Below, in pieces: positions 1 to 64,000 of a stretch of 64,000 nucleotides of DNA. The translations under genes were made by a program, and so were the position numbers. The DNA is from Jiella marina (GTDB lineage Bacteria; Pseudomonadota; Alphaproteobacteria; Rhizobiales; Rhizobiaceae). Where the stretch lies: NCBI RefSeq assembly GCF_024359545.1, contig NZ_JAKQZG010000003.1, positions 1 through 64,000 on the forward strand. Reading direction: 5' to 3'. The notes under the pieces are model-generated. The model searched no databases. It was given only the letters and a program-made list of their open reading frames with translations, and was not told where the DNA came from. Each line of letters begins with the position of its first letter. Position 1 is the stretch's first letter.

Positions 1-1
1 T

Positions 2-3000
2 GCCGATGAAGCCGACCACGTCAAAATAATTGTGACGTTTGAGAAATTCCGTAACAAAATCAACGAAATAATCGATGAAAGTGTAGATGCTAAGCTTAGA
101 TCATTGTATGTCGAAACGGTTGGTGTTCAGGCAAAAGCCTATAGAGATGATCATTTTCTAAAATATGTTGGGACAATAGATGAAAAATGGGAAAATTTTG
201 TCAAAAAAGCAAAGTCCATATACGGTGATTACTTTACTTCCTTAGGACAATACGACGCAGAAAAGATCAACGGCATGGCTACCAAGGGTGCCAGTTTCAA
301 AGACGCTCTCGGTATCCACTACCGATTACACTACGACCTGGATCATCCTGATTACGCCAAAAAAATTGACGACGTCATATTCGGTGAAAGCTACCTGGAC
401 AGATTTAAGACACCGATATTCGAACGCGTCGATCTTGAACCAACGCTGAGCGACGCCGAATACCGGTCGGAATTCTATAACTACGGGTACGACGGCGACG
501 ATAAGATCGCCTTCCGTGGACGCTCCGAACAAGTCGCGCAGTTGAGGGCCTTTCTGGGCGGCGAGGCTGGCTTTCAATGGCTACAACTGGCCGGTGCCGC
601 CGGGCAAGGCAAGAGTCGGATGGCCTGGGACCTCATCTTAGAGGCTCGCGACGAACTCGGCTATAAGGCGGGCTTCATGGACGCCGAGGACCTCCTGGCG
701 TTCAAGGAGCATTGGGCAGACTGGACTCCGGTCAGACCGATCCTGATTGTCGTCGACTATGTCATCGAACGGGACAAACCAGTCGGTCAGATGATGGCCC
801 ACCTGATCGCGCGATCGGGAAAGTTCCGCCATAATGTCCGCCTCATCATCCTGGAGCGCCAGCGGCGCGATCGCGGCGGAATTCGCAAAGTCTCCAAACA
901 GAGCGTCAGCATCTCAGGCGACGAACGCATCGCGGTCGAACCCGTGTTTCAGTTGTCCGAGCACGAGACCGCCGCATGGTTCGATGAACTAGTCACCGAT
1001 GCGAAATCGGTCGACAAGTCGGTCGCCTTGACGAAGAAGCCCATCATATTTGGTGATGACGGAATCGTCGAACTGAACTCGCTGGAAGACACCGATTTAG
1101 TCGCGATAGCCGAGGATGTTGTTCGCAGGCGATCTCGGGACGGTGAGACATATTATTCGAGCGACTTCATCTTATCTACGATCAAGCGTTTCGACGGTGC
1201 GGGGAGACCGCTCTATGCTTATTTTGTCGGTATCGCTTTAGCTGGGGATAACTACAGCGCTGCATGGGAACGCGAGGACTTGCTGAATTATGTTCTGACG
1301 GCCGAACGCGAGCGCCGTTGGAAGCGGAAATTTGGCGAGTCAGCACCTCCCCTTTCGGAAAACAAGCCATCAATCCACATTGCCACTCTAGCGACCATCC
1401 TAAGATCGGTGAGCCGGTTCAAGTTGCAGACTTTCGGCGGCTGGACAGAGCTGTCTGACGAGGATGTTCAAGCGGCGCTGATACTAGTCGGCGGTCCTAT
1501 GGCGACTGGTGCACAAGGGCCGGGTTCAATCGTTCCAGGCCTCTTTCCCGACCTACTAGGAGAGTGGTTCGTACTATCCGTCCTCGACAAACAGGCTCAC
1601 CAAATTCCTGCACTTATGGAGAAGGCATGGGCGCTTGATTCAAGCGCGACGGCAGGGTTCCTGCAAAGAATAGCGCAAGACTTTCCGGGTTATGAGGCGG
1701 CACATGCTCTATTCGACTACGTACCAACCCATGAGACCGCAGGTCCAGAACATCGTATCACTGCGATTCGTATTCTCCATACTCTTTGTTTGTCTAACAT
1801 TGATAACCCGCCTCAAAATCTTCTCAGCATTCTCGCTTCGTCCGCAAGTTCCGATTTTCCGCCGGCGATGTTTCTATTGGGCATTTTTTATGACAAAGGA
1901 TATACAGTTGAAAAATCAGACGAACAGTCCTTTGACTGGACTCTGCGCGCTGCAGAGGCAGGTTTAACTGATGCTATGATTAATGTCAGCATAAATTACT
2001 GTAATGGTACTGGCGCAATCAAAAACAATGATAAAGCGTTTTCACAAGCAAATAAGGCATATGAGCTTAAACATATCGATTCCTTTCCGTTGATGCATCA
2101 CTTCTACAGAAACGGCATTGGTGTTAGGCCGGATCAAGAGCGTGCCATCGAATTTTTAGCCGAGGGCATAAAATTCAATTCGGCAGAATGTATGCGTATA
2201 CTTGGATCTTGCTATGAGTTTGGCGACGGTGTCACCAAGGACCCAGCTAAGGCCGTAGAATGGTACAGACGGGCGGCCGAAATGGCCGACCCCCGGGCTA
2301 TGCTGTCACTGGCTTCCCATTACGAGGCTGGCATATGCGTAGAGGAGGACCCGGCTGAGGCCTTAAGATGGTACCGCAGCGCAGCGTACAAGGGCGACGG
2401 CCACGCTATGTGGAAGCTGGGCATGTATTACATGTATGGCAGAGGTGTCGTCGAGAGAGACCTAATGCAGGCCGTGAAATGGTTCGGCCGAGCGGCTGAC
2501 AAGAGATACGCGGCAGCTATGGATGCGATGGGCGGCTTGTATTTGAATGGCATAGGAGTCGAGCGAGACGCGGCGCGGGCCGTAGAGTGGTTCCGCAGGG
2601 CCATTCTTGAGGAGAACTTTATTCCACCGAAAGGGCGTTGGATTTTGGCCACTCTTTCAGCTGTCGTGCATAACGCCGCTATCAATGCAATGAATATTCA
2701 GCCGTCACACATACCTGTAGTAGATATTCCCTCCCAAGTTAAATGGCTTGATAGTCCACCGTTCTCCGAAGAATGGCTGCGCGTCTCAGTCGATGAGGCC
2801 AACGAAATCGCGCGGAAAATCGCTCGCGCCGCAGCGTTGGAGGGGGACCGCTATTTGTTTTATGGAATGCGCATCACCGCATTGCGCAAAGTAAAACTTT
2901 TATTCTATCCAGCGTTTGATTTGATCGACGTCCAGCTTTCTGACGTACGCTCAGATAAGGCGAAGTTCCTAAGTGCGCTCGTGTCGGTTAACGGGGCCGT

Positions 3001-3442
3001 TTTATTGGGCAACGGAACAAAGCGACTTCTTGTGCTGAACCCTTTTGCGTTGAACCTAAATTTACACGAAGAAATTGTTAATTATTTGAAGCTCTATTGC
3101 CAAATGAATCGCAACGAGAATGGGCCTTTCGTAATCGTATCGTCGACTGATGACCTACCGTTTGTGGACGATGCGGCGCTCGCAGAATTCCACGAGAGCG
3201 AAATTGCTCTATCTGCGCCGTCTTTGACTCGCTACTTTAATGATCGGCAATCGGCCGAGCTCTACTCAGTATCCGCCTTTGTGCTTAACGGCGACGCCCT
3301 ATTCAGGTCTGAGTTTAAAATCTTTTCCAACGGTCAGATCACAATGCCACGACATGAACAAGTTGCTGCAGATCTTCTAATAGAGACGCGCAGGTATCAA
3401 GGCTATTTTAGAATTCGTCCGGGAGAAGAGAGTAAGAATTAG
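2..3442 (+). CDS. P-loop NTPase with C-terminal Sel1 repeats (STAND-like), 5' end outside window
   Basis: A large cytoplasmic protein. Counting from a GTG at base 32, it has an N-terminal helical region (about 1-150), a P-loop GAAGQGKSR at 188-196, a Walker B-like strand PILIVVDYV at 236-244, a winged or helical stretch, then about seven Sel1/TPR-like repeats at about 608-860 (repeated pattern of A.kWyrrAAe and YeaGxGV) and a further roughly 270-residue domain. The frame is open back to base 2 with protein-like sequence, so GTG 32 is probably not the true start and the gene begins outside the window. NTPase plus repeat-sensor architecture is known from STAND defence and signalling proteins; the role here is inferred from that and from the Gabija-like neighbours. 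Codon use is more AT-rich than in the chromosomal half. Confidence 0.7.
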   Translation, partial: ADEADHVKIIVTFEKFRNKINEIIDESVDAKLRSLYVETVGVQAKAYRDDHFLKYVGTIDEKWENFVKKAKSIYGDYFTSLGQYDAEKINGMATKGASFKDALGIHYRLHYDLDHPDYAKKIDDVIFGESYLDRFKTPIFERVDLEPTLSDAEYRSEFYNYGYDGDDKIAFRGRSEQVAQLRAFLGGEAGFQWLQLAGAAGQGKSRMAWDLILEARDELGYKAGFMDAEDLLAFKEHWADWTPVRPILIVVDYVIERDKPVGQMMAHLIARSGKFRHNVRLIILERQRRDRGGIRKVSKQSVSISGDERIAVEPVFQLSEHETAAWFDELVTDAKSVDKSVALTKKPIIFGDDGIVELNSLEDTDLVAIAEDVVRRRSRDGETYYSSDFILSTIKRFDGAGRPLYAYFVGIALAGDNYSAAWEREDLLNYVLTAERERRWKRKFGESAPPLSENKPSIHIATLATILRSVSRFKLQTFGGWTELSDEDVQAALILVGGPMATGAQGPGSIVPGLFPDLLGEWFVLSVLDKQAHQIPALMEKAWALDSSATAGFLQRIAQDFPGYEAAHALFDYVPTHETAGPEHRITAIRILHTLCLSNIDNPPQNLLSILASSASSDFPPAMFLLGIFYDKGYTVEKSDEQSFDWTLRAAEAGLTDAMINVSINYCNGTGAIKNNDKAFSQANKAYELKHIDSFPLMHHFYRNGIGVRPDQERAIEFLAEGIKFNSAECMRILGSCYEFGDGVTKDPAKAVEWYRRAAEMADPRAMLSLASHYEAGICVEEDPAEALRWYRSAAYKGDGHAMWKLGMYYMYGRGVVERDLMQAVKWFGRAADKRYAAAMDAMGGLYLNGIGVERDAARAVEWFRRAILEENFIPPKGRWILATLSAVVHNAAINAMNIQPSHIPVVDIPSQVKWLDSPPFSEEWLRVSVDEANEIARKIARAAALEGDRYLFYGMRITALRKVKLLFYPAFDLIDVQLSDVRSDKAKFLSALVSVNGAVLLGNGTKRLLVLNPFALNLNLHEEIVNYLKLYCQMNRNENGPFVIVSSTDDLPFVDDAALAEFHESEIALSAPSLTRYFNDRQSAELYSVSAFVLNGDALFRSEFKIFSNGQITMPRHEQVAADLLIETRRYQGYFRIRPGEESKN

Positions 3443-3489
3443 TTTCGAGCGATTTTTCGACATCCTGAACTAATCCGTTTGACCTAGAA

Positions 3490-4330
3490 TTTCGCGCCGG
3501 ACGTAGGATATAGGTCCGGCGCTATATGACTGAGCTGGACACCTCTTAGAGTCCTTCGGGAAACGTTCATGACGGAGGCGGCGTAGAGGAAGGCTCTCGC
3601 AGAAGCGATGGTGGCCTCAGCATTTTTCCAGAGCCGTCGATTCCGACTGATCCATCCGAAAAAGCGTTCCATGACCTGGCGTCGGGGATGAACGGCAAAG
3701 TCGACCTGGCGCAGGCTGAAGGGCGAAAACCGCTTGCCGATGGTCATCGCCGGCGTCACATTCACCGACGGCATCGCGGTCAACCCGGATGCCAATCATC
3801 GCGCCGCCTGAACGGCCCCGTCACCCAAATTCGACCATAGCTCCCATTTTCGGTTGCTCGCCAGAATAGGCCGTGTCGACAAAGGCTTTCTCACGAACGG
3901 ATAGGATTTCCGGGAGACTTTGAGGACCGGAACGGCCCCGTCGCGATCCTGACCGACGGCAGGCTGGGCATCAATAACGAGGGCTCGGCCATCCGTATCC
4001 ACCATCGCTTGGCGTTTGCGTCCTTTGACTTTCTCGCCGGCGTCATAACCTCGCGGCCCGCCGCTTCGGTGGTTTTGACGCTCGGGCTATCAATCACCGC
4101 AGCAAGTGGTGAAGCGTAATGGCCCACCTGCTCGCGGTCGGCCATCTCCAAGTGATGATTGATGCCGGCGAATACGCCTTCGTCACGCCAGCGGCTGAAA
4201 TGATCGAACACAGTGCTCTTGGGTGGAAGGTCTTTCGGGAGCAGGCGCCAGGGAATGCCGCCGCGAGCGAGCGCGCAAGATGTGTGGGGGCGGACCCCCA
4301 CCACCTTGGCAAGGGAGGCCGAGCCTCCCG
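3490..4330 (-). pseudogene. Degenerate IS5-family DDE transposase
   Basis: Transposase pieces appear in order on the minus strand but in different frames. GIPWRLLPKDLPPKSTVF and a DSPSVKTTEAAG stretch with the first catalytic Asp lie at about 4030-4290. A middle piece with AMVDTDGRALVIDAQPA is at about 3890-4020, followed after another shift by KAFVDTAYSGE. A C-terminal piece MERFFGWISRNRRLWKNAEA is at about 3550-3680. At least two frameshifts separate them, so it cannot encode a working enzyme. The order and motifs fit IS5-type elements (IS1031-like group). I did not find clear terminal inverted repeats. It is a relic within the island, downstream of the NTPase gene. Confidence 0.75.
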
Positions 4331-4433
4331 TTGCATCCCTCCTGAGGATTAGCGTTTGGTTCAAGTCGTAACTCTTCAATGGCTGACCAGCCATTTTCGC
4401 AAATGACACCGAGCTTTTGAAGCTGGACGAAGA

Positions 4434-4685
4434 TCAGCAAGGACACCTATTGCCGTCCACGGTTCGAAGACTGAAATTCCGTACCTTTTCCCGGTCGTTA
4501 CCAGGAAGGAATGTCTTCGTGAATTTCGCCATTTCGGGAGTAATCCAAACCCTCGACGACTCAGACGGCATTTGCGACAGAAATTCGGCTTCACGACCAG
4601 CTTCCAATACGTGCTTTGCGATCGCGAGCACGAGCTCCGGTGAGAAAGCGATCAGATCGTCTTCCGGTTTTTCTTCAATTGCCAT
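4434..4685 (-). CDS. Small hypothetical protein (83 aa)
   Basis: The start MAIEEKPEDD is chosen because a strong AGGAGG ribosome site sits just upstream; a longer reading frame to 4757 would overlap the preceding lipoprotein gene. The protein is acidic at its N-terminus, then mostly helical, with no Cys-rich or membrane segment until a terminal CPC. It starts 28 bases after the lipoprotein stop and is probably cotranscribed with it. The last dozen residues lie against the decayed IS element, so the native C-terminus may have been replaced. I do not recognise a family. Confidence 0.6.
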   Translation of the reverse strand: MAIEEKPEDDLIAFSPELVLAIAKHVLEAGREAEFLSQMPSESSRVWITPEMAKFTKTFLPGNDREKVRNFSLRTVDGNRCPC

Positions 4686-4713
4686 ATGCGCTCCTCCTAG
4701 TTTTGAAATGTAT

Positions 4714-5631
4714 TCATCGCAGCTCGCGTGCGATCTCGCGCGCAAGGTCATTGTCAAATTGCAGCTCTTCCTGCCGGTTCAATTCCCGTATTGCGCGAAG
4801 CTCGGCAACAGTCGGCTCACGCTTGTTGCCTTCATCGGGAAGAGAGATATTTACGATAACTTGATGTATATCCCACCTTTTTACCTCACCTTTGAGACTC
4901 GCTTTCGTTATCTTTGCGAGCTCACTAAGCGGTACCAACTCAATACGAGGTGTAAGCGAGCTGCCGAGTCTCGTTGTAAATACAATAGTATCCGATATAC
5001 TCGGATTAATCGTTTCCGCCCCAACAAGATTTCCTGACTGCGTCATATCATAAAACAGTCGTATCTGCTCCGCCATTCCGATCGTTCCAGCAATTGGGTA
5101 AGCGAAGTTCTCGGTCTGTGGGCGATCCAATTGCTCGCAAATTTCGTGATCAAATATTGTAAGAAGTGATTTCCATTCGTCGATAACGCGGAAGCTTCTT
5201 GTATTTTGTCGCTCATGATCACTGTTCGCACTGGCCGTTAGGCCGAAAATTCCATTTGTCAGGTTGTGTAAAATATCCAATTCGCCGTTGAGATTGTTGA
5301 ACTCTGTAATTTCGAATCGGAATGAATAGGCAATGAGCGCCTGATCGTACCGTTCAATCACGCGCCGCGTTTCGTTGTCGAGCTTATCGTAATCGAGATT
5401 TTTGAAGTTTAGCTGATCCGTTGCAATCATTCTCGCGATTTCTGGATGACGCACGCGAATGAGCTCAGTCACAAAATTCCGCAAAGCGTAATACGACTCG
5501 CAACGAATGTGTTGTGATATATTGTACGTGTCTGTGCGCGTTACCGGATCAGGTAACGGTCGGATCGCGCAGCTTGAAACCATTACGGTGGCTATCAGTG
5601 CAAATATCGGTTTTACAACGAAGCGGAACAT
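4714..5631 (-). CDS. Predicted lipoprotein of unknown function (305 aa)
   Basis: The N-terminus has a short basic region, a hydrophobic stretch (IFALIATVMV) and a lipobox-like SSC with Cys at residue 21, so export and lipid attachment are likely. The mature part is soluble and mixed alpha/beta, with several Arg- and Asn-rich helices and no catalytic motif I can name. It is followed by the 83-residue gene, and the convergence of coding style suggests a two-gene unit. It lies between the IS relic and the Gabija-like pair, all on the minus strand. A gap of about 125 bases separates it from the helicase stop, so cotranscription with the defence pair is possible but not shown. Confidence 0.65.
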   Translation of the reverse strand: MFRFVVKPIFALIATVMVSSCAIRPLPDPVTRTDTYNISQHIRCESYYALRNFVTELIRVRHPEIARMIATDQLNFKNLDYDKLDNETRRVIERYDQALIAYSFRFEITEFNNLNGELDILHNLTNGIFGLTASANSDHERQNTRSFRVIDEWKSLLTIFDHEICEQLDRPQTENFAYPIAGTIGMAEQIRLFYDMTQSGNLVGAETINPSISDTIVFTTRLGSSLTPRIELVPLSELAKITKASLKGEVKRWDIHQVIVNISLPDEGNKREPTVAELRAIRELNRQEELQFDNDLAREIARELR

Positions 5632-5756
5632 CCGCAGACCTCATAGCGGCTTGCGGCCAAGCCGCGATTACGCGCTAACCTTACGGTATGAAGGACCGGT
5701 AGTATGTAGCACGGTTACCACTAGGGGTATGGTTTTCTTCATGCCACGAGTTTCGC

Positions 5757-7676
5757 TCAGGCGAGCATATCCTGCGAGAGGATATCTGCTTCTGGGAAGA
5801 GCCCAAGACCGCGAATATGAACTATCGCCGCTGCTGGATCGGCCACAAAAAGCACAACCACTAGGTCCTGCCGAGCGCGCGTGCAGCAAACGTAGAAGAG
5901 CCGTCGCGTCCGCTCCACGCTGGTTTCGCCACCTTCCTGCAAAGTCTTTTTGTCCCGCGCAGAAAGCTCTTTGAGCCCGAGGTATTTCTCGTAGGAGAAT
6001 TGAAAGTGCGTGGCTTCTTCGTCGTCGAGTACAACAAGTACCCGATCAAATTCGGCCCCTTTAACGCCTTGCTGGGTGGAGAAAGGCGATTGCTCGTTGA
6101 CGTAGGCCTGATATGGTCGGAGCTGATTGGCCGGACAGGCTAGGAATGCGGTCATTGAATTGATCTCGCTCGAAGGGCCTTTCTCGTCTACGTCATCATC
6201 GGCCTGAGCCTCGTTTACGGCAAAATCCTCCAGGTACGCGGACAGGCGGGGGTCGAGCTCCACCAAGCGACTTTTCTTGGCAAGCGTCAGCACGTCCCGG
6301 ATGGTCGCCTGCGACTGAGGCCCCATCAGCCCACCGACCTGATTGCTCACCGCATGAAGTTGATTGAGCCGCTCAGCGACGTTCACGCCATGAAGGTTGG
6401 CCTTAGCTAGCAACGGTGAATGGAGTCGAAGCAGCCGCATCGTGTCAAAATCTCGCCCGTCCCGAACGGCCTCGGCAAGCGGTAGGAGAAAAAACACCAG
6501 CGGGCGCAGCGGCCACGCGGTCGCATCCAGAAAACCATTCTTGAAAGCCTCAGGCGCGTTATCGTTGAGCGCCGCATACAAGTCGCCGAATCCCAATCGC
6601 TTCGCCGCCATGCGATGCACGATCACCAGCATTTTAACCGGGTCATTCTCGGCGGCGGGCAGCCACAACTCGTCATCGTTCGCGTTCGCAATCCACGCCC
6701 GAACCTGCGCCACGCGTTCGTCGCGATGACCATCAGCCGGCAAGACAAATAATCGCGTCGTTCCGACCACCGGCACTTCCTGCTCACCATTTTTTTCTCT
6801 TCGGCCACCGATCTGAACCAGATCGTCACCGTCACGCCGGATGGCGTTTGCAAGGTTCAATACCGAGGTGGGCGAACGGAAATTTTCCGGCTTGGGGATC
6901 GCTCGCCAATCGCCGGGTTTGGGAATTGTGCCAATGCCGGTGGGATAGATGCGCTGCATCGGGTCGCCGAAGAACCCAAGACAGAAGCGGGCCTGCTCCT
7001 GCTGCTGGATCGCCATCAACGCATCGACGATGATGGGGAAGGTATCTTGGCTCTCATCCACGAAAACGAAAGGAAATTGTTGTGCGACAAGAGTTCGGAA
7101 AAGCGGACGTTGAATCATCAACTGCGAAGCCATCTTGATGATGTCATCGTGGCCAAGGATACCTTTGGCGTAATCGCTTCCGGTTCCATAAGTGAAGCTA
7201 CCAACTTGCCTGATAGCCTCACGCTGCTGCTCGTAGCGCGTGATATCAAGGGCGTTCTTGTCTCGCGTTTTCTGCTGAACGCGTGGGCCAAAATTGGCGG
7301 CATCGTGCTGCAACTCTCCGATCCGTTCGTCGATCCGGTTTGCAACCCAACTGGCAATATCTTGTTGGAAGCCGCGTGCAATCGACCAAAGGAAACTATG
7401 AATCGTGGAAACGTGGACGAGAGGATTCTGTCCTACGTCCGCCCAAATCTCTCCGGCGGCGATCTCTGTATAGGTTATGCAGGCCACGCGTTGCCTGCGT
7501 AGCCGCAAACGCTCGCCGTGGATGGCAAGGATCGAGGCGAGCCCCTTGATCAGCGAAGTGGTTTTGCCCGAACCTGCCCCGGCAACCATGTTAAAACTGG
7601 TCGGCGGCTGAGCTTCCAAGCACTGCCGAAGATCTACATCGGCTTGTGTGTCAGGCTGTTGCGCACGGCTATTCAC
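5757..7676 (-). CDS. UvrD/Rep-type superfamily 1 helicase, Gabija GajB-like
   Basis: Predicted anti-phage helicase/NTPase partner of the OLD nuclease encoded immediately upstream. Visible SF1 motifs in order: Walker A AGAGSGKTT at residues 32-40; an ACITYT motif Ia; FVFVDESQDT as Walker B; GFFGDPMQRIYPTG as motif III; GVKGAEFDRVLVVLDDEE as motif V; RRLFYVCCTRARQDL as motif VI. The GTG start at 7676 overlaps the nuclease stop by 8 bases, indicating translational coupling; codons further upstream in this frame are the shadow of the nuclease gene. At 639 residues it is somewhat longer than the Bacillus GajB. In Gabija, GajA and GajB form one complex; that role is inferred here from gene pairing. 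Confidence 0.85.
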   Translation of the reverse strand: MNSRAQQPDTQADVDLRQCLEAQPPTSFNMVAGAGSGKTTSLIKGLASILAIHGERLRLRRQRVACITYTEIAAGEIWADVGQNPLVHVSTIHSFLWSIARGFQQDIASWVANRIDERIGELQHDAANFGPRVQQKTRDKNALDITRYEQQREAIRQVGSFTYGTGSDYAKGILGHDDIIKMASQLMIQRPLFRTLVAQQFPFVFVDESQDTFPIIVDALMAIQQQEQARFCLGFFGDPMQRIYPTGIGTIPKPGDWRAIPKPENFRSPTSVLNLANAIRRDGDDLVQIGGRREKNGEQEVPVVGTTRLFVLPADGHRDERVAQVRAWIANANDDELWLPAAENDPVKMLVIVHRMAAKRLGFGDLYAALNDNAPEAFKNGFLDATAWPLRPLVFFLLPLAEAVRDGRDFDTMRLLRLHSPLLAKANLHGVNVAERLNQLHAVSNQVGGLMGPQSQATIRDVLTLAKKSRLVELDPRLSAYLEDFAVNEAQADDDVDEKGPSSEINSMTAFLACPANQLRPYQAYVNEQSPFSTQQGVKGAEFDRVLVVLDDEEATHFQFSYEKYLGLKELSARDKKTLQEGGETSVERTRRLFYVCCTRARQDLVVVLFVADPAAAIVHIRGLGLFPEADILSQDMLA

Positions 7677-9963
7677 CGACCACACCGCCTTCCAGTTCGA
7701 CCTCAATTTCGAGATCGACATGTGCTTTAAGCCAAACCAGACCGTCACGGATGTAGGTCGGAACTTGCCACTCTTCCGGTCGGGCCGTAAGCACTCCAAG
7801 CGCGAACTTTGTCTTATCGAACTTGTCGCCGCTGACCCTTTTGTGAAGTCCCGCTGCCAACGCCGTCGGGTCCGCAACTGCACCACGTAAGCGTAGACCC
7901 AGTTTCCTCTGCTCCGCGCTTTGGCACCATTCGGCGTTTTCCAGCCCGAAGGCTTCTTCCAAAGTCCGACCAGCCAGCTCCACGTTCTGGCCATTCCATT
8001 CGACTGGAACGGGCGTCTGATACGTCACGCGGACACGGGGCGTGACATCCGCCGCAGTTTCTTTCTCCTGCTCCGTCGCGGCGAAAAGCTCGTCGATCAA
8101 TAGCTTGGCCGGAAGCCATTTTACGAGGGTCTGGTTGGAGGTGACTGCCCCGGCTACACCGGGCAGGCATTTTTTGCCGTAACGACGGGCGGGGGCAGGA
8201 TCGGCGGCATCGCCAGCTTGTGCGGCCGGACCATCGCCACCGAGTAGTCCATCGACGTGGTTGGCGGCGTTCATATCAAGGCCTTCGACTTCGATTTCAA
8301 GCTCGTCATCGTCGTCATCATCGCCGTCATGATTAGGAGGCAACAAGGTTACGCTGTCCACGTCGGTGATAATCAGCGTGACGATCCCGAGGAATTCAAT
8401 CAGCGATTTGAATTTGTGGCCGAAGGCACCGCCGACCTCCAGAATGCATATGCAGGAGGATCGCAACGATGTCGCCACCTTTGATATCATGATCGGGAGC
8501 AGCAACCGCTCGACATTGCCCTCCACGAGCACAGCGGCGTCAGAGAAGAACAAATCGCAGTGGGTGAGTTTCAAATATCGCTGCAGAAAATCGCGGTGTT
8601 CCGTTTCCTGCGCATAGAACGCGGAGAGATTAAGCACTTCAGTAGTTTGATCGTTTCCGACCAAATCGCGCCGAAAGTAGCGGATCGGCTGAAAGCCGCG
8701 TTCGTACAGGATGTGCGGCGAGTGCGTGGTAATGACTGCTTGTGTGGCGAACGATCCACCGGCCTCGCCCGGAATGACCAACAAGTCGAGAATGTTGCGA
8801 ATGAACACCTGCTGGAGCTGCGCGTGGAGGTGTGCTTCCGGTTCTTCGATGAAAATAAGATGTAGAGGCGCGCGATTCTCCTCTTCGGCTTTCCAGCGCT
8901 CTTGAAGGTCGAGCACTTCAACGACCATATAGATCAGGTTTTTGAAGCCCAGCCCATTGTACGTGTCGGGCAACATTACTGTTTGGGCGGCTTCGCCTAC
9001 GATGTAGTGAACGCGTGCATCCTGTGTCATGATGGAGGCTGGGTTCAGGGCCGACTTGATTTCGAGTCTCGGGTTGTTGAGGCCGGGATAACCCAAATGC
9101 TGCAATCGCTCCAACGTGTCCTTGAAAACTTCGGCAAGATGCCTGTCGAGGCCGACTTCAGATTCGAACAGTGCTTTGAGCGCTTGGTGGTCGTCTTGAC
9201 GCTGATCGAGATTACGCTGATAGAAGCGGCTTAGACGCTTCGACAAATCTTCTGAACGACCGCCACCAGATGCAGTTGATGGGTCCGCAAGGTGCCGCTG
9301 CGCATTCAGAAAATCGACCTTGATGAGCGATTTTAGTACAGCATTGCCGCCCGGTTCATTGCCCAATGGCAGCGGATGATACCCCTCCACCGCCCGAAAT
9401 TTCGCATCAAATTGCGTGTGGTCAAGGACGTAGTATCGCAGCTCATACTCGTGCCTCAGTTCTTTAAGCAGGTAAGCCGATAGCGATTTTGGCCAAGGCA
9501 CATAATCGCCTGCACCGCCGACCAGCGCCGCCGCTTTCGCCCGACCATCGTCGCGAGCGGTGCGGTAACGCTGGATCAATTCGGTAATGTTTTTGGGCGC
9601 AAGTTCGACGCGGATGCCCACAAGCGTCCCGGCCCAAGCGGTCGAAGGCAGAATGGGGATTACGAGGTAAAGGTCTTCGGCTCCCACCTCGAACCAAAGA
9701 TCGAGCGAGATGGTTGGAAACTCGGCCTCGGCGACCTCGGCATCTCGTTCGCCGATCTCATCAAGCAGCGGCCAAGCGTGCGAGCTAAAATCGTACAACG
9801 AGAAAGCATGTTTACCCCCCGTGAGAAACATCTGAATCGCCTGCGTCGCAGACGTTTTGCCGCTGTTGTTCGCTCCGACAAAAATGGAAATGTCGGATGC
9901 AAGCTCGACATGCACGTCCAATAGCCGCCTGAAATTGCGCAGTCGATAGGAATGTAGATGCAT
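7669..9963 (-). CDS. OLD-family ATPase/TOPRIM nuclease (class 2), Gabija GajA-like
   Basis: Start at 9963 (MHLHSYRLRN) with GGGGGAAG upstream. An SMC/RecF-like ATPase head is followed by a TOPRIM nuclease domain. Motifs: Walker A FVGANNSGKTS at about 28-38; Walker B/signature region FIEEPEAHLHAQ; TOPRIM glutamate in AAVLVEGNVERLLLP at about residue 478; TOPRIM DxD as ITDVDS at about 534. Class 2 OLD proteins are typically encoded beside a UvrD-like helicase, as here. At 764 residues it exceeds Bacillus GajA (about 580); part of the excess is an Asp-rich linker (DGDDDDDDEL) just after the DxD motif and a longer C-terminal region. Likely cytoplasmic anti-phage endonuclease. Confidence 0.85.
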   Translation of the reverse strand: MHLHSYRLRNFRRLLDVHVELASDISIFVGANNSGKTSATQAIQMFLTGGKHAFSLYDFSSHAWPLLDEIGERDAEVAEAEFPTISLDLWFEVGAEDLYLVIPILPSTAWAGTLVGIRVELAPKNITELIQRYRTARDDGRAKAAALVGGAGDYVPWPKSLSAYLLKELRHEYELRYYVLDHTQFDAKFRAVEGYHPLPLGNEPGGNAVLKSLIKVDFLNAQRHLADPSTASGGGRSEDLSKRLSRFYQRNLDQRQDDHQALKALFESEVGLDRHLAEVFKDTLERLQHLGYPGLNNPRLEIKSALNPASIMTQDARVHYIVGEAAQTVMLPDTYNGLGFKNLIYMVVEVLDLQERWKAEEENRAPLHLIFIEEPEAHLHAQLQQVFIRNILDLLVIPGEAGGSFATQAVITTHSPHILYERGFQPIRYFRRDLVGNDQTTEVLNLSAFYAQETEHRDFLQRYLKLTHCDLFFSDAAVLVEGNVERLLLPIMISKVATSLRSSCICILEVGGAFGHKFKSLIEFLGIVTLIITDVDSVTLLPPNHDGDDDDDDELEIEVEGLDMNAANHVDGLLGGDGPAAQAGDAADPAPARRYGKKCLPGVAGAVTSNQTLVKWLPAKLLIDELFAATEQEKETAADVTPRVRVTYQTPVPVEWNGQNVELAGRTLEEAFGLENAEWCQSAEQRKLGLRLRGAVADPTALAAGLHKRVSGDKFDKTKFALGVLTARPEEWQVPTYIRDGLVWLKAHVDLEIEVELEGGVVGE

Positions 9964-10073
9964 CGCGCTTCCCCCAAAACGAAGTCTATCGAATGATATC
10001 CTACTTGAAAATGCTAATTGCACGCCGTGTCGACGGTTTGATACGAAGTTGCGATGGTTTAGACTGGAAGTAT

Positions 10074-10556
10074 CTAGAGAAATTTCATTGCAGTGATAGG
10101 CAGAACAAGCCGGCGCGGTGTGCCGGTGAGACGGCGGAAGCCGAACCCCTCATAGAATGCAGCCGCCTTTTCATCCTTGGCCTCGACGATCATGCCGAGG
10201 ATGCCGATCTGCGTCGCCGCCTGACGAGTCGCGTAGAAGGCATGGACGATCAGCGCGTCACCGTAGCTTTGACCCTGAAAGCGCCGGTCGACGGCGAGAC
10301 GCCCGAGGAGAAGAAACGGAATGTCTTCGTACGGCCCGGCCTGGATATCGGCGGGCAGGTTGTCGCGGCGAACGGAATGCGCACTGATCGAGTAATAGCC
10401 GATGATGGCGGGACCGTCGGCGAGGACGTAGATGCGCGTCAGGCTGCGTTTGAGGTCCTGGTTCGCGTAGCGCTGGAGATACTGATTCAGGGCCGGAACG
10501 CCGCAATCGAAAGATTTGCGGTCGTGGCCCTTCGGATCGAGCGCGGCGAACTCCAC
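10074..10556 (-). CDS. GNAT-family toxin (TacT-like N-acetyltransferase)
   Basis: A 160-residue single-domain GNAT acetyltransferase. The acetyl-CoA loop is RRFQGQSYGDALI at about residues 92-104, and the C-terminus EKAAAFYEGFGFRRL carries the Tyr typical of the family. Proteins of this length paired with a DUF1778 antitoxin acetylate charged tRNAs (TacT/AtaT group), arresting translation. The start is a GTG at 10556, preceded by AGGGG and lying 15 bases after the antitoxin stop, so the two are cotranscribed. It is complete, with no missing motif. Known family function is strong; the target tRNA in this organism is unknown. Confidence 0.88.
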   Translation of the reverse strand: MEFAALDPKGHDRKSFDCGVPALNQYLQRYANQDLKRSLTRIYVLADGPAIIGYYSISAHSVRRDNLPADIQAGPYEDIPFLLLGRLAVDRRFQGQSYGDALIVHAFYATRQAATQIGILGMIVEAKDEKAAAFYEGFGFRRLTGTPRRLVLPITAMKFL

Positions 10557-10571
10557 CTTACCCCTGCCGGA

Positions 10572-10862
10572 TCAGCCTTGAATGTCGCGGAATTTCGCAG
10601 CCGCCTTCGTCATGCGCGGCGTCGGCGCTTCGGGCGCGTCGAGCGCGCCGAAGAACGCCGTCCAGTCCTCGGCGGAAAACCGCGTCTTCTGGTGTTCGGC
10701 GATCACTGATTCCGCCTTCTCACGGACGCTTTCCCGGATGAACTTGCTCTTGTCGAGCTTGAGATAGGCGCGTGCGGTGTCCATCATGGACAGCGTCACC
10801 GCGTCCATGCGCACTTTGAGCATGTCGCCCTTATCGCTTGTGTTCTTCATCGTCCGGTCCAT
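10572..10862 (-). CDS. DUF1778 (TacA-like) antitoxin
   Basis: A 96-residue antitoxin. The N-terminal half (DMLKVRMDAVTLSMMDTA, then KSKFIRESVREKAESVI) is a ribbon-helix-helix DNA-binding fold. The C-terminal tail (TRFSAEDWTAFFGALDAP) is the part that clamps the GNAT toxin in known pairs. Start at 10862 is chosen because it is the first ATG after a TATAAT box at 10888-10893 that overlaps a perfect palindrome; longer readings would run through the promoter. It is the first gene of the operon and most likely represses it together with the toxin. Confidence 0.88.
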   Translation of the reverse strand: MDRTMKNTSDKGDMLKVRMDAVTLSMMDTARAYLKLDKSKFIRESVREKAESVIAEHQKTRFSAEDWTAFFGALDAPEAPTPRMTKAAAKFRDIQG

Positions 10863-10887
10863 CGTCGCACCTGCCCCTTCTTGGATA

Positions 10888-10910
10888 ATTATACCCACAA
10901 ATGTGGGTAT
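10888..10910 (-). promoter_or_regulatory. Promoter and operator of the DUF1778/GNAT operon
   Basis: On the minus strand a consensus TATAAT lies at 10893-10888, 25 bases before the antitoxin ATG. A perfect palindrome ATACCCACA-AA-TGTGGGTAT at 10891-10910 overlaps it and fills the 17-base spacer back to a TTGTTC at 10916-10911 as a possible -35. This placement would block RNA polymerase when a dimeric ribbon-helix-helix antitoxin is bound. The sequence is direct observation; the autoregulation is inferred from the family. Confidence 0.8.
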
Positions 10911-10947
10911 GAACAAGGGAAAAGCGGGCCGCTCGAGTGTCGCTTCC

Positions 10948-12480
10948 TTAGCGTGGCTCGTAGCGTTTGCGGCGCATCTGATAGAGATCATTCGTGAAGG
11001 TCTCGCCGCGATGGCGGAAACGCTCGGCATGCCCCCCGACGAAACGGGCCGAGACCCAGCCGGAATTACGCGCTGTTTGTACCTGATACCACACCCCTTG
11101 ATCGTCCGGGGTTAGACGGCATCCGGTAACCTCCACGCCGGTTCGGGCACGGAGCGTGGTGAGAACGCGGCCGTCGCGCCCGGGCGCGTCACGCATATTG
11201 ACGTCGCGCTTGATCACGGGGCGGTGCTTTTCGGAGAAGGCGCCCGGCAGCAGCTTGTCGTCTCGGCAGAGATACGCTTCGCCAAAAAGGCCATTGCTGA
11301 CCGTATCGACCGCGACGGGGGAAGCCGGACACATGGAGGCCGGGCGAGGATCGTTCGTCGTTCCGCAAGCGCCGTCGCCGCGCCAGACCGCGATACCGAT
11401 GCGGTCATTCTCCCCGACTTGGGCTTGGCACGTGAAACCCTCGCACGATGCGCTGAAGGCTTTGGCCCCGCTTTGCATCAGCTCACTCAGAAGCACGCCT
11501 CCCGGGGCCGCCTTCGGGTCATACGGATTTGCGCCAAGCTGAAAATCGCAAAAGTCGTCCTCCCAGCTTCCGAGTTCGGCCGGACCAGCCGTCAGCGAAA
11601 GATTGCACAGCCGCCCGATCGCAATCGTGTCGAGACCGGCGGCACCAATATGGCGTACCCTGTCCGCCGGCGCGACCGGCGCAAAGCCCATGCGCCAGGT
11701 CTCAAGATGACCTGTCAGGCGGAAGAGAGATTCCGGCCCGCGATAAAGCAGAACGCGCTCTAGCAGCTCCGAGGGGTTTGCCTGCTCGGACAAAAGGGAA
11801 ACCATCGCGGCCGCGACATCATATCCAAGCTCTAGGACGGCCTCCCTATCGATATCGGACGACGCCGTGCCGGGGGCAAAGAAGGGCATGTGAAACCCGA
11901 CTTCCGCTCCCATTTCGACATAGCGAATCTCGTTTCCGCGATGCGCCGTGTCTGCGGCATCCGTGAACAGGATCGCACAGGCCGACAGGCACCGGTCTCC
12001 TGCCAGCACCACAATGCCGGCTATGCCGCCCGCATTTCCGTCAAGTATTTCGTGGAGCACCCCGGACAGGCGAAAGGCTTCGGCAAAATTTCCGCCGGGG
12101 CTGTTGAGAGAGATGACGACTTCGCCTTGAATGTCCGCTTTGGTCGGCGAATTCCAATCGATCAGCGCCTTGAGCCGTTCGGCATCCCCTTCCGTGATCT
12201 CACCTTCCAGGCGGATGACGCCGAGGCCCTTCGAAAGCGGCCAGAGATCGAGTTTATCGAACCCGCCGCCCTCTTCGCGGGCCAAAGCGCCAGGACCGGT
12301 GCGGAAACGGTCGGGGAAAACCCGTTTGAGGGACAGGACGTGCGGGACGAGGTCGGGTCGAACCACGAACTCGGCAGATGCTGCAGGCCGCGGGGCATAC
12401 CAAGATGCGATCAACAACAATGCTGCCAAGATCAACGAGAGACGAAAGAAAGCGTAATCCAGTTTCGCCGTCGGCTTCAT
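10948..12480 (-). CDS. Exported ClpP/crotonase-fold protein with C-terminal SH3-like domain
   Basis: 510 residues. An N-terminal hydrophobic segment (about 11-27) ending near ASA is a signal peptide or membrane anchor. The central part resembles the periplasmic ClpP-like family: VVISLNSPGGNFAEAFRLS at about 121-139 forms the oxyanion region, Ser166 in GDRCLSACAILF is the candidate nucleophile, and His197 in VGFHMPF the candidate base. The C-terminal part (about 430-495, with VNMRDAPG and GWVSARFV) is a bacterial SH3 domain that could bind peptidoglycan. The combination suggests an envelope-associated serine hydrolase or protease, by inference. It stands alone on the minus strand, with the toxin-antitoxin promoter just past its stop. 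Confidence 0.65.
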   Translation of the reverse strand: MKPTAKLDYAFFRLSLILAALLLIASWYAPRPAASAEFVVRPDLVPHVLSLKRVFPDRFRTGPGALAREEGGGFDKLDLWPLSKGLGVIRLEGEITEGDAERLKALIDWNSPTKADIQGEVVISLNSPGGNFAEAFRLSGVLHEILDGNAGGIAGIVVLAGDRCLSACAILFTDAADTAHRGNEIRYVEMGAEVGFHMPFFAPGTASSDIDREAVLELGYDVAAAMVSLLSEQANPSELLERVLLYRGPESLFRLTGHLETWRMGFAPVAPADRVRHIGAAGLDTIAIGRLCNLSLTAGPAELGSWEDDFCDFQLGANPYDPKAAPGGVLLSELMQSGAKAFSASCEGFTCQAQVGENDRIGIAVWRGDGACGTTNDPRPASMCPASPVAVDTVSNGLFGEAYLCRDDKLLPGAFSEKHRPVIKRDVNMRDAPGRDGRVLTTLRARTGVEVTGCRLTPDDQGVWYQVQTARNSGWVSARFVGGHAERFRHRGETFTNDLYQMRRKRYEPR

Positions 12481-13120
12481 CCGTCACCATCCGCAGCCTG
12501 AGGATCGGATTTCCAGTTCAACGACTTGTTGCCCAAGCGTCAACCACTCGTTCTGCAAAATCCTTATGCGATGATCGCGGAGAGTGTTTTCTCGCGATGG
12601 CAATGTGACGGTCTGGCTATGCCATTGTGATTTGGCTGCCTGCCCTATAGGGGCACCGCGCTCTATTCCGGCGGCAGGCCGTCTCCACCGAACCCGCGCA
12701 CGCGGTTTCGTCCCATCCGGGTGACGATCGCTGGCAGGAAGAGAAGATGGACGGACTCCGCCCGAACGGAGCCCGGCTTCTGTCTTGGGCGCGTTTACAC
12801 ACGCCGGGAACCCCTCATTCCAGCTTACATGAAATCCGGGGACGCTTCGCTGTGGGTCAACGGCCTTCCGCCGTAAGGCGGGGCTAGGGCTCCTACCTCG
12901 CCAAGCCCGCCTAACGGTCTCCCGAGAAGACCGTTGACCCATCCCCGGAATTTCATCGAACGCCCCGAATGTGGCCGCGCTGACGCGCGCCTCTTTGCTT
13001 TTGGTTTTTCGGGTCGCTCGCCGCTGGGCAGGGGTTCAGGCGCGAAAGGAAGATCCCTCCCGGAGGGGGAAGAAGCCTTAGCGCCGGGACATCAACCCCT
13101 TACGGCGAAAGGCATCACCC
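12481..13120. other. 640-base intergenic region upstream of the ArdC-type gene
   Basis: No convincing gene is visible on either strand; an open frame at 12484-12942 on the minus strand has no family resemblance, no ribosome site and runs through a long inverted repeat. The notable content is the extended hairpin at 12829-12956, described separately. The start of the ArdC-type gene follows at 13121 with a weak ribosome site (GCGAAAGG). Confidence 0.6.
12829..12956. repeat. Long imperfect inverted repeat with internal hairpins
   Basis: The left arm at 12829-12863 (ATGAAATCCGGGGA, a 10-base bulge, then TGGGTCAACGG) pairs with the right arm at 12931-12956 (CCGTTGACCCATCCCCGG, then AATTTCAT), about 25 of 26 bases apart from the bulge. 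Inside the 67-base loop lie two further stems: CCGCC-GTAA-GGCGG at 12868-12881 and AACGGTCT/AGACCGTT at 12913-12920/12928-12935, the second competing with the right arm. In single-stranded form it would fold into a large branched hairpin. It lies 165 bases upstream of the antirestriction gene. Confidence 0.8.
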
Positions 13121-14044
13121 ATGAAACAGGATATCTATTCGAAGATCACCACTCACATCATTGCCGAGCTGGAACAGGGCGTCAGGCCGTGGATGAAGCC
13201 GTGGAGCGGCGAGCATGCCGCCAGGCGGATCACCCGTCCCTTGCGCGCGAACGGGGAGGCCTATCGCGGCATCAACGTCATCATGCTGTGGTCGGAGGCC
13301 GTCACCAAGGGCTTTGCCGCGCCGATCTGGATGACCTTCAAGCAGGCGCAGGAGCTTGGCGGGCATGTCCGGAAAGGGGAGCGCGGCAGCCCGGTGGTCT
13401 ATGCCAGCACCTTTTCCAAGACCGAAACCGACGAGAAAAGCGGCGAGGAGACCGAGCGGGATATCCCTTTCATGAAGGGCTACACCGTCTTCAATGCCGA
13501 GCAGGTCGAGGGGCTGCCGGAGCGCTTCTATCAACTGGCGCCGCCGCAGCTTGATCCGGTCGAGCGGAACGCCGAAGCGGACGCGTTCTTCGCCGCAACC
13601 TGCGCCGATATCCGGCATGGCGGGAGTTCCGCGCACTATTGCGGCGGCACTGATCACATCCAGATGCCGCCTTTCGAGGCGTTCCGGGATGCGGAAAGCT
13701 ACTACGCCACGCTCGCGCATGAAGCGACACACTGGACCAAGCACAAGGACCGGCTGGACCGCGATCTGGGCCGGAAGCGCTGGGGCGATGCGGGCTATGC
13801 CGCCGAGGAGCTGGTCGCCGAGCTTGGCGCGGCGTTTCTCTGCGCCGATCTCAAACTGACCCCGGAAGTGCGCGAGGATCACGCCGCCTATATCGGCCAC
13901 TGGCTCACCGTGCTGAAGCAGGATCCCCGCGCGATCTTCACCGCTGCCGCCCATGCGCAAAAAGCCGCTGATTACCTCAACGCGTTCAGCGCGGCGGGCG
14001 AAGGCATCGAGGCCCATACCGTGCCGCAGCAGGCAGCGGCGTAA
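13121..14044 (+). CDS. ArdC-type antirestriction protein / zincin-like metallopeptidase (DUF1738)
   Basis: 307 residues. The N-terminal domain (about 1-130, starting MKQDIYSKITTHIIAELE) matches the ArdC single-stranded-DNA-binding domain. The C-terminal domain is a zinc metallopeptidase with HEATH at 200-204 and a downstream Glu235 in EELVAELGAAFL as the likely third ligand. ArdC proteins protect incoming plasmid DNA from restriction during conjugation, and such genes are common in transfer-linked islands. It is followed after 10 bases by a gene that usually travels with it. The length is normal and all catalytic residues are present. Confidence 0.88.
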   Translation: MKQDIYSKITTHIIAELEQGVRPWMKPWSGEHAARRITRPLRANGEAYRGINVIMLWSEAVTKGFAAPIWMTFKQAQELGGHVRKGERGSPVVYASTFSKTETDEKSGEETERDIPFMKGYTVFNAEQVEGLPERFYQLAPPQLDPVERNAEADAFFAATCADIRHGGSSAHYCGGTDHIQMPPFEAFRDAESYYATLAHEATHWTKHKDRLDRDLGRKRWGDAGYAAEELVAELGAAFLCADLKLTPEVREDHAAYIGHWLTVLKQDPRAIFTAAAHAQKAADYLNAFSAAGEGIEAHTVPQQAAA

Positions 14045-14054
14045 GGGGGTGGCC

Positions 14055-14684
14055 ATGACGATCCACACCGCCCCGCAACTCGGCTTCGACGATCTTCTCG
14101 CCGAAGCTGCCGAGACAAACCGCAAGGCCGTTTTCGAAAAGGAGACCGGGCATTTGCCCGGCTCCATGGAGGCAGCGGTTCCCTATCTTCTCGACCTCTT
14201 CACCGCGCACCATGCGGCGATGCTGGCCGCCGATATCGAGGAAGCCTTGCGCTTGCGCGGCGAGGCGCACCGTCTCGCAGAGAAGCTCAATAATGGCGAG
14301 CCCGGCATTCTCGCCGGGCCGGACGCGCCCGGCTGCGTTCTTGAACGGCTGACGGCGGCGGCGGACGGCACCGTGCCGCTCTGGGGTCAGACGGGCAGCT
14401 TTATAATCGAGACGCACGGCATCCGCGTTCGCATCGAAATGAGCGGGCTGTTCGGGATCGGCGCGTCCTTCTGCACATGGCTGAATTTCGCGGCGCATGC
14501 CGTCGATTGGGACAAGCCCTTTCTCTCGCAGACCGGCTATCGCAGCTTTATGGGCGTCCATACCGAGCCCGTGCCCGGCCTGACGCCAGAAACGTTTGCG
14601 GCGAAAATCATCGCCGCGCATGTTGAAAAGGGATTGAAGGGCAAGCCGGTGGCGATCCTGCCGGAATACCGCAAAGCGCCGTAG
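14055..14684 (+). CDS. ArdC-associated hypothetical protein (209 aa)
   Basis: The start MTIHTAPQL at 14055 is 10 bases after the ArdC-type stop, within a translated run GTAAGGGGGTGGCC that provides a ribosome site; the upstream extension of this frame only shadows the metallopeptidase. The protein has a helical N-terminal half with FTAHHAAMLAADIEEALRL and a C-terminal half with GIRVRIEMSGLFGIGASFC. I recognise no catalytic motif. Genes of this kind commonly sit directly after DUF1738 genes in alphaproteobacterial islands, so a joint role in DNA entry is likely but unproven. Confidence 0.7.
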   Translation: MTIHTAPQLGFDDLLAEAAETNRKAVFEKETGHLPGSMEAAVPYLLDLFTAHHAAMLAADIEEALRLRGEAHRLAEKLNNGEPGILAGPDAPGCVLERLTAAADGTVPLWGQTGSFIIETHGIRVRIEMSGLFGIGASFCTWLNFAAHAVDWDKPFLSQTGYRSFMGVHTEPVPGLTPETFAAKIIAAHVEKGLKGKPVAILPEYRKAP

Positions 14685-14689
14685 GCAGA

Positions 14690-14719
14690 AAAATCGGCGC
14701 GGCGGCTTCGCCGCCGCGC
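14690..14719 (-). terminator. Rho-independent terminator between convergent genes
   Basis: A GC-rich stem GCGCGGCGGC-TTC-GCCGCCGCGC at 14697-14719 is followed, on the minus strand, by CCGATTTTT. This is a canonical terminator for transcripts of the minus-strand XRE gene. The stem also closes the plus-strand ArdC unit, 12 bases after its stop, although the plus-side T-run is poor. Confidence 0.8.
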
Positions 14720-14848
14720 TTCACTCTGTGGCGAGTGATTAGATTCGGCATGCGAAGGCGTACCAATCCGCAACCGCGCTGATCTTCGAAGCGATTGCGT
14801 GAGGGGAGCCTCATCTTTTTCGTGCGGACTTCAGCGATGGGCTTCGCT

Positions 14849-15265
14849 TCAGGTCTTGCCTTGGTCTCTCTCGGAATCCCTCGCAAGCGCCTCCACCAGG
14901 TCTCGCACCGCTCGACGAACGGCAGGATCGGTAATTGCGGCGAAGGCACGATTCAATTGCAGACCATCCCGAGAGCCCATGAAGGCCATTAGATCAGCGA
15001 TATCTCCGTGCAGAGCCTGTTCGGCACTGGTCGGTTGGTGGTCAAAGAAGAACGAAACCGGCTTGCCGAGGGCATCGGCTATTTGCTGCAGTCGGCTGGA
15101 GCTGATCCGGTTGGACCCCTTCTCGTATTTTTGCACCTGCTGAAAGGTGACGCCCAATTGCTCGGCCAAGGCTGTCTGGCTCATGCCCAGCATTTGCCGG
15201 CGCGAACGCACTCGCAGCCCCACCCGGGCGTCAACGATATTGCGAGACTTGGCGGACTTGGACAC
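14849..15265 (-). CDS. XRE-family transcriptional regulator
   Basis: 138 residues from a GTG at 15265, chosen because GGAGG lies five bases before it; a GTG four codons earlier would leave the ribosome site inside the gene. A helix-turn-helix of the Cro/CI type occupies about 16-75 (RRQMLGMSQTALAEQLGVTF, then QVQKYEKGSNRIS). The C-terminal half is a helical tail (RAVRDLVEALARDSE) typical of short alphaproteobacterial XRE proteins. Its target is unknown. It is divergent from the second regulator at 15597, and a terminator follows its stop. Confidence 0.85.
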   Translation of the reverse strand: MSKSAKSRNIVDARVGLRVRSRRQMLGMSQTALAEQLGVTFQQVQKYEKGSNRISSSRLQQIADALGKPVSFFFDHQPTSAEQALHGDIADLMAFMGSRDGLQLNRAFAAITDPAVRRAVRDLVEALARDSERDQGKT

Positions 15266-15596
15266 GAAACCCTCCACACAGTCGTCCCCCTCACGCGACC
15301 CTCGCCGCTACGAAGCGCCGTCAATAGGACAACGTTTGGTATGCCTTCGGCAACTTCAGGGCACAAGGCTTTCTCCAGATCAAGACGAATGAGTATGGTG
15401 GAGAACCGATCCATTGCGCTTCACTCCAAGCAAAGGTTCGGCACGAGGCGGGAATGCGAGAGATCGCGATGCATGCGCAGGCAGCAATATTTCGCCGGAA
15501 GCCTGGGGATTAACGCGCAGAACGCGAGAAAATTCTCGTTGAGCGCGATACTGATAGCGGTTCCTGACTATTCGCCTGAGAATGTGAGCGAGCCCG
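15266..15596. other. Intergenic region between two divergent regulators
   Basis: 331 bases between the XRE gene (minus) and the helix-turn-helix gene (plus). It must hold both promoters. I see no clear palindrome, repeat or RNA structure in it, and the short open frames crossing it have no protein-like features. Confidence 0.5.
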
Positions 15597-16406
15597 ATGG
15601 CGCAGCGTGAGTTGCTTGCAGAAAACCTGTCCCTGCTATGCCGGGGGAAGAACGTCGCAGCCATCTGTCGTTCCATCGGCATCAATCGGGCGCAATTCAA
15701 TCGCTACCTTTCCGGCCAAGCGCTGCCTAGCGAGCGAAACGTCACGAAGATCGCCGCCTATTTTGGCGTCCAACCCACCGCGCTGTTCCAGGATGATGCG
15801 ATCGGATCGTCCTACCAACCCGATCGCCAGCGTCTGGGCATTCTGCATGAAGCTATGTCGCTGATTGGAGATGAGCGCCCGTCTTCTCTGGAGCCTGGGC
15901 TGTACTTCGTGACGTTCGGCTATCCGCCGGACCCCAAGACCGTTGTCCGCTCCGTTATGATCGTCGAGATCAAAGGCAATTTGACCGTCTTTCGGCGGCT
16001 GACGGGTTTCGGTGAGCGCGAGCGGACCTGGTGGTCGCTCTATGGCGGGAATCACATCGGCATCGTCTTGGACCGACGACGCTATCTCTATTTCATGTCA
16101 ATGAGCACGTTCGGCAATCGCGAGCCGTCCTTGTTGGCGATGGAATGGACGAGCACTCAGGTTCCGGTTCTGGTCGGGCACGGAACGGTCCTCGGTACAA
16201 GCGATTCGCTGCTGGTCCCCGCTGTCATCACGCGTTGCCGCCCACGCATGAAGCTCCGCACCGCGCTTCGGCAGTGCCGCGCCTACAACATCGATGACGC
16301 TGATATCGAGTCGTTTGTCGTCGACACGTTGACAGAGAAGGGCAATGAACTGGCGCATATGCTGAAGCCCCTCGATATCTCTATCAAAATCCGGCCTTCG
16401 AGCTGA
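15597..16406 (+). CDS. Helix-turn-helix regulator with large C-terminal domain
   Basis: 269 residues. An N-terminal XRE-like helix-turn-helix (about 5-60: AAICRSIGINRAQFNRYLSG, then NVTKIAAYFGV) is joined to an uncharacterised 200-residue domain with alternating strands (GLYFVTFGYPPDP, VMIVEIKGNLTVFRR, HIGIVLDRRRYLYFM) that may sense a ligand. It lies 204 bases upstream of the 33-residue peptide gene, in the same direction and with palindromes between them, so it is the natural candidate regulator of that cassette. No DNA-binding residue is obviously missing. The ligand is unknown. Confidence 0.75.
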   Translation: MAQRELLAENLSLLCRGKNVAAICRSIGINRAQFNRYLSGQALPSERNVTKIAAYFGVQPTALFQDDAIGSSYQPDRQRLGILHEAMSLIGDERPSSLEPGLYFVTFGYPPDPKTVVRSVMIVEIKGNLTVFRRLTGFGERERTWWSLYGGNHIGIVLDRRRYLYFMSMSTFGNREPSLLAMEWTSTQVPVLVGHGTVLGTSDSLLVPAVITRCRPRMKLRTALRQCRAYNIDDADIESFVVDTLTEKGNELAHMLKPLDISIKIRPSS

Positions 16407-16460
16407 ATCACGTCCTGCTGGCGAACGGAACGCTGGAACAGACCTTCTCGCCTGACTCAG

Positions 16461-16485
16461 CAGTGACGCGATCGGCGCGTCACTG
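16461..16485. promoter_or_regulatory. Inverted repeat downstream of the regulator gene
   Basis: Perfect 10-base arms CAGTGACGCG (16461-16470) and CGCGTCACTG (16476-16485) enclose ATCGG. There is no T-run, so either a weak terminator for the regulator or an operator is possible. Its TGACG half-site recurs nearby (CCGTGACGG near 16513 and the palindrome at 16567), which favours an operator array. Confidence 0.5.
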
Positions 16486-16566
16486 GCGCACAAACCGCAT
16501 CATCTTGATGCGCCGTGACGGAAGCCGAGTCTCGTCACCTCGCCGCCGATCGCGTTTATTTTCCTC

Positions 16567-16578
16567 TCACGGCCGTGA
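16567..16578. promoter_or_regulatory. Palindrome just upstream of the peptide gene
   Basis: TCACGGCCGTGA is a perfect 12-base palindrome 32 bases before the ATG of the 33-residue peptide. An AT-rich TTTATTTT at about 16557-16564 could be part of a -10 region. The position fits an operator for the upstream regulator. This is inference from layout only. Confidence 0.45.
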
Positions 16579-16610
16579 TGTCAGCAACATCAAATCGCAA
16601 GGAGAGGTAG

Positions 16611-16712
16611 ATGAAAAACGATCAAAATGCGCCCGCTCTCAACATCAGCGTCAAGCGCATCAGCAACAACCCGAAGATTGCGACACCGGCAATGAACTTC
16701 AACAAGGTCTGA
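16611..16712 (+). CDS. Candidate ribosomal precursor peptide (33 aa)
   Basis: A short gene with a near-ideal ribosome site (AAGGAGAGGTAG) immediately before ATG. It reads MKNDQNAPALNISVKRISNN, then PKIATPAMNFNKV: polar, rich in Asn (seven residues) and Lys, without Cys, with Ser13, Ser18 and Thr25. It has no hydrophobic signal. A strong hairpin follows the stop, then a SagB-like dehydrogenase gene, which is the standard arrangement for a precursor peptide ahead of its modifying enzyme. The function as a modified-peptide substrate is inferred from size, position, ribosome site and hairpin; I cannot name a peptide class. Confidence 0.6.
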   Translation: MKNDQNAPALNISVKRISNNPKIATPAMNFNKV

Positions 16713-16720
16713 CGTTGCCT

Positions 16721-16746
16721 GCTTTGCCGCCAGCCGGCGGCAAAGC
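16721..16746 (+). terminator. Attenuator-like hairpin between peptide and dehydrogenase genes
   Basis: Perfect 11-base arms GCTTTGCCGCC and GGCGGCAAAGC with the loop AGCC, starting 8 bases after the peptide stop. It lacks a T-run, so it would act as a partial terminator or as a 3' stabiliser that keeps the peptide message more abundant than the enzyme message. Confidence 0.65.
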
Positions 16747-16766
16747 ATCTTCTCGGTTGTCAAGAA

Positions 16767-17873
16767 ATGCTCCAGCAAGCTCTGTATATTCGTGCCTCGA
16801 AGGCAGTCATTTTCTACCAGGAAGATGAGAATTTTATCGGATATAACTATCTGATCGATTGCTCCTTTGTATGCTCGCACGACCTGATGACGTTTTTATC
16901 TATGGTTCATCAATGGACGAGTTTTGCGGCAGTGCAAAAAATGCTTGGTTCGCCAGCATCCGCCGATCTCCGCTCCCAAATCGAGGATTTGATTGCCGTC
17001 GGGGCCCTTCTTTCAAGCGGCGGCGACCTGGCGGAACGCGAAGAAAACTTCCTAAGCAAATGGCACTGGGGCATTCCGGCGGCAGTTTTCCATCGGACCG
17101 TTCAGAACCGCCCCTCTACGACACTTGCGGAAGGGGAGGCCCGCCAACGCGAGCAAATAGCAAGCGCCCCGCTGCCCGAGCTCTATCGACGTCACCATGC
17201 GATGGCTAACGATACGATCCGGCTGGCGTGCCATACCGACGAAAACAGCGTGGTCTCACTGATGGCGCGGCGCCGCACGGTGCGCGAATGCGAGCCGGTG
17301 CCGATCGCGCTCGAGAGCCTGTCGCGCTGCCTTTACGCCGGGCTTGGGATTGTCGGCACGACGACCAATAATGTCGGCGTCGAATTGCCTTTGAAAATGA
17401 CGCCCTCCGGCGGCGCCAGAAACCCCTATGAAGCTTTCGTCTATGCGCGGGCGGTCACGGGACTGGCCGAAGGAATCTACCACTATTCGGCGTTCGATCA
17501 TTCGCTCAAGCCCATGGGCGGTCACGCCATGCCGGGATTTGCGGACCTGCTTGGCGGGCAGGAGTGGGCCGACGACAAGCCCTGCGTGGTCATGCTTTGC
17601 GCTTTCATGCAGCGCACGATGTGGAAATACAACGATGCGAATGCCTACCGGGTCGTGCTGATCGAAGCAGGGCATATCGGCCAGAACATCATGCTCGCCG
17701 CGACCGAACACGGTCTCTCAGCTTGCCCGACCGCCGCCATCAACCATTCCCTCGTCGCAGAGTGCCTCGGTCTGGAGGATTCCCTGACCCAGTCGCCGAT
17801 TTACGCGCTCACGCTGGGAGTTCCAAAGAAAGCAGAAAATGCGGGAGGCAATCGTGGAAAACCCCATCATTGA
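16767..17873 (+). CDS. SagB-type nitroreductase-fold dehydrogenase, putative peptide maturation enzyme
   Basis: 368 residues. The N-terminal 150 residues are a non-catalytic helical domain (VCSHDLMTFLSMVHQWTSF), as in SagB-like proteins. The C-terminal domain at about 165-355 is an FMN-dependent nitroreductase fold: LMARRRTVRECEP for FMN phosphate binding, SGGARNPYEAFV, HYSAFDHSL, and AGHIGQNIMLAATEHGLSAC near the end. SagB enzymes oxidise azoline rings in modified peptides; related enzymes desaturate peptide bonds. No YcaO cyclase or SagC partner is in the window. A start at 16767 gives a weak ribosome site, fitting lower expression than the peptide. Confidence 0.75.
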   Translation: MLQQALYIRASKAVIFYQEDENFIGYNYLIDCSFVCSHDLMTFLSMVHQWTSFAAVQKMLGSPASADLRSQIEDLIAVGALLSSGGDLAEREENFLSKWHWGIPAAVFHRTVQNRPSTTLAEGEARQREQIASAPLPELYRRHHAMANDTIRLACHTDENSVVSLMARRRTVRECEPVPIALESLSRCLYAGLGIVGTTTNNVGVELPLKMTPSGGARNPYEAFVYARAVTGLAEGIYHYSAFDHSLKPMGGHAMPGFADLLGGQEWADDKPCVVMLCAFMQRTMWKYNDANAYRVVLIEAGHIGQNIMLAATEHGLSACPTAAINHSLVAECLGLEDSLTQSPIYALTLGVPKKAENAGGNRGKPHH

Positions 17874-18039
17874 AATAGATGAGCCGCAAATATTCCCAAA
17901 AAATGACAGTAGGCCCTATATCAATGCCTTAAAACTCATTGCCCTGGACATCGGCGAGGATGATGAATTTCTCTGCTATTTGCTGGGCATGGCAATTCAG
18001 TATCTGGAAGAGAGCGGCTCACCTACCTGCAATCATTAA
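17854..18039 (+). CDS. Small acidic protein (61 aa) of the peptide cassette
   Basis: A GTG start at 17854 with GGGAGG at the right distance, overlapping the dehydrogenase end by 20 bases, so the two are translationally coupled. The sequence has an acidic N-terminus (ENPIIEIDEPQIF), a helical stretch (INALKLIALDIG, then EFLCYLLGMAIQYLEE) and the tail SGSPTCNH. It could be a helper that presents the peptide to the dehydrogenase, an immunity factor, or a second precursor whose Ser/Thr/Cys tail is the modified part. I do not recognise a family. Confidence 0.6.
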   Translation: MENPIIEIDEPQIFPKNDSRPYINALKLIALDIGEDDEFLCYLLGMAIQYLEESGSPTCNH

Positions 18040-18180
18040 GAAAAGCATCCCTGCAAGAGATAAAATAGGAAATAATGGGCCGATACCGGACTGGCGGCTT
18101 TGGGGCGGTCGAGCAGAAAACCTGCCGTGCCGATCGCGGCCCTCGTAGGTCGTTGTCAGCGCCGCAAAGCGGTCGCTCGA

Positions 18181-18214
18181 TTTTGAAACAGAATACAGTG
18201 AAAGTGTTTCAAAA
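18181..18214 (+). repeat. Dispersed palindromic repeat, copy A
   Basis: TTTTGAAACA (18181-18190) and TGTTTCAAAA (18205-18214) are perfect 10-base inverted arms around a 14-base centre. The right part, 18201-18220, is identical in 19 of 20 bases to copy C read on the other strand. It lies 142 bases after the end of the peptide cassette. Confidence 0.8.
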
Positions 18215-18320
18215 ACGAGCATTCGAAAATCTGAGGTCGTTGGAAAGCCAGCGACCAGATCCAAACTCATTTGATAACGCGAAAACGCGCTATGATCGCT
18301 GCCTGACGCGAGGAAACATT

Positions 18321-19244
18321 ATGCCTGATTTTGAAAGCATTTGGCGCAGCGAATACGAGCGGAACCGCTATCTGCGAAACGCGCCCGATGAGTTTTTGGA
18401 TCAGCGCCTTAAGGGTATCTCGGCGAACCTCTGGTCTACTGATAAAGATGGAAATGTCACGCAACCGCGGCGGTCAGATGTCCGGCACGAACTTCTCAAG
18501 CTGGCGCACCACGTTATCTTGGAGAAGCTATCACGCGGTCTGCCGACACCATCGACATTTGAGGAGAAGGCCCTGCGGGATGCGGGCGTAGGCTCCTACG
18601 TCCCGCCGAAGTTGGCCTCACCCTTCATGGGCGGGCCGTCTGGGTTCGCGAAGTACGGAAAGCGCGACCACATAAAGGCGTCATTCGAGCGCGGCACGTT
18701 CCGGATCGCCGCAGCCAGCAGCTACCTTGATCCGTCCTTGAACCCTGCGCAGGCCGATCACGAGCTCGAACACACGGTCGTTACGCCGAACGAGCATTTG
18801 CTGATGAGGCTCTACGGAAAAGACGCGGCTGGAAACGAAGTTGAGATCCCCCACACGCCGCTTCAGCTCTTTCGATACATGCAGGTCCCCAATTTTTACG
18901 TCTGGTGCTGCGGCCTCTCGTACGACGCCCGCATGTTTTACGATTTCGAGGCTGAGGCACTCTTGATGATCCGGGACATGGAGGCGTTCACCGCCCGATT
19001 CATCGCGGCGGTCAAGGCGACCAAACCCGACCTCGCGTCACGGCACGGGCCATGCGCCTATTACGATCCGTACACAGTCACGCGCGAGCAGCTAACGCCG
19101 ATGTACAGTAAGAACCTGCGATATCTGTATCAGAACGAGTACCGCTTTACCTGGACGGCTCCGCCTGAAACGACAGACCTTCCCACGTTTTTTGTGGAAC
19201 TCGGGCCTTTGGCCGACATCGCAGAATTCTATGAACTAGCCTGA
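18321..19244 (+). CDS. Hypothetical protein, possibly DUF2971-like (307 aa)
   Basis: The start MPDFESIWRSEYERN at 18321 follows GAGGA; the frame further upstream runs through repeat copy A and is not coding. It is a soluble protein with no signal or membrane segment. The middle has FERGTFRIAAASSYLDPSLN followed by an acidic HELEH, and later FYVWCCGLSYDARMFYDF; the order resembles the layout of DUF2971-type proteins linked to abortive infection, but the match is weak. Its stop is 9 bases before repeat copy B. Possible defence cargo; function unknown. Confidence 0.6.
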   Translation: MPDFESIWRSEYERNRYLRNAPDEFLDQRLKGISANLWSTDKDGNVTQPRRSDVRHELLKLAHHVILEKLSRGLPTPSTFEEKALRDAGVGSYVPPKLASPFMGGPSGFAKYGKRDHIKASFERGTFRIAAASSYLDPSLNPAQADHELEHTVVTPNEHLLMRLYGKDAAGNEVEIPHTPLQLFRYMQVPNFYVWCCGLSYDARMFYDFEAEALLMIRDMEAFTARFIAAVKATKPDLASRHGPCAYYDPYTVTREQLTPMYSKNLRYLYQNEYRFTWTAPPETTDLPTFFVELGPLADIAEFYELA

Positions 19245-19253
19245 GCAGGCTGG

Positions 19254-19288
19254 CATCTGAAACAGAATTGACAATTCTGTTTCAGATG
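19254..19288. repeat. Dispersed palindromic repeat, copy B (perfect 35-base palindrome)
   Basis: CATCTGAAACAGAATTG and its exact reverse complement flank a single central A: 17-base arms with no mismatch. It contains the GAAACAGAAT core of copies A and D on both sides. It sits between the convergent genes at 18321-19244 and 19325-20101, so it may also serve as a two-way terminator. Confidence 0.85.
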
Positions 19289-19324
19289 GATGTCCTGCTT
19301 CTCGCGAAAGAGCTTTGGCTTCCC

Positions 19325-20101
19325 TTACCGCACGCAGAGCTTTTCCTCTTTCGTTTCGCTGATCCAGCAGGCGCGGTCACTCTCGCTCCGATAAAAACGC
19401 CCGTAATTTGCGAGTGCACGGCCATCACCATATTCTTGGATATTGGCGATGCCTGGCTGCTCGATCGTGAGCATGAGTTCGTAGGTATCATCCCGAATGA
19501 CCGAGAAACTGCCGTTCCCGGCGAACGGCACGAACGTGCAAGGGTAGGTTTCTGGCAAATCGACCAGACCGTTATCCCATTCGCATCGGGCACGCCTGCT
19601 GTGGGTGGCGGCCTGCGCAATTGCATATTCTTCAGGCGTAGTCGCGGCAGAGCTATTCATGTCAGGCTCGGCGGGGTGGTCGAAGGCCCCTGGCTGCGGA
19701 TAGTCGACATATGAGCAGAGATAGCCGTCATGAGCCCAGCCGGTGACAGGAAGATGCTTGAAGTCCTGCTTTCGGCCTTCCGACGTGAAACTGCGATGCG
19801 CATCCAAAACCCGCACCCAATGCCCACGTCGCTCGCGCGTATCAATCTCAACGATGGCCAAGCGTTTCAGCCGCCGTGCCTCGCCATGCTGTGAACCAGG
19901 TGCCGTGCGAATGGACAGATAACCATCGGGTCCGTTGACATTGCAGATCATGGCATAGGCCGGGCCTGCTGGATTAAGCGGCCAGGAAACGTCCCGCGAC
20001 AATCCGGTCAACTCGATTTGCCCGTAGTCGGCCGTTTCAGCAACTGCCTGTCCAGAGGCAAAAAGTCCCGAAATGAGAAGACCAATAATACGGTAGAACA
20101 T
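19325..20101 (-). CDS. Exported protein, SH3-like region, unknown function (258 aa)
   Basis: A signal peptide (MFYRIIGLLISGLFASGQAV with cleavage after AVA) precedes a Cys-containing mature protein. A segment at about 45-105 (YLSIRTAPGSQHGEA, then GHWVRVLDAHR) resembles a bacterial SH3 domain. A second part with CEWDNGLVDLPETYPC and SVIRDDTYELMLTIEQPG follows, and the protein ends at CWISETKEEKLCVR. Paired Cys residues suggest disulphides in the periplasm. The stop lies 36 bases from repeat copy B. It could be an envelope-stress or effector-immunity protein; I cannot name it. Confidence 0.6.
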   Translation of the reverse strand: MFYRIIGLLISGLFASGQAVAETADYGQIELTGLSRDVSWPLNPAGPAYAMICNVNGPDGYLSIRTAPGSQHGEARRLKRLAIVEIDTRERRGHWVRVLDAHRSFTSEGRKQDFKHLPVTGWAHDGYLCSYVDYPQPGAFDHPAEPDMNSSAATTPEEYAIAQAATHSRRARCEWDNGLVDLPETYPCTFVPFAGNGSFSVIRDDTYELMLTIEQPGIANIQEYGDGRALANYGRFYRSESDRACWISETKEEKLCVR

Positions 20102-20149
20102 AACATTCTTTCTGCTTCAAGCCGCCCATGTTAAGCGCTAGAATGAGAA

Positions 20150-20176
20150 GTCGCCTCAAAAATGACTTGAGGCGAC
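20150..20176 (-). terminator. Terminator hairpin after the crystallin-like gene
   Basis: Perfect 10-base arms GTCGCCTCAA and TTGAGGCGAC with a 7-base loop, starting 23 bases beyond the stop of the minus-strand gene at 20200. The following minus-strand sequence is T-rich (TTCTCATTC). It also separates that gene from the start of the next minus-strand gene at 20101. Confidence 0.65.
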
Positions 20177-20199
20177 CATGGCTCGTATAATTTAGGCGT

Positions 20200-20568
20200 T
20201 TACTGGCGACAAAGCACTACAGAGGCTTCATCATTAAAATCGGGCAACGACGCAACACCGCGATTACCTTGAACCGTCTTCGCAGCGCCGCTGCCGTTGT
20301 CATGCTGTTTGAGAATAGCAGTCGAGTTGTGATTGAGGCGGACCGAAGAAATCTTGTCGTTCCATCCGTCAACAACCCGAACATTCAAACCCTCGCAGCC
20401 CGCTGAGCTATCACCGGAAAGAACGGCGCATTCGCCATCCTGTAAGGCAAGGGCAGCGCCTCCCAGATCGTTGTGCTCGAAGAAGTCGCAGCCAGCTTGA
20501 GCAATGCCAGCCGTGCCAAAGAGAGCGGCAATAGCCAAAATTACGATTTTGAATCTTACAATTTTCAT
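20200..20568 (-). CDS. Exported beta/gamma-crystallin-like (inhibitor I36-type) protein
   Basis: 122 residues from ATG 20568, chosen because GGGAAGTG precedes it and it gives a clean signal peptide (VILAIAALFGTAGIAQA). The mature protein CDFFEHNDLGGAALALQDGE followed by WNDKISSVRL shows the Greek-key signature of the beta/gamma-crystallin and peptidase-inhibitor I36 fold. It ends with a Cys (VVLCRQ) that may pair with the first Cys. Likely a small periplasmic or secreted binding protein or inhibitor; the partner is unknown. A terminator hairpin follows. Confidence 0.65.
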   Translation of the reverse strand: MKIVRFKIVILAIAALFGTAGIAQAGCDFFEHNDLGGAALALQDGECAVLSGDSSAGCEGLNVRVVDGWNDKISSVRLNHNSTAILKQHDNGSGAAKTVQGNRGVASLPDFNDEASVVLCRQ

Positions 20569-20777
20569 GTTCACTTCCCTAGGGTTCATTTATGGCTTTA
20601 TTGCCAATTCATTGATAACACAGCGCTATGTGAACGGGAAATGAACAGGAAAAGGAAAATCTTTAGCTGGGGTAGCGCAGGGTATTAGTACGGGAATCGT
20701 CCAAATGACATAAAGTTCACGTCGCAGGATTGGAATCGGATCTAGGTAATAATTGGCAGTTTCGCTTCAAGGCGAAC

Positions 20778-20814
20778 GCTAGTTTTTGAAACACTTTTAT
20801 CAATTCTGTTCATG
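20778..20814 (-). repeat. Dispersed palindromic repeat, copy C (reverse orientation)
   Basis: Read on the minus strand it gives GAACAGAATTGAT, then AAAGTGTTTCAAAAACTAGC. The last 20 bases differ from copy A at one base. The orientation is opposite to copy A. It lies 21 bases beyond the stop of the minus-strand gene at 20836. Confidence 0.8.
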
Positions 20815-20835
20815 TACATCGAGGCGAATCCAAGC

Positions 20836-21327
20836 TCATACAGGATGACCGTTTATCGGGCTCGTGGCACAGTGGATGGAAATCTTTATCGCTCCGGCAA
20901 GAATTGCCGGAACCGCAAGAACCATCAGGACCGCTATCGAGCCGTCATCTGTGCGACCGACGAAGATCGCCACGAGGCTGAGAAAGATCGACAATAGAAT
21001 GACGATCCAGAGTCCTCGGGAGACCACGTCCGGTTGGTGCCGCAAGACCGGGTCAGGGTTTTTGGCGCGCGCCAGGGACACAACGTATCCGAAGGCGCGC
21101 ATGGCAATCCAGGCGAGCAGAAGCCACGCGATGTCATAAGCGAGAATGACACCGACTAAGAGCAAGGTAACGGAATCCGTTTCGCCGGTTCGCGGCGATA
21201 AATAGCCTGAGAGCGCAATCCAAGTGAACCAAAGAAGTGGCGGCAGGAGAGCAAGCAGCAGGAGCAGAAAGGCAAATGAGATGATCACACCGACCACCGT
21301 GCAACTGCGTCGCTTCAGTTTTCCCAC
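20836..21327 (-). CDS. Hypothetical membrane protein, four transmembrane segments (163 aa)
   Basis: Four hydrophobic segments at about 11-33, 52-76, 104-124 and 130-149 with basic residues on the N-terminal side (MGKLKRRS) predict an inner-membrane protein with both ends in the cytoplasm. There are no charged residues inside the membrane and no recognisable family motif. The stop lies next to repeat copy C, as with the other cargo genes of this stretch. Function unknown; small multi-pass proteins of islands are often immunity or abortive-infection components. Confidence 0.6.
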   Translation of the reverse strand: MGKLKRRSCTVVGVIISFAFLLLLLALLPPLLWFTWIALSGYLSPRTGETDSVTLLLVGVILAYDIAWLLLAWIAMRAFGYVVSLARAKNPDPVLRHQPDVVSRGLWIVILLSIFLSLVAIFVGRTDDGSIAVLMVLAVPAILAGAIKISIHCATSPINGHPV

Positions 21328-21590
21328 GTCGCGTCGTCTCTCCTAGGGCTGTGCAGACAATTTAAATCACGGCCTCACGTCTTACGACGTGATCGTCTTT
21401 GTTGGTTTTTCCAACGCTTGGCTCTGAACAATTTGCTAATTATGTCTCAGATCGTGGCCAGACCGGACTGCCACGCAGCTAGAAAATTTTGCAACCTAGA
21501 TTAAGCATAACACCAGTTACAGCTTTTATAGCGCTGCCATAATTTCGTATTCGCGCTGAAGGCAGCTACCTCGTTTCCGGCACCAAGAGC

Positions 21591-21728
21591 ATGCGCTCTC
21601 CAATGAATGACAACAACCCCATCGAAGCTCAGAGCCGGTCTTTCATCGGGCTCATTTGGATTGGAATTGCTGCACTCCTATCTCTGTTCTGGTTCGGTCT
21701 AGGAGAGCTAATTTTTCAGATATTTTGA
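21591..21728 (+). CDS. Small single-pass membrane protein ending in repeat copy D (45 aa)
   Basis: The reading starts at ATG 21591 (an in-frame ATG also lies at 21603). The product has a polar N-terminus (MNDNNPIEAQSRS), then one hydrophobic helix (FIGLIWIGIAALLSLFWF) and a short tail. Its TGA stop is inside the TTTTGAAACAGAAT of repeat copy D. There is no strong ribosome site, so expression is uncertain. The transmembrane helix and the exact abutment on the repeat are the reasons to list it. Confidence 0.4.
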   Translation: MRSPMNDNNPIEAQSRSFIGLIWIGIAALLSLFWFGLGELIFQIF

Positions 21729-21736
21729 AACAGAAT
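21723..21736 (+). repeat. Dispersed repeat, copy D (half)
   Basis: TTTTGAAACAGAAT is identical over 14 bases to the left part of copy A and in the same orientation; sequence to its right diverges. It lies between the 45-residue gene (plus) and the serine recombinase stop (minus, 21859). Confidence 0.7.
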
Positions 21737-21858
21737 CATTGTATTGGGTTGCGGCTCATCACCATTCCATAATGGGCCTTACGCACTTCTCATATCGGAA
21801 AGTCGGCTTTCAAGCGCGAGAAGGGTCCAACGGAACGACCGTCATGGGCGCTTTGCTG

Positions 21859-22434
21859 TCATTCAGTATTTATCGTATCTGCTATGTCTGGTCGGTATAG
21901 CGCACGTTTGAGAGACCACGGCGCGACCCCAAGTTCGGCTGCAAGACTCGCGGTCGTGGCTCCCTTCTTCAGTTTTCGTCTAGCCCTCGCAAGCTGCTCG
22001 GGCTTAATCTTTGGCGGTCTGCCGAGTCGCTTGCCGCGTCGGCGCGCTGCCTCCAAGCCTTCTTTGGTTCGCTGCGAAAGCGTCCGCCTTTCGAATTCCG
22101 CCAATGCCGAGACAATGGTATAGACGAACATCCCGGCCGGTGTGGTCGTGTCGATATTGAGATTGGCGATCTGAAACCCGATGCCGCGTTGGCGCAGTTT
22201 TTCGGCTTCCGTCAGAGCATCGACCACCGATCGAAACGCGCGGTCGAGGTCCCAGACGACGAACAGGTCGCCCGGTTGGAGGCGCCGGAGTGCCGCATCG
22301 AAAACGGGCCGCTGCTTGCTGACAGCCGACAAAGTTTCGATGTGAAGTTCGTCGCAGATATCCCGCAGCCCATCAATCTGACGATCCGGGCGCTGTTCGT
22401 TCGTCGACACACGAATGTATGCAATCTTTTTCAT
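21859..22434 (-). CDS. Serine recombinase (resolvase/invertase family)
   Basis: 191 residues. The catalytic domain starts IAYIRVSTNEQRPDRQIDGL with Ser10 as the nucleophile, and VVWDLDRAFRSVVDALTEAE holds catalytic Arg residues. The long E helix LAEFERRTLSQRTKEGLEAA leads into a C-terminal helix-turn-helix (about 145-185: ATTASLAAELGVAPWSLKRAL). The length is normal for small resolvases and DNA invertases. It is the only recombinase in the window and lies 122 bases from repeat copy D, so the palindromic repeats are candidate recombination sites for it. That link is inference. Confidence 0.9.
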   Translation of the reverse strand: MKKIAYIRVSTNEQRPDRQIDGLRDICDELHIETLSAVSKQRPVFDAALRRLQPGDLFVVWDLDRAFRSVVDALTEAEKLRQRGIGFQIANLNIDTTTPAGMFVYTIVSALAEFERRTLSQRTKEGLEAARRRGKRLGRPPKIKPEQLARARRKLKKGATTASLAAELGVAPWSLKRALYRPDIADTINTE

Positions 22435-22524
22435 CTAAATCAGTGATTTGAATATGCTGGATGACGCTGATCGCGCCACATAATCGACCCTTTCCGTGTT
22501 CCTCGCCCGTCACACCGGGCAAAC

Positions 22525-22539
22525 CCGCGAAATTCGCGG
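22525..22539. promoter_or_regulatory. Palindrome between recombinase and the next operon
   Basis: CCGCGAA-A-TTCGCGG is a perfect 7-base inverted repeat about 90 bases upstream of both the recombinase start and the plus-strand gene at 22612. It could be an operator for the divergent pair or part of a recombination site. Confidence 0.4.
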
Positions 22540-22611
22540 AAATCCTATTACTATCAAGATTATACATAAAGTCAGGGGCTGCTTGCAAATAATAAACAAA
22601 AACGGTCCTTT

Positions 22612-22968
22612 ATGTGGGGTTGTAATACCGCATCAGCCAAACAGAATATCAGCGCCGTTGCTGGCGCTATGCTTTTCATGAGCGGCGCGGCACAGGCCGA
22701 CACCGCGATGACTGCGGGCGTCGTTCTCGACAACATGCAATCCCGTGAATTGGGCGCCTATACCTCCGGAATCCTTGAAGGCTTGATGTACCACACCGCC
22801 TTGCAGGCGGGCGGCGAAAGCCCGCGCGTCCAATGCATGTACGACTGGTACTATGCGGACAATGAGAGGGCCGTTCGTCAGGTGATGTCGGCCTACTCGA
22901 ATTACCGCGACAAATACCCGGCTGCCATCATCTACGCCCTGATCAAGCGGGAATGCGGGGCGGAATGA
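22612..22968 (+). CDS. Hypothetical exported protein (118 aa)
   Basis: A hydrophobic region (AVAGAMLFMSGAAQA) ending in AQA looks like a signal peptide, so the true start could be ATG 22612 or a nearby alternative; no clear ribosome site decides it. The mature part has two Cys (VQCMYDWYY and KRECGAE) and a helical pattern with YTSGILEGLMYH, resembling small periplasmic proteins of the Rap1a/HdeA kind only in outline. It overlaps the next gene by ATGA, forming a two-gene unit that converges on the relaxase operon. Confidence 0.6.
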   Translation: MWGCNTASAKQNISAVAGAMLFMSGAAQADTAMTAGVVLDNMQSRELGAYTSGILEGLMYHTALQAGGESPRVQCMYDWYYADNERAVRQVMSAYSNYRDKYPAAIIYALIKRECGAE

Positions 22969-23696
22969 ACCTGAACGTTGCGACAAGTTGGAACAAGGCT
23001 CTGTCGGAGAGCGCCGAGTGGCACCGCCGGCAGGTGCAGTTTCGCCAGCAGCAGGAGAAACAACGCCGGAAGGAGGAAGCGTCCGACCGGCTGGACGATA
23101 CGCTGGATGCCATCAGCGCGGTCGTGCTGGCAACGGACGTGGAGATCGCCGAGTTCGAAGTTCAACTCGATACCTATGACACGGCTGTCGTCGAAGCGAT
23201 CGAAGAAAATCGCGTCGAACTCGACGCGGCCAAGGAGCGGCTCGACGACATGCTGGCGAAGGCCTACGTTATCGAAGACGGACGCCGGGTCTTCAAGACC
23301 GAAGACGGCACGCGGGTTTTCGATGAGTTCGGTGCCGAGCTTGATCCCAGCGTCCTCAGCCCCGACGAGATCGCCGACTTCCACACGAAATGGGAGCCTT
23401 ACAAAGCCCAGCTCGATAATTGGGAGAGCCTCGAAGCCGAGCGCAGCGAGCTGCTCGAATATCAAGAGAAGCTCGACGTCGCGCGTGAGAGACTCGGTGA
23501 GGACGGAATCAGCAAGGCCGACCTCGATCAGATGAAAGACGATCTGGATTTCGAGATGCCGGACGCGGTGAAACGCCACATGCCCGGTTATGAGGAGCCG
23601 CAGACTCCGAACCTGTCGGGAAGCTTCACCAAGTCCGTCGCTCCGGCAGCGGAAACGCCTATTCCGGCAAACCGCTTCGAGACGCTGAATCTCTGA
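22965..23696 (+). CDS. Coiled-coil hypothetical protein of the mobilization region (243 aa)
   Basis: The start MNLNVATSWNKAL at 22965 overlaps the previous stop by four bases and follows GGGGCGGA. The protein is highly charged and almost entirely helical: a long coiled coil at about 20-110 (RRQVQFRQQQEKQRRKEEA) and a second at about 150-205, with a Pro-rich tail. No membrane segment or enzyme motif is visible. It converges on the relaxase gene, 64 bases away, so it may be an accessory protein of transfer or entry exclusion; this is not established. Confidence 0.65.
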   Translation: MNLNVATSWNKALSESAEWHRRQVQFRQQQEKQRRKEEASDRLDDTLDAISAVVLATDVEIAEFEVQLDTYDTAVVEAIEENRVELDAAKERLDDMLAKAYVIEDGRRVFKTEDGTRVFDEFGAELDPSVLSPDEIADFHTKWEPYKAQLDNWESLEAERSELLEYQEKLDVARERLGEDGISKADLDQMKDDLDFEMPDAVKRHMPGYEEPQTPNLSGSFTKSVAPAAETPIPANRFETLNL

Positions 23697-23760
23697 TTGT
23701 AATCGGTCGCGTCGAGTACGGCGGCAGCAACCATCGTAGTCAGCACTCCCCTCAGCCTCT

Positions 23761-26535
23761 TCATGACATCTTGAGTCTTGGCGCGGCGTAGGTCTTCGAA
23801 GTGCCCGGCCTCTTCCGATCCAGCATCAACATCATCGAACTGGGCTCGATCTCGGGTGCCGTGTAGAACGTAGCGGCCTTTCTGTGCCGCGTCATCGCAA
23901 CATAGGCGAGGTTTGTGTCTAGCGTCCGGCTGGACAGGACGAAGCTACGATCGACCGTGCAGCCCTGGGAGCGGTGGATGCTGACGGCAAACCCGTGGTC
24001 GAAGAAAGGGAACTGACTCGGCGAGAAGCTGACCTTGCGGGCTTCGCCCTTTTCGTTCGGATCGAGACAGACGGTGAGTTTGTCATCGTCGAGCTTTTTG
24101 ACCGTTCCCAGCATGCCGTTCCGCACGTCCAGCGTACCATCGTTGCGGGTGAAGAGGAGACGGTCGCCTTCGGCAAAGGCTCGCGGACCGTGGATCGTGT
24201 CGAACAGGGTTTCCATCTTGACGCCTTCGCGCTCTCGGAGCCCCATCTTGATCGCCTGATTGATGGCGTGAACGTCTTTGCGCCGATGCGCGAGGGCAAG
24301 GAGTGAGACGGCCCCGCCATTGGCCTTTCGGTCTGCCAAATAGTCCTCGACCAGCGCGGCGATGGCTTCATCGCGATCGCCTTCACGGCGGACGGCACCG
24401 TGATCGGAATAGGCCTGAATGGCGGCGTCGGTGTCTCCGGCAGCGAGAGCACGTGACGCTTCGCGCTGCCAGTCGACATCCTGACGGCGGATTTCGGTGA
24501 GCCGCGCTGCGCCATAGGTTTGGACGATCTCCTTGAACGGCGTTCCGGCCTCGATCGGCTGAAGCTGGTCAGGATCGCCGACGAGCACGAGCTTGCAGCC
24601 GCGCTCATGCAGCGCCTTGGCGACTCGCTGCAACTGTCGCGTCCCGACCATCCCAGCTTCGTCGATGACGACGATATCGCGGTGGCCGACCGGCTCATAT
24701 CCGGCCTTCCAACCCGCTTCGAGGGAAGCCAGCGTACGGGCGGAAATACCCGAAGCGCTTTGAAGGCTATCCGCCGCCTTGCCGGCCAGGGCAGCACCGT
24801 GGACGCGGTAGCCCTGCGCTTCCCAAGCCTGACGTGCCACGGCCAGAAGCGTGCTCTTGCCAGCACCGGCGAGGCCAACGACGGCGGAGAGCTGGTTGGG
24901 CTTCAGGACGTGCTTGATCGCTGCAATCTGTTCATCGCTGAGCTGGGCGCCGAACCGCCGTCCCAGCCGAGCGCTTTCCTTCGCGATTGCGTTCTCGACA
25001 TGGTGTGCCCCGACGCCAAACCCACCAGCATGAGCCATTTCGTTGGCGGTTGCCGCCAGCTTTGCCTCTGCGTCCGCGAACTCTTTTGTCGTGAAGGCTT
25101 GCGGGTCGGTAGCTGGCAGCCAGACCAGCTTGTCCGAGCGAAACACCGTCTCGGTTGCGGTCTGGAGCGTGAGCGGATCATCGAGAAAGTCGGACAGCCG
25201 CGTGATGATCTCGGCACGGGTGAAGTGGGCCTTCTTATCCGACAGCACATCGAGAATGCGCTCGGGCTTTGCATTAATCTGCGCCTTCGTGAGAGGCGCG
25301 TCATCCGGCGGCAGATAGAGCGGCTGCGCCGGATCGGGATGATAGACCCGTCGGCCACTCTTCGGCTCCCGGTCGCGAAAGGCGCGTTCGAGCTCCTGCT
25401 GTAGGCTCGGCGTATTCGATTCGCGCTCCAGCGCGCGCCGTTCGGCAAGATGCCGGTCAATCAGTGCCTGAGTCTCGCGGCGGTCGCGTTCGGCGCATAC
25501 AGCTGCATCGCGCTCCAGTTTCTCCTGAATCCGCTTGTCTTGTCCTGTCAGCCGCGCCCAGACCGCCCGCATGCCATTTGGCAGCGCCGCTTGTCGCGCC
25601 TTAATCTCGGTGATGCATCGCCGCTCGTGCTTCGCGGCCAGCGCTTGCCGTTCTTCCCGCTGGCGGCGCACGAGATCGATCAGACGATGGCCGAACGTTT
25701 GGGTTCCAGCCTCGTGCTTCGCTTTCTCCGGCTCGAAATCTCGCCCACCCCCAGCAAGCAAACGCTGCGCTTCCTCGACAGATGGGAGGTCGCTGGGCTC
25801 ACCAAAGCGGGCACGCAACTCTTTCGGCTTTACGCCGCACCAGCGCGAGAGGGAATAGACCTCGCCATCGGCATCGACGGCGACAAAGCCGCGCCGGTCG
25901 CCGCGCGCGAGGCAAAAGCCCTGTTCCCGCAATGCCGCCGCGAAGGCTGCACAGCAGTCGGATGCCTCCCAGCACTTCTTGAAGAACGTCTTAAGCGCGG
26001 CAGGATCGCGCTTAACCCGACTTGCCTGGCCGGCTTCAGCATGGGTGTAGGATGATGCATCGCGGTCGTCGGTGTTTTGAAAACCCGACGGCATCTCCCA
26101 GCCATGCTCCTGATAGAGAGAACGGGCGATATCCATCAGCCGAAGCTTGTAGTGCGGCAGGTTGATCGCCCGCATCTTGCCGACATCAATCCGCGACCAC
26201 ACACAATGCGCGTGACGGCGGCCCTTCTTCTCATGGAAGACGATCGCACGCGGCTGGCCGCTCAGGCCGAGACGGCGCTCGATGTCAGCGATCGCCTTCT
26301 CGAAATCGGCGACGGAGACGTTCGCCGATTTCGGCGGGCTGAGGCTCAGCGAAAAGAGATATTGTTGGCATTTCGTGCCGAGTGAGATCGCCTCGGCCTC
26401 CTTGAAGGCGCCGATCAGATCGTCGGCGAGAAACCCGCGCAGCTCATGGATCACCGCATGCTCGTTATCTTCGACATTGAGCAAATGCAGCGCCAAGTCC
26501 CGCCCGTTGGCGCGCTGGTTGCCCTTGAGGATCAT
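23761..26535 (-). CDS. Relaxase/helicase of the mobilization module (TraA-like)
   Basis: 924 residues. The N-terminal relaxase domain (about 1-200) has HEKKGRRHAHCVWSRID with the metal-binding His triad pattern of MOB-P-type relaxases. A coiled linker follows (about 290-400). The C-terminal half is a RecD/TraI-like SF1 helicase: Walker A VVGLAGAGKSTLL at about 565, VVIDEAGMVGTRQL as Walker B, LVGDPDQLQPIEAG, and FAVSIHRSQGCTVDRSF near the end. It would nick at an origin of transfer, stay bound to the strand and unwind it. It overlaps mobC by ATGA. No coupling protein or secretion genes are present, so the island is mobilizable rather than self-transferring. Confidence 0.88.
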   Translation of the reverse strand: MILKGNQRANGRDLALHLLNVEDNEHAVIHELRGFLADDLIGAFKEAEAISLGTKCQQYLFSLSLSPPKSANVSVADFEKAIADIERRLGLSGQPRAIVFHEKKGRRHAHCVWSRIDVGKMRAINLPHYKLRLMDIARSLYQEHGWEMPSGFQNTDDRDASSYTHAEAGQASRVKRDPAALKTFFKKCWEASDCCAAFAAALREQGFCLARGDRRGFVAVDADGEVYSLSRWCGVKPKELRARFGEPSDLPSVEEAQRLLAGGGRDFEPEKAKHEAGTQTFGHRLIDLVRRQREERQALAAKHERRCITEIKARQAALPNGMRAVWARLTGQDKRIQEKLERDAAVCAERDRRETQALIDRHLAERRALERESNTPSLQQELERAFRDREPKSGRRVYHPDPAQPLYLPPDDAPLTKAQINAKPERILDVLSDKKAHFTRAEIITRLSDFLDDPLTLQTATETVFRSDKLVWLPATDPQAFTTKEFADAEAKLAATANEMAHAGGFGVGAHHVENAIAKESARLGRRFGAQLSDEQIAAIKHVLKPNQLSAVVGLAGAGKSTLLAVARQAWEAQGYRVHGAALAGKAADSLQSASGISARTLASLEAGWKAGYEPVGHRDIVVIDEAGMVGTRQLQRVAKALHERGCKLVLVGDPDQLQPIEAGTPFKEIVQTYGAARLTEIRRQDVDWQREASRALAAGDTDAAIQAYSDHGAVRREGDRDEAIAALVEDYLADRKANGGAVSLLALAHRRKDVHAINQAIKMGLREREGVKMETLFDTIHGPRAFAEGDRLLFTRNDGTLDVRNGMLGTVKKLDDDKLTVCLDPNEKGEARKVSFSPSQFPFFDHGFAVSIHRSQGCTVDRSFVLSSRTLDTNLAYVAMTRHRKAATFYTAPEIEPSSMMLMLDRKRPGTSKTYAAPRLKMS

Positions 26536-26981
26536 CCCCGCCGCCCGAGCGCCTTCAGAAGCAGGGCTCGCATGCCGAAGATCATCTGATAGGCCTCATC
26601 GATCTTCGACCGGCTCTCGTCATCGATCGCCAGCGTCCCGACATTCGCTTGGTAAGCGAGCTGGTTCAAATTGTTTGCGATCCGGGACTCGCCGAGAAGA
26701 CCGAGGATTTCAGCGACGGCGGCCCTGTCGGCTATCGAAGCGGGCGAACGTGCTTTGCGGCGGTTTAACTCTTCGCCGAGTGCCATCGCACGGACGTAGA
26801 CGCTGAGCGTCATGCCATCTGCGAGGGTTTGGAGACGCTCATAGTCTTCCGGAGAAAACCGCACTGTTACACGCGGACAGTCGCGTGTGGTCTTGTGACG
26901 TGGTCGGCTGCAGGGGCTGAGAACGCTCTCAGTCAGGCCGATGAAACTGGCTTTGGTGAATTCCTGACGCACCGTACTCAT
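26532..26981 (-). CDS. MobC-like mobilization accessory protein
   Basis: 149 residues. A ribbon-helix-helix-like N-terminal part (RVTVRFSPEDYERLQTLADG, then LSVYVRAMAL) is followed by the MobC family helix ESRIANNLNQLAYQANVGTL. MobC proteins bind the transfer origin and help the relaxase open it. It overlaps the relaxase start and the preceding gene's stop by four bases each, so the three genes form one tightly coupled operon. Confidence 0.85.
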   Translation of the reverse strand: MSTVRQEFTKASFIGLTESVLSPCSRPRHKTTRDCPRVTVRFSPEDYERLQTLADGMTLSVYVRAMALGEELNRRKARSPASIADRAAVAEILGLLGESRIANNLNQLAYQANVGTLAIDDESRSKIDEAYQMIFGMRALLLKALGRRG

Positions 26982-27331
26982 AACGAAGGCCCCCTTGTCA
27001 GCGTGGGGCGCTTCTTGGCTTTTTTCGTATTCGCGGAGGTGCGCCGCTCTTCATCAATTGCCAGAAGCTTTTGCACCAGAGCCGGTTCAGCGCGAAGGCA
27101 AACCTCCCAATCCTTGAGTTCATCGAAAACTCTGGACAGAGATTCAGGTTCTATGGCACTCTTTCTGCGTGCACCATTTCCCGAGCGCGGAGTGCAAAAC
27201 TCCTCTAACATCTTGAATGGTAAGGTGATTTTGAGGTTCTGGAGCGGCGTGAACGGGTGTGAGGATATCCTCCGAAATCGCTCATCGTGTCCCTGGCGAG
27301 ATGCAGCCACGTAGGGCAAGGGCGCAATCAT
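26978..27331 (-). CDS. Hypothetical first gene of the mobilization operon
   Basis: The frame is open from 27367; I chose ATG 27331 (MIAPLPYVAAS). A later ATG at 27211 is possible, but the preceding residues NLKITLPFKMLEEF look coding. The product is basic, with a short strand-helix segment that could be ribbon-helix-helix-like and a Lys-rich tail. It overlaps mobC by four bases. A role at the transfer origin is suggested by position only. Confidence 0.5.
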   Translation of the reverse strand: MIAPLPYVAASRQGHDERFRRISSHPFTPLQNLKITLPFKMLEEFCTPRSGNGARRKSAIEPESLSRVFDELKDWEVCLRAEPALVQKLLAIDEERRTSANTKKAKKRPTLTRGPSL

Positions 27332-27496
27332 CCCAATCGCCGTGCCCCGTTTGACCTTCGCCCGCAAATCGACCGTCTCCTCAAGAATGCGTTAGATCCT
27401 CGAGGCTTGTCATTTCCACCACACTCCTGTCGCATGAGGGGTCAAATTCCGGGCGGTGTAGCCGCTGCCCGTGTCCAGAGACGCAGGAGAATTCAC

Positions 27497-27997
27497 ATGT
27501 TTCGAACCCCGATAAGCCGTCGAACCGTCCTCGCCGCGGGAGCCGCCTGCTCCGGTGCCGTTCTGGCGACGGGAGCCGCCGGCCTGCTTGTCCCGGCTCG
27601 CGCGCAGGGACTTCCGCCGACGCCCTCGATGCGCGGCGGGTCGAACAACTATATCCCCGGCGCGCCGATCGTCGAGCGGATCGGAAATGGCGGCTTCTGG
27701 ATGACGGGCAGCGTTCGCCGGGCCGGCGATGGGGCGCCGCTCGAAGGCATCCGCATCCAGATCTGGGCCCACACGACGGAAGGCTACGAGCGCGATCCGG
27801 AGAGCCACGGCGCGACTCTGACCCGTGCCGACGGCACGTTCCGCCTGGAAATGCCGCAGATCGTCCCGGCCTTCGGCCAGCCGCACGGCCATCTCGCCTA
27901 TGACGACGAGGCGTTTGAAACCGTGTTCCTGCGGCCCGTCATGGGAAGCGCGAGCGATACCAGCCTGAGCGCGGACTTCGTCCTCCAACCGGCCTGA
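27497..27997 (+). CDS. Tat-exported intradiol-dioxygenase-like protein
   Basis: 166 residues from ATG 27497 after GCAGGAGA. The N-terminus is a twin-arginine signal (SRRTVLAAGAACSGAVLA, cleavage near ARA). The mature domain has the beta-sandwich layout of intradiol ring-cleavage dioxygenases: GSVRRAGDGAPLEGIRIQIW, then ADGTFRLEMP, then GQPHGHLAY with His130 and His132 in the place of the iron-binding His pair. The Tyr ligands are not certain. It is cotranscribed with a haem-type membrane protein one base after its stop. The substrate is unknown. It marks the first chromosomal-type gene after the island. Confidence 0.75.
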   Translation: MFRTPISRRTVLAAGAACSGAVLATGAAGLLVPARAQGLPPTPSMRGGSNNYIPGAPIVERIGNGGFWMTGSVRRAGDGAPLEGIRIQIWAHTTEGYERDPESHGATLTRADGTFRLEMPQIVPAFGQPHGHLAYDDEAFETVFLRPVMGSASDTSLSADFVLQPA

Positions 27998-27998
27998 G

Positions 27999-28619
27999 AT
28001 GCCGCCCCGCTTTCGCGCAATTCTCGTCTGGGCGGCGCTCGCAGCGGCCGTCCTCATTCCCATCGCCGTCGCCGCGACCAGCGATTATCTCGCCTACCGG
28101 AGCTGGATCTACATCGCGGCGGGCTTTGCCGGGATCGTGGCGATGGCGCTGATCCTCGTCCAGCCCCTGTTGGCCGCTGGCTATCTGCCGGGGCTCGATG
28201 TTCGCAGCGGGCGGCAAGTGCATCGTTGGGTCGGCCTCGGCCTGATCGCTGCAATTCTGGTCCATGTCGGCGGGCTGTGGCTCACGAGCCCGCCCGATGT
28301 GATCGACGCGCTGCTCTTTGCATCGCCGACCCCGTTTTCCGACTGGGGCGTCGTCTCCATGTGGGCGCTCTTCGCGGCAGCCGCGCTCGCGATACTGCGA
28401 AAGAGGCTGCGGATTCGCCCCGCGATCTTTCGCTTCGCCCACACAGCGCTTGCCGCCTTGGTGGTCCTGGCCGGCTCCGTCCACGCCATGCTGATCGAGG
28501 GCACGATGGGCACGATCTCCAAGGCCACCCTCTGCGCCCTCGCCGGGGCTGCGACCACCAAAGCCCTGGTGGACCTGCGCAGTTGGGCGTACCTCACCCG
28601 ACGAAGAGGCCGGGCATAG
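27999..28619 (+). CDS. Ferric-reductase-like haem membrane protein
   Basis: 206 residues with about five to six membrane helices. His75 and His89 in one helix pair, and His148 and His162 in a later one, are each 14 apart, the spacing of the bis-haem ferric reductase/NOX core. There is no FAD or NAD(P)H domain, so an outside electron donor is needed. It starts one base after the Tat-dioxygenase stop, implying that it passes electrons to or from that protein or to the periplasm. The role is inferred. Confidence 0.75.
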   Translation: MPPRFRAILVWAALAAAVLIPIAVAATSDYLAYRSWIYIAAGFAGIVAMALILVQPLLAAGYLPGLDVRSGRQVHRWVGLGLIAAILVHVGGLWLTSPPDVIDALLFASPTPFSDWGVVSMWALFAAAALAILRKRLRIRPAIFRFAHTALAALVVLAGSVHAMLIEGTMGTISKATLCALAGAATTKALVDLRSWAYLTRRRGRA

Positions 28620-28635
28620 GCGGATGCCTTTGGCA

Positions 28636-28660
28636 GGTTCGGGCGGGGATTGCCCGAACC
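28636..28660. terminator. Two-way terminator hairpin
   Basis: GGTTCGGGC and GCCCGAACC (9-base perfect arms, 7-base loop) lie between the convergent stops at 28619 (plus) and 28752 (minus). T-runs are poor on both sides, so efficiency is uncertain. Confidence 0.5.
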
Positions 28661-28751
28661 GATACGCAGCCTTTCTCAGACCGTCGTCATGGCGGGTCCG
28701 CCATAGCCTGAACGCGAACGGGGAGATCTTTTCCGCCGCTCAATGCCCGCA

Positions 28752-29426
28752 TCAGCCAACGACGAGGATGTGCAGGCGGCGGGGGCCGTGGGCGCCGAGG
28801 AGCAGGGTCTGCTCGATATCGGCCGAGCGCGACGGGCCGGTGACGAAGTTCACCGACCGCGGCATCACGCCCTTCCCGAAGCGCTCGCGCAGCCCGGCAA
28901 AGAGCGATTCCATATCGCCGGCGACATCTTCCGCCTTCAACACGACGAAATGGTATTCGGGCAGGAAGTTGAGGCTTGTCGGGTTGTCCGGTCCGGACGT
29001 GAGCATCAGCGTGCCGCTTTCGGCGATCGCGCCTTCGGCGTGGGACAGGCTCGACAGGTCGTCGCCGTCGCTCGGGCCCTTGGCGACGGACAGGGCCGTC
29101 TCGGAAAAGTCGATGCCCGCAAGCCGCGGATCGTCCCCCATCTTGATTTCGGCCGGCAGGTTGCGCTCGCGCAGATAGGTGGCGATTTCGTCCGGAATCG
29201 CGGCGTAGTCGGGGATTTCGACCACCGTCGCATCGGCCTTGCGCGCCATGTCGACGAAGAGGGCGAGCCGCTCCGCCGGCGCCAACTGCCCGCGCTTCGG
29301 AATCACACCCTTCGGCGAGCCGGCAAGGCGGGCGGCAACGGCCTCCCGCCGTTCGCTGTCGTCCGGCGTTGCGCCGACGGCGCGGCGGATTCGGCCCATC
29401 ACCGCATCGCGTGTCGAACCGCTCAT
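28752..29426 (-). CDS. lutC: L-lactate utilization protein LutC (LUD domain)
   Basis: 224 residues of the LUD family, the third subunit of the LutABC L-lactate oxidase complex. Visible family features: the N-terminal helix GRIRRAVGA, and the core SHAEGAIAESGTLMLTSGPD followed by LNFLPEYHFVVL. The start ATG at 29426 overlaps the lutB stop by ATGA. It is the last gene of a minus-strand operon that begins with lutA at 33178. Confidence 0.88.
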   Translation of the reverse strand: MSGSTRDAVMGRIRRAVGATPDDSERREAVAARLAGSPKGVIPKRGQLAPAERLALFVDMARKADATVVEIPDYAAIPDEIATYLRERNLPAEIKMGDDPRLAGIDFSETALSVAKGPSDGDDLSSLSHAEGAIAESGTLMLTSGPDNPTSLNFLPEYHFVVLKAEDVAGDMESLFAGLRERFGKGVMPRSVNFVTGPSRSADIEQTLLLGAHGPRRLHILVVG

Positions 29427-30856
29427 GACCGGCCTCCATCCGCGTGGCCGCTCTGGGCATAGGCCTGCATGAAGGTGCGCCCCTCCGGCGCCGGCAGATC
29501 GCGCCATTTGGTCCAGCCGCCGGCGAGCGGCAGCGAGCGAAGCCGGCGCTTGCGGCCGCCGAGAAGCTTCAGCGCCGGCATGGCGAAGGACACGGCCGAT
29601 CGGTAAAGCTTTGGCCGCCGCGCGAAGAAGGCCCACACGCCGAGCCCGAAGCGGGCGGCGGTCGGCTGCAGATGGCTCTCGAATTCCTTCTCCCGCCAGT
29701 GCCGCATCATTTTCGGCAGGGGAATGCGCATCGGGCAGACCGCTTCGCAGCGGCCGCAGAAGGTGGAGGCGTTCGGCAGATGGCCGGCCTTGTCGACGCC
29801 GATCAGGGAAGGCGTCAGCACCGCCCCCATCGGGCCTGGATAGACCCAGCCATAGGAGTGGCCGCCGACGGCATGATAGACCGGACAGTGGTTCATGCAG
29901 GCGCCGCAGCGGATGCAGCGCAGCATGTCCTCGAACTCGGTGCCGAGCATGTTCGAGCGACCATTGTCGAGCAGGATGACGTGGTATTCTTCCGGCCCGT
30001 CCCGGTCCTCGGCGCGCTTGGGGCCGGTCGACAGGGTCGTGTAGACGCTCATTTCCTGACCGGTCGCCGAGCGGGCGAGGACGCGCAGGATCTGGGCGGT
30101 GTCTTCCAGGGTCGGCACGATCTTTTCGAGCGACGCCAGGACCACATGGCACTTGCCGAGAAGCTGCGTCAGATCGCCATTGCCCTCGTTGGTGACGATG
30201 ACCGACGTGCCTGTTTCGGCGATCAGGAAATTTGCGCCGGTGACGCCGATATCGGCCTCGCCATACTTCTGGCGCAGGATCTGCCTTGCTTCGGAAAGCA
30301 GCGTCTCGGGCTTGGTCAGATCGCGCTCGGGATCGAGATCGACGTGGAACTTGCGGAAATCCGCTTCTACCTGATCGCGGTTGATGTGGACGGCCGGCGC
30401 GATGATGTGGCTCGGATGCTCGTCGCGGAGCTGGATGATGTATTCGCCGAGATCGGTCTCGACCGGCGTGATGCCGTTCTGTTCGAGGAACTTGTTGAGC
30501 CCGATCTCCTCGGAGATCATGGTCTTGCCCTTGGTGACGGTCTTCGCCTTTCGCCGTCTGGCGATGTCGAGGAAGATGCGCCTTGCATGATCGGCATCCT
30601 CGGCGAAATGCACCTTGCCGCCCGATGCTTCGACCTTTTCGACGTAAGCGTCGATGTAGAGATCGAGATGCTTCAGCGTGTGCTGCTTGATCGCCATGGC
30701 GCTGTCGCGTAGCGCTTCGAACTCGGGCAGGGCATCGGCCGCCTTCTGGCGCTTGCCGATGAAGCCCTTTTCGACATGGCGAAGTGCCCGCTGCAGATCG
30801 ACATCGGCGAGCGCCTTGACGGTATTGGCCTTGAAGGTCTGGGACGTGATTTGCAT
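29423..30856 (-). CDS. lutB: L-lactate utilization iron-sulfur protein LutB
   Basis: 477 residues. An N-terminal LUD-like domain is followed by two ferredoxin-type clusters: RCIRCGACMNHCPVY at about residue 310 and CGRCEAVCPMRIPLP at about 363, then a basic C-terminal region. In Bacillus LutB, these carry electrons from lactate oxidation. It starts 9 bases after the second DUF29 gene, which with another DUF29 gene and a macrodomain gene separates it from lutA. Complete and of normal length. Confidence 0.9.
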   Translation of the reverse strand: MQITSQTFKANTVKALADVDLQRALRHVEKGFIGKRQKAADALPEFEALRDSAMAIKQHTLKHLDLYIDAYVEKVEASGGKVHFAEDADHARRIFLDIARRRKAKTVTKGKTMISEEIGLNKFLEQNGITPVETDLGEYIIQLRDEHPSHIIAPAVHINRDQVEADFRKFHVDLDPERDLTKPETLLSEARQILRQKYGEADIGVTGANFLIAETGTSVIVTNEGNGDLTQLLGKCHVVLASLEKIVPTLEDTAQILRVLARSATGQEMSVYTTLSTGPKRAEDRDGPEEYHVILLDNGRSNMLGTEFEDMLRCIRCGACMNHCPVYHAVGGHSYGWVYPGPMGAVLTPSLIGVDKAGHLPNASTFCGRCEAVCPMRIPLPKMMRHWREKEFESHLQPTAARFGLGVWAFFARRPKLYRSAVSFAMPALKLLGGRKRRLRSLPLAGGWTKWRDLPAPEGRTFMQAYAQSGHADGGRS

Positions 30857-30865
30857 GGAAGCACT

Positions 30866-31324
30866 TTACTCGGGAAGATAGTCGAGATCGCGAAGCTGCT
30901 CGAGGGTATAGGGGCACTCTGGGGGAAAGGTCGTCAGTGGCAGTCCGGTTTCGCTGGCTGCATGTCGGCGGGCAAGCCTGTAGGCTTTCGCAACGATTTC
31001 GCCTGCCTCCGCGGCAAGCGCATGGCTGTCCTCTTCATCCGACGCAATGTTTGTCCGCTGGTTGCGGATCGTATCCGCCCAGGAACGCGAGCGCCGCTCC
31101 GACTGGAACTGCCATTTGAGAAGATGCTGCGCCAGCACTCGATAGCTGGATTTCAAGCTTCTCCACTCAGAGCGTCCCACAGTCTCGATTTCCTCGATGA
31201 TGTTCTCGAGGTCGATCTCGGGAAAACGGCGTTGACGCAGGAGTTCAACCTCGCGCTTCGACCAGGCGAAACTGTCTTGGCGGTAGAGATCGTCCGAACC
31301 GTCAATTCTTGGCGCGTGGCTCAC
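30866..31324 (-). CDS. DUF29 family protein, copy 2
   Basis: 152 residues, all-helical, with the family core EIDLENIIEEIETVGRSEWR and LLKWQFQSERRSRSWADTI. It is a tandem paralog of the gene just upstream (31351-31815), sharing the same motif order. DUF29 proteins have no established biochemical role and are very common in cyanobacteria and some alphaproteobacteria, often in accessory loci. It lies inside the lut operon, 9 bases before lutB. Confidence 0.85.
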   Translation of the reverse strand: MSHAPRIDGSDDLYRQDSFAWSKREVELLRQRRFPEIDLENIIEEIETVGRSEWRSLKSSYRVLAQHLLKWQFQSERRSRSWADTIRNQRTNIASDEEDSHALAAEAGEIVAKAYRLARRHAASETGLPLTTFPPECPYTLEQLRDLDYLPE

Positions 31325-31350
31325 GACTGCGCCTCCTTTTTGAGTGCGGC

Positions 31351-31815
31351 CTATTCCGGCAAAAAGTCGAAATTGCGCAACTGCTCAGCAGTATAAGGGC
31401 AGTTATCAGGGAAGGTTTGCAGGGGCAGGCCCGTTTCGTCGGCTGCGTCGCCGCGTGCCAAACGGTAAGCTTTGGCGATCAGCGGGTTCGGGTTCGCTGC
31501 GAGAGAGGGGTTGTCGCTCTCATCTGCGCTCAATGTCCGACGTTCCCGTTGGATCGTATTGTACCAGGATCGCGATCGCTTTTCGGGTTGATACCGCCAT
31601 TTCAAAAGATGCATCTGGATCAACCGATAGCTTGAGACGATCGCTCTCTGCTCGGATTTTCCCACGCTTTCGATTTCCTCGATGACATTGGCCAGATCGA
31701 TCTCCGAAAACCGCCGATGCCGAAGCAGTTGCGCCTGTTCAAGAGCCCATGCGAACACATCGTCGTCGTAGGAAACCAGCGCTGCGCCGGGCGAGCGGTC
31801 CTTGGCAAGGCTCAT
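31351..31815 (-). CDS. DUF29 family protein, copy 1
   Basis: 154 residues with [20 protein letters not shown] and [19 protein letters not shown], and the C-terminal end [11 protein letters not shown] that is nearly shared with its paralog (LRDLDYLPE). Its ATG overlaps the macrodomain stop by ATGA, so the two are coupled. The duplication appears old, since the copies differ throughout outside the core. The role in the lut operon is unknown. Confidence 0.85.
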
Positions 31816-32351
31816 GACTGCGCCTCCGTTGTGAGTGCGCTGGCATAGATCGCAGCGTCACCGTCCGAGAAACAGCACAGCACGATCGTCTCGAATTTGC
31901 CAGTTTCTGCAGCGGTCAGACAATGTCTGGCGGCAATCCTCGCGGCCCGCTCCTTGGGAAACCCGTAAACACCTGTCGAGATCGCCGGAAAGGCGATCGA
32001 TCCGGCGTTGTGTTCTTCAGCCAGCATGAATGAAGAGCGATAGGCGCCCGCCAGAAGCTCTTCCTCGCCCTTGTTGCCGTCCTTCCAACGTGGACCGACC
32101 GCGTGAATGACGAACCGTGCCGGGAGATCAAACCCTTCCGTGATCCGCGCTTCGCAGGTCGGACAGCCGCCGATAGCCCGACAGGCATCCTGAAGCTTCG
32201 CCTTGCCCGCTGCCCGATGGATTGCGCCATCGACACCGCCGCCGCCGGAGAGGGATTGGTTGGCGGCATTCACCATCGCGTCGACTTCAAGCGCCGTGAT
32301 GTCTCCCGTCACAACTTCGACAACGGTGCTGCCGCGTTCGATCCTGGTCAA
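31812..32351 (-). CDS. Macrodomain protein, ADP-ribosyl/O-acetyl-ADP-ribose hydrolase type
   Basis: 179 residues from a TTG at 32351, which overlaps the lutA stop (TTTGA) and has GGAGG at the right distance. Family motifs: [20 protein letters not shown] at the N-terminus, [14 protein letters not shown], and [14 protein letters not shown], matching the YmdB/MacroD group that removes ADP-ribose or deacetylates O-acetyl-ADP-ribose. Both ends overlap neighbouring genes, showing full integration into the lut operon. The target is unknown; a link to NAD-dependent signalling is inference. Confidence 0.88.
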
Positions 32352-33178
32352 AGCTTGCCTCCGATCGGCGGCTTGTCGGTCATTCCCGCGAGCACTTCCG
32401 CCACATGCCGCACTTCCACGCCGATCTTCTCGCGTTTCAGCTTGCCATCCATGTTCATCAGACAGCCGAGATCGCCGGCAAGCAGGATCTCGGCTCCGGT
32501 CGATTCGACGTGTTTGGCCTTCTTGCCGACGATCGCGTTCGACACGTCGGGATATTTGACGCAGAAGGTGCCGCCGAAGCCGCAGCATACGTCTGCTTCC
32601 GGCAGCTCCTTGATCGTGAGGCCTTCAACGCTCCGCAAGAGCTTGCGTGGCTGTTCGCGAACGCCGAGTTCGCGCAGGCCGGAGCAGGAATCGTGATAGG
32701 TGACCGTCGTTGCGAGCTTGGCGTCGACCGCCGTGACGCCCATCACGTCCGTCAGGAAGCTGACGAGTTCGTGGACTTTGGCTGAGAACTGCGTCGCGCG
32801 ATCCGCCCAGACGGGGTCGTCGGCGAAGAGTTCCGGGTAGTGCTTCTTCAAGGTCGAGCCGCAGGAGCCGGAAGGGGCGACCACGTAGTCGTAGCCCTCG
32901 AAGGTCTCGATCACCTGACGCGCAATCGCCCTCGTGTCCTGCCGATCGCCGGAATTATAGGCGGGCTGGCCGCAGCAGGTCTGGTTCGAGGGCACCACGA
33001 CGCGGCAGCCGGCGTCCTCGAGCAGCTTGATCGATGCAAAACCCACGCTCGGGCGGAAAAGATCGACCAGGCAGGTGACGAAAAGGGCGACGGTCGGACG
33101 ATGCCCCGAGGTCTCTTTCAAGCGGGCGGACACGCCGCTTTCTTGGCCGTTTGCGGTCAAAGCATTCACACTCCACAC
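32348..33178 (-). CDS. lutA: L-lactate utilization protein LutA (CCG-domain)
   Basis: 276 residues with two CCG domains: [11 protein letters not shown] at about residues 63-73 and [12 protein letters not shown] in the second half, plus [10 protein letters not shown] near the end. LutA with LutB and LutC oxidises L-lactate to pyruvate. First gene of the operon; start ATG 33178, although the first 25 residues are not conserved-looking and a slightly later start is possible. Divergent from the DUF3422 gene, with the promoters in the 148-base gap. Confidence 0.88.
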
Positions 33179-33326
33179 GAATTTGAAACGGTACGGCGAG
33201 GCCTGTCCGTGCCGCTATGCATTGTCTGATGTAGCGATCTTTCGCCTGTTTTGAAATGTTCGCAAATGGGCGTTTCCTCCGTCGCTGCCATCCTGTAGCT
33301 AGGATCGTCCGTTCGGGGGATAGGGC

Positions 33327-34631
33327 ATGAGGGCGATCACATTCGGCCAGCAAGCGCTGGAGCGCTTCGAGCAGGACCCGCGCCGCGCGCTGGTTCTGGG
33401 GGAGCTTCACGCGCGCCCGTTCCCTTTGATGCGGCTGCCGCGGGCGCTCGTCGTTCTCGCCTTCATGAACGAGGATCATGGCGAGCGTGATCTTGCGCTT
33501 CTGTCCGAAATGTCGGTGCGTCGCGGTGTGCCGCCGCCGGCCAAGGACGCCCGCACCCACGCGTTCGCCTTCGGCAAGGGGCGCCTGCGCTGGGAACGGC
33601 ATACCGAGTTCTGCACCTATTCCTGGGAGGGGCCGGTTCCAGAGCGCTTCGGCGATCCGGTGGCCGGTCATCCCTTCGGCGCCGATTTCCAGGCGTCAGG
33701 GCCCCTGATTGCCGGCGTCCATCTGGAAATCCGGCCGAATGACGAGACGGGCCAGGCGGCTCTCGAGATCTTCGACAAGACAAGCTTTTGTTATTCCGTG
33801 ATGGAAAGCGGGCTCGCCCACGCGGCGACCGATTTCCGCCAGGATGGCGATGGGCTGACGCGCATCCTGGTTCTCGACGAGGGACTCCCGCCGGCCCGCG
33901 CCGGCGCGCTCGCCATGCGGCTCGTGGAGATCGAGGTCTATCGGACGCTTGCGCTTCTCGGCCTTCCGCTTGCGCACTCCGTCGGTCCGCAGGTCCAGGC
34001 CCTGGAAGGCCGCCTGATGCGCATCACCGAGGAGATGAAGGGCGGACCGGGCCATTCACGCGAACTCCTGCAGGAGATCACGCTGGCCGCCGCCGAGGTG
34101 GAAGCTTCCGCCGCTTCGGTGCTCTATCGTTTCGGAGCGAGCCGCGCCTATGACGAGATCGTGCGCGAGCGTCTGGCGGGCGTCGGCGAACAGCCCATCG
34201 CCGGCCAGGAAAGCTGGAGCGCCTTTCTGCAGCGGCGGATGGCGCCAGCCATGCGCACCTGTCGGGCGATCGAGGAACGCCAGTCCAACCTGTCGGAAAA
34301 GCTCAGCCGCGCTGCCAATCTTCTGAGAACCCGGATCGATGTCGAGCTCGAACACCAGAACCGCGACCTCTTGTCGTCGATGAACCGCCGGGCGCAGTTG
34401 CAGCTCCGCCTGCAGCAGACCGTCGAAGGCCTGTCCGTCGCGGCGATCGGCTATTACGTCGTCGGCCTCTTCGGCTATGTGGCCAAGGGATTCGAACATG
34501 AGGGTTTTCCGGTCTCCGCGACATTGATGACCGCCGCCTTCGTGCCGATCGCGCTGGTCATCGTCTGGACGATCGTTCAGCGCATTCGCCGGCACCATGT
34601 CAGGCCCCGCCATGAAGAGGGCGAGCACTGA
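33327..34631 (+). CDS. DUF3422 family membrane-anchored protein
   Basis: 434 residues. The N-terminal soluble domain starts with the family hallmark LGELHARPFPLMRLP; the C-terminal part holds a coiled coil and two membrane helices at about 365-385 and 395-420. Start ATG 33327 after GGGGGATAGGG. DUF3422 proteins are conserved in alphaproteobacteria and often lie next to lactate or glycolate oxidation genes, as here between lut and glc. No biochemical function is established. Confidence 0.85.
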   Translation: MRAITFGQQALERFEQDPRRALVLGELHARPFPLMRLPRALVVLAFMNEDHGERDLALLSEMSVRRGVPPPAKDARTHAFAFGKGRLRWERHTEFCTYSWEGPVPERFGDPVAGHPFGADFQASGPLIAGVHLEIRPNDETGQAALEIFDKTSFCYSVMESGLAHAATDFRQDGDGLTRILVLDEGLPPARAGALAMRLVEIEVYRTLALLGLPLAHSVGPQVQALEGRLMRITEEMKGGPGHSRELLQEITLAAAEVEASAASVLYRFGASRAYDEIVRERLAGVGEQPIAGQESWSAFLQRRMAPAMRTCRAIEERQSNLSEKLSRAANLLRTRIDVELEHQNRDLLSSMNRRAQLQLRLQQTVEGLSVAAIGYYVVGLFGYVAKGFEHEGFPVSATLMTAAFVPIALVIVWTIVQRIRRHHVRPRHEEGEH

Positions 34632-34715
34632 GGGCAGAGACGGCACGGTTGCAGTGGTGAAGTGGACGTGGCCGGCGTCCCTGCTTAAGTTGAGGCGAAG
34701 ATTGGGAGATCGCCG

Positions 34716-36209
34716 ATGTCCGTTCTGATGCCGAAGCCTTCCAAGGCGATCCTGTCGCGCCGGCAGGCGATTGTCGACGCGTTGCGGGCGATCGTGCCCG
34801 GCGAAGGCGTGGTGGATGCCGCCAATGAGATGGCCGTGTTCGAATCCGACGGCCTCACGGCTTATCGGCAGTTGCCTCTGGTGGTGGTCCTGCCGGAAAC
34901 GGTGAAACAGGTTGCTGCGGTTCTGAAATACTGCCACGCGAACGACATCCCGGTCGTGCCACGCGGGTCGGGCACTTCGCTTTCGGGCGGTGCGCTGCCG
35001 CTTCAGGATGGCGTGCTCCTCGTCCTGTCGAAATTCAATCGGGTCCTCGAGATCGATTTCGACAATCGCTGCGCCGTCGTGCAACCGGGCGTCACCAATC
35101 TCGGCATCACCAAGGCGGTCGAGCATCGCGGCTTCTACTACGCGCCCGATCCCTCCTCGCAGATCGCCTGTTCGATCGGCGGCAATGTCGCGGAGAATTC
35201 CGGCGGCGTTCACTGTCTGAAATACGGGCTGACGGCGAACAACGTCCTCGGCGTCGAGTTCGTCACCATCGACGGAGAGATCGTCCGCCTCGGCGGCAAG
35301 CATCTCGACGCGGAAGGCTACGACATTCTCGGCTTGATGACGGGCTCCGAGGGACTTCTCGGCGTCGTCACCGAAGTCACCGTGCGCATCCTGCAGAAGC
35401 CGGAAACCGCCCGTGCGGTCCTGATCGGCTTTCCCACGTCGGAAGAGGCCGGCGCCTGCGTGGCCGACATCATTGCCGAAGGCATCATACCGGGCGGTAT
35501 GGAGATGATGGACAAGCCTGCCATCCTGGCGGCCGAAGACTTCGTCCACGCCGGTTACCCGCGGGATGTCGAGGCCCTTCTGATCGTCGAACTCGATGGA
35601 CCCGCAGCGGAAGTGGACCATCTGCTCGCGGCTGTGGAGCGGATCGCCGCCAAGAACAATGCGATGACGGCGAAGGTCTCCCAGTCCGAAGAGGAGCGCG
35701 CGGCCTTCTGGGCCGGGCGCAAGGCTGCCTTCCCGGCCGTCGGCCGCATCTCGCCGGACTATTACTGCATGGACGGCACGATCCCGCGAAAGGAATTGCC
35801 CAAGGTGCTGGCAGGCATGAAGGCGCTGTCCGACAAATACGGTCTGAGGGTCGCCAACGTCTTCCATGCCGGCGACGGCAATCTTCACCCGCTGATCCTC
35901 TACGATGCCAACAATGAGGGCGAGCTTCACCGTGCCGAGGAGTTCGGCAACGATATCCTGCGCCTCTGCGTCGAGGTCGGCGGTGTTCTGACTGGCGAGC
36001 ACGGCGTCGGCGTCGAAAAGCGCGACCTCATGCCGGAAATGTTCGGCGAGGACGACATGAACCATCAACAGCGGGTGAAGTGCGCCTTCGACGACAAGCA
36101 TCTGCTCAATCCCGGGAAGGTCTTCCCGCAACTCCACCGCTGCGCCGAGCTGGGCCGCATGCATGTCCACAAGGGGCAGGTGGCGTTCCCGGACCTGCCA
36201 CGGTTCTAG
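34716..36209 (+). CDS. glcD: Glycolate oxidase subunit GlcD (FAD-linked)
   Basis: 497 residues with the FAD-PCMH fold: VVPRGSGTSLSGGALP at about 85-100, SIGGNVAENSGGVHCLKYG at about 156-174, and a C-terminal FAD-oxidase domain ending VFHAGDGNLHPLILYD and LTGEHGVGVEKRDLMP. GlcDEF oxidises glycolate to glyoxylate at the membrane. It is followed after 16 bases by two Uma2-type genes before glcE. Complete, with all FAD motifs. Confidence 0.92.
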   Translation: MSVLMPKPSKAILSRRQAIVDALRAIVPGEGVVDAANEMAVFESDGLTAYRQLPLVVVLPETVKQVAAVLKYCHANDIPVVPRGSGTSLSGGALPLQDGVLLVLSKFNRVLEIDFDNRCAVVQPGVTNLGITKAVEHRGFYYAPDPSSQIACSIGGNVAENSGGVHCLKYGLTANNVLGVEFVTIDGEIVRLGGKHLDAEGYDILGLMTGSEGLLGVVTEVTVRILQKPETARAVLIGFPTSEEAGACVADIIAEGIIPGGMEMMDKPAILAAEDFVHAGYPRDVEALLIVELDGPAAEVDHLLAAVERIAAKNNAMTAKVSQSEEERAAFWAGRKAAFPAVGRISPDYYCMDGTIPRKELPKVLAGMKALSDKYGLRVANVFHAGDGNLHPLILYDANNEGELHRAEEFGNDILRLCVEVGGVLTGEHGVGVEKRDLMPEMFGEDDMNHQQRVKCAFDDKHLLNPGKVFPQLHRCAELGRMHVHKGQVAFPDLPRF

Positions 36210-36225
36210 CTCAGGGGACCAGGCC

Positions 36226-36831
36226 ATGAGCGCGATCGAAACATTGCCCTCGATGCAAGATGCCCGTCCGATGGACGAGGCGCGCTTTCTGAAATTCCTG
36301 GAGGCGCGATCGGAGGACGAACGGTGGGAGCTGATCGATGGTGAACCCGTCATGATGATGCATCCGCCGAGCTTGAAGCATCAGCGAATTGCATCCAATC
36401 TGGAGCGCCTGCTGAACGACGTCTTCGACAAGACAAGACCAGAACTCGACGCCATGCGGGAAATCGGTCTGGCCGTGGAGGCGCATTCGGATTTTCGACC
36501 GCAGGCGGACGTCGCGGTCGTCGATCGCGAACCGAATGGAGTCTACTTCGCCGAGCGATTCTATCTTGTCGCCGAAGTGCTCTCGGACTCGAACACGCCC
36601 GAATTCATCAGCACCAAGCGTTTGCGCTATGCCGATCATCCCGACTGCCTTCACGTCCTGATCATTTCGCAGAACGATTTCGCCGTCGAGATCTGGTCGC
36701 GCTCCAATGGCTGGCAGGGACGGGTTCTGCGGTCTCCCGAGGATCGGATCGACCTTCCGGAATTCGGCTTCTCCTGCGCAGTGGGCGATCTCTACAGCCG
36801 AACCGATCTCATGCGGCGTCGACCGAGATGA
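36226..36831 (+). CDS. Uma2-family (DUF820) putative endonuclease, copy 1
   Basis: 201 residues from ATG 36226 (MSAIETLPSM). The PD-(D/E)XK-type nuclease core is visible: RWELIDGEPVMM, then FRPQADVAVVD with the metal Asp and FYLVAEVLSDSN with the catalytic Glu. It is related to the next gene, sharing the start MSAIE and the core order. Uma2 proteins are abundant in cyanobacteria and mobile loci; their function is not established. It sits inside the glc operon. Confidence 0.82.
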   Translation: MSAIETLPSMQDARPMDEARFLKFLEARSEDERWELIDGEPVMMMHPPSLKHQRIASNLERLLNDVFDKTRPELDAMREIGLAVEAHSDFRPQADVAVVDREPNGVYFAERFYLVAEVLSDSNTPEFISTKRLRYADHPDCLHVLIISQNDFAVEIWSRSNGWQGRVLRSPEDRIDLPEFGFSCAVGDLYSRTDLMRRRPR

Positions 36832-36877
36832 CCCTGTCGATCATCCATCCAAAGCGCCGACGCCGAGGGTTTGCACC

Positions 36878-37492
36878 ATGAGCGCGATCGAAGAATTGGA
36901 ACGCGTCGACAACACGAAATTCGATGAGAAGGCTTTTGTCGACTTTCTTGAAAGCATCGGCGGGCGATCGGGTTGGGACGAGGGTGGCCGGTGGGAATTG
37001 ATTGACGGGATCCCGATTGACATGCCTCCAACGACCTTGCGCCATGGTGCGATTGCTCGCGTCTTCGAGCGCCTTCTCGCGTCGGCTTTGAGTCAGAATG
37101 GGCTTCCGCTGGACGCAACGCGTGAGGTCGGCCTAAGCCATCCCAACGATCCGATGTTTCGGCCTGTCGCCGATGTGGTGGTCTTCGACCCGCAGGAAGA
37201 AATATCCGCAGGAGGAGACCGATTCCTCAAGAGCTGTCAGCTCGTAGCCGAGGTTCTTTCTCCCTCGACAGAACACATTGATTTACTCTTCAAGCGTCGC
37301 CGCTACACCGAGTTGCCGAACTGTTTGCTTGTCATGATCATCGAACAGGATCGGATGAGAGTTCGCCACTGGGCGCGACAGAAAGACTGGGCGGAGACCG
37401 TCTACGAAGACCCCGAAGGCGTCATTGATCTACCCCAGTTCGGGTTTTCCTGCGCGCTTCGCGACCTTTATGCACGCACGGATCTGGTATGA
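36878..37492 (+). CDS. Uma2-family (DUF820) putative endonuclease, copy 2
   Basis: 204 residues, start ATG 36878. The core is RWELIDGIPIDMPPTTLRHG, FRPVADVVVFDPQ and CQLVAEVLSPSTEHIDL, ending LPQFGFSCALRDLYARTDLV, which parallels the end of copy 1. The stop overlaps the glcE start by ATGA, so this paralog is translationally coupled to a subunit of glycolate oxidase. The two copies differ through most of their length, so the duplication is old or they came in separately. Confidence 0.82.
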   Translation: MSAIEELERVDNTKFDEKAFVDFLESIGGRSGWDEGGRWELIDGIPIDMPPTTLRHGAIARVFERLLASALSQNGLPLDATREVGLSHPNDPMFRPVADVVVFDPQEEISAGGDRFLKSCQLVAEVLSPSTEHIDLLFKRRRYTELPNCLLVMIIEQDRMRVRHWARQKDWAETVYEDPEGVIDLPQFGFSCALRDLYARTDLV

Positions 37493-38733
37493 GCAGCGCT
37501 TTGCAAACGAATTCTGATCCCGGCGAGGTTTCGATCATGCAGCCGGAAACGGAAGAAGACGTTCGCGACATCGTCGCGGCCGCGGTTTCCACTGAAGAAC
37601 CGCTGGTCGTCGAAGGCACCGGCTCGAAGCGCGGGCTCGGGAGACCGGTGCAGGCCGCGCGAACGCTTTCGCTTTCGGCCATGCGCGGCGTCACGCTCTA
37701 TGAGCCGGAGGAGCTGGTGCTTTCCGCCAGGGCCGGCACGCCGATCGCGGAGATCGAGGCACTGCTCGACGAAAACCGCCAGCGGCTTGAATTCGAGCCG
37801 ATGGATTACGGCCTGCTCCATGGCCGGACAGCCGGCCAAGGCACGCTCGGCGGCGTCATCGCCTGCAATCTCGCCGGCCCGCGGCGCCTGAAGCAGGGGG
37901 CGGCACGCGATCACGTTCTCGGCGTGCGCGCGGTCTCTGGCCGGGCCGAGATCTTCAAGTCAGGCGGCCGCGTCGTGAAGAACGTCACTGGCTACGATCT
38001 CTCCAAGGGACTGACCGGCTCCTACGGCACGCTGGCGGTGATGACCGAGATCACGGTCAAGGTCCTGCCGAAATCCGAGACCGAAACCACGCTGGTTCTG
38101 CGCGGCCTGAACGACGACGAGGCGGCCGGCGCCATGGCCGCGTCCATGGGCTCCTCGGCCGAGGTCTCTGGCGCGGCACATCTGCCGATGTATGTGGCGA
38201 AGCGCGTCATGGGCGGCGAACTCGGCGAGGCGGCCGCCACGCTGATCCGGATCGAGGGCTTCGGCCCCTCGGTCGAAGCACGTGCCACCCATCTCGGCAA
38301 CGCGCTTGCCCGTGTCGGCGAACTCGAACGCCTCGAGCCTGAAGCCTCACGCGCGCTCTGGCGGGATATCCGCGATGTGAAGCCCTTTGCCGACAGCACC
38401 GAGAAGCCGGTCTGGCGCCTCTCGGTGACGCCGACCCGCGCCCACGAGATCGTCATGAGCCTGCGCATGCAGGCGGCAATCGATGCCTTCTATGACTGGC
38501 AGGGTGGCCTCGTCTGGCTGCGCATGGAGGCGGGCGAACCGGAAGCAGACCTCGTCCGCGAGACGCTGCGCCGCTTCGGCGGCGGCCACGCGACGCTGGT
38601 GCGCGCGGCAGACACCGTGCGAACCGCGACGCCGGTCTTCCAGCCCCAGGAACCAGGCCTCGCGGCGATCTCCCGTCGGCTGAAGGAGCAGTTCGACCCG
38701 AAGGGCGTGCTCAATCCGGGGCGGATGGGGTAA
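37489..38733 (+). CDS. glcE: Glycolate oxidase subunit GlcE (FAD-binding)
   Basis: 414 residues. An FAD-PCMH domain with VVEGTGSKRGLGRP at about 38-51, GLLHGRTAGQGTLGGVIACN at about 109-128 and VKNVTGYDLSKGLTGSYG at about 163-180. GlcE is the shorter FAD subunit of the GlcDEF complex. The C-terminus ends FDPKGVLNPGRMG, as in the family. Start coupled to the Uma2 copy 2 stop. Followed by a DUF433/PIN-like pair. Confidence 0.9.
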   Translation: MSSALQTNSDPGEVSIMQPETEEDVRDIVAAAVSTEEPLVVEGTGSKRGLGRPVQAARTLSLSAMRGVTLYEPEELVLSARAGTPIAEIEALLDENRQRLEFEPMDYGLLHGRTAGQGTLGGVIACNLAGPRRLKQGAARDHVLGVRAVSGRAEIFKSGGRVVKNVTGYDLSKGLTGSYGTLAVMTEITVKVLPKSETETTLVLRGLNDDEAAGAMAASMGSSAEVSGAAHLPMYVAKRVMGGELGEAAATLIRIEGFGPSVEARATHLGNALARVGELERLEPEASRALWRDIRDVKPFADSTEKPVWRLSVTPTRAHEIVMSLRMQAAIDAFYDWQGGLVWLRMEAGEPEADLVRETLRRFGGGHATLVRAADTVRTATPVFQPQEPGLAAISRRLKEQFDPKGVLNPGRMG

Positions 38734-38786
38734 TAATCTATGGACGGAGTTTCGACACCACTCGGCGCGCACTGTGGAGAACACCA

Positions 38787-39026
38787 ATGAAGATCGATCA
38801 GGTTCTCAATTCAGATCCCGAAATCGTGTCGGGGGCCGTGGTATTCGCAGGGACGCGGGTTCCGGTCGATGCCCTGTTTGGAAATCTGGCCTCCGGTCTC
38901 TCGCTTGATGAGTTTCTCGAAGAGTTTCCAACTGTCGAGCGCGAACAGGCCATAGCCGCGCTGCACCTCGCATCCGAGCATATCAAGAGCTTTTACAGAT
39001 GGCAGAACTTTGAAAGCGCTGCTTGA
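38787..39026 (+). CDS. DUF433 family antitoxin-like protein
   Basis: 79 residues. The family motif VVFAGTRVPVDALFGNLASG is followed by the helix-turn-helix part FLEEFPTVEREQAIAALHLA. DUF433 proteins are usually encoded just before a DUF5615/PIN-like gene, in the manner of VapB-VapC antitoxin-toxin pairs. The end overlaps the next gene by 17 bases, indicating coupling. It lies between glcE and glcF. Confidence 0.85.
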   Translation: MKIDQVLNSDPEIVSGAVVFAGTRVPVDALFGNLASGLSLDEFLEEFPTVEREQAIAALHLASEHIKSFYRWQNFESAA

Positions 39027-39363
39027 TGAGGGTGTCCCGAAGAGGCTCGCACGTCTCTTGGCGGAACGCGGCCACGACGTGAAGCCCTTTCCCAATCGAT
39101 GGAAGGGCTTGAAAAACGGAAAACTCTTGTCGGTTGCGAAAGACGAGGGCTTCGAGGCTCTGATAACCTGCGACAAGAATCTTCTGTATCAACAAGGCGA
39201 TCGCTCGTTGTCCCTCGCTGTCCTGGTGCTTCCCGACCAGGACGTCACCGTCCTCGAAGCGATGATCGACGTCTTGTCGGACGCACGCATTCGCTTGCCT
39301 TTCAGAGGGCTCGAAAATCGCCGTCGATCGCGATCGGCGCATCCGTACACTCCGTGGGTTTGA
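39010..39363 (+). CDS. DUF5615 PIN-like toxin-type protein
   Basis: 117 residues from a TTG at 39010, which reads LKALLDEGVPKRLARLLAER, exactly the expected N-terminus of this family with the first acidic residue of the PIN-like site (LLDE). A second acidic site is ALITCDKNLLYQQG. Overlap with DUF433 suggests a toxin-antitoxin pair with predicted RNase activity. The last 20 residues (Arg-rich, ending PYTPWV) look unlike the family and may be a run-on. It ends 11 bases before glcF. Confidence 0.82.
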   Translation: MKALLDEGVPKRLARLLAERGHDVKPFPNRWKGLKNGKLLSVAKDEGFEALITCDKNLLYQQGDRSLSLAVLVLPDQDVTVLEAMIDVLSDARIRLPFRGLENRRRSRSAHPYTPWV

Positions 39364-39374
39364 TTAGAGCCTCC

Positions 39375-40676
39375 ATGCAAACCACCTTCGCCCCCGCCCA
39401 ACTCGACAACCCCGATGTCGCGCATTCGGAAAAGATCATCCGCAAATGCGTCCATTGCGGCTTCTGCACGGCGACCTGTCCGACTTATGTGACGCTGGGC
39501 AACGAGCTCGATTCCCCTCGCGGGCGGATCTATCTCATCAAGGAAATGCTGGAGAACGACCGGCCGGCGGATGACAAGGTGGTCACCCATATCGACCGCT
39601 GCCTGTCCTGCCTCGCCTGCATCACCACCTGCCCCGCCGACGTCAACTACATGCATCTCGTCGACCATGCCCGGGCGCATATCGAGCGGACCTACAAGCG
39701 CCCGCTCACCGACCGGATGATTCGCCGGATTCTGGCGATGACGCTGCCCTATCCGGCGCGGTTCCGGGCGAGCCTCGTTGCGGCCCGGATCGGACGTCCT
39801 TTTGCCGGTCTGCTCGACGGCATCAAGCCGCTGAAGCCTCTCTCGGCCATGCTGAAACTCGCGCCCGGATCGGTTCCGGCGGACGCCCCCGTGAATCGGC
39901 CTGGCACCCACGCGGCAGCCGGCGAGCGGGTCAAACGCGTCGCTCTGCTGCGCGGCTGCGCGCAATCGGTGCTCGATCCGAAGATCAACGAGGCGACGGT
40001 GCGGCTGTTGAACCGCCTCGGCGTCGAGGTGGTCGTGCCGAAGGGCGAGGGTTGCTGCGGCGCGCTCACCCATCACATGGGCCAGGAGGAGCCGGCGCTC
40101 GATTTCGCGCGGGCCAATATCGATGCCTGGATGCGTGAAATCGAAGGCGAGGGGCTCGACGCGATCGTGATCACGGCGTCCGGCTGTGGCACGACGATCA
40201 AGGATTATCACCACATGCTGCGCCTCGATCCGGCCTATGCCGAAAAGGCGAAGCGCGTTTCGTCACTCGCCAAGGACGTGACCGAATTCCTGAGCGAGTT
40301 CGACCTCCCCGAGCCCGAACAGTCCAACGATCTCGTCGTCGCCTATCATTCGGCCTGCTCGATGCAGCATGGCCAGCGGGTCATCCGCCAGCCGAAGGCT
40401 CTTCTCACCAAGGCCGGCTTCCAGGTGCGCGACGTGCCCGAGGGGCATCTGTGCTGTGGCTCGGCTGGCACCTACAACATTCTCCAGCCCGAGATCGCCG
40501 ATCGGCTGAAGAAGCGCAAGGTGAAGAATATCGAGAGTGTTTCCCCGCAGGTGATCGCGACGGGCAATATCGGCTGCATGACGCAGATCGGAAGCGGCAC
40601 CAAGACGCCGGTCGTCCACACGGTGGAACTCCTGGACTGGGCCTTTGGCGGCGAGAAGCCGGCGGCGCTGACCTGA
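39375..40676 (+). CDS. glcF: Glycolate oxidase iron-sulfur subunit GlcF
   Basis: 433 residues from ATG 39375. Two 4Fe-4S motifs are CVHCGFCTATCPTY (Cys25, 28, 31, 35) and CLSCLACITTCPADV (Cys76, 79, 82, 86), followed by two CCG domains (GEGCCGALTHHMG and HLCCGSAGTYNIL). The start is placed at MQTTFAPAQL because earlier in-frame codons shadow the PIN-like gene. GlcF passes electrons from the FAD subunits to the quinone pool. Complete. Confidence 0.92.
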   Translation: MQTTFAPAQLDNPDVAHSEKIIRKCVHCGFCTATCPTYVTLGNELDSPRGRIYLIKEMLENDRPADDKVVTHIDRCLSCLACITTCPADVNYMHLVDHARAHIERTYKRPLTDRMIRRILAMTLPYPARFRASLVAARIGRPFAGLLDGIKPLKPLSAMLKLAPGSVPADAPVNRPGTHAAAGERVKRVALLRGCAQSVLDPKINEATVRLLNRLGVEVVVPKGEGCCGALTHHMGQEEPALDFARANIDAWMREIEGEGLDAIVITASGCGTTIKDYHHMLRLDPAYAEKAKRVSSLAKDVTEFLSEFDLPEPEQSNDLVVAYHSACSMQHGQRVIRQPKALLTKAGFQVRDVPEGHLCCGSAGTYNILQPEIADRLKKRKVKNIESVSPQVIATGNIGCMTQIGSGTKTPVVHTVELLDWAFGGEKPAALT

Positions 40677-40698
40677 AGCCGCGTCGCCGCGCAAGATT

Positions 40699-41727
40699 CT
40701 ACCGCGCCGTCTGCTCCAGAAACCGCATCAGCCCGGTTTCGGGCGCCGTCAGGCGTTCGCGCCGGCGGCCCCTCAGGAGGTTTTCCGACAGTTCGCCGGC
40801 CTCATACGCCGCGATGATAGCCGGGTGGACATAGGAGGACCGGGCAACCGTCGGCGTGTTGCGCAACAGGCCGGCGACCGCGCGCATGGCGGCTGCCACG
40901 GCGCGCTTGCGCTTCGTGGGCGTGTCGGCCTCGCCGGTTTCCTCGATGAGGTAGCGGAGCGCCTCGGCCGAGCCGTGGAACGTGCGGAAGTCTTTCGCCG
41001 AGACATGCGCCCCCGAGGCTTCGCCCAAATAGTCGTTGAGGAGGTTCGCGGTCAGCTCGCGTTGCTTCTTGGTCTTGCCCGGGAAGCGGAACAGCCTCTG
41101 GCCGCGTCCCTGTCGCATCTTCTTCAGCGAAGCCACGAGCGGTTTTTCGGCGACCTCGATGCGATGCTCCTTGGCGGATTTGCCGACGAATTTCAGGATA
41201 GCGACATTGCCGCTGATGCGCAGGTTCTGCCGGCGCAGCGAGGCGACGCCGCGCCCGCCATCGGCAGCATATTTCTCATGTCCGGGGCGCATGGCCGCCA
41301 CGTCGATCAGCCGCGTCGCCACGGCGGCCGTCATCCGACGGTCAGCCTTGCGGCGCCGCAAATCGTGCGTGACCGTGCCCCGCAGTTTTGGCAGGGCGCG
41401 GCCGAAGCGCAGAAGACGCTCGGTCTTGATGGCGTTGCGCACGCCGACCCATTCGTCGTGATAGCGATATTGCAGCCGGCCCTTGTCGTCGCGGCCGACC
41501 GCCTGGATATGGCCGTTCTCCTGGACGCAGATCTTCACGTCCGACCAGGCGGGCGGGATGACCAGGGCCTTCACCCGCGCCTTCAGCTGCCGGTCGGTGA
41601 TCGTCTCGCCGTCACGAAAGCAGATCCTGAAGCCCCGGCCGCATTTGTGCCGCTCGATCGGAAACTCCTCCGGATCGACCATGGCGAGTCCGAAACGTTC
41701 GGCGTGGATGGCAAGCTGGTGGTTCAT
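40699..41727 (-). CDS. DNA topoisomerase IB (poxvirus/eukaryote-type)
   Basis: 342 residues from ATG 41727; the frame is open to 41817, and a later start (VDPEEFPIERHK) is also possible. Recognisable features: RHKCGRGFRICFRDGETI, the catalytic-domain core TRLIDVAAMRPGHEKYA, AKDFRTFHGSAEALRYL (Arg in the active site) and the Tyr nucleophile in ARSSYVHPAII about 43 residues from the end. It relaxes DNA supercoils by nicking one strand. Converges on glcF. A small Tudor-like gene is divergent. Confidence 0.85.
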   Translation of the reverse strand: MNHQLAIHAERFGLAMVDPEEFPIERHKCGRGFRICFRDGETITDRQLKARVKALVIPPAWSDVKICVQENGHIQAVGRDDKGRLQYRYHDEWVGVRNAIKTERLLRFGRALPKLRGTVTHDLRRRKADRRMTAAVATRLIDVAAMRPGHEKYAADGGRGVASLRRQNLRISGNVAILKFVGKSAKEHRIEVAEKPLVASLKKMRQGRGQRLFRFPGKTKKQRELTANLLNDYLGEASGAHVSAKDFRTFHGSAEALRYLIEETGEADTPTKRKRAVAAAMRAVAGLLRNTPTVARSSYVHPAIIAAYEAGELSENLLRGRRRERLTAPETGLMRFLEQTAR

Positions 41728-41905
41728 CGGGGATCGGAATTGGCGGCTGGATTCGATGTCATGGACCCACAAACGCCGGCTCGGCACGCGCCGTTCCGGT
41801 TCGTTGGGTGCGACCATTTTGCTGCGATGGTTTGGACCTTCAGCCGGAACCCTCTGGCCCCGATCGGCCTTGGAGCGACATCGATCAATGGCAGGAAAAA
41901 ACGCG

Positions 41906-42124
41906 ATGACGAAATTTCAGAAGGGCGAGCATGTCGCCTGGTCCTGGGGAAACGGCGAAGGCAAGGGCCAGGTCAAGGATCATTTCAAGGAAAAGGTCAC
42001 CAGGGAGATCGACGGCAGCGAGATCACGCGCAATGCCAGCAAGGACAACCCCGCCTATCTGATCGAGCAGGATGACGGCAGCCGCGTCCTGAAATCGGAA
42101 TCGGAATTGAAGAAGACCGACTGA
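41906..42124 (+). CDS. DUF2945 (hypervirulence-associated, Tudor-like) protein
   Basis: 72 residues starting MTKFQKGEHVAWSWGNGEGK, the exact start pattern of the DUF2945 family (basic, small beta-barrel with GxVxWxxG), continuing QVKDHFKEKVTREIDGSEI and ending in a charged tail. An AGGA lies upstream; an ATG six codons earlier (41888) is possible. Function is not established; often near stress or DNA genes. Confidence 0.82.
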   Translation: MTKFQKGEHVAWSWGNGEGKGQVKDHFKEKVTREIDGSEITRNASKDNPAYLIEQDDGSRVLKSESELKKTD

Positions 42125-42142
42125 AACGCCTCACCCGGGCGG

Positions 42143-42589
42143 TCAGAGCGAGGGCCAATAGAGCGTGCCGGCCGCTAGGACGACATAGCGGGCAAGCTTG
42201 CCGATGCCGACCAGCACGATGAAGGTCCACACATTCACCCTGACGATCCCGGCGATCACGGTCAGCGCGTCGCCGCCTATCGGTGCCCAGGAAAAGAGGA
42301 GCGACCAGACTCCATAGCGATGAAACAGGGCCGAGAAGCGCTCGATATGATGTGGCGCGACCGGAAACCAGCGGCGGTCCTGGAAATGCATCAGGAACCG
42401 CCCGCAGGCCCAGTTGATCAGCGAGCCGAGCGTGTTTCCGACGGTCGCCACCGCGACCAGCCAGAACGGCCCGGCTTCGCCGGCGGCAAGAGCGGTGACG
42501 AGAACGATCTCGGACGCGCCGGGCAATAGCGTCGCTGCCAGCAGTGCCGACCAGAAGGTGGCGACAAGGGTGAGGAGTTCGCTCGTCAT
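42143..42589 (-). CDS. YqaA/DedA-like small membrane protein
   Basis: 148 residues. The start at ATG 42589 (MTSELLTLVATFW) matches the length of E. coli YqaA; earlier frames would add a tail without family support. Features: LLAATLLPGASEIVLVTAL, then TVGNTLGSLINWACGRF and GGDALTVIAGIVRVN, typical of the SNARE-associated (DedA/VTT) family, with four to five membrane helices. Possible role in lipid or small-molecule movement; the substrate is unknown. Divergent from the chromate transporter gene. Confidence 0.8.
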   Translation of the reverse strand: MTSELLTLVATFWSALLAATLLPGASEIVLVTALAAGEAGPFWLVAVATVGNTLGSLINWACGRFLMHFQDRRWFPVAPHHIERFSALFHRYGVWSLLFSWAPIGGDALTVIAGIVRVNVWTFIVLVGIGKLARYVVLAAGTLYWPSL

Positions 42590-42819
42590 CAACGCGGTCT
42601 TGGCTGCGGCATGCGAAAGATCAAGAGGCTCTGCCGCTGACATGCGGGTGAAGGCGGCGGGGCAGGGCGTGTCACACGGATGACACGGGCCGCTGCCTTC
42701 TTGGTTTCGGATCTCCGTTCCGAACCCTGCCGAGGAGGCCGCGTGACGACGCGAACACTGCACGCATCTGCCATGGGGGACCATCCGTTCGCGTCCGCGC
42801 CGGGCGCTCTGGGGGCGGC

Positions 42820-44223
42820 ATGACCAAGGTGGAGGCCGCCGGTCCGCCCGTGAACGCCACGCCTGATCACGGCATCAGCTTCGGGGAGGCGACGAAGGCC
42901 TTCGCGCGGATTGCCTGCCTGTCCTTCGGCGGGCCAGCCGGGCAGATCGCCGTCATGCATCGCATCCTGGTCGAGGAAAAGCGCTGGATCGGCGAGACGC
43001 GATTTCTCCATGCCCTGAACTACTGCATGCTTCTGCCGGGTCCCGAAGCCCAGCAGCTTGCCACCTATTTCGGCTGGCTCCTGCATCGAACCGCCGGCGG
43101 GTTGATGGCCGGCCTGTTGTTCGTGCTGCCGGGCTTCCTCGCCATCATGGCTCTCAGCGTACTCTACGCCGCCTATGGCAATGTCGGCCTCGTCGAGTCG
43201 CTGTTCTTCGGCCTGAAGGCCGCGGTTCTGGCGATCGTGCTTCAGGCCGTGGCACGGATCGGCCGGCGCGCCCTGACCAGCCGCTTCATGCTGGCGATCG
43301 CGGCCGGGGCTTTCGTGGCGATCTTCGCGCTGGGCGTTCCCTTTCCGCTGATCATCCTCGCGGCCGCGCTCATCGGCTTCGCCGGGGCCCGGATGGGGCA
43401 TCCGGCCTTTCAACGCGGTGAGAACAAGTCGGACAAGAGCTTCGGCAATGCGCTGTCGGATCGCGATTCGGCGCTTGGCGAAACGGTGCCCGCCCATGCC
43501 CAGCCTTCGCGCGCGACGACGCTGCGCATCGCGCTCGTCTTTCTTGCCCTCTGGCTGCTTCCCGTCGGCGCCCTGCTGGTCCTCTTCGGCCCCGACAACG
43601 TCTTTTCCGAAATCGCCGTGTTCTTCTCCAAGATGGCCGTGGTGACCTTCGGCGGCGCCTATGCGGTTCTCGCCTATGTCGCCCAGGAGGCCGTCGGCAA
43701 TTACGGCTGGCTGCAGCCGGGCGAGATGCTGGACGGCCTGGGTCTGGCCGAAACGACGCCCGGCCCGCTGATCATGGTCACGCAATTCGTCGGCTATCTG
43801 GCGGCGTTCCGCGAGCCGGGGCCATTCGATGCGCATCTGGCGGGGATCCTCGGCGCGATCCTGACCACCTGGGTGACCTTCGCGCCGTGCTTTCTGTGGA
43901 TATTCGTCGGCGCGCCCTTCATCGAGGGGCTGCGGAAGAACCGCGATCTCTCGGCGGCGCTTTCGGCGATCACCGCCGCCGTCGTCGGTGTCATTCTCAA
44001 CCTGGCCGTCTGGTTCGCGCTCCACGTGCTGTTTCGCGACGTGCAGACGGTCGAGATTGCGGGGCTTTCCCTGGATGTGCCGCAACCCGGCAGCCTCGAC
44101 CCTGCCGCGATTGCGCTCTTCGTGCTGGCCTGCCTGGCGATCTTCGCGCTTCGGCTCGGGATATTGCCGACGCTCCTGATGGCGGCCGGCGCCAGCATCC
44201 TTTACCGGATGGTGACGGGATAG
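42820..44223 (+). CDS. chrA: Chromate transporter ChrA (long chain, two CHR domains)
   Basis: 467 residues with two homologous CHR domains joined by a cytoplasmic loop at about 190-225. The first has FARIACLSFGGPAGQIAVMH and LLPGPEAQQLATYFGWL; the second has AVVTFGGAYAVLAYVAQEA and ETTPGPLIMVTQFVGYLA. About 10 to 12 membrane helices. ChrA exports chromate from the cytoplasm. No regulatory gene is next to it. Start ATG 42820 after GGGGGCGG. Confidence 0.9.
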   Translation: MTKVEAAGPPVNATPDHGISFGEATKAFARIACLSFGGPAGQIAVMHRILVEEKRWIGETRFLHALNYCMLLPGPEAQQLATYFGWLLHRTAGGLMAGLLFVLPGFLAIMALSVLYAAYGNVGLVESLFFGLKAAVLAIVLQAVARIGRRALTSRFMLAIAAGAFVAIFALGVPFPLIILAAALIGFAGARMGHPAFQRGENKSDKSFGNALSDRDSALGETVPAHAQPSRATTLRIALVFLALWLLPVGALLVLFGPDNVFSEIAVFFSKMAVVTFGGAYAVLAYVAQEAVGNYGWLQPGEMLDGLGLAETTPGPLIMVTQFVGYLAAFREPGPFDAHLAGILGAILTTWVTFAPCFLWIFVGAPFIEGLRKNRDLSAALSAITAAVVGVILNLAVWFALHVLFRDVQTVEIAGLSLDVPQPGSLDPAAIALFVLACLAIFALRLGILPTLLMAAGASILYRMVTG

Positions 44224-44238
44224 GATCAGTGCTCGGTG

Positions 44239-45774
44239 TCAGAGCGGCATCCCGGTCTGCGGATCGACTTTCGGAAGCGGCACCTGCGGGGCGTCGGGTC
44301 CCTTGATCTGGACGCCGTTGATCTTCACCGATCCGTCGGCCGCCGTCTCGATCAGCCATTGAGTGCGGCCGTCGCCGAGCGGCTTGCCGAAGCCCTTGGC
44401 CATGGATGCAAAGCCGAAGGCCTGCATGGCTTCGGGGTGTCGGGGGCCGGCCTCCTGCAGGGTCTTGAGGGCCGTGTCGAGACCGGTGGCGACGATGTCG
44501 AACCGGGTCGCGGGCACCTCGCCTTCGAAGCGCACGCTGCCGTCGATGGTCACCTCATAGTCCCGCGCCACGATCCGCACGTTCTCGAAGGCGATCTCGG
44601 GCCTCTGCTTATGGAAGGTCGCGATGATCTCCTCGCCGGCGGCCTCCGGGAGCGGAGGCGTGCTGGCAAGGTCGAGATTGGCCAGCAGGATCTCTGTCGG
44701 TGTCTGCAGATCGACGTTCCGCACCACCACGTCCATGGCCACGTCGCGAGGAAGCAGCGGCGCCGTCCAGGCCGGAATTGCGCGGAAGACGAGAATCATG
44801 TCCTCGAAGCCGACCCGATAGCGATAGCTGCCGCTTGTCTCGACGCCGTTGCCGGTGAAGGCGAGGAAGGTCCGTCCGATCGTCGCCTGACCGAATGGTG
44901 TCAGCAGCGACATGTCCTCCAGGGCATAGTCTCCGTCGATCTCCGCCCAGAGCGGAAGCGCCGCTTCCAGCCTCTGCTTCAGTTCGTCCTGTCGAGCGGT
45001 AATGTCCTCCTTGCTCGCGTTGCGCAGGAGGAAGGCCATCAGGTCGGTGATCGGCACGGCCTGCATCGCTTCGGCCTTCATCGAAGCGTTGAGGGCTTTG
45101 GCGCGGATGGTAATGTCGGTCAGGGCGCCGGGCTGCGTCGGGTCCATCGGAACGCTGATCGTCTCGTCGAAATCGCGGCCCGTCTGGGTCATGGCATAGT
45201 CGACCGTGTCGCCCTCACGCGGGGTCGCGGTCGTCGAAAAGCTTTGCATACCGAGGCTGACATCGGCCTCGGCGCCATTGGCATCGGTCTGGACGACCTG
45301 CGTTTCGGCAATGCTGCCGCTGGACGTCAGGAATGTCCGGATCGCGGGCGAAAAGACGCCGGAAAAGTTGAGGCCGTTGATCGCATAGGTCATGCGGCTC
45401 GACTGCGGTCCGGCCTCGACGGCGTAAGACGCGGCGATCGAGCCATCGCCCGAAACGTCCCAGTCGCCGTCCGGCCGCTCCGAGACGAGAAGCGAATAGG
45501 GGCTGACGCTCGCCCTGACCGATACGCCCTCCGCGACTTCAGAGCCGAAGTTGCCGCCGCCGCCGAATGTCAGCCGATAGGTCTGACCCTCTGGCCGGAT
45601 CGTCAGAAAGCCGCTGTCGAAAGGCAATGGCCCAAGATAATCCTGCAATTGCCGTTCCAGGTCCGGCGTTCCGACTGGCCGTGCGGCGGTCGCCGCCGTG
45701 TCGGGCGCGTTCGTCTGGGCGAGGGCGGTGGAGGCCCACAGGCAGGGGAGGGCAAAGAGCAAACGGGCACGCAT
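44239..45774 (-). CDS. DUF2125-like exported protein
   Basis: 511 residues. A signal peptide (ARLLFALPCLWASTALA) is followed by an extended beta-rich protein with repeated strand pairs (YRLTFGGGGNFGSEVAEGVS; YRYRVGFEDMILVF; VTIDGSVRFEGEVP), consistent with the DUF2125 periplasmic family of alphaproteobacteria. No catalytic motif is visible. It converges on chrA, 15 bases away. Role unknown; possibly an envelope lipid-carrying beta structure. Confidence 0.7.
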   Translation of the reverse strand: MRARLLFALPCLWASTALAQTNAPDTAATAARPVGTPDLERQLQDYLGPLPFDSGFLTIRPEGQTYRLTFGGGGNFGSEVAEGVSVRASVSPYSLLVSERPDGDWDVSGDGSIAASYAVEAGPQSSRMTYAINGLNFSGVFSPAIRTFLTSSGSIAETQVVQTDANGAEADVSLGMQSFSTTATPREGDTVDYAMTQTGRDFDETISVPMDPTQPGALTDITIRAKALNASMKAEAMQAVPITDLMAFLLRNASKEDITARQDELKQRLEAALPLWAEIDGDYALEDMSLLTPFGQATIGRTFLAFTGNGVETSGSYRYRVGFEDMILVFRAIPAWTAPLLPRDVAMDVVVRNVDLQTPTEILLANLDLASTPPLPEAAGEEIIATFHKQRPEIAFENVRIVARDYEVTIDGSVRFEGEVPATRFDIVATGLDTALKTLQEAGPRHPEAMQAFGFASMAKGFGKPLGDGRTQWLIETAADGSVKINGVQIKGPDAPQVPLPKVDPQTGMPL

Positions 45775-45875
45775 GGTGGTCTCCCGGACAAGGATCAGTC
45801 AGGCGGCGCATAGTGGAAAGCGCAGAAAGATTCGCTTTCGGCGCCAGCCGCTGCTCTCCGGCCTGCCGAACTACT

Positions 45876-47648
45876 CTAGCGCCGGATGACCGCCGAGGAC
45901 AAAGGGTCGGTCGCTGCGAGCTCTATCGCGATTTCCGGTCGCACATACCCGTCCCAGCAGGGAGACAGCGTGATCTTTTCGAAGCCCGCCAGAGCCGGCG
46001 CGTAGAGCTCGCGCAGGGTCTCGTTCGCATTCGTGATCGGACAGCGCGGGTAAAGCACGAGATCGGTGTTGCGGATCTCGCCCAACACTGCCGCGTCGGG
46101 GTCGGGCACGGCGCGGTACGGATCAGCGCCGATCGCGACGGCGCGGGGTGCCTGCCGGTCGAGCAGCCAGGGAAATGGATTGACGAAATTGAGGTTCATC
46201 AGGCTTTCGAAGCGGATGCCGTGTTCGGCCTCATAGGCTCGGATCGCGTCCACTGCCTCGTCGACGCTCATCAGCCAGGTGAGCTGGAAATCGGGTTCGG
46301 TGTAGAGCGTGAAGTTCGGCAATTCGCCGGCGTCCGCAAGGGTTTGGAAGGTCTCGGGGTGCTCGGCATAGACCGTCTTCATCACGGCCGCATGGTGCAT
46401 GATCTCAGGGCGTTGGTTGACCCGGCCGAGCGTCTTCAGGTTCCGGCTTTCCAGTTCCACATATTTTATCTGGCCGACGAAGGCCCGCGCCGAGCGTTTC
46501 GTGACCTCCATGAGATAGGGCAGCGAGCTCGCACAGATGAGGATCAGGACCAGCGCGTTGCGCCAGCCCGTGAAGCGCTTCACCGTCAGAGCCGTCATCA
46601 GCAGCACCGGCCAGACGAAGATGAAGCCCTGGCCGCCCGTGTTCTGGGTTTCAACGAACAGCGCGGCGAATACGGCGGCGGCCAGCCAGACTACCGGCCT
46701 GTCGAGGAGAGCGGCCAGCGACCCATGGCCCGGTGCCTTCAGAACTGCACGAGCAGCCTCGATGATCCGCCGCACATCCAGAAGGAACAGCGTGACGATC
46801 AGGGCAGCGAGCGGTCCGAAGACCGCGAAATGGATCGAGGCCGCCTGCAGGAAGCGCGGCAGCAGGCTGCCTTCGTTCAGGAGAACGAGCGCCAGAATGT
46901 CGCCGAGATAGGCGGAGACGAGACCGAAGGACAATTCCAGACCGGCGAGGATGATGAGAAAGCCTGCGACGGCGACTCCGGTGACCCGCCACTCGATGCG
47001 CCGTGTTGCCAGGGCAAGAGCGCAGAGCAGGCCGCCGGCGAAAAAGCCCGTCACCTTGGTGAAGAACAGTGCCAGCATCGTGCCGATGACCACCGCAGCC
47101 AGCATGGGTCGCGACGTCATGAAAAGGAGACCCGCCGCGAGAACGTAGAGGATCTCCGTCATCTGCCGGTTGTAGATGCCGAAACCGTCGATGCTTGGAT
47201 AGGAATAATAGGCCGTCACGTTGAACGGCAGGATCTGGAAGAACAGGAAGGGCAGCAGGATGGCGAAGGCCACACCCTTCGATCGCCTGTCGACATCGAG
47301 GACGACCAGCGCCATGAGCGGCGCGGTGACGATGAGCAGAGACCACTGCGCGATCAACAGCGGCTGGCCCTGCGAAAAGAGATCAATGACAAGGGCGAAG
47401 AGCCAGTAGCCTAGCGGGCCAACCGGTGTGAAGAAATCGACGCCCGGCACCTGACCGGAAAAGATGCGATTGGCCGCGTCGAAATAGATGAAGAGATCCC
47501 AGTAGAAGGATCCGATCGGCAGCGTCAAGGGAAGGAGCAGAAGACCGGCGAGACAGACGCAGACCAGCCCCAGGACCGTGAGCGGCGAAGTCGCGAGAGA
47601 AGAAATGCCGCGCCATTGAGGCCGGTCAGCGGTTGAGGTCAGCGTCAT
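45876..47648 (-). CDS. Polytopic membrane protein, glycosyltransferase-C-like, unknown function
   Basis: 590 residues from ATG 47648 (MTLTSTADRPQW) with GGAG upstream; a start 14 codons earlier is possible. About 11 to 12 membrane helices, with a first periplasmic loop IYFDAANRIFSGQVPGVDFF that has the acidic residues seen in GT-C enzymes, and a C-terminal soluble domain (about 430-590). The arrangement suggests lipid-linked sugar transfer or a polymer export step. I cannot name a family. Alone on its strand. Confidence 0.6.
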   Translation of the reverse strand: MTLTSTADRPQWRGISSLATSPLTVLGLVCVCLAGLLLLPLTLPIGSFYWDLFIYFDAANRIFSGQVPGVDFFTPVGPLGYWLFALVIDLFSQGQPLLIAQWSLLIVTAPLMALVVLDVDRRSKGVAFAILLPFLFFQILPFNVTAYYSYPSIDGFGIYNRQMTEILYVLAAGLLFMTSRPMLAAVVIGTMLALFFTKVTGFFAGGLLCALALATRRIEWRVTGVAVAGFLIILAGLELSFGLVSAYLGDILALVLLNEGSLLPRFLQAASIHFAVFGPLAALIVTLFLLDVRRIIEAARAVLKAPGHGSLAALLDRPVVWLAAAVFAALFVETQNTGGQGFIFVWPVLLMTALTVKRFTGWRNALVLILICASSLPYLMEVTKRSARAFVGQIKYVELESRNLKTLGRVNQRPEIMHHAAVMKTVYAEHPETFQTLADAGELPNFTLYTEPDFQLTWLMSVDEAVDAIRAYEAEHGIRFESLMNLNFVNPFPWLLDRQAPRAVAIGADPYRAVPDPDAAVLGEIRNTDLVLYPRCPITNANETLRELYAPALAGFEKITLSPCWDGYVRPEIAIELAATDPLSSAVIRR

Positions 47649-47868
47649 CGTTGCGCGTGCTCCGCCAGTCTGGATTTCTTGGCCGAACATCTCGCAGTGA
47701 CCTTAAGAAAGGCTGATGACGAAGCGTCAAAGGCAGAAGCTTGTCCATCACTGATCCCCTGTTCCTGCGACGCCTCAGTGCCGTCAGGCTCCGGCGGCAT
47801 GACGGCTTGTGTCATTTCGTGACGGTTTTGTGAGTTGCGCCGCAAAGGAATGGGCGTAGCATGTTGCG

Positions 47869-48882
47869 ATGCACAAGAGGCTGCCATGCGATCCCATGCG
47901 TCGGACTCCTGCCGGCCTTACGGCTGGCATGATCGCCCGGCAAGCGACTGAAAGGTCGGTCTCCAACGAGACGCAGGCCAGGGGAACCCTTCGCTCGGAC
48001 GGCTGGCGAAAAAAGGCGTCGGCCTTCGTGGGCACCTGTCTTGTTTCGCTGGGGATGTCTGCCTCGCCGGCCCCGGCTGTCGAGCGCGGCCTGGCCGATT
48101 TCGGGACAGGCGGAAAGTCACCTTCCGGCGAACGGGTGGACGTCGAACTGGTGCTTGCCGTCGACGTCTCCTGGTCGATGGACCGCAGCGAGCAGGAGAT
48201 TCAGCGGGACGGCTACGCCGCGGCATTCCGCAACCCGGAGGTCCAGCAGGCGATCCTCGACGGCGTCTATGGCCGGGTGGCGGTCACCTATGTCGAATGG
48301 GCCGGGACAATCTCCCAGAGCGTGGTCGTGCCCTGGACCCTGATCGATTCCCGCGAAGCGGCCGACGCTTTCGCCTACCAGCTGACCACGGAACTCCCCG
48401 ACCGCGAACGCCGCACCTCGATCTCGTCCGCGATCGACCGCATCGTGCCGATGTTCGCCGACAACGCCTACGACGGTCTGCGCAAGGTGATCGACGTGTC
48501 GGGCGACGGCCCGAACAATCAGGGCCGTCTGGTCACCATGGCCCGCGACGAGGCAGTCGCCGCGGGAATCGTCATCAACGGCCTGCCTTTGATGACCTCG
48601 GGCGGTTATTATTCCTGGGGATCGATCCCGGATCTCGATCGCTACTACTCCGAGTGCGTGATCGGAGGGCCGGGCTCCTTCGTCATTCCGGTCAATGACT
48701 GGACGCAGTTTCCCGAGGCCGTACGGCGCAAGCTGATCCTCGAACTCGCCGAAGAGTGGCCGGCCGGCGAGCCCGAGACGGCGGTCGTCATGAAGGCGCA
48801 GAACAGTCCCGGAATCGATTGCGCCGTCGGCGAGCGGATGTGGCTCGAGCGGCAGAATCGCTGGCGGGACGACGTCCAGTAG
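47869..48882 (+). CDS. DUF1194 von Willebrand A domain exported protein
   Basis: 337 residues. A signal sequence lies at about 48-70 (KKASAFVGTCLVSLGMSA, cleavage near APA), meaning the actual start may be later than ATG 47869. The mature domain is VWA-like: VELVLAVDVSWSM holds the MIDAS DxSxS-like site (DVSWSM), and RKVIDVSGDGPNNQG is the family hallmark of DUF1194. It binds divalent metal in the periplasm; partner unknown. Conserved in Hyphomicrobiales. Confidence 0.82.
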   Translation: MHKRLPCDPMRRTPAGLTAGMIARQATERSVSNETQARGTLRSDGWRKKASAFVGTCLVSLGMSASPAPAVERGLADFGTGGKSPSGERVDVELVLAVDVSWSMDRSEQEIQRDGYAAAFRNPEVQQAILDGVYGRVAVTYVEWAGTISQSVVVPWTLIDSREAADAFAYQLTTELPDRERRTSISSAIDRIVPMFADNAYDGLRKVIDVSGDGPNNQGRLVTMARDEAVAAGIVINGLPLMTSGGYYSWGSIPDLDRYYSECVIGGPGSFVIPVNDWTQFPEAVRRKLILELAEEWPAGEPETAVVMKAQNSPGIDCAVGERMWLERQNRWRDDVQ

Positions 48883-48945
48883 CGCGGCCGCCGGCCTGCG
48901 CCGCTGGCCAAGCAGGCGTTCCGCGTTTCACTTCAGAAAACGGAC

Positions 48946-50046
48946 CTATCGCGGCGCCAGGGCGACCCCCTTGATCTGCGCATGCACCTGAACCCCTTCG
49001 GCCAGGTCCAACTGTTCCCAGCTCTTGCGGGTCACTCGGGCAAGAAGCCGATCGCCCTTGCCGTTGTCGCCGAGGCCGAGAGCGACGAGCATCTGATGGC
49101 GGCCAAGGGCGCGCGCCGAGACGATGACGGCGGGAAGCACGTTCAGGATCGAGGTTGCGGCGGGCGGCACGCGTGACAGGCTGACATCGTCCGCGCCAAT
49201 CGCGAGACGCAGATGATCCCCGATCTTGAAGCTGTCCTCGCCGGGCACCAGAAATTGCCCGCCCTCGACGGTGATGCCGACGATACCGTATTCGGCGTCG
49301 ATCGTGGCGACCACGCCCTCCAGGCTCACCCGCGCGTCGCGTTCGCGCGCCAGCGGCAGGTCCGGATCACTCTGGATCTCGGTGAGCGGGCCCGACGCCA
49401 GGACGCGACCCTCGCGCATGAGGACCACATGATCGGCCAGCCGCTCCACCTCGCGCATGTCGTGGCTGACATAGAGGATGGGAAGCGCCAGGGTGTCGTG
49501 AAGCCGTTCCAGAAAGGGCAGGATCTCCTGGCGGGTCGCCTGGTCGAGGGCGGAGAGCGGCTCGTCCATCAACAACAGGCGCGGTTGTGAGAGAAGCGCC
49601 CGGCCGATTGCGACCCGCTGGCGCTCGCCACCGGAAAGACGCGCCGGCGCGCGCTCGAGCAGCGGCTCGACCTTCAGGAGTTCGACGACTTCCTTGAACC
49701 CGATCCGGCCTTCGGCAGCTGGCAGCACCTTGCCGCGGCTGGAATAGAGCAGATTTCGTTTCACAGAGAGATGCGGAAAGAGGTTCGCCTCCTGAAACAC
49801 GTAGCCGACAGGCCGGCGATGGGTCGGCAGGAAGCGCTGGCCGTCCTGCCAGACCTCGTCGCCGATCCGGCAAAGGCCGGTCAGATGATCGAGCCCGGCG
49901 ATGGCCCGCAGGACGCTCGTCTTGCCGCAGCCGGAAGGGCCGAAAAGGGCCGTGACACCGCGGCCGGGTGCCTGGAAGCCGACGGCGAGGCGAAACGCGC
50001 CGAGCCGACCTTCGAAGCGCACGTCGATGGTGTCTGCTGCAGTCAT
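48946..50046 (-). CDS. modC: Molybdate ABC transporter ATP-binding protein ModC
   Basis: 366 residues from ATG 50046, which overlaps the modB stop by ATGA. Walker A GPSGCGKT at 36-43, signature [13 protein letters not shown] at 137-149, Walker B LLLMDEP at 157-163, H-loop in [15 protein letters not shown]. The C-terminal part (about 290-360) is a Mop-like domain that binds molybdate, typical of ModC. ModABC imports molybdate for molybdenum cofactor. Last gene of the operon. Confidence 0.92.
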
Positions 50047-50729
50047 GGTCCGAGGCGCCGCATGCGCTTTTCGAGCGCGATCATCGACAGGATCACCACG
50101 AAGGCGAAGACCACCATGCCGCCCGCGAGAATGTTGGCCTCGCGCCAGCGCAGAGTCTCGACGAAGTCGTAGATCGCGACCGACAGCACCTTCGTCTCGC
50201 CAGGTATGTTGCCGCCGATCATCAGAACGACGCCGAACTCTCCCACCGTGTGCGCAAAGCCCAGGACCGCGCCGGTGAGAAACCCCGGTCGCGCCATCGG
50301 CAAGGCCACGGTCCAGAAGCTGCGAAGCGGCGAGGCGCGCAGGGTGGCGGCCACCTCCATCGGGCGCTCGCCCATTGCCTCGAAGGCATTGCGGATCGGC
50401 TGGACGACGAAGGGCAGGGAATAGACGACCGAACCGATGACGAGACCTTCGAAGGTGAAGGCGAGGGTGCGGAGGCCGCCGAAACTCGACAGGACGCCCC
50501 CGAGACCGTTGGGCCCGAGCGCGACGAGCAGATAGAAGCCCAGGACCGTCGGCGGCAGTACGAGCGGCAGCGCCACGATGGCGGCGACCGCCTCCCTCCA
50601 CCAGGCCTTCGAACGGGCGAGCCACCAGGCGATTGGCGTGCCGATGACGAGCAGGATCGCCGTCGTCACCGCGGCGAGTTCGATGGTCAGGCGGACCGAT
50701 GTCCAGATCTCGGGAGACAGCGCCGCCAC
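50043..50729 (-). CDS. modB: Molybdate ABC transporter permease ModB
   Basis: 228 residues from a GTG at 50729. Five to six membrane helices and the ABC permease EAA loop [20 protein letters not shown] at about 129-148, followed by [20 protein letters not shown], characteristic of ModB. It starts 5 bases after the modA stop and ends overlapping modC. Complete. Confidence 0.92.
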
Positions 50730-50734
50730 GTCCG

Positions 50735-51496
50735 CTATTCGGCCCCTTCGGTGTCATATCCATAGCGCGCGATGATGCTGCGCGCCTCCGGGCCCTTCAG
50801 GAAGTCCAGAAAGGCCGAAGCGGCGGGATCATCTTCGCCCTGTTTCAGCAGCACGGCGTCCTGCCGGATCGGCGTGTAGAGATCGGCCGGCACCACCCAG
50901 CGCGAACCATCCCCGCGGCCGGTCAATTGCGACAGAGCCACGAAGCCGAGTTCGGCATTGCCGGTCTCGACGAACTGGAAGGTCTGGGCGATGTTGTTGC
51001 CCTGAACGGTCTTCGGGGTGAGATCGTCGTGGACGCCGAGCGCCGTCATGGTCTCGACCGCCGCGGCACCGTAGGGGGCCGTCGCCGGATTGGCGATGGC
51101 GAGCCTGTCGAACTCTTCGGCCTCCAACGTCATCTCGCCCTGGATCAGGGAGGGCTCGCGGCTCCACAACACGATCCGGCCGATCGCATAGGTGAAGCGC
51201 GTGTCCTCCACGGCATGGCCCTCGGCAACCGCGCGCTCCGGACGCTCCGTATCGGCGGCGAGAAACACGTCGAAGGGCGCGCCCTGGCTTATCTGGGTGT
51301 AGAGCTGCCCGGTGGAGCCGAAGCTGAGAAGCGCGGTGTCCCCGGTCTTTGCCGAAAAGGCTTCCGCGATCTCCTTGGCGGCTTCGGTAAAGTTCGCCGC
51401 CACGGCCACATGGGTCTCTGCACCCTCTGCGACGGTCACCGCGAAAAAGACGGCCGATGCGGCTGTCGCTGCGGCAAGACGATGCAGTTTCAACAT
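50735..51496 (-). CDS. modA: Molybdate-binding protein ModA
   Basis: 253 residues with a signal peptide ([20 protein letters not shown]). The mature protein begins [18 protein letters not shown] and has [20 protein letters not shown], the oxyanion-binding Ser pocket of ModA, and [20 protein letters not shown] near the end. First gene of modABC. No molybdenum riboswitch-like structure is visible in the 92-base gap to iolB. Confidence 0.9.
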
Positions 51497-51588
51497 TGGG
51501 CCCCTCTCTCAAGGCGGCGGCACCGACGTCGAATGCCGGTGCCCTCAGGCTGCGTGCTTCGCACCAGCCCCGTCGCGCCCGGGAACGC

Positions 51589-52395
51589 TCACGCGTCGCG
51601 CTTCATGATCCATTCGACCTCGGGGGCGGCCACGAAACGCCATTTGCGCAGCGGGCCGGCCATGACGTTGAGATAATACATTTCGAAGCCGTAGGGCGCC
51701 CCGCAAGGGTGATGGCCGCGCGGCACGCAGACCACCTCGCCGTCGGAGATCGCCATGGTCTCGTCGAGCTGGCGGTCGTCGGTATAGACGCGCTGGATGC
51801 CGAAGCCCGAGGCCGGGTTCAGCCGGTGATAATAGGTCTCTTCGAGATAGGTGATGCGCGGGAAGTCGTCCTCGTCATGGCGGTGCGAGGGATAGGACGA
51901 CCAGTTGCCCGCCGGGGTGAACACCTCGGTGACGAGGAGCGAGTCGCAATAGTCCTCGTTCTCCATGGCGATATTGTTGATGTAGCGGGTGTTGTTGCCC
52001 TTGCCGCGTTCAGTGAGCGAGATGCCGTCGGGACCGATCCGTCGGGCCTGATGGCCGCCCTTGCCGGGGGCCGAGCAGACCGCGATGACACAGTCGGTTT
52101 CGGCGACCGCCTCCCACGCGCTGCCATTCGGCAGATAGAGGCAGTGGGGCGGGGACTTCTCGAAGACGTCCATGCGATCGCCGAGAACGCCCCAGTCCTG
52201 GCCGGCGCCGGAGATCTTCGCTTTGCCCTCGACCATCACCAGAATGACCTCGCGATCTCCCGTCGCCTCGGCAGCCGTCTCGCCGGCGCGCAGACGGTAG
52301 AGCGAGAAGCCGACGTAGCGCCAGCCGGCGCTGGCCGGGGTGATGTCGTGGACCTTGCCGTGCCTGCCGAACGGTTTGTGGAGAAGATCGCTCAT
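51589..52395 (-). CDS. iolB: 5-deoxy-glucuronate isomerase IolB
   Basis: 268 residues from ATG 52395. A bicupin of the IolB family: YPSHRHDEDDFPRITYLEET holds the metal-binding His pair and Glu, and VPRGHHPCGAPYGFEMYYLN the second. IolB converts 5-deoxy-glucuronate to 2-deoxy-5-keto-gluconate in myo-inositol catabolism. It overlaps the small membrane gene by ATGA and is the last gene of the group. Confidence 0.92.
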   Translation of the reverse strand: MSDLLHKPFGRHGKVHDITPASAGWRYVGFSLYRLRAGETAAEATGDREVILVMVEGKAKISGAGQDWGVLGDRMDVFEKSPPHCLYLPNGSAWEAVAETDCVIAVCSAPGKGGHQARRIGPDGISLTERGKGNNTRYINNIAMENEDYCDSLLVTEVFTPAGNWSSYPSHRHDEDDFPRITYLEETYYHRLNPASGFGIQRVYTDDRQLDETMAISDGEVVCVPRGHHPCGAPYGFEMYYLNVMAGPLRKWRFVAAPEVEWIMKRDA

Positions 52396-52592
52396 CGGTT
52401 TTCCTTTCCATCGTCGCCGGGCTTGTAGGTGATCAGCAGTTCCCAGACACACCATGCTCCCAATGCAAGAAACAGGATCGCCCAGACGGTATTGTTCATG
52501 GAGAGCTCGAACAGCCCCCAGCCGCAGACGACGACCGTCAGCAGGATCCGCACCCAGAGCGGACGGAACATCGAATGCGACGTGTCGAACAT
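52392..52592 (-). CDS. Small membrane protein between iolE and iolB (66 aa)
   Basis: 66 residues with two hydrophobic helices (about 12-28: LWVRILLTVVVCGWGLF; about 34-53: NTVWAILFLALGAWCVWELL) and a charged tail. The start overlaps the iolE stop by one base (TGATG) and the stop overlaps iolB by ATGA, so it is tightly coupled to both. It may be a helper of an inositol transporter or unrelated; its function is unknown. Confidence 0.7.
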   Translation of the reverse strand: MFDTSHSMFRPLWVRILLTVVVCGWGLFELSMNNTVWAILFLALGAWCVWELLITYKPGDDGKENR

Positions 52593-53488
52593 CAGACGAG
52601 CCCCGCGGCCTTGGCCTCTTCGCGCAGGGTCTTGAGGCCGAGCGATTGGTATTCGAACGGATTGCGCACGGCCGGATCCTGCTCGGCCTCGATCACGATC
52701 CAGCCCTCATAGCCCTTCCGGGCCAGAATCTGAAGGAGCGGGGAAAAGGCGATGCCCCCTTCGGCGTCGCCCGGCACGGTGAAGACGCCGGCCCGCACGC
52801 CGTCCATGAAGGACATGCCCGTCTCGCGGACTTGGCGCATGACCTCCGGCCGGACATTCTTGGCGTGAAAATGGCTGACACGGTCGCCGTATCTTTGCAG
52901 GATCGGCGCGGGATCGACACCGTCGCCACCGAAAAAGCAGTGGCCGGCATCGAAGAGGAGCCGCGTCGCCGGCCCCGTCGCGGCCATGAAGGCGTCGAGT
53001 TCCGCCGGCGTCTCGACCACCGTTCCCATGTGATGGTGGTAGACCAGCGCAATACCCTGTTCGGCGCAATAGGCGGCGATCGCCTCGACCTTGGCGCCGA
53101 ATTCGGCCATCGCCTCGGCGGACAGCACGGGGCTCTCCGACACCGGGACAGCGAGGCCCTGCACCGAATTGGAGGTCTCGCAGACGATGCAGACCTTGCA
53201 GCCATTGTGCTTCAGCCGATCCAGATGCGGCTGGATCGCCCGCTTCTCCTCCTCGACCGATTGCGCCAGAAGGTTGAGCGAGTACCAGGCGGAGATGAAT
53301 TTCAGGCCGTGGGTGGCGAAAAGCTGCTTGAGTTCCTCGGCATCCGCAGGCCAGCGATGGCCGTTCTCGATGCCGTCAAAACCGATCTCGGCGGCTTCGC
53401 TCAAAATGCGTTCGGTCGGGATGTCGGCGCCGAGCGTCTGGTCGTCGTCATTGGCCCAGGCAATGGGGTTGGTTCCAAACAGGATCAT
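52592..53488 (-). CDS. iolE: myo-inosose-2 dehydratase IolE
   Basis: 298 residues with the AP-endonuclease-2-like TIM barrel. Features: FGTNPIAWANDDDQ near the start, LVYHHHMGTVVETPAELD (metal site), LLFDAGHCFFGG and VSHFHAKNVRPEV, and WIVIEAEQDPAVRNPFEY at the end. IolE dehydrates 2-keto-myo-inositol to 3D-trihydroxycyclohexanedione. iolC, iolD and iolG are not in this window. Confidence 0.9.
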   Translation of the reverse strand: MILFGTNPIAWANDDDQTLGADIPTERILSEAAEIGFDGIENGHRWPADAEELKQLFATHGLKFISAWYSLNLLAQSVEEEKRAIQPHLDRLKHNGCKVCIVCETSNSVQGLAVPVSESPVLSAEAMAEFGAKVEAIAAYCAEQGIALVYHHHMGTVVETPAELDAFMAATGPATRLLFDAGHCFFGGDGVDPAPILQRYGDRVSHFHAKNVRPEVMRQVRETGMSFMDGVRAGVFTVPGDAEGGIAFSPLLQILARKGYEGWIVIEAEQDPAVRNPFEYQSLGLKTLREEAKAAGLV

Positions 53489-53755
53489 CGGGGGTTCCTG
53501 GAGAATGGGGTGCTTTCAGGCGAGGCAACGCATGAGGGCGCAAGGCGGAGATCGGGAGCGGGGTCAGGCATCTTGCTTCGCCCGCTCAATTGGCGTCCGG
53601 CGCGTTCCGCGTCAATCGAGAGAGCGCTGCGGGGGGAGTTTTCCAACTGTCTCTTTCGCTCGCTTGCCGGCGATCGGGTGAGTTTGTCCATCCCGCTTCG
53701 CTCGAAGGCTCACGCGGGCTCGTTCTGACGTTTCCACGGTCACCCGGTCCCGGGA

Positions 53756-54565
<810 letters not shown>

Positions 54566-54650
54566 GGCATGTCCTCCCTGCGCGTCGGTTCTCCGCCCGA
54601 TCGCGATCATTGTCGATTGCTCAGCCGATTACCACTGGCGCTGCATGGCG

Positions 54651-54682
54651 AAAAGGCGGGGCGGCCCGAAGGCCACCCCGCC
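54651..54682 (-). terminator. Rho-independent terminator after the PhyH-type gene
   Basis: On the minus strand, GGCGGGGTGGCC-TTCG-GGCCGCCCCGCC (one G-T pair) is followed by TTTTCGCC, 20 bases beyond the stop at 54703. Stem, tetraloop and T-run are all present. It should end or limit the PhyH transcript before the SDR gene. Confidence 0.85.
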
Positions 54683-54702
54683 CGATAACGCCTATTCGAA
54701 GC

Positions 54703-55896
54703 TCAGCTGTGCCGCCGTTCGTCATAGGCCGCGATCTCGGCCGTGAAGGCTTGCGGGTCCATGCCTTCGGCCAGCGCTTCCAGCATTCGCGCGGCCTGTG
54801 TCTTGGGCGCGAGCCCGCCTACCGGCGGGTCGCGATCGAGATTGGTCGGGAAGGCGTAGCCCTCTGCCGAGGCCGCCACCGCATTGCGGATCCCACCCTC
54901 TTGCAGGGCGTCGGTTTCCCGTGCCGTCTTCAGCGCAGGATAAAGCGCCTTCACCATGCGCGAGCGGTCCACCGTCTCCATGGCGCGGCCGAAGGCCGAG
55001 GACACCTGAAGCAGGTTCGCCATGCGCCTGATGTCGCTGGAGCGGTTCGCGCCGGCTCCGTGCATCAGCGCCGGGTTAAAGAACACGGCATCGCCCTTTT
55101 CGAGCGGCAGTTGCACATGGTGCTCGGCGAAATAGTCCTGAAATTCCTGGCGGCCGAAGGCGAGATAGCCTTCGAAGAAGGTTTGCGAATAGGGAAGGAA
55201 CAGCGTCGGCCCCGTCTCGACCGGCATGTCGCAATGGGCAACCGCGCCCTGCAGCGTCAGCACCGGCGAGATGCGGTGGATATGGGCGGGAAACACGGCC
55301 ATCTGATCCGGCGACATGAAGCCCAGATGATAGTCGCGATGCGGCGTCTGCGCGGCGCCGCCCGGATTCACCCGGTTGACCTGCGCCGTCATCTGGTAGC
55401 CGAGGCCGAGCCAGGCTTCGCTCGCAAGGGCGATCGCGTCGGAGGCGTAGTAGTGCGCGAAGTTCTCCGGGTCCGCGAGGCAATGTTTTTCCAGCGCATT
55501 CCAGATGCGGTCGTTGGCACCGGGCTTGGCGAAATGATCGCCCCCGCCGCCGGTGCCCGATTTCTCGGCTTCGATGATTTCCTCGAAGATTGCCGTCGCC
55601 CGGTCGAGCGCGGCGGCATCGGACATGGCCCGGCGAATGGCGATCACGCCGGGGCCGGAGGCGAAGACTTCCGCCCATTCGGCCATCAGGATGCGCCGAT
55701 CGTCTGCCTTGGCGGCGGCCTTGCGGACGGCGTCGCCATCATAGATCGGAACGTTTCTGACGATTTCCGCGGCCAGAGGCCAGTCCTCCGGCCGGGTCGT
55801 GCGCGAGACCTCCGCCCTGAAGGCGTCGAAACTGCCGCTGTCCTTGTCGAGCCAGACCCTGTTCCGGCGCTCGGCCGGCAATGTCATTGCGTCCAT
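54703..55896 (-). CDS. Phytanoyl-CoA dioxygenase (PhyH)-like Fe(II)/2-oxoglutarate oxygenase
   Basis: 397 residues. The iron triad is visible: His186 and Asp188 in QTPHRDYHLG, and His279 in FNPALMHGAGANRS with Arg285 as the 2-oxoglutarate ligand. PhyH-family enzymes hydroxylate or demethylate small molecules using 2-oxoglutarate and oxygen. It is divergent from a LacI-type regulator and upstream of an SDR and iol genes, so an inositol derivative is a plausible substrate. The exact substrate is inference. Confidence 0.85.
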   Translation of the reverse strand: MDAMTLPAERRNRVWLDKDSGSFDAFRAEVSRTTRPEDWPLAAEIVRNVPIYDGDAVRKAAAKADDRRILMAEWAEVFASGPGVIAIRRAMSDAAALDRATAIFEEIIEAEKSGTGGGGDHFAKPGANDRIWNALEKHCLADPENFAHYYASDAIALASEAWLGLGYQMTAQVNRVNPGGAAQTPHRDYHLGFMSPDQMAVFPAHIHRISPVLTLQGAVAHCDMPVETGPTLFLPYSQTFFEGYLAFGRQEFQDYFAEHHVQLPLEKGDAVFFNPALMHGAGANRSSDIRRMANLLQVSSAFGRAMETVDRSRMVKALYPALKTARETDALQEGGIRNAVAASAEGYAFPTNLDRDPPVGGLAPKTQAARMLEALAEGMDPQAFTAEIAAYDERRHS

Positions 55897-55910
55897 GATG
55901 GTTCCTCCCG

Positions 55911-55926
55911 TGTTCGATGCCGAACA
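55911..55926. promoter_or_regulatory. Palindromic operator candidate in the divergent gap
   Basis: TGTTCG-ATGC-CGAACA (6-base arms) lies between the PhyH-type start (55896) and the LacI-type start (56011), 15 bases upstream of the PhyH start. Size and symmetry fit a LacI-family operator. TATTTTAT at about 55932-55939 could be part of a -10 box. The link is positional inference. Confidence 0.5.
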
Positions 55927-56010
55927 GGGACGTATTTTATCAGTTCACGCCCGCGGCGAAATCAGGCAAAGACCTCAAAAACACCTCAAAGATCGCTGCG
56001 AGGCCTGCCG

Positions 56011-57027
56011 ATGCCGGTTCCATTTCCTCTGAAGGATATCGCGTTCCAGGCGGGCCTCAGCCTCGCGACGGTCGACCGCGTCGTTCATGGCCGGCCCGGC
56101 GTCCGGCGTACGACACGCGCCCGTGTCGAGGCGGCGATTGCCGAACTGACGCGCCAATACGGTGAGGCAGGCCTTGCCGGCCGGCGGCTATCGATCGACG
56201 TGGTGATGGAAGCGCCGCGGCGCTTCACGGATGCCGTGCGCGCGGCCTTCGAGGCGGAACTGCCGGGCATGCGTCCGGCCTCGTTCTCGGCCCGGTTTCA
56301 TCTCGCCGAGACCATGCGAGAGGGCGAACTCGCCGCGATCCTGTCCGCCATCGGAAAGCGCGGCAGCCATGGCCTTCTTTTGAAGGCACCCTCGACAAGG
56401 GCGACGGCCGATCTGGCTCGTGGGCTGACCGAAAAAGGCGTGCCGGTCGCGACCTATGTGACCGACATCGCGGCCGATTGCCGGCTCGCCTATATCGGCA
56501 TGGACAATTGGGTTGCAGGCGCGACGGCCGCCTATTTTCTCGGGCAGATGCTGCCCCCCGGGCCGACGGGCGTTCTCGTCACCCTGTCCAGCGCATCATT
56601 TGCCGGGGAAGAGGAGCGTGAGGCCGGCTTCCGGGGAGTGCTTCGTGAGCGATTCCCGCATCTGAAGGTCGTCACCGTGTCGGAGGGCCACGGAATCGAC
56701 CGGAGTACGCGCGAACGTGTCCTGCAGGCCCTGGCAGCCGAACCCGATCTGTCGGCGGTCTACTCGATCGGCGGCGCCAACCAGGCGATCCTGGCCGCCT
56801 TCGTCGAGGAAAAGCGGCCGATCTCGGTCTTCGTCGCCCATGATCTCGACGAGGCGAACAGCCGTCTTCTCGCTGCCGGAAAGCTCAGCTTCGTCATCCA
56901 TCACGATTTCCGCCAGGACGCGCGCAATGCCTGTCAGATCTTCCTGCATCATCACCGCATGCTGCCGGAAGACTTCACCATCGCACCCTCACGCATCAGC
57001 ATCGTGACGCCCTACGACCCTCTGTAG
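56011..57027 (+). CDS. LacI-family transcriptional regulator of the inositol-type locus
   Basis: 338 residues from ATG 56011 after GCGAGG. N-terminal HTH LKDIAFQAGLSLATVDRVVH at about 7-26 with GRPGVRRTTRARVEAAI as the hinge-side helix; the ligand-binding domain resembles sugar-binding proteins (LLLKAPSTRATADLA; IGMDNWVAGATAAYF; VFVAHDLDEANSRLLAAG). It most likely controls the divergent PhyH-SDR-iol genes in response to an inositol-type ligand; that is inferred from position. Complete. Confidence 0.85.
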   Translation: MPVPFPLKDIAFQAGLSLATVDRVVHGRPGVRRTTRARVEAAIAELTRQYGEAGLAGRRLSIDVVMEAPRRFTDAVRAAFEAELPGMRPASFSARFHLAETMREGELAAILSAIGKRGSHGLLLKAPSTRATADLARGLTEKGVPVATYVTDIAADCRLAYIGMDNWVAGATAAYFLGQMLPPGPTGVLVTLSSASFAGEEEREAGFRGVLRERFPHLKVVTVSEGHGIDRSTRERVLQALAAEPDLSAVYSIGGANQAILAAFVEEKRPISVFVAHDLDEANSRLLAAGKLSFVIHHDFRQDARNACQIFLHHHRMLPEDFTIAPSRISIVTPYDPL

Positions 57028-57063
57028 TCTCGCGGGCTCACCGTGGAGCGAGGCGCACTTCTT

Positions 57064-58071
57064 CTACGAAACCACTATCTCCGAATTGCGATACCACTCG
57101 ACGAAGGCCTTCACGCCCGTCTCGAGATCGGTCTCAGGCCTGTAACCGGTCAGCGCTTCGAGAAGATCGGGACTGGCGAAGGTGCGCGGTACGTCGCCGT
57201 CCTGCATGGGCAGGAGCTTGCGCTTGACGGGAACACCCACAAGACGTTCCACGGTGTCGACGAAGTCGAGAAGGCCGACCGGCTGGCCGCCGCCGATATT
57301 GACGACGCGAAAGGGGGCGGACGCCGACAGCGTGTCGATCTCCGCGACGCGGTTTTCTTCGCTCGGCACGATCGGCACGAGCCGCAGGATCGCTTCGACC
57401 AGATCCTCCACATAGGTGAAGTCCCGGCTCATCTTGCCTTCGCCGTAGATCTCGATCTCTTCGCCCGCCAGGATCGCCCGCACGAACTTGAACAGCGCCA
57501 TGTCTGGCCGGCCCCAGGGCCCGTAGACCGTGAAGAAGCGGAAGCAGGTGGTGGGCACCTGATAGAGATGCGCCGTCGAATGGGCCATCAGCTCCACGGC
57601 ACGTTTGGTCGCGGCATAGATCGTCAGCGGTTCGTCGGCCTTGTCCGTCTCGCGGAAAGGGACGGAAGGCGCGGCACCGTAGACCGAGGAGGTCGAGGCA
57701 AGAAGCAGGTGCTTCACGCCGATCCGTCGGGCCGCCTCCAGGATATTGAAGGAGCCGACGACGTTGGAATCCACATAGGAGCGTGGGTTTTCCAGGCTGT
57801 AGCGAACGCCGGCCTGTGCCGCGAGATGGATGATGACGTCCGGCCGGGCGGCGTCGATGGCAGCATCGAGCGCTTCCGTATCTTCCAGCATGGCGAGTGT
57901 TGGCCGAAAGCGCGGAAACTGCGCCAGCGCGGCATGCCGAGCTTCCTTGAGACGCACGTCGTAGTAAGGCGTCATGCCGTCGAAGCCGGCGACCTCATGG
58001 CCTTCTTCCAGCAGCCGCCGGGCCAGATGAAAGCCGATGAAGCCGGCCGTTCCGGTGATGAAGAAGCGCAT
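57064..58071 (-). CDS. UDP-glucuronate 4-epimerase-like NAD-dependent epimerase
   Basis: 335 residues. NAD motif [10 protein letters not shown] at about 7-16, ASTSSVYG at about 125-132, YAATK with Tyr152 and Lys156, then [20 protein letters not shown] and the end MRFF-type family pattern ([15 protein letters not shown]). It interconverts UDP-glucuronate and UDP-galacturonate for surface polysaccharides. Three bases separate it from ugd upstream, implying one operon and a direct substrate hand-off. Confidence 0.9.
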
Positions 58072-58074
58072 GGC

Positions 58075-59394
58075 TCAGGCGTCCGATTTCGGTTGACGCC
58101 CGATTCCGACATGTCGGAAGCCCTGAGCGATGATCTCTTGCGGCGGATAGACATTGCGAAGATCGACCAGCACCGGCTCCTTCATCAATGACTTGATCCG
58201 GCCGATGTCGAGAGCCCGGAACTCGTCCCACTCCGTCACCAGCACGATCGCATCCGCGTCCCGGGCGATGTCATACGGGTTCTGGCCGTACTCGATCTCC
58301 GGCATCATCGTCTCTGCCGCTTCCATGCCCTCCGGGTCATAGGCGCGCACGATCGCGCCCTTGTCGATGAGCGCCTGGATGATCGAGATCGACGGGGCCT
58401 CGCGCATGTCGTCGGTATTCGGCTTGAAGGTCAGCCCCAGGATTGCGATCGTCTTGCCGCGCACCTCGCCGCCGCAGGCGGCGATCACCTTGCGTGCCAT
58501 CGCCCGTTTGCGGTTGTCGTTGACGGCGACGGTGGTCTCGATCAGCCGCATCGGGCTGTCGGCGTCCTGGGCGGTCTTGACCAGCGCCAGCGTGTCCTTG
58601 GGAAAGCACGAGCCGCCATAGCCGGGGCCGGCATGCAGGAACTTGTCGCCGATCCGCTTGTCGAGCCCGATCCCCTTGGCGACCTTCTGAACGTCGCCGC
58701 CGAGCTTCTCGCAAAGATCGGCGATCTCGTTGATGAAGGTGATCTTCATCGCAAGGAAGGCATTGGCGGCGTATTTCGTCAGTTCCGAGGTGCGCCGCTC
58801 GCAGAAGAGGAGAGGGGACTCGTTGATGTAGAGCGGGCGATAGACCTGCCGCATCACCTCGATCGCCCGCGGCTCCTCGGTGCCGATGACGATGCGGTCG
58901 GGCCGCTTGAAATCGGTGATCGCCGCACCTTCGCGCAGGAACTCCGGATTGGAGACGACGGCAACATCGGCGTTCGGGTTCTCGTCTCGAATGATCCGCT
59001 CCACCTCGTCGCCGGTACCGACCGGAACCGTCGACTTGGTCACGACCACGGTAAATCCCTCGACCGCCCGGGCGATCTCGCGCGCTGCGCCGTAGACATA
59101 GGACAGATCGGCATGGCCGTCGCCGCGCCGAGAGGGCGTGCCGACGGCGATGAAAACGACATCGGCCGCGCGAACGCTGGATGCCAGATCGGTCGTGAAT
59201 TTCAGCCGCCCGGCGGCCGCGTTCGACTGAACGATCTGATCGAGGCCCGGCTCGAAGATCGGGATCTTGCCCTCCTTCAGCGCCGCGACCTTCTTCTCGT
59301 CCACGTCGATGCAGACGACCTCATGGCCGAAGTCTGCGAAACATGCTCCCGACACCAGGCCGACATAGCCCGAACCGATCATCACGAGACGCAT
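58075..59394 (-). CDS. ugd: UDP-glucose 6-dehydrogenase Ugd
   Basis: 439 residues. NAD motif GSGYVGLVSGACFA at about 8-20; Cys263 in GPGYGGSCFPKDT is the catalytic nucleophile; family motifs FIAVGTPSRRGDG and SNPEFLREGAAI are present. It oxidises UDP-glucose to UDP-glucuronate, the substrate of the epimerase encoded next. Start ATG 59394. Complete; no truncation. Confidence 0.92.
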   Translation of the reverse strand: MRLVMIGSGYVGLVSGACFADFGHEVVCIDVDEKKVAALKEGKIPIFEPGLDQIVQSNAAAGRLKFTTDLASSVRAADVVFIAVGTPSRRGDGHADLSYVYGAAREIARAVEGFTVVVTKSTVPVGTGDEVERIIRDENPNADVAVVSNPEFLREGAAITDFKRPDRIVIGTEEPRAIEVMRQVYRPLYINESPLLFCERRTSELTKYAANAFLAMKITFINEIADLCEKLGGDVQKVAKGIGLDKRIGDKFLHAGPGYGGSCFPKDTLALVKTAQDADSPMRLIETTVAVNDNRKRAMARKVIAACGGEVRGKTIAILGLTFKPNTDDMREAPSISIIQALIDKGAIVRAYDPEGMEAAETMMPEIEYGQNPYDIARDADAIVLVTEWDEFRALDIGRIKSLMKEPVLVDLRNVYPPQEIIAQGFRHVGIGRQPKSDA

Positions 59395-59628
59395 GAGACG
59401 TTCCCTTCGCTGCCAAGCATAGTGCGATGCAAAATCAACTTGGCGTTTCTAGGCTACAGGGCGTGCGCTTGGAAGTCGGAGAACAGATGAATGATTAATT
59501 TGCGAAATCCATGACATTTCGTTCCGTGGGATGACGGTCTATAAACCGACGGATCGGCTACAAGTGTCCGAACAGCTTGCGATGGCGAGCCAGACATCCG
59601 CGAGCACCCGCACCTCGACGAGCCTCTC

Positions 59629-60912
59629 TCACGCCAGAATGTGTTCGCCACCGTCGATCGGGATCACTGTCCCTGTAATGCGCCGGGCCGCGTCGCTCGC
59701 GAGGAAGGCGGCGAGATTGCCGACGTCGCCGATCTCGACAAGATGACCTTCTGGCGCCCGCGCCGCGGCCTTTTCGATGAGTTCGTCAAAGCGGTCGAGA
59801 CCGCTGGCTGCCCGGGTGCGGATCGGTCCCGGCGAGATGGCATGGGCGCGGATACCTTTCGGGCCGAGTTCGGCCGCGACGTAACGCATCGCACTTTCGA
59901 GCGCGGCCTTCACCGGGCCCATGAGATTGTAGTTCTCCACCACCCGCTCCGAACCGTAGAAGCTGACGGCGAGAAGGCAGCCGCCTTCGCTCATCAGCGG
60001 TTCGGCGAGATGGGCCATGCGCAGGAAGGAGTGGCAGGAGACGTCCATGGCGAGCGCGAAGCCCTCGCTGGAGGAATCGGTCACCCGGCCGTGCAGATCC
60101 TCCCGGGGGGCATAGGCGATCGAGTGGAGCAGGAAGTCGAGCCCGCCCCATTCCGCTTTCACGCGCTCGAACACCGCTTCGAGTTCGCCCGGCTTGCGCA
60201 CGTCGCAGGGCATCACGAAGTCGCAATCGAGCGCCTCCGTCACCGTCGTGACGTACGGCCTGGCCTTCTCGTTGACATAGGTCGCGGCCAGCTTCGCACC
60301 GGCCTTGGCAAAGGCGGCCGCGCAGCCCGACGCGATCGAATGCTCGTTGGCGATGCCGATGACGAGGCCGCGCTTGCCGCGCAGATCGACGATCGGCGGC
60401 TCCTTCAGCGCTTGCGGCCCCATATGGATTTCCGGCAGGACGACCCGCGGCCGGCGCACCTTTTTCGTCGGCGCGCGCACATGGGCACTGCCCGAGATCA
60501 CGGCCGAACCGTCCTGGTTGGTGCAGACGCAGTCCAGGGTGAGATCGGGCTTGCCGTTCTCGGCCTTTTCCCGAACCGTGATCGTCGCCGTCACCGTGTC
60601 GCCGATCGAGACCGGCCTCAGGAATTTGAGATCCTGGGAGAGGTAGATCGTGCCCGGGCCCGGCAGTTTCGTGCCGAGCACGCTGGAGATGACGCCGGCG
60701 CCGAGCATGCCATGGGCGATGACTTGATGGAACATGTCCGTCGCCGCATAGGCGGGGTCGAGATGCGCCGGATTGACGTCGCCCGAGACGAAGGCGAAGA
60801 GCTCGATATCCTGCTGGGTGATCTTGCGCGAGAGGCTGGCGGAATCGCCGACCGAGATCTCGTCGAAGGTGCGATTCTCGATCGTGGAGCCGGGGATGGG
60901 CGTGTCACTCAT
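59629..60912 (-). CDS. MaoC-like hydratase/FabI-like enoyl reductase fusion
   Basis: 427 residues with two enzymes in one chain. Residues about 10-145 are a MaoC-type hydratase with the hydratase-2 motif SGDVNPAHLD (Asp45, His50). Residues about 175-427 are a FabI-type enoyl-ACP reductase: GLVIGIANEHSIASGCA, and Tyr328-x6-Lys335 in YNLMGPVKAAL, with a second Tyr at 319. Together they could hydrate or dehydrate and reduce an enoyl substrate. It lies 12 bases after phaC. A link to fatty-acid supply for polyhydroxyalkanoate is inferred. Confidence 0.88.
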   Translation of the reverse strand: MSDTPIPGSTIENRTFDEISVGDSASLSRKITQQDIELFAFVSGDVNPAHLDPAYAATDMFHQVIAHGMLGAGVISSVLGTKLPGPGTIYLSQDLKFLRPVSIGDTVTATITVREKAENGKPDLTLDCVCTNQDGSAVISGSAHVRAPTKKVRRPRVVLPEIHMGPQALKEPPIVDLRGKRGLVIGIANEHSIASGCAAAFAKAGAKLAATYVNEKARPYVTTVTEALDCDFVMPCDVRKPGELEAVFERVKAEWGGLDFLLHSIAYAPREDLHGRVTDSSSEGFALAMDVSCHSFLRMAHLAEPLMSEGGCLLAVSFYGSERVVENYNLMGPVKAALESAMRYVAAELGPKGIRAHAISPGPIRTRAASGLDRFDELIEKAAARAPEGHLVEIGDVGNLAAFLASDAARRITGTVIPIDGGEHILA

Positions 60913-60924
60913 GAACGGAAACTC

Positions 60925-62667
60925 TCAGTGCTCGTGAACATACTGGCCGGGCGCGTCGGCCAGCGCCGGATGGCGTTTCGAGCCCATCGGCGGCGGCGCA
61001 GTCTTCTCGCTCGACCGGGCGGCGAGCCATTCGAACCAGGCCTGCCACCACGAACCCTCCCGTCTCTCGGCCTCAGCCTCCCATTCGTCCGGCCCGACAT
61101 AGAGCCCGCCCGCCGCGCGGGTCTTGATCCTGAAATGCCGGTGCGGATGGCCCGGCTCGGAGACGATGCCGGCATTGTGGCCGCCCGAAGTCAGCACGAA
61201 GGTGATCTCGGAATCGCTCAAGAGATGGATCTTGTGCACCGAGCGCCAGGGCGCGACGTGATCGGTCTCGGTGCCGACGACAAAGAAAGGAACGTCGATG
61301 TTGCTGACCGCAACAGGGCGCCCCTCCACCTCGAAGCGGCCTTCGGCGAGGGCGTCTTCCAGGAAGAACCGACGCAGATACTCCTCGTGCATCCGGGCCG
61401 GCATCCGCGTGCCGTCGGCATTCCACGCCATCAGGTCGTTGGCGTGTTCGCGCTCGCCGAGAAGATAGCTGCGAATCAGCCGCGACCAGATGAGATCGTT
61501 CGAGCGCAGGAGCTGGAACGCGCCGCTCATCTGGCGGCTGTCGAGCGTGCCCTGATCACGCATCAGATCGGCGAGGAACGCCACCTGATCCTCGGTGATG
61601 AAAAGCTGCAGTTCTCCGGCCTCGGTGAAGTCCGTCTGGGCGCAAAGCAGCGTCACGCTGTTCAGGCGCTTGTCGCCGTCGCGCGCCATTGCCGCAGCCG
61701 CGACGGTCAGAAGCGTTCCCCCCAGGCAATAGCCGCATGCATCGACCTTCGCCCCTCCGCAGATGTCGTCGATCGCATCGAGCGCCGCCATCACGCCTTC
61801 GCGGCGATAGTCATCGAAGGAGGTGTCGCGGAATTCCGGCCCGGGATTGCGCCACGAGATCGCAAAGACCGTGTGGCCCGCGGCGACCAGGTGCCGGATC
61901 AGCGAGTTGTGCGGCGAAAGATCGAGAATGTAGTATTTCATGATCCAGGCCGGCACGATCAGCACCGGTTCGCGCGCGACCGTCTCCGTGGTCGGCTGAT
62001 ACTGGATGAGTTCGATCAGTCGGTTGCGAAACACCACCTTGCCCGGCGTCGCCGCAAGATCCTCGCCCACGGTGTAAATGTCCGGCTCGGCCGGCTTGCC
62101 GCTGAGCGCCTCGGAGAAGTCGGTGGCGAAATTGGTGGCGCCGTCGATGAAGTTGGCGCCCATCGTCGCGACGGTCGCGTCGATTACCTCCGGGTTGAGC
62201 CAGGGATAATTCGTCGGTGAGGCCGTGTCCGCCAGCTGGCGTGCCGTGAAGGCGACGATCCGCTGGTTGCGCTTGGCGAGACCGGGCAGTTCGGCCGTCG
62301 CCTCGGCCCACCAGTTCTCTCCGAGGAGAAATGCCTGGCGGTACAAAGAGAAGGGAAAGCTGTTCCACGCGGGATTGGCGAAGCGCCGATCCCCCTTTGC
62401 CGGTTCCACCACCTCTTCGCCAAGGCAGGCCATGAAGAATTTCTGCCAGTTGAGCGCCCCGCGCTCGATGAGCGCGGCACGACGCCATGGGGAGTTGGCG
62501 AGGTGAAGCGCCCAGTCGGACAGCGCCATGCTCAGCCCCGAGGGCGAGAGCCCACCGGTGAAGCGGCCTTCGAAAGCGTGAAGCAGGCTGTCGTAGTCGA
62601 CGGGCCTTCCGGATGTTTCGGCGTTTTCGCTGACGCGGAGGTCCTTGGCGGTCACGGGCTGGTTCAT
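60925..62667 (-). CDS. phaC: Class I poly(3-hydroxyalkanoate) synthase PhaC
   Basis: 580 residues from ATG 62667 after AGGAGTT. The catalytic Cys314 is in GYCLGG at 312-317; the N-terminal domain, WNSFPFSLYRQAFLL and VPAWIMKYYILDLSPHNSL, and VGTETDHVAPWRSVHKI and GGHNAGIVSEPGHPHRHF (Asp and His of the triad) are all present. It polymerises 3-hydroxyacyl-CoA into storage granules. The fusion hydratase-reductase follows after 12 bases. Complete; normal length. Confidence 0.93.
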   Translation of the reverse strand: MNQPVTAKDLRVSENAETSGRPVDYDSLLHAFEGRFTGGLSPSGLSMALSDWALHLANSPWRRAALIERGALNWQKFFMACLGEEVVEPAKGDRRFANPAWNSFPFSLYRQAFLLGENWWAEATAELPGLAKRNQRIVAFTARQLADTASPTNYPWLNPEVIDATVATMGANFIDGATNFATDFSEALSGKPAEPDIYTVGEDLAATPGKVVFRNRLIELIQYQPTTETVAREPVLIVPAWIMKYYILDLSPHNSLIRHLVAAGHTVFAISWRNPGPEFRDTSFDDYRREGVMAALDAIDDICGGAKVDACGYCLGGTLLTVAAAAMARDGDKRLNSVTLLCAQTDFTEAGELQLFITEDQVAFLADLMRDQGTLDSRQMSGAFQLLRSNDLIWSRLIRSYLLGEREHANDLMAWNADGTRMPARMHEEYLRRFFLEDALAEGRFEVEGRPVAVSNIDVPFFVVGTETDHVAPWRSVHKIHLLSDSEITFVLTSGGHNAGIVSEPGHPHRHFRIKTRAAGGLYVGPDEWEAEAERREGSWWQAWFEWLAARSSEKTAPPPMGSKRHPALADAPGQYVHEH

Positions 62668-63059
62668 GGGGGAACTCCTGATCTCGTTCTCAAGGCTCCG
62701 ACTAGCACCGTGACGCACCGCAGCATTGCGCTGGATCAAAAATAGGGATCCGAATTGCGATGTCGCAGAATCTTCATCGATTGAGCGGCCGGAGCATCGA
62801 TCTCGAGGGCGTGACGCGGGCCATTGAACGGGCGGGGGCGTGCGGCGCGACCGGGCGGGCTGCGATCGCGGCCGCGACCTGCTAGACTGTAGTGGTGTTT
62901 TCGATGGAACTGGGGGCATGTTCGACGACGAAGCCGCTCCTGGTCGGAGCGTCCGCCATCGTCGGGCGTCCGGCGGGCGGTCGTTGATGTCGATCAACGC
63001 CAGACCTGCTCGAACCGTCCTATCACATGATCGTCTTCGAACCGGGAAAGGTCAGCACG
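62668..63059. other. 392-base divergent intergenic region (phaC / universal stress protein)
   Basis: No credible gene is visible. It must hold promoters for both genes. The one recognisable site is a FixK/FNR-like box at 62726-62739, described separately. A GC-rich stretch about 62780-62880 contains only short open frames with no protein-like features. Confidence 0.55.
62726..62739. promoter_or_regulatory. FixK/FNR-type box candidate upstream of phaC
   Basis: TTGCGCTGGATCAA matches the alphaproteobacterial FixK/FnrN box (TTGATCTGGATCAA type) at 12 of 14 bases. Its centre is about 66 bases before the phaC ATG, which would fit activation near -41.5 of a transcript starting around 62690. It suggests low-oxygen control of PHA synthesis; the divergent universal stress gene is over 300 bases away. 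Inference from sequence only. Confidence 0.5.
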
Positions 63060-63956
63060 ATGAATTCCGAGTCTCCTTCATCAACGGGCAATGCCGTCGA
63101 TCCCGTCACGGCGACGCGCCATGGCGGCCTGGCCGATCTGACCGTCATCGTGTCCGGCGCGAAAAAGGATCGGGGCGCCGTGGCCTATGCGGAGGCGATC
63201 GCCACCGCTTTCGACGCTCATCTCGACGTCCTCTACACCAACCATGTTCCGACCCCGATCCTGCCGTCGGCTCCGGGCGCAGAGGTCTTGGCCGCCGAAC
63301 TCGCCAGGAACAGCCACGAGACCGGCGACAAGACCGAGGCGGCCCTGCGTGATGCCTTCGGCGCGCTGAGCGCTTCCTGGGAGTTGCGGCGCGTCGACGG
63401 GGCCGTGGCTGCCCTGCGCCAGGCGATCGTCCGGCAGGCCGCGATTTCCGACCTCGTCATCGAGAGCAAGGCCGCCGTGGTCGAGGCGGGCGACATGGAA
63501 CTGTTCGAGGCGGTGATCTTCGAGGCGGGGGCGGCGATCGTGCTGGTGCCCGACAGTCAGAGCGCCAAGTCTCAGTTGCCCTCGAATGTCCTCGTCGCCT
63601 ATCGGGAAACCCCGGAATGCGCCCATGCCATCGCGGCAGCCCTGCCGCTTCTGCGGCGGGCGGACACCGTCTATCTCGTCAGCGTCGCCGAGTCGGGGTC
63701 GAGCGAGCAGCGGCACATCGACCCGATGGCGGACATGGCACGGCATCTCGCCCGTCACGGCGTCTCGGTGGAGGCCCGCGAACTGCCGAACTGGAAGGAT
63801 CCGGCCGAAGGTCTTCTGAACGAGGCCAGGCAGATTGGCGCCGATCTCGTCGTCGCCGGCGCCTACGGCCATTCCCGACTGCGGGAATATCTTCTGGGCG
63901 GGGTGACGCGTGGACTCGTGCGCCATTGCGAGGTTCCGCTGCTCATGGCCCATTGA
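63060..63956 (+). CDS. Universal stress protein, two-domain
   Basis: 298 residues from ATG 63060 with GGAAAGG upstream, preferred over ATG 63027. Two UspA-like halves. The second ends in GADLVVAGAYGHSRLREYLL followed by GGVTRGLVRHCEVPLLM, the classic nucleotide-binding Usp motif. The first half is more divergent (VVEAGDMELFEAVIFEAGAA). Cytoplasmic stress protein, often induced at low oxygen alongside PHA genes. A hairpin follows its stop. Confidence 0.87.
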   Translation: MNSESPSSTGNAVDPVTATRHGGLADLTVIVSGAKKDRGAVAYAEAIATAFDAHLDVLYTNHVPTPILPSAPGAEVLAAELARNSHETGDKTEAALRDAFGALSASWELRRVDGAVAALRQAIVRQAAISDLVIESKAAVVEAGDMELFEAVIFEAGAAIVLVPDSQSAKSQLPSNVLVAYRETPECAHAIAAALPLLRRADTVYLVSVAESGSSEQRHIDPMADMARHLARHGVSVEARELPNWKDPAEGLLNEARQIGADLVVAGAYGHSRLREYLLGGVTRGLVRHCEVPLLMAH

Positions 63957-63964
63957 GACGGCGC

Positions 63965-63985
63965 GCCGGCCCTCTTTGGGCCGGC
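63965..63985. terminator. Terminator hairpin after the universal stress gene
   Basis: GCCGGCCC-TCTTT-GGGCCGGC, 8-base perfect arms, starting 9 bases after the stop. No T-run follows, so it is a likely but not canonical terminator. Confidence 0.6.
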
Positions 63986-64000
63986 GGTCATGGTCTCGAC

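Follow-up and report, generated by a model that had tools for sequence, protein, structure and literature searches.

Nitroreductases that are not associated with a YcaO protein are rare in RiPP clusters and functionally uncharacterised, according to the part of the preprint PMC12636437 drawn on here. In the same part, the nitroreductase domain of PflD is described as making Z-dehydro-Phe in a Pseudomonas RiPP, and for other nitroreductases without an associated YcaO the authors suggest different dehydroamino acids as products. The pfl and pos clusters of Pseudomonas, as far as the parts of PMC12636437 and PMC7726476 used here describe them, combine a SagB-type nitroreductase domain with a ribosomal peptide and have no YcaO, and in these respects the cassette reported below is like them. 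It differs in that PflD is an MNIO-nitroreductase fusion, whereas the cassette oxidase carries no MNIO part. Moreover, unlike in pfl/pos, no HEXXH enzyme, acetyltransferase or dedicated transporter recurs near the cassettes (flanking frames of at least 90 aa), and the precursor, of about 30 residues, has its own conserved tail and a dedicated XRE regulator. Among the loci collected (L numbers denote loci and G numbers genomes), a frame of 655 aa in L109, next to a HEXXH-containing gene and PflD/PosD-like by reading, scored 131 bits with the oxidase profile.

A second relevant system is the putative modified peptide system of TIGR04509, TIGR04510 and TIGR04511, in which we take TIGR04510 to be the cyclase. 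As in the cassette, the peptide adjoins the oxidase (SagB_rel_DH_2; 7 of 7 TIGR04509 peptides), and all five genomes searched (L103-L107: G1128, G1297, G1081, G1174, G1375) were without any YcaO. The cassette is nevertheless distinct: its oxidase falls below the TIGR04511 cut-off, the window peptide does not match TIGR04509, and an XRE-type regulator is present as against a cyclase-like protein in the TIGR04511 system (a neighbour in L107, by reading).

The azoline dehydrogenases SagB, ThcOx and McbC of LAP and cyanobactin pathways have the same nitroreductase fold, and ThcOx is alignable with the cassette oxidase over both domains; unlike those enzymes, the cassette oxidase has no linked YcaO, and the peptide tail is often devoid of Cys, Ser and Thr. 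BmdC, the oxidase of the bacillamide NRPS, has an NRPS-bound thiazoline substrate, and its RRE is called a remnant in the portion of PMC8795117 used here, whereas the cassette oxidase adjoins a peptide gene. Cyclodipeptide oxidases share the fold as well, and cyclodipeptides with aromatic residues are well consumed by them (PMC7044140, in part). The AlbA/AlbB enzyme (PMC11055893, in part) has a small partner, whereas the small protein next to the window oxidase is not general in the cassette group, and no cyclodipeptide synthase was noticed in the cassette; the fold comparison covered AlbA alone.

The window, a stretch of 64,000 nucleotides from Jiella marina, carries the following features:

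15597..16406, plus strand: XRE-type regulator, with an N-terminal HTH and a C-terminal part of about 200 residues of no known family
16600..16607, plus strand: ribosome-binding site AGGAGAGG of the peptide gene, read from the sequence
16611..16712, plus strand: precursor-like peptide gene of 33 codons, with a variable N-terminal part and the conserved tail ATPAMNFNKV
16720..16747, plus strand: intercistronic hairpin with a 12-bp stem and a 4-nt loop, from folding
16767..17873, plus strand: SagB-type oxidase of 368 aa with an FMN nitroreductase fold (TIGR03605, PF00881)
17839..18039, plus strand: small accessory protein, 66 aa from the ATG at 17839 or 61 from the GTG at 17854

An initial annotation of this DNA had described a 33-codon gene with a strong ribosome site, a hairpin downstream of it, a SagB-type dehydrogenase and a small gene coupled to the latter. 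All four were present. The small gene overlaps the oxidase gene by 35 nt when read from the ATG and by 20 nt from the GTG, the shorter reading giving the 61 codons originally assigned. The XRE-type regulator is a further member of the cassette that had been absent from that annotation. The window peptide is MKNDQNAPALNISVKRISNNPKIATPAMNFNKV, which has 33 aa, seven Asn and no Cys, and no NCBIfam or Pfam model matched it (up to E 1). Its description as Cys-free and Asn-rich holds for the window; the Asn content does not characterise the family, Asn making up 6.1% of the residues in 25 distinct peptides.

Relatives of the oxidase were searched for in 397 genomes of the order (limit E 1e-10), 297 of the family and 385 of the class (limit E 1e-40 for both). 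They occurred in 13, 17 and 1 genomes, respectively, with the window's own counted each time, and these amount to 26 distinct genomes. In the 25 genomes besides the window's, identity was 41-50% over nearly the full length; for the G322 oxidase it was 45% over residues 68-353. One more peptide-bearing locus came from Mesorhizobium sp. B2-3-4 (L029), in a search that also found G029 again (L028). Oxidases of G1025 (35% identity) and of two Massilia contigs (36-37%) served as outgroups, and twelve further genomes of the order sample gave weaker matches, partial in length and at 28-34% identity. The cassette was absent from all five sampled genomes of other species in the window's genus, and no oxidase relative was found in viral contigs. 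As L029 groups tightly in the tree with genus g3 (G069, G136, G209, G309), we refer to g3 as the Mesorhizobium group. In this tree, 27 oxidases including that of the window formed one group with moderate support (82/85; 85% of bootstrap trees), and L030, L031, L083, L033, L034 and L035 fell outside it; L103, L104 and L113 fill under 16% of its columns.

Each oxidase of this group (26 genomes plus L029) is preceded by a frame of 25-41 residues with a conserved end. These 27 peptide loci are the window, L029, L036-L047 and L070-L082. The consensus of the tail is roughly F-V-x-[P/x]-G-M-x-[Y/F]-[N/D]-K-[R/V], and the N-terminal half is variable and lysine-rich, in most cases with an L-x-[V/I]-like stretch; this loose pattern fits 20 of the 25 distinct peptides. 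Hence, the expectation of a short gene with a conserved tail beside close homologues of the dehydrogenase was borne out in 27 of 27 oxidases grouping with the window's. It did not extend to distant homologues (about 31-37% identity): no tail-bearing frame was present upstream of the outgroup oxidases L030, L031 and L083, or among the short frames listed upstream in L033-L035. The same was the case for the frames listed at L113 (G023), a weaker oxidase match. Conserved short frames do exist upstream in the Massilia outgroup (L030/L031), but they lack the tail and were not accepted as peptides of this family. In the one public record consulted, that of L032 (plasmid NZ_CP084754.1), the peptide gene is missing from a gene table known not to be complete; small genes of such a size are easily missed in annotation.

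The short frame could be thought of as a chance ORF beside an ordinary nitroreductase, given that the six frames of 12 kb contain 137 ORFs of at least 30 aa. The tail was scored as a profile of the last ten residues, rebuilt each time without the tested locus and its near relatives, against 17-46 competing short frames with ribosome sites per stretch of 10.8-19 kb. The peptide ranked first in its own stretch in 24 of 27 loci; as the peptides had first been chosen by eye from a handful of frames per locus, the test is strong but not blind or fully independent. The margin exceeded 10 bits in 18 of the 24 and was below 1 bit in two (L038, 0.8 bits; L046, 0.2 bits). The window peptide scored 17.8, compared with 1.1 for the runner-up among 34 candidate ORFs in its 19-kb stretch. 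As for the three remaining loci, the L039 peptide, identical to that of L040, was lost to the ribosome-site filter, and L073 and L075 have a tail that is shorter by one residue. Codon-level conservation, on which the initial annotation had made its proposal depend, was also found. Silent changes per site exceeded replacement changes in each of 15 pairs of close relatives, drawn from four groups and not independent of one another; ps/pn was 2.65 to 27 in the 12 pairs with replacements, and the other three had none. The peptide frame is thus under purifying codon selection where pairs allowed the comparison. Between them, the tail-profile test and codon selection refute the chance-ORF reading, to which the tail and position kept in 27 of 27 loci, the ribosome site and the hairpin are likewise opposed, and its probability is negligible. 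Distances between peptide tails correlated weakly with those between oxidases (rho 0.16, 67 of 500 shuffles as high) and between regulators (rho 0.16, 50 of 500). On the comparative sequence evidence as a whole, the peptide and the oxidase very probably work as a pair.

The regulator matched HTH_31 at 27.4 bits (cut-off 27). Of 30 oxidase loci, 26 have a homologue no more than 2.5 kb upstream in the same orientation, and these are 26 of the 27 peptide-bearing ones; the homologue is absent upstream in L046 and in the outgroups L030, L031 and L083. Strong relatives (E<=1e-30) were found in 17 of the 297 family genomes, the same 17 that contain the peptide-oxidase pair, and 58 others gave weaker matches, many of them confined to the HTH part. 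Regulator distances correlated with oxidase distances over 25 loci (Mantel rho 0.68, 0 of 2000 permutations), L039 with its split regulator frame and L046 with no regulator being left aside. The regulator belongs to the cassette.

Three genomes of the Mesorhizobium group (L150, L151, L152) have a second strong regulator copy elsewhere. No peptide-like frame was seen beside these copies, and those of L150 and L152 adjoin a gene that is acyltransferase-like by reading. The interval between regulator and peptide in L080 contains two extra short frames that match the profile of the regulator. Palindromes with TTCGCA half-sites occur upstream of the peptide gene in L042, L044 and L079 and are possible operators. 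A shared operator is not claimed, the palindromes differing from locus to locus.

The oxidase scored 103.3 bits against the SagB family TIGR03605, above the curated cut-off of 78.4, and the assignment as a SagB-type enzyme was thereby confirmed. TIGR04511, although the best-scoring NCBIfam model (153.5 bits), was not passed at its cut-off of 240; PF00881 gave 71.8 bits, and the 368 residues contain no additional Pfam domain. In a predicted structure of low confidence (mean pLDDT 52), residues ~160-355 form a nitroreductase fold with Lys287-Tyr288. Residues ~14-80 are predicted as strand-strand-strand-helix-helix-helix, an order like that of the RRE, the leader-recognition domain of RiPP enzymes, at a pLDDT of about 50. 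The model aligned with BmdC and ThcOx at an rmsd of 9-11 A, with both over the N-terminal part and with ThcOx over both domains, and the W-K-Y stretch aligned with that of ThcOx. No RRE or PqqD sequence model was matched by the oxidase. The structural matches listed for the model included no separate RRE protein, which carries no weight either way. From the predicted topology, the oxidase seems to keep an RRE-like N-terminal domain.

Peptide and oxidase genes are separated by a hairpin. In the window, the segment of 73 nt that leads from the peptide stop into the oxidase gene has a folding energy of -30.0 kcal/mol (z -2.97), and the stability of the hairpin is reached by 1% of 300 random 50-mers from the locus. 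Over the 27 loci, the corresponding stretch, reaching into the oxidase gene, had a mean folding z of -2.98, with z < -2 in 22. For the first 50 nt after the stop, at most 2% of random 50-mers from the same locus were as stable in 22 of 27 loci. The five others are L072, L074 and L076, where the hairpin starts later, L078, where 3% of random 50-mers were as stable, and L080, where about 8 nt separate the two genes. Stem sequences vary among lineages while the hairpin itself is kept, as would be expected if the element controls the ratio of peptide to enzyme. Since a T run follows the hairpin in some loci only, we do not regard it as a general terminator; it is probably an attenuator or an mRNA stabiliser between peptide and enzyme, and it may damp read-through so that more peptide than enzyme is produced.

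A strong hairpin directly after the peptide stop, together with a dedicated regulator, would also suit a peptide that is a regulatory leader or small regulatory protein, as a ligand of the XRE protein or a translational attenuator, with the oxidase acting on a small molecule. Other SagB relatives do work with NRPSs (BmdC, in the portion of PMC8795117 used here), and a relative of the oxidase on a Sinorhizobium plasmid lies among AMP-binding and phosphopantetheinyl-transferase genes. This explanation is unlikely, however: selection acts on the amino-acid sequence of the peptide, the tail is specific, attenuation could be explained by the hairpin alone, and the enzyme seems, from its model, to retain the RRE-like domain.

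SagB enzymes normally act with a YcaO cyclase, and the absence of one from the cassette, reported initially, was borne out for the whole window assembly, which has 0 matches to PF02624 at 99.08% completeness. YcaO was missing from 16 of the 26 peptide-bearing genomes, the window's included, four of the 16 being 76-88% complete. The ten others have it on a different contig (nine, in multi-contig assemblies) or 1.7 Mb away (G136). A YcaO acting from elsewhere in the genome could make azolines on Ser, Thr or Cys for the oxidase, a SagB relative with a Lys-Tyr pair, to oxidise, and those ten genomes would permit it. Against this stand the YcaO-free genomes and the peptides themselves: azole RiPPs have a core rich in Cys, Ser and Thr, yet among the 25 distinct peptides eight are devoid of all three within the last nine residues and 23 contain no Cys anywhere. 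Because of the YcaO-free genomes and the tails without these residues, azole chemistry is excluded as the general reaction, and as an explanation of the cassette it is very improbable. A chemistry other than azole oxidation, one of two options in the initial annotation, is favoured by the same tails.

A second kind of SagB oxidase with no linked YcaO was seen in L108, L110, L111 and L112 (G1155, G1286, G1332, G1304; Pseudomonas-like by reading), with its own peptide of 21-23 residues upstream, such as MKSISLESKKIANLACLAAAKSR. In L108 and L110 there follow a ~340-aa diiron-oxygenase-like protein and an MFS transporter, both by reading. On the tumour-inducing plasmid pTi6.2 of Rhizobium rhododendri (L035), a SagB oxidase has an unknown ~355-aa protein and an MFS transporter after it.

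The other option had been that the SGSPTCNH tail of the small protein is the true substrate. The small protein matched no NCBIfam or Pfam model (up to E 1), and the only match to its profile in the genome at E<=0.01 was the gene itself (E 1.2e-25). In flanks of 1.5-8 kb, clear relatives were found near seven of 27 cassettes, namely the window, five Mesorhizobium-group loci, where they lie downstream of the oxidase, and L038, where the relative is upstream on the opposite strand. Four further loci gave weak matches (E 0.04-0.85) that became strong only once added to the model. As the relatives have no CNH tail and accompany a minority of the cassettes, this candidate substrate was rejected. Judged by its distribution, the small protein is an accessory; by analogy, it may be a chaperone or an AlbB-like partner.

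In the tail of the 25 distinct peptides, position -4 from the end is Tyr or Phe in 22 and Leu in one, position -3 is Phe in two, and 24 have an aromatic residue within the last five. The conserved aromatic at -4/-3 (Tyr, Phe, once Leu) is the natural candidate for modification. The L-x-[V/I] stretch of the peptide would pair with the RRE-like N-terminal domain of the oxidase, as its predicted topology suggests, and this docking would set the conserved tail G-M-x-[Y/F]-[N/D]-K-[R/V] at the flavin. The nitroreductase domain would then take two hydrogens from the tail (-2 Da), most likely at the Calpha-Cbeta bond of the aromatic residue, to give dehydro-Phe or dehydro-Tyr, the site being suggested by conservation only. 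Desaturation of the aromatic is somewhat more probable than all other outcomes taken together.

Other tail positions are conserved too: Lys occupies -2 in 20 of the 25 peptides and Gly -7 in 16, both close behind the aromatic, and there is Asn or Asp at -3 in 18 and Met at -6 in 12. Along with the range of residues tolerated at -4, they leave some room for a true pairing with another chemistry, such as oxidation at Met, Lys or the backbone, or a ring between tail residues. We regard this as possible but the less likely course, the aromatic being the most conserved feature of the tail and the nearest chemical precedents dehydrogenating aromatic residues.

The placement of the window cassette in a mobile island next to defence genes is real. 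ArdC (13121-14044), a resolvase (21859-22434) and a MobA/VirD2-type relaxase with a helicase part (23761-26535) surround it, probably as parts of a conjugative or integrative element, and a Gabija pair (GajA 7669-10023, GajB 5757-7994, minus strand) lies about 6 kb away. The toxin or defence product proposed from this position is weakly founded, since no defence or mobility family recurs in the flanks of the relatives (frames of at least 90 aa) and no PADLOC model matched the oxidase, the regulator or the small protein. The flanks of 30 loci, some of them shortened, were clustered from frames of 90 aa or more. The regulator, the oxidase and frames antisense to the regulator were more widely common than any other family. 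ABC-type ATPases occurred within about 9 kb in nine of 30 loci, at scattered positions and on both strands; one dehydrogenase-like family was found in five loci, and the remaining families in at most four, several of them within the Mesorhizobium group. No protease family recurred and no transporter was consistently linked in these 30 loci.

A secreted RiPP without a linked protease or exporter is unusual, although such a gene is a common companion of RiPPs and does not strictly define them. As regulator and tail are fixed, the leader varies, and neither exporter nor protease is consistently linked, we infer that a signal or cofactor role fits better than that of a variable antibiotic. The tail, once modified, or a part of it would serve as a signal or effector connected with the dedicated regulator.

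The linkage of peptide, oxidase and regulator without the usual partner enzyme makes the cassette look like an undescribed modified-peptide family. The general mark of RiPPs, an encoded precursor adjoining the enzyme that modifies it, is seen in 27 of 27 loci of the group, with the oxidase as the putative modifying enzyme. No description of it was found among the matches listed in the open-access literature, judged by title and start of abstract; subscription journals were outside the scope. Our preferred reading, to which we attach moderate confidence, is a minimal YcaO-free RiPP-type cassette of regulator, precursor and oxidase, with RRE-like docking, dehydrogenation of the tail and a signal or effector product. 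PQQ and mycofactocin precursors likewise have a conserved tail and a variable leader. This likeness, the missing exporter linkage and the strict regulator linkage fit a more specific and tentative proposal, which we consider rather doubtful as yet: an undescribed RiPP family with a stand-alone oxidase and a dehydro-aromatic tail, whose unexported product is an intracellular signal or cofactor read by the XRE regulator.

With one peptide, one oxidase and one regulator in 26 sampled genomes, the cassette is a minimal natural test of YcaO-free nitroreductase chemistry. If its product is indeed a signal, it would be a self-contained three-gene peptide-hormone circuit in Gram-negative, rhizobia-like bacteria.
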